DNA from: Thermoplasmata archaeon
Lineage (GTDB): Archaea; Thermoplasmatota; Thermoplasmata; Thermoplasmatales; Thermoplasmataceae
Assembly: GCA_021847855.1 (NCBI GenBank)
Contig: JAJZOT010000066.1
Span: forward strand, 1-7,727
Direction of reading: 5' to 3'
Length of the DNA stretch: 7,727 nt
In this document: one piece after another, positions 1-7,727 of the stretch
Position numbering within the stretch: the stretch's first letter is position 1
Layout of the letters: every line of letters begins with the position of its first letter
Made by a program: the position numbers and the translations under genes
The notes under the pieces: model-generated
Told to the model about the DNA's origin: nothing
Database searches by the model: none
What the model saw: only the letters and a program-made list of their open reading frames with translations

Positions 1-1627
1 TTGTTATATTGAAAACAATGTTTCCCCCAATGCCCTGTTCCTTCATGATCCTGAAGGCCTCCTGTGAAATTATGAATGAACCTCTTCCAATGATTGTATA
101 ATGCCTGTCAAGATCCTTTATGTCAAGGTCTTCTACTGGTGCTGATTTCAGTATACCTGCATTGTTGAACACAATGTCCACACCACCAAATTCTGCCCTT
201 ATTTTCCGAAACATCTCCCTTATGGCCTGTTCACTGGATATGTCCAGAATGTATGGCAACACCGGTGACTTTGTCTCCTTTTCTATTTCTTCAGCCCTTT
301 TTGATATATCCGGATCTATGTCACAGACCACAACAGCAGATCCATTTTCCGCAAGTTTTTTTGCAGCCACATACCCAATACCGTTTGCTGCACCGGTGAC
401 AACTGAGATGCTACCCTGCAGTGGAACCGACCTGACCTTCTTCAACTTTGCCTCTTCAAGTGGCCAGTATTCCATGCTGTATGCCAGCTTCCTGTTAATG
501 AAATGCTGCCCGGAGAGTTTCTCAGCAATTGAGTTAACCTTCATTGAATGCATGAACTGATCCCTGACTATTATGGCATCTTTTTTCGATACCCCGGAAG
601 TGATAATTCCCACACCACGCACAACAATCACCGGCGGATATGGATCATGCATGGGAAATCCAGACACATATTCCTCATATTCTTCTGTGTATTTCTTCAC
701 ATAAACCTCTATCTGGTTCCCAATCCTTTTCAGGTCCGAACAGTAAAGATAATCATATTTTGTCCTGATGATCATGTCTGGTGTTGCTGGACCTCTTGAT
801 GTGAAGTTTGCAGCCTCTTCTGACCTGGCAATCTCAAGAGCCTCTGGAGATGTATCGAAATTTATGATCTTCTTTACCCTCCTGGACAGAAGCCCCCTCA
901 CTGAAGGCATAATATTCAGGACCTCATCCACGGGTGATTCTGTAAACTTCTCTGTAAATATACTACCTTTAATATTTTTCTTTATATACTCCTCAGCGGC
1001 AGTAACTATCCTGATGTGCCTTTCGTAACTTTCTCTTGCACTGTCGCCAAATGTGAAAAGGCCATGCTTTTCAAGAATTATGCCCCCTATTTCTGGGCCT
1101 ATTGAGTCTATTCGATCCAGGACGCTTCTTGCAAGTTTGAAACCGGGGGGGAAATAGGGTATGACTATGACATTTCCAAATATTGCCTCTATATCTTTTC
1201 CTGAAACGTCCCTGTTGGTTATTGCAAGAATACTGTCTGCATGTGAATGATCAACAAACCTGAATGGAAGAAATGCATGGAGAAATGTTTCAACAGAGGG
1301 GGAGGGTTCGGATGGATCAACCATACTTTTTTTCATGTAATCCACCATTTCCTGATCCGTCATTTCTCTGATATCTCTGGCAGCGAGAAGATCTTCCATC
1401 CTCAAGCCGGTAAAACCCTTCCCTGTAATCGTTGACAGATCGGAACCGCTCCCCTTAACCCTCAATACGACCGTACGTTTACCTGTGTGAGTGACTTCCT
1501 CCCTTTTAAGAGAGGTGTTTCCACCGCCATGAAGCACCAGATCCGGAACGGAACCAAGTAGATGTGATGAATAAACCCGCTGATCAAGATCATCCGAAAA
1601 ACTTCTATCCTCCCACTTCGATTGCAT
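1..1627 (-). CDS. Class II aldolase / short-chain dehydrogenase fusion (RhaEW-like), 3' end beyond window
   Basis: The frame is open for 542 codons from ATG 1627 to the left edge, so the C-terminus is missing; RhaEW-type fusions are usually about 700 residues. Residues 1-240 form a class II aldolase domain: HGGGNTS (33-39), KGSGSDL (58-64), PSVET (110-114), the metal-ligand pair HSH (127-129) and a third candidate ligand His188 in EKHG. A linker leads to a Rossmann-fold short-chain dehydrogenase with the NAD(P) motif TGAANGIG (411-418) and NNAG (488-491). The catalytic Tyr-x-x-x-Lys lies outside the window. In characterised relatives, the aldolase cleaves L-rhamnulose 1-phosphate to dihydroxyacetone phosphate and lactaldehyde, and the dehydrogenase oxidises lactaldehyde. 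That substrate is inferred here, not shown. The protein should be cytosolic. It starts 40 bases after the leuS stop but has its own TATA box, placed for a leaderless mRNA starting at this ATG. Confidence 0.88.
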   Translation of the reverse strand, partial: MQSKWEDRSFSDDLDQRVYSSHLLGSVPDLVLHGGGNTSLKREEVTHTGKRTVVLRVKGSGSDLSTITGKGFTGLRMEDLLAARDIREMTDQEMVDYMKKSMVDPSEPSPSVETFLHAFLPFRFVDHSHADSILAITNRDVSGKDIEAIFGNVIVIPYFPPGFKLARSVLDRIDSIGPEIGGIILEKHGLFTFGDSARESYERHIRIVTAAEEYIKKNIKGSIFTEKFTESPVDEVLNIMPSVRGLLSRRVKKIINFDTSPEALEIARSEEAANFTSRGPATPDMIIRTKYDYLYCSDLKRIGNQIEVYVKKYTEEYEEYVSGFPMHDPYPPVIVVRGVGIITSGVSKKDAIIVRDQFMHSMKVNSIAEKLSGQHFINRKLAYSMEYWPLEEAKLKKVRSVPLQGSISVVTGAANGIGYVAAKKLAENGSAVVVCDIDPDISKRAEEIEKETKSPVLPYILDISSEQAIREMFRKIRAEFGGVDIVFNNAGILKSAPVEDLDIKDLDRHYTIIGRGSFIISQEAFRIMKEQGIGGNIVFNIT

Positions 1628-1645
1628 GAACCTTTATTGGTGGGA

Positions 1646-1653
1646 TTTATAAA
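1646..1653 (-). promoter_or_regulatory. TATA box for the aldolase/dehydrogenase gene
   Basis: TTTATAAA lies in the 40-base gap after leuS, centred about 23 bases before the ATG at 1627. Archaeal transcription starts about 25 bases after the TATA centre, so the mRNA would begin at or next to the start codon. No Shine-Dalgarno sequence precedes the ATG, which fits a leaderless message. The gene can therefore be transcribed independently of leuS. Confidence 0.7.
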
Positions 1654-1667
1654 TTATTTCTTTATGG

Positions 1668-4400
1668 TCAGTCCAGGATAATTGATGGCCTTCCCGGCCA
1701 TGCTGTTTTCTTGGATTTCCCGGGTTCATCTACCAGTATATTTACGCTGCATCCCAGTGCCTCCGATATGTATTTCCTGTTTTCATCAAGGAATGCAAAT
1801 TCATCGTCAACCCTTTCGGATATGCGCTTCCTGTTCTTCATGAACTCCGGAACAAACTGCTTTTCCCATGTGTCAAGATCCCTGGTACCTTCCCTGTTTA
1901 TCTTTCTCACCATGCCGACCAGTCTCTTCCCTGCAACACTGATGGTCACATTTCTGGGAGTTATTCCCGTTGCCCTGGAAATCTCCCTTATATCCCTTAT
2001 TATTTCCTGGAGGTATTCCTCCTGGGCGATTATGGAATCCTCCCAGCCCTCGATGCCGGATTTCTGAAGTCTGGCCATGCTTACGAAACTGTCCTCGACA
2101 TATCTGTGCCAGTACTCCTCACATGTGTGTGGAATAAAAACTGACATTGAAACAAGCCATTCCCGTAAAATAATACCTATGAGAGAATCCCTGTTTCCTC
2201 CCCTGGTCTCAGCATATTTCAAGTCATTCATCACATCATAGAAAATTGTGATCGCAGCATTGCGCAGATTGTATGCTTCCATGCTGGAAATGAATGAATT
2301 GATGTTCTTTCTGAACCGGGCTTCAAACCATTTTTCCGATCTGCTTCCTGTGGGATTAACGGGATGGAAATTTTCCATTGCTTCCACGAAGTTCTCGTAT
2401 TTTTTTATCACTGAAGAGAGATCATTTTCATTCCAGTCCATGGTCGATCCAATGTCTGCTGAAACCGCAACATAAAGCCGGTATATGTCGGCCGAGTATT
2501 TCCTTGAAATGCTGAGAAGAGAGATCACATTTCCCTTGCTCTTTGATATTTTCGAACCGTTGGAAACCACAAGACTTGAAACCACAAGGCCTCCTGGCAG
2601 GTCCTTTCCTGTGAAAAGTGCTGCATGGTTCATGACATAAAAGGCCAGATGGTTGCTCATGTGCGGATAAGCTGTTAATCTGAGATCAACACCATACCAG
2701 TAATCCCTTGCCTTTCTTGCGTCCTTTATGGTATCCTTGATATCATCCGGAATCCCATCCGGAATCTGGGTAGAATACCCGTAAATGTAATCCATTACCT
2801 GTGTATCCACAGTCTCCAGTCTCGCTTTTATCTTCTTCAGCTGGTTTATATTGGTATATACTTCAGGGTATATTGTGGAATCGGAAAGTGATTCAATGAC
2901 CCACCTGTTATCCATTGGAAGTTTTGTTCCCAGACCGCGCCTTCTTGCACATGGTCTCTCTCTCAGCCAGTCTATTGCGTCCAGCATGTTTCTCCTGTAA
3001 AATTCCGGATAAAATGTCATGTTATCCGTAACTTTTCGTGATTTCTCCTTCCACCACTCAACGCCATAATCAATGAACCACTGGTCACGAAGAACTGCAA
3101 CGGTAACCTTTGAACCTGATCTTGTTTCGGCTTTTCTTGAAGTCTCATACAGGATGAATGCTTCGCCTGCTGCAATGAGATCTTTTTTTATAAGGTCTCT
3201 TGCCTCCCTGACAGTTTTCCCTGAATATATGCCGTTGTTTTCAGACATTCTGCCCCTGTAGAATTCCTCTCTGTACAGGACCTGAGTTGCCTCTTTTATT
3301 TTATCACTGTCTTTCTGGTCATGGATGCCATATGAAGAAATTATGGACTTGATATCAGTTTTCCCGGAGTCTGTTTCTATGACAGCGACTGTATTCAGAT
3401 CCATTCCCATGTCATGCCTTGCAATAAAGTCCCAGACTGAGTGTCCTGGAACCGAGTAAACCACACCTGTTCCATTGTCCGGATCCACAAAGTCAGCTTC
3501 AATAACGTCAAGATCCAGGTTGCTCAACGGGGATCTGAATTTCAGCGACAGGATTTCATCATGGGACAGATTACGCTTCAGTTGCAGGTCCTCTACCTGA
3601 TATATCAGTTTTTTGTATGCCTCCTCAGTTATTGCAATATCCTCTCCCTTCAAACTGCACAGGACATATTTCCCACTGGCTGAAATCCACAGGTTTGTTA
3701 TGCCGAATATTGTCTCAGGCCTCAGTGATGCCGCTACCAGTGAGAAATCTTTGCCCCTGAAAAATATTGCAGTGAATTCCTCAACTGTTACCTTGTCGAT
3801 ATCCCCATCTTTAATATCATCTTCTCCAACAGCATTGTCATCGTCCATGCTGTAAAGAACCGGATAGGACCCCTGTCTTATGAGACCCAGGTCGTTCAGT
3901 TTCAGGAACTGCCATTTCACAAAATCCTGGTATTCCGGATCTGCTGATGTGAAAACCCGTGTCCAGTCAATTCCATATCCGAGGGATCTGAAATCCTCTA
4001 TGATCTTCTGCGAAAAATATGAGGCTATTGCCTTTGGATCCCTGAATTCCCTTATTTTTTCAGGGATATCTTCCGGTTTTTCATATTCTTTCAGATAGTC
4101 CTGGTACTGCTTTATTGTTGTCGGGTCTCCTCTTGCGAGTCTCTCTGAAAATGCAAGTATTGGTGTCCCACTCTGGTGAAATGCCATGGGGAATAGGACG
4201 TTGTACCCCTGGGTTCTCTTGAATCTTGCGATTATGTCTGCAAGTGTATAAGTTCTCCCATGACCAACATGGAGTGAACCGTTTGTGTATGGCCATGGCA
4301 CTGTTATGAGGAACTTAGGTCTGGAATCGTCCTGTTCCGGAACGAATACATCTGACCGATCCCACCTTTCCTGCCACTTTTTTTCAATGTTTTCTGTCAT
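1668..4400 (-). CDS. leuS: Leucyl-tRNA synthetase, archaeal type
   Basis: This 910-residue class I aminoacyl-tRNA synthetase charges tRNA-Leu with leucine using ATP, in the cytosol. The N-terminal Rossmann core has PWPYTNGSLHVGHG with the HIGH-box variant HVGH at 44-47. The inserted CP1 editing domain, which hydrolyses mischarged tRNA, has the threonine-containing motif LRPETIFG (Arg227-Thr230) and GTGVVYSVPGHSVWDF further on. The second half of the catalytic core carries ERPCARRRGLGTKLP (near 478-493) and the KMSKS-box variant KISKS at 617-621. A helical anticodon-binding domain and an archaeal-type C-terminal extension ending in a WPGRPSIILD tail follow. The length is close to other archaeal LeuRS proteins, and nothing essential appears missing. 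The start lies 9 bases after the arginine decarboxylase stop, with AGGGG just upstream, so it is probably translated from the same mRNA. Confidence 0.97.
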   Translation of the reverse strand: MTENIEKKWQERWDRSDVFVPEQDDSRPKFLITVPWPYTNGSLHVGHGRTYTLADIIARFKRTQGYNVLFPMAFHQSGTPILAFSERLARGDPTTIKQYQDYLKEYEKPEDIPEKIREFRDPKAIASYFSQKIIEDFRSLGYGIDWTRVFTSADPEYQDFVKWQFLKLNDLGLIRQGSYPVLYSMDDDNAVGEDDIKDGDIDKVTVEEFTAIFFRGKDFSLVAASLRPETIFGITNLWISASGKYVLCSLKGEDIAITEEAYKKLIYQVEDLQLKRNLSHDEILSLKFRSPLSNLDLDVIEADFVDPDNGTGVVYSVPGHSVWDFIARHDMGMDLNTVAVIETDSGKTDIKSIISSYGIHDQKDSDKIKEATQVLYREEFYRGRMSENNGIYSGKTVREARDLIKKDLIAAGEAFILYETSRKAETRSGSKVTVAVLRDQWFIDYGVEWWKEKSRKVTDNMTFYPEFYRRNMLDAIDWLRERPCARRRGLGTKLPMDNRWVIESLSDSTIYPEVYTNINQLKKIKARLETVDTQVMDYIYGYSTQIPDGIPDDIKDTIKDARKARDYWYGVDLRLTAYPHMSNHLAFYVMNHAALFTGKDLPGGLVVSSLVVSNGSKISKSKGNVISLLSISRKYSADIYRLYVAVSADIGSTMDWNENDLSSVIKKYENFVEAMENFHPVNPTGSRSEKWFEARFRKNINSFISSMEAYNLRNAAITIFYDVMNDLKYAETRGGNRDSLIGIILREWLVSMSVFIPHTCEEYWHRYVEDSFVSMARLQKSGIEGWEDSIIAQEEYLQEIIRDIREISRATGITPRNVTISVAGKRLVGMVRKINREGTRDLDTWEKQFVPEFMKNRKRISERVDDEFAFLDENRKYISEALGCSVNILVDEPGKSKKTAWPGRPSIILD

Positions 4401-4404
4401 GAGT

Positions 4405-4409
4405 CCCCT
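4405..4409 (-). promoter_or_regulatory. Shine-Dalgarno-like site for leuS
   Basis: AGGGG directly follows the TAA stop of the upstream gene and is separated by four bases (ACTC) from the leuS ATG. It is a partial match to the anti-Shine-Dalgarno sequence. Because leuS sits inside an operon and cannot be leaderless in that message, this site and the very short gap suggest coupled re-initiation. Confidence 0.5.
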
Positions 4410-4955
4410 TTACACTATCAATACTGCAGCCGCTATGGTGGTTGTCCATTCCCCTGACTTCATGACCACTGCACTGGAACATATGTTTTTTGTGGTGAGT
4501 ATTTTATCCTTTAAGACGTACTCCTCCCGATCCCTGTCCCATGCCAGATCCTTTGTCTGGCCCATTGTGCTGGCCAGCATTTCTGCCGCAAGTTTTTCCG
4601 CATAATAACCAGCTGTTTTCTCCGTTTCACCAAAGCTGTGATGTTCGCTGAGGTACCCCCATTTGCTCCTGTCTGTTGGAAGGGCGTATCCTATTGCCGA
4701 AGATATCATCCTGTTCAGTTCGTCTGAGGAATTTCTTGCAAGTACAGTAAAAAGTATCTGTCCGGGAGAGAGCAGTTTCAAGCCTTCTTCCCTGGACACA
4801 ACTTCTGCATATGGCGGAAATATTGAGCTGATGCTTACAAGGTTGAACGGTGCTATCCCCCCATCCCTCAAAGCTTCCTCGAAGGACTGGAGCATGCTTT
4901 CACCTCTTCCTACACCACGGGTGAAGAAGAGTTTTGATGCCATTAAAGAAGACAT
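4410..4955 (-). CDS. pdaD: Pyruvoyl-dependent arginine decarboxylase
   Basis: This 181-residue protein belongs to the archaeal PvlArgDC family, which converts L-arginine to agmatine and CO2, the first step of putrescine and spermidine synthesis. The proenzyme cleaves itself at a Ser-Ser bond, and the new N-terminal serine becomes a pyruvoyl cofactor. The matching motif is [10 protein letters not shown] (39-48), so cleavage is expected between Ser43 and Ser44, giving a 43-residue beta chain and a 138-residue alpha chain. Other family landmarks are the N-terminal [11 protein letters not shown], and GYLSEHH, whose Glu104 corresponds by motif to the catalytic Glu109 of the Methanocaldococcus jannaschii enzyme. 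The length is near the family norm of about 160-180. ATG 4955 was chosen because a TATA-like box lies about 25 bases upstream; Met5 (4943) is a possible alternative. It heads a two-gene unit with leuS. No agmatinase gene is nearby. Confidence 0.94.
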
Positions 4956-4976
4956 TCATGTTGATATCAAATCATC

Positions 4977-4984
4977 TTAAATTT
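4977..4984 (-). promoter_or_regulatory. TATA-like box for the pdaD-leuS unit
   Basis: On the minus strand this reads AAATTTAA, next to an A-rich run, centred about 25-26 bases before the pdaD ATG at 4955. That spacing predicts a leaderless transcript. No Shine-Dalgarno sequence lies before the ATG, which agrees. The 123-base gap between the NRAMP and pdaD genes holds nothing else that I can support. Confidence 0.55.
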
Positions 4985-5078
4985 TTTTGTACCTGATTGA
5001 TGCCATATGCAAATTTGGAACCATAATCGAACGAAAACAGTCTCCCTGCTGCTGACCTGGAATCTCTTGATAATGGCA

Positions 5079-6320
5079 TCACATGACAACCGCCGATACT
5101 GCAGTGGAAACGATGAGAATGAACATGAGCAGATATACCGCCTGATTTGCCGGGGACAATACAAGATTACCCATGATTTTCCGGTTGCGGCCAATCAACC
5201 AGAGCATTATCATTGGTGCTATGAGTGCAAACACGAAAAATATGAGCAGATACAGGACTATACCGATCATGTTTGAAGGATCTATTACAAGTACCGCAAC
5301 AACTGCAGGCAAACTTTCCAGAACATATAAAATCCAGTATGATTTTTCTGATATACCGAGGGCTTCAGCCACCCCCCAGGCGCTACCCATGGATATTGTT
5401 ATGAGAGCAACAAATCCTGCGGCTATTATTCCGATGCCAAATACATATGGAGAAAATGTACCCGCTATGGGAGCAAGAACTTGTCCAAGTTCCACCGGGC
5501 TTGCGAAGAATGAAGAATTAGCGGCTCTTGGGATACCCGTAAATGCCATTTCTGCAATTATCATCAGAGTTTCTGTTGATATGGCACCAATAAGGGTCTC
5601 TTTCCTCATTATCCGAACAGACCGACGTCTACCTACCGTGAAACCACCATTTTCAAGTTCTCTAAGCTTCATGCCTGTAGCGGACGCCTGGAAAAATATC
5701 ATGAAAGGCATGATCACGGCGCCAACATTTGCAGCAAGCAGGAAAAAGAAACTGTAAGTTGGTACCAGAAGAATCGGGTTTTCGAGAGGGGATGAGAAGG
5801 GTATTATTCCGCGATAAAACAGGGAGATGAGAAGCGAAATCACGAGAATCAGGGAGATCAAAATCAATGGTTTTTCTGCCTGGGAATATTTTCTTCTGGT
5901 GATTATGGCTATGTGTATAACATACACCACGGGAATGGAATAAAAAAGAGAAATTCCAATTATTTCCAGTCCTACTCCTATTCCAAGATATTCTATTCCG
6001 TATGTGATTATATCAGTCAATGCCATTGGAAAAGCAACAACTGAAGCAATTTTAGTTCCATAATTCCTCCGCACAACAGTTCCGAGTCCGTTCTTCGTTG
6101 CTATGCTGATCCTGCCTGCAAGTTCCTGGACGGTATATAGGGGGATTATCAGTATAAGCATGACCCATATAAGCCCATATCCAAGGGTTGCACCCGTCTG
6201 AGCGGCACCAATATAGGATGATACGTCCATATCGGCCATCATTGCGAGCCATGCTGGACCAAACATCATAATGGTATCTTTCATGAAAAATCTCTTTTTC
6301 ACTGCTATGTTTGATACCAT
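5079..6320 (-). CDS. Divergent NRAMP-family divalent metal transporter
   Basis: This 413-residue membrane protein has about eleven hydrophobic segments (roughly 17-38, 47-66, 92-118, 122-142, 150-168, 190-212, 242-262, 283-312, 327-347, 353-377, 392-412), the NRAMP/MntH topology. The TM1 region GPAWLAMMADMDVSSY, followed by TG-x-x-x-GYGLIWVML and QELAGRISIATKNGLG, aligns with classical NRAMPs. TM6 has GAVIMPFMIFFQ. NRAMPs import Mn2+ or Fe2+ with protons across the cytoplasmic membrane. Here the TM1 metal motif DPGN is DVSS (Asp32 kept, Asn replaced by Ser35), and TM6 MPH is MPF (Met204 kept, His replaced by Phe206; the second His of the helix is Gln211), so metal choice and proton coupling may differ. 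ATG 6320 follows GTGAT by five bases; Met13 (6284) is a less likely alternative. A DtxR-type operator upstream supports a role in iron or manganese uptake. Confidence 0.88.
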   Translation of the reverse strand: MVSNIAVKKRFFMKDTIMMFGPAWLAMMADMDVSSYIGAAQTGATLGYGLIWVMLILIIPLYTVQELAGRISIATKNGLGTVVRRNYGTKIASVVAFPMALTDIITYGIEYLGIGVGLEIIGISLFYSIPVVYVIHIAIITRRKYSQAEKPLILISLILVISLLISLFYRGIIPFSSPLENPILLVPTYSFFFLLAANVGAVIMPFMIFFQASATGMKLRELENGGFTVGRRRSVRIMRKETLIGAISTETLMIIAEMAFTGIPRAANSSFFASPVELGQVLAPIAGTFSPYVFGIGIIAAGFVALITISMGSAWGVAEALGISEKSYWILYVLESLPAVVAVLVIDPSNMIGIVLYLLIFFVFALIAPMIMLWLIGRNRKIMGNLVLSPANQAVYLLMFILIVSTAVSAVVM

Positions 6321-6325
6321 TTTAT

Positions 6326-6330
6326 ATCAC
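6326..6330 (-). promoter_or_regulatory. Shine-Dalgarno-like site for the NRAMP gene
   Basis: GTGAT on the minus strand matches five bases of the archaeal consensus GGAGGTGATC and ends five bases before the ATG at 6320. It supports this start in an mRNA that is predicted to have a leader of about 45-50 bases. It lies inside an imperfect palindrome (6324-6337). Confidence 0.45.
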
Positions 6331-6368
6331 GTTATATCCAAGTAATACCGAATTTGTAGTTACTGAGA

Positions 6369-6387
6369 TTAGGTTAGCCTAACTATC
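6369..6387 (-). promoter_or_regulatory. DtxR/IdeR/MntR-type metal-repressor operator
   Basis: Read on the plus strand, bases 6369-6383 are TTAGGTTAGCCTAAC. This is identical to the first 15 bases of the 19-bp bacterial DtxR/IdeR operator consensus; the last four (6384-6387) differ. The core GTTAG-C-CTAAC is a perfect inverted repeat centred on 6378. The site lies between the NRAMP TATA box (6388-6396) and the expected transcription start near 6367, where a bound repressor would block initiation. The inference is repression by a DtxR-family protein loaded with Fe2+ or Mn2+. The regulator gene is not in this window. Confidence 0.75.
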
Positions 6388-6396
6388 TATTTAAAA
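6388..6396 (-). promoter_or_regulatory. TATA box for the NRAMP transporter gene
   Basis: TTTTAAATA on the minus strand is the best TATA match upstream of the transporter. It predicts a start near 6367 and a leader of about 45-50 bases, unlike the leaderless promoters elsewhere in the window. A weaker alternative, GGATATAACG (6331-6340), would start transcription inside the annotated coding region, so I prefer the upstream box, which also abuts the operator. Confidence 0.55.
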
Positions 6397-6598
6397 CATG
6401 TTAACTCCCATGTTCATAAATATCATATATGGCAAGAATTCAGTCAAGATTCTGTTAAAATAGAGTATATTGGTGGTTTTATAGCAGATGTTTTTCAGGG
6501 TGCTTCAATGATGAGAGTTGTCTCCATACACAATTCAGATACATTCATGATTATATATAATTCACAGGCTCAAGGTAACATTTTCATTTCCAAAAGTA

Positions 6599-7021
6599 TC
6601 AGATATCAAACACCACGATGGCGAATCCATCTATTACATCATATACGAGGTCATGGTAAGTTATGCCTTTTATCACGTTCGAGTATTCATGCGAATCTCC
6701 AATTTTCGAGAAACTCATTATAGTCTTCATTGAATTGTTATTCAAGGAGAATTCCTTTATCCCGACATAAATTATGCTGTTAGCGTCCAGTTCAAATATG
6801 AGTCGAGAAAGGAAATCAACAAATAGGTTTTCAATCGTGCCGGAGGTTATGCTTAATTCAGTCTCTCCGGAAATTCCAGAGAATTCATCCACTGTTATCT
6901 TATTGAAGGCGTAAACTGCGTTGGAAAAAATCTCCTTATGAGACCTTCCAAATATTTTTACGGATAGATCAGCAGTATGATCCAGTAGTTCGAATCTCAA
7001 ATCTTTTCCACTGGCAGGCAT
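6599..7021 (-). CDS. Archease (RtcB RNA-ligase activating protein)
   Basis: This 140-residue protein matches the archease family in length and motifs: FELLDHTAD near the N-terminus (DHTAD 14-18), the helix NLFVDFLSRLIFELD (65-79), IKGITYHDL (117-125) and the C-terminal VVFDI. Archease is a small cytosolic protein that speeds guanylylation of the tRNA-splicing ligase RtcB and allows multiple turnover; conserved acidic residues such as those of DHTAD bind the metal. In many genomes it is next to rtcB, but no rtcB lies in this window. The start at ATG 7021 is supported by a TATA-like box about 29 bases upstream, predicting a leader of only a few bases, and by the absence of a good Shine-Dalgarno site. 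The 278 bases after its stop contain the NRAMP promoter and no well-supported gene. Confidence 0.93.
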   Translation of the reverse strand: MPASGKDLRFELLDHTADLSVKIFGRSHKEIFSNAVYAFNKITVDEFSGISGETELSITSGTIENLFVDFLSRLIFELDANSIIYVGIKEFSLNNNSMKTIMSFSKIGDSHEYSNVIKGITYHDLVYDVIDGFAIVVFDI

Positions 7022-7046
7022 CTTCTTTGCCGTATAAAGCGATCGG

Positions 7047-7054
7047 ATATATTA
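7047..7054 (-). promoter_or_regulatory. TATA-like box for the archease gene
   Basis: TAATATAT on the minus strand is centred about 29 bases before the archease ATG, so transcription would start roughly four bases ahead of the start codon. A second AT-rich element, CTTTATAC (about 7032-7039), is too close to the ATG to act for this start. Confidence 0.5.
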
Positions 7055-7126
7055 CTTCCCCGGCAATATTTTGGTGCTGTTTAATTCCCAGACAACATAG
7101 TTTTCACCTGTACCCATGGTTAACAT
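7052..7126 (-). CDS. Possible small protein upstream of archease (24 residues, or 44 from GTG 7186)
   Basis: A short minus-strand frame ends at TAA 7052, 30 bases before the archease start. From ATG 7126 it gives 24 residues beginning MLTMGTGENYVVWELN. The frame stays open upstream to a GTG at 7186, giving 44 residues with two cysteines (SCQDSCLG) and an in-frame stop just before. An AATTAAAG element about 22 bases before ATG 7126 could serve as a TATA box for a leaderless message. The residue mix looks protein-like, but I recognise no family, the frame is short, and the longer form would overlap the start of the opposing DUF427 gene. It may be chance or a gene remnant. Confidence 0.2.
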   Translation of the reverse strand: MLTMGTGENYVVWELNSTKILPGK

Positions 7127-7158
7127 CTTACCACTTTCGACAACTTTAATTCCTAGGC

Positions 7159-7163
7159 AGGAG
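7159..7163 (+). promoter_or_regulatory. Shine-Dalgarno site of the DUF427 gene
   Basis: AGGAG ends seven bases before ATG 7171. It is the strongest ribosome-binding site in the window and decides for Met1 over the in-frame Met4 at 7180. CTTTAATT at 7144-7151 is TATA-like, but would start transcription at about the ATG and leave this site outside the mRNA. A box near 7079-7085 (TTTAATT) would give a leader of about 65 bases that includes it. Confidence 0.6.
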
Positions 7164-7170
7164 TCTTGAC

Positions 7171-7548
7171 ATGATACGAATGACACGGGTCATAATTGAT
7201 TACTTAAGAAATGGGCACAGGATAATTGCGGAAGACCTTGATCAACGCCTGCAGGTATTGAAGGATGGAGAAGTTATAGCAGATACAAGACAACCCTTGC
7301 TGTTGAATGAAGATGGGCATAAACCAGTATATTACATCCCCATGAAAGATATAAGCGACGTACTTGTCCCATCCACCACCCATACTGTGTGCCCATACAA
7401 GGGAAGGGCGTCCTACTTCTCAATAAAAACGGATCATGGGTTGCTGCGAGACAAGGCGTGGCAATACTCAGAACCAACAGAGGAATTTATTGGTATAAAA
7501 GATTATGTTGCTTTTTACAGTGATGCTGTTGAGATTGAAGTTTCCTGA
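7171..7548 (+). CDS. DUF427-family protein
   Basis: This 125-residue protein carries the DUF427 (Pfam PF04248) signature: a strand-turn KDGEVIADTRQPLLLNE (31-47), YYIPMKDI (54-61), the hallmark TVCPYKGRASYFS (72-84, with Cys74), AWQYSEP and a final YVAFYSD. The family consists of small, widespread soluble beta-rich proteins of unproven function; a nucleotidyltransferase-like role is suggested in the Pfam name but I see nothing here that demonstrates it. About 25 residues precede the conserved domain. It has no signal peptide or membrane segment. It is the only clear plus-strand gene in the window, divergent from archease and convergent with the gene at the right edge, so it is probably a single-gene transcript. 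Confidence 0.87.
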   Translation: MIRMTRVIIDYLRNGHRIIAEDLDQRLQVLKDGEVIADTRQPLLLNEDGHKPVYYIPMKDISDVLVPSTTHTVCPYKGRASYFSIKTDHGLLRDKAWQYSEPTEEFIGIKDYVAFYSDAVEIEVS

Positions 7549-7591
7549 AATAAATAATGATATTTTCAAAACTCCTACTTTAATAAACTCT

Positions 7592-7607
7592 AAAAAAGAA
7601 TGAAAAA
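7592..7607 (-). terminator. T-rich terminator after the right-edge gene
   Basis: Reading the minus strand past the stop at 7622, the sequence has a run of five T (7607-7603) and then six T (7597-7592). Archaeal RNA polymerase often terminates at such U-rich tracts without needing a hairpin. They lie between two convergent genes, where termination is expected. Confidence 0.5.
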
Positions 7608-7617
7608 TATATTTTAT

Positions 7618-7635
7618 AGCCTTATTCAGGCTTTT
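7618..7635 (+). terminator. Weak hairpin plus T-run after the DUF427 gene
   Basis: AGCCT (7618-7622) and AGGCT (7628-7632) form a 5-bp stem with a five-base loop, and the T-run covers 7632-7635. It could end the plus-strand transcript. The stem is short and overlaps the last codons of the convergent gene, so it may be fortuitous. Confidence 0.3.
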
Positions 7636-7726
7636 CTGATGATATCACAGGTATTGGTTCATCAAGGTTCAGTCCGATCTCATCGTCCCTGAGCTTTCTC
7701 CCTATGCTTCTCTCGTAGAAGGAGAT
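7622..7726 (-). CDS. C-terminal end of an unrecognised protein (partial)
   Basis: The frame is open from the right edge to TAA at 7622-7624, giving the last 34 residues. They are charged and hydrophilic, including YERSIGRKLRDDEIGLNLDE and a short, proline-containing tail. Codon use resembles the neighbouring genes, it ends in T-rich sequence as expected for a real gene end, and no competing frame looks better. The start and most of the protein lie outside the window. I do not recognise the family from this tail, and a cytosolic location is only a guess from the lack of hydrophobic segments. Confidence 0.6.
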   Translation of the reverse strand: MSFYERSIGRKLRDDEIGLNLDEPIPVISSEKPE

Positions 7727-7727
7727 G

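Follow-up and report, generated by a model that had tools for sequence, protein, structure and literature searches.

The operators of the actinobacterial metalloregulators DtxR and IdeR are described in two lengths: a 19-bp box, TTAGGTTAGSCTAACCTAA, and a 14-bp half-site, TTAGGNNNNCCTAA. They overlap the transcription-start region and control metal uptake genes, as we propose here for an archaeal promoter (PMC10317159, PMC8464063). In S. erythraea, a single IdeR dimer is reported to bind a designed half-site with an apparent KD of 78 nM (PMC8464063), and a 14-bp consensus was proposed in that study to redefine the 19-bp box (PMC8464063; also PMC10317159). The unit TTAGG-N4-CCTAA is common to the actinobacterial operators and the site analysed here, and it equals the 14-bp consensus of the S. 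erythraea study. In contrast to Actinobacteria, only the one-dimer half-site is conserved here, the promoter is of the archaeal TATA type, and the genes behind it encode NRAMP, ZIP-like and MFS proteins. IdeR of M. tuberculosis is only distantly related to our regulator (E about 7e-17).

MntR of the B. subtilis type is a DtxR-family regulator of an NRAMP uptake gene (MntH). It is short (142 aa in PDB 1on1) and without the SH3-like domain, and its operator differs from the one described below. For archaea, Leyn and Rodionov (2015, J Bacteriol 197:451) reportedly predicted palindromic DtxR sites in many genomes, before NRAMP, ZIP and Feo genes and in about ten motif groups. The novelty of our finding is therefore limited: archaeal DtxR regulons are already published, and the box adds a further case to them. 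Judged by titles and the opening lines of abstracts, literature searches listed no open article about DtxR operators of Thermoplasmata, and we do not claim absence from print.

Our window, the whole stretch of DNA that was analysed, comprises 7,727 bp of contig C25 from a 1.6-Mb Thermoplasmata genome (79.56% complete). We propose, with a probability of about 0.87, that a palindrome in it is the operator of a long, subtype A DtxR metalloregulator, which would repress the NRAMP gene when metal is plentiful. We infer binding, the identity of the metal, repression and the presence of subtype A in this organism from sequence. One striking string thus leads to a testable archaeal metal regulon, with the regulator subtype named.

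The palindrome in the NRAMP promoter

An earlier note on this DNA had described a near-perfect 19-bp DtxR/IdeR box with a perfect 5-1-5 inverted repeat at its core. The repeat is there (GTTAG-C-CTAAC), and TTAGGTTAGCCTAAC at positions 6369-6383 is the same as the first 15 bases of TTAGGTTAGCCTAACCTAA. The remainder does not agree: positions 6384-6387 read TATC where the 19-mer has CTAA. "Near-perfect" is too strong, because the 19-mer consensus has zero matches at up to 3 mismatches across the window. What is exact is the 14-bp palindrome of the DtxR/IdeR type, TTAGG-N4-CCTAA, at 6369-6382.

The 19-bp form for two dimers has four CCTAA repeats over 19 bp, and the window box does not have them. 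Nor does a third or fourth repeat (a CCTAA/TTAGG extension) occur at any of the 40 listed TTAGG-class sites (one of them, L334, repeats a site of G020). These sites keep TTAGG and CCTAA in a loosely A/T-rich surround, while centre and flanks vary. By comparison with them, the window site is a 14-bp, one-dimer DtxR/IdeR operator rather than a 19-bp, two-dimer box, with binding as a prediction.

Read along the minus strand, the promoter has TTTAAATA at 6395-6388, then a 5-bp gap, the operator, a further 48 bp and the ATG. The operator lies just downstream of this TATA-like element, as in the earlier note. Similar A/T-rich elements precede several related boxes (judged by eye). In the sister genome, G001, the palindrome also lies 48 bp from the NRAMP start; its flanks and two of its central bases differ. 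The two boxes are identical at 12/14 positions, including all ten half-site bases; outside the box, the last 100 bp agree at 35/86 positions. The 15th matching base (6383) is not conserved, since the sister and the 40 listed sites keep only the half-sites.

Table 1. Coordinates of the promoter elements and the transporter gene in the window.
Feature	Position	Strand	Basis
Operator TTAGG-N4-CCTAA, half-site pair (predicted one-dimer DtxR/IdeR site)	6369..6382	.	Sequence; sole exact genome copy; kept before NRAMP, ZIP-like and MFS genes of relatives
Remainder of the 19-mer: one matching base (C), then TATC for CTAA; outside the conserved operator	6383..6387	+	Sequence; flanks of the 40 listed sites
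TATA-like element TTTAAATA, 5 bp before the operator as read towards NRAMP	6388..6395	-	Read from sequence
NRAMP-family divalent metal transporter, 413 aa, ADMDVSS and MPFM kept	5079..6320	-	PF01566, E=2.8e-39; alignment

By chance, the 15-mer at up to 2 mismatches appeared in 3/200 dinucleotide shuffles of the window. When the 250 bp ahead of NRAMP were shuffled, 10/20,000 sequences contained TTAGGN4CCTAA or TAAGGN4CCTTA (a variant described below) in exact form. The 15-mer has no second exact copy in the 1.6-Mb genome (the next best has 2 mismatches), and the only exact TTAGGN4CCTAA is likewise the NRAMP-promoter copy.

The transporter

In the window NRAMP, the TM1 Asp (D32) and TM6 Met (M204) of transition-metal NRAMP/SLC11 proteins are retained, and a Ser occupies the position of the TM1 Asn. 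The TM6 Met is described as a soft ligand for transition metals (PMC8806188). The protein scores below the cut-offs of the narrower MntH/Nramp models of NCBIfam. Its best PDB match is 7qia (E=2.5e-23), which we take to be an NRMT entry; that 7qia ranks ahead of MntH counts against a simple transition-metal reading. It is 82% identical to the NRAMP of G001. The other genes of the window encode an aldolase/short-chain-dehydrogenase fusion, a class I tRNA synthetase (LeuRS-like), a pyruvoyl arginine decarboxylase, an archease and a DUF427 protein.

A second NRAMP-like gene of the same genome (contig C100; L069:213-1613) encodes 466 aa; its metal site has DAGG and Ala (Ala-Pro-Trp), as described for NRMTs of the magnesium type. 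For such DAGG/Ala-type genes, six upstream regions, the one on C100 included, contain neither a TTAGG box (up to 1 mismatch) nor a TAAGG box near the gene. These genes serve as an internal control, and hence the box goes with the transition-metal type.

Among NRAMP relatives we read 80 of 525 loci. Either box was upstream in 16, all titled Thermoplasmata, Thermoplasmatota or Ferroplasmaceae. Loci titled bacteria, Sulfolobales/Sulfolobaceae, Micrarchaeota, Nitrososphaerales or Thaumarchaeota had no box in the up to 1 kb read. Hence the box did not travel with the NRAMP gene.

Recurrence before metal genes

Counting alone does not reveal a regulon. Across 41 genomes, TTAGGYTARCCTAA (up to 1 mismatch) is not in excess: there are 27 sites, against 46 for the reversed control pattern. 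Placement differs: 20/27 sites lie at metal genes vs 1/46 for the control (Fisher 3.8e-11). A site was counted as at a metal gene when its distance to the start of an NRAMP, DtxR, ZIP-like, ferritin-VIT or FeoA gene was -60 to 150 bp. The one control site belongs to an MFS relative. The signal resides only in placement, not in motif number.

The exact TTAGGN4CCTAA has 52 sites in the 41 genomes, 35/52 of them before NRAMP, DtxR, ZIP-like, MFS or FeoA genes; this metal-gene set was built partly from the matched loci themselves, and gene labels therefore weigh on all such k-of-n figures. The NRAMP, DtxR, FeoA, FeoB and VIT members that we scanned pass Pfam cut-offs. Two ZIP-like proteins pass (L056, L130); the other scanned ones are below cut-off or unscored and were linked by BLAST. 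The box or its TAAGG variant stands in the promoter of the window-type NRAMP (or of a DtxR-NRAMP pair) in 19/20 same-family genomes that have this NRAMP, so the motif is conserved in related NRAMP promoters. Boxes recur before the ZIP-like, MFS, FeoA and ferritin-VIT genes of relatives.

These placements support, at the level of sequence, the tie to iron or manganese homeostasis that the earlier note had drawn. Its expectation that the motif would recur before metal genes holds in relatives, but the window's own genome offers one target only. Among 10 near-matches there (up to 1 mismatch, the exact one included), no second convincing metal-gene target was clear by eye.

Two operators and two DtxR subtypes

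Where an NRAMP gene has no TTAGG box, TAAGG-N4-CCTTA is often present. In nearly all of 18 listed sites this variant extends to GTAAGG-N4-CCTTAC. DtxR-family genes were found in 38/41 genomes searched, the window's own among them. We collected 93 DtxR proteins and labelled them by recognition helix and length: subtype A 26, subtype B 14, short subtype C 47 and others 6 (five weak matches in G030, G033 and G036, with frames of 130-159 aa that are shorter than intact B, are left out of these counts). Subtype A proteins have 204-263 aa as open frames and a recognition helix S/T-x-P/A-T/S-A/V-x-E/Q. Subtype B proteins have 212-246 aa (one broken) and R-Q-S/T-V/A-x-D-E. In the tree, a single branch sets A apart from all other proteins, and another does so for B (FastTree support 92 and 100).

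The operator variant and the subtype go together. In 31 genomes we found both an exact NRAMP box and subtype A or B: TAAGG occurs with B in 11/11 and TTAGG with A in 20/20, with B in 0/20 of the TTAGG genomes (p=1.2e-8, uncorrected for kinship). Two genomes hold both subtypes (G010, G014); their NRAMP has TAAGG beside the B gene, and their ZIP-like gene has TTAGG. Site placement was also counted by subtype. Exact TTAGG sites lie at metal-set genes in 26/31 cases in A-only genomes, 2/2 in genomes with both subtypes, 7/17 where neither was seen and 0/2 in B-only genomes. For exact TAAGGN4CCTTA the figures are 12/22 (B-only), 2/3 (both), 0/10 (A-only) and 0/10 (neither), covering 45 of 67 sites; the 22 left out are in genomes without B. 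Away from metal-set genes lie 5/31 exact TTAGG sites of A-only genomes and 10/22 TAAGG sites of B-only genomes. Together these comparisons support, from sequence data, that the operator variant tracks DtxR subtype A or B across NRAMP genomes.

A tree of 34 NRAMP proteins requires at least five switches of operator class. Independent pairs on this tree agree in operator and subtype in 5/5 cases (p=0.0625; five pairs cannot reach p<0.05). Four genomes are not among its 34 rows: G007 (NRAMP in pieces), G026 (NRAMP cut by the locus end), G046 (one-mismatch box) and G041. G026 has a TTAGG box and subtype A, and G046 a one-mismatch TTAGG box and subtype A. In G007, subtype B is present, and the fragmented NRAMP has no exact box beside it.

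Predictions set before the last genome search came true in 11/12 further genomes. The predicted TAAGG genomes had B in 4/4 and A in none, and in two of them B was visible beside the gene beforehand. The predicted TTAGG genomes had A in 7/8 and B in 0/8. In the eighth, G041, only C was seen, and this is perhaps a mixed bin. Several of the 12 are near relatives of earlier genomes (e.g., G052 of G013), so the outcome is a confirmation rather than 12 independent tests. Four more genomes had neither an exact box nor a prediction; three of them (G049, G050, G051) showed neither A nor B, and G046 has A. In five order-mates (group f4), exact TTAGG sites are absent from the whole genome and TAAGG sites from the contig that carries NRAMP. 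Their DtxR-NRAMP pairs have another recognition helix (GAINDE/GAVNDE-type), and our search revealed no operator for them.

In IdeR, Ser37 and Pro39 are described as touching the thymine at position 3 of CCTAA, with Thr40 near position 2; Pro39 also lies near position 4, a contact judged unspecific (PMC10317159). Subtype A keeps the IdeR contact pattern, except for Gln43 to Glu in most and Pro39 to Ala in some proteins, whereas in subtype B residue 39 is Gln and residue 43 is Asp. We assume here a residue numbering of both helices after a DtxR sequence. It is at position 4 of CCTAA that the two operators differ, close to residue 39, which is Pro or Ala in A and Gln in B. The fit between the two changes is suggestive only, because the bacterial work favours shape readout: the IdeR study argues for it over direct base reading (PMC10317159).

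The best PDB match of subtype B is 4o5v/4o6j (E=2.5e-55), with the same R-Q-S-V recognition helix. We take these entries to be IdeR of T. acidophilum. The crystallised T. acidophilum IdeR is thus subtype B, and its operator would be GTAAGG-N4-CCTTAC, unlike the TTAGG-N4-CCTAA of the window. Subtype A has no close structure (best PDB match 5zr4, E=1.5e-21). The earlier note had suggested that DNA recognition is conserved between bacteria and archaea. This applies to TTAGG-N4-CCTAA with subtype A, but the sister subtype B goes with another operator.

We lean towards a scenario in which a Thermoplasmata metal regulon (NRAMP, ZIP-like, MFS, ferritin-VIT) passed at least five times between the two DtxR subtypes. 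The operators of several genes would have changed along, from TTAGG-N4-CCTAA to GTAAGG-N4-CCTTAC or back. Two subtypes, two operators, several genes and repeated switches make a paired system for regulator-operator change. If the scenario is true, the hand-over is a natural, replicated experiment in regulator-operator co-evolution.

The probable regulator of the window's box

In the proposed mechanism, the cognate regulator would be a long DtxR-family protein of subtype A, with a helix close to that of DtxR/IdeR. One metal-loaded dimer would occupy TTAGG-N4-CCTAA, downstream of the TATA box and ahead of the expected start of transcription. When Fe2+ or Mn2+ is plentiful, the bound dimer would block NRAMP transcription. 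When metal is scarce, the repressor would come off and metal uptake would rise. NRAMP suggests Mn2+ or Fe2+ as the metal of the regulon; ferritin-VIT and FeoAB in the more distant G029 suggest iron.

The earlier note had also called for a DtxR-family gene in the genome. There is one, but the only DtxR found in the window's genome (G000) is a 136-aa subtype C protein. No subtype A gene was found in this assembly (79.6% complete), and the likely cognate A was seen only in the sister genome and genus mate G001. G002 and G020 (84% and 79% complete) also have boxes, with no DtxR found bar one weak match in G020 (E=0.006).

Could the short subtype C protein bind the box instead? It is the one DtxR at hand in the window's genome, and its helix, KPPSAIELL, retains the Pro-Ser/Thr pair as DtxR does. 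However, C occurs in TTAGG genomes, in TAAGG genomes and in G051, which has no exact NRAMP box. It therefore does not track the operator, and the DtxR genes that we saw adjoining NRAMP in Thermoplasmata are long ones. We consider binding by C improbable. A full 19-bp box with two bound dimers is very unlikely: the first 15 positions match, but the last four fail, the window has no 19-mer at up to 3 mismatches, and the 40 listed sites show no repeat extension. We dropped this reading over the mismatched tail and the unextended relatives.

The subtype A operator reading must also be weighed against explanations without a DNA-binding protein. A palindrome can fold, and this one, near the presumed start site, could form an RNA hairpin in the leader (5-bp stem, 4-base loop). 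Such a role is more doubtful still, as the box variant follows the DNA-binding helix of DtxR, and central bases and flanks of the box vary among sites. Least credible, to the point of being nearly negligible, is a functionless chance palindrome. The genome-wide motif count, which does not exceed the control pattern, would agree with chance, but the placement at metal genes (20/27 vs 1/46), the 48-bp offset kept in the sister while flanks diverged, and the presence of either variant in 19/20 same-family genomes with this NRAMP would not.

Further sites and loci

In nine genomes (two with identical proteins), genes of one MFS family start 0-21 bp past a DtxR box. The box is TTAGG at L227, L228, L232, L235, L237 and L245, and TAAGG at L213, L218 and L253. 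The boxes single out this family as a possible transporter of metals or metal chelates.

Genes for rubrerythrin-like/VIT fusions (L060:398-1387, L133:1628-2617, L202:458-1447) have a box 54-114 bp upstream. It reads TTAGGTTAACCTCA in G020 and G002; in a genome with subtype B it reads TAAGGAAATCCTTA in the direction of the gene. In group f5 (G028, G032; L238, L240, L241), TTAGGTATGCCTAA or TTAGGCATGCCTAA lies at a distance of 3-4 bp from genes that were labelled by eye as NifX/DraG-like or radical-SAM-like. These sites possibly belong to another regulator.

The record Thermoplasmata archaeon isolate YF1.bin96 contains a protein identical to the window NRAMP. Over 700 bp this record and the window have the same sequence, but not over the full 4,950 bp retrieved. 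The bin also has another NRAMP, and its DtxR C differs from the one in G000 (L267, L277); it may be mixed. In three loci (L281, L285 and L286, titled as a bacterium, Mesoaciditoga and an Athalassotoga plasmid), NRAMP relatives without a box are directly followed by a different DtxR-like gene, which suggests lateral transfer of these relatives.

TTAGGCGGTCCTAA is kept in four genomes (L221, L222, L248, L249) and raises raw motif counts; its surroundings are alike in all four and show no clear gene, and they are perhaps ribosomal RNA, as a guess. At L091 (G012:C1:922874-923935), an in-frame TGA lies within the NRAMP gene, and the TAAGG box is still kept.
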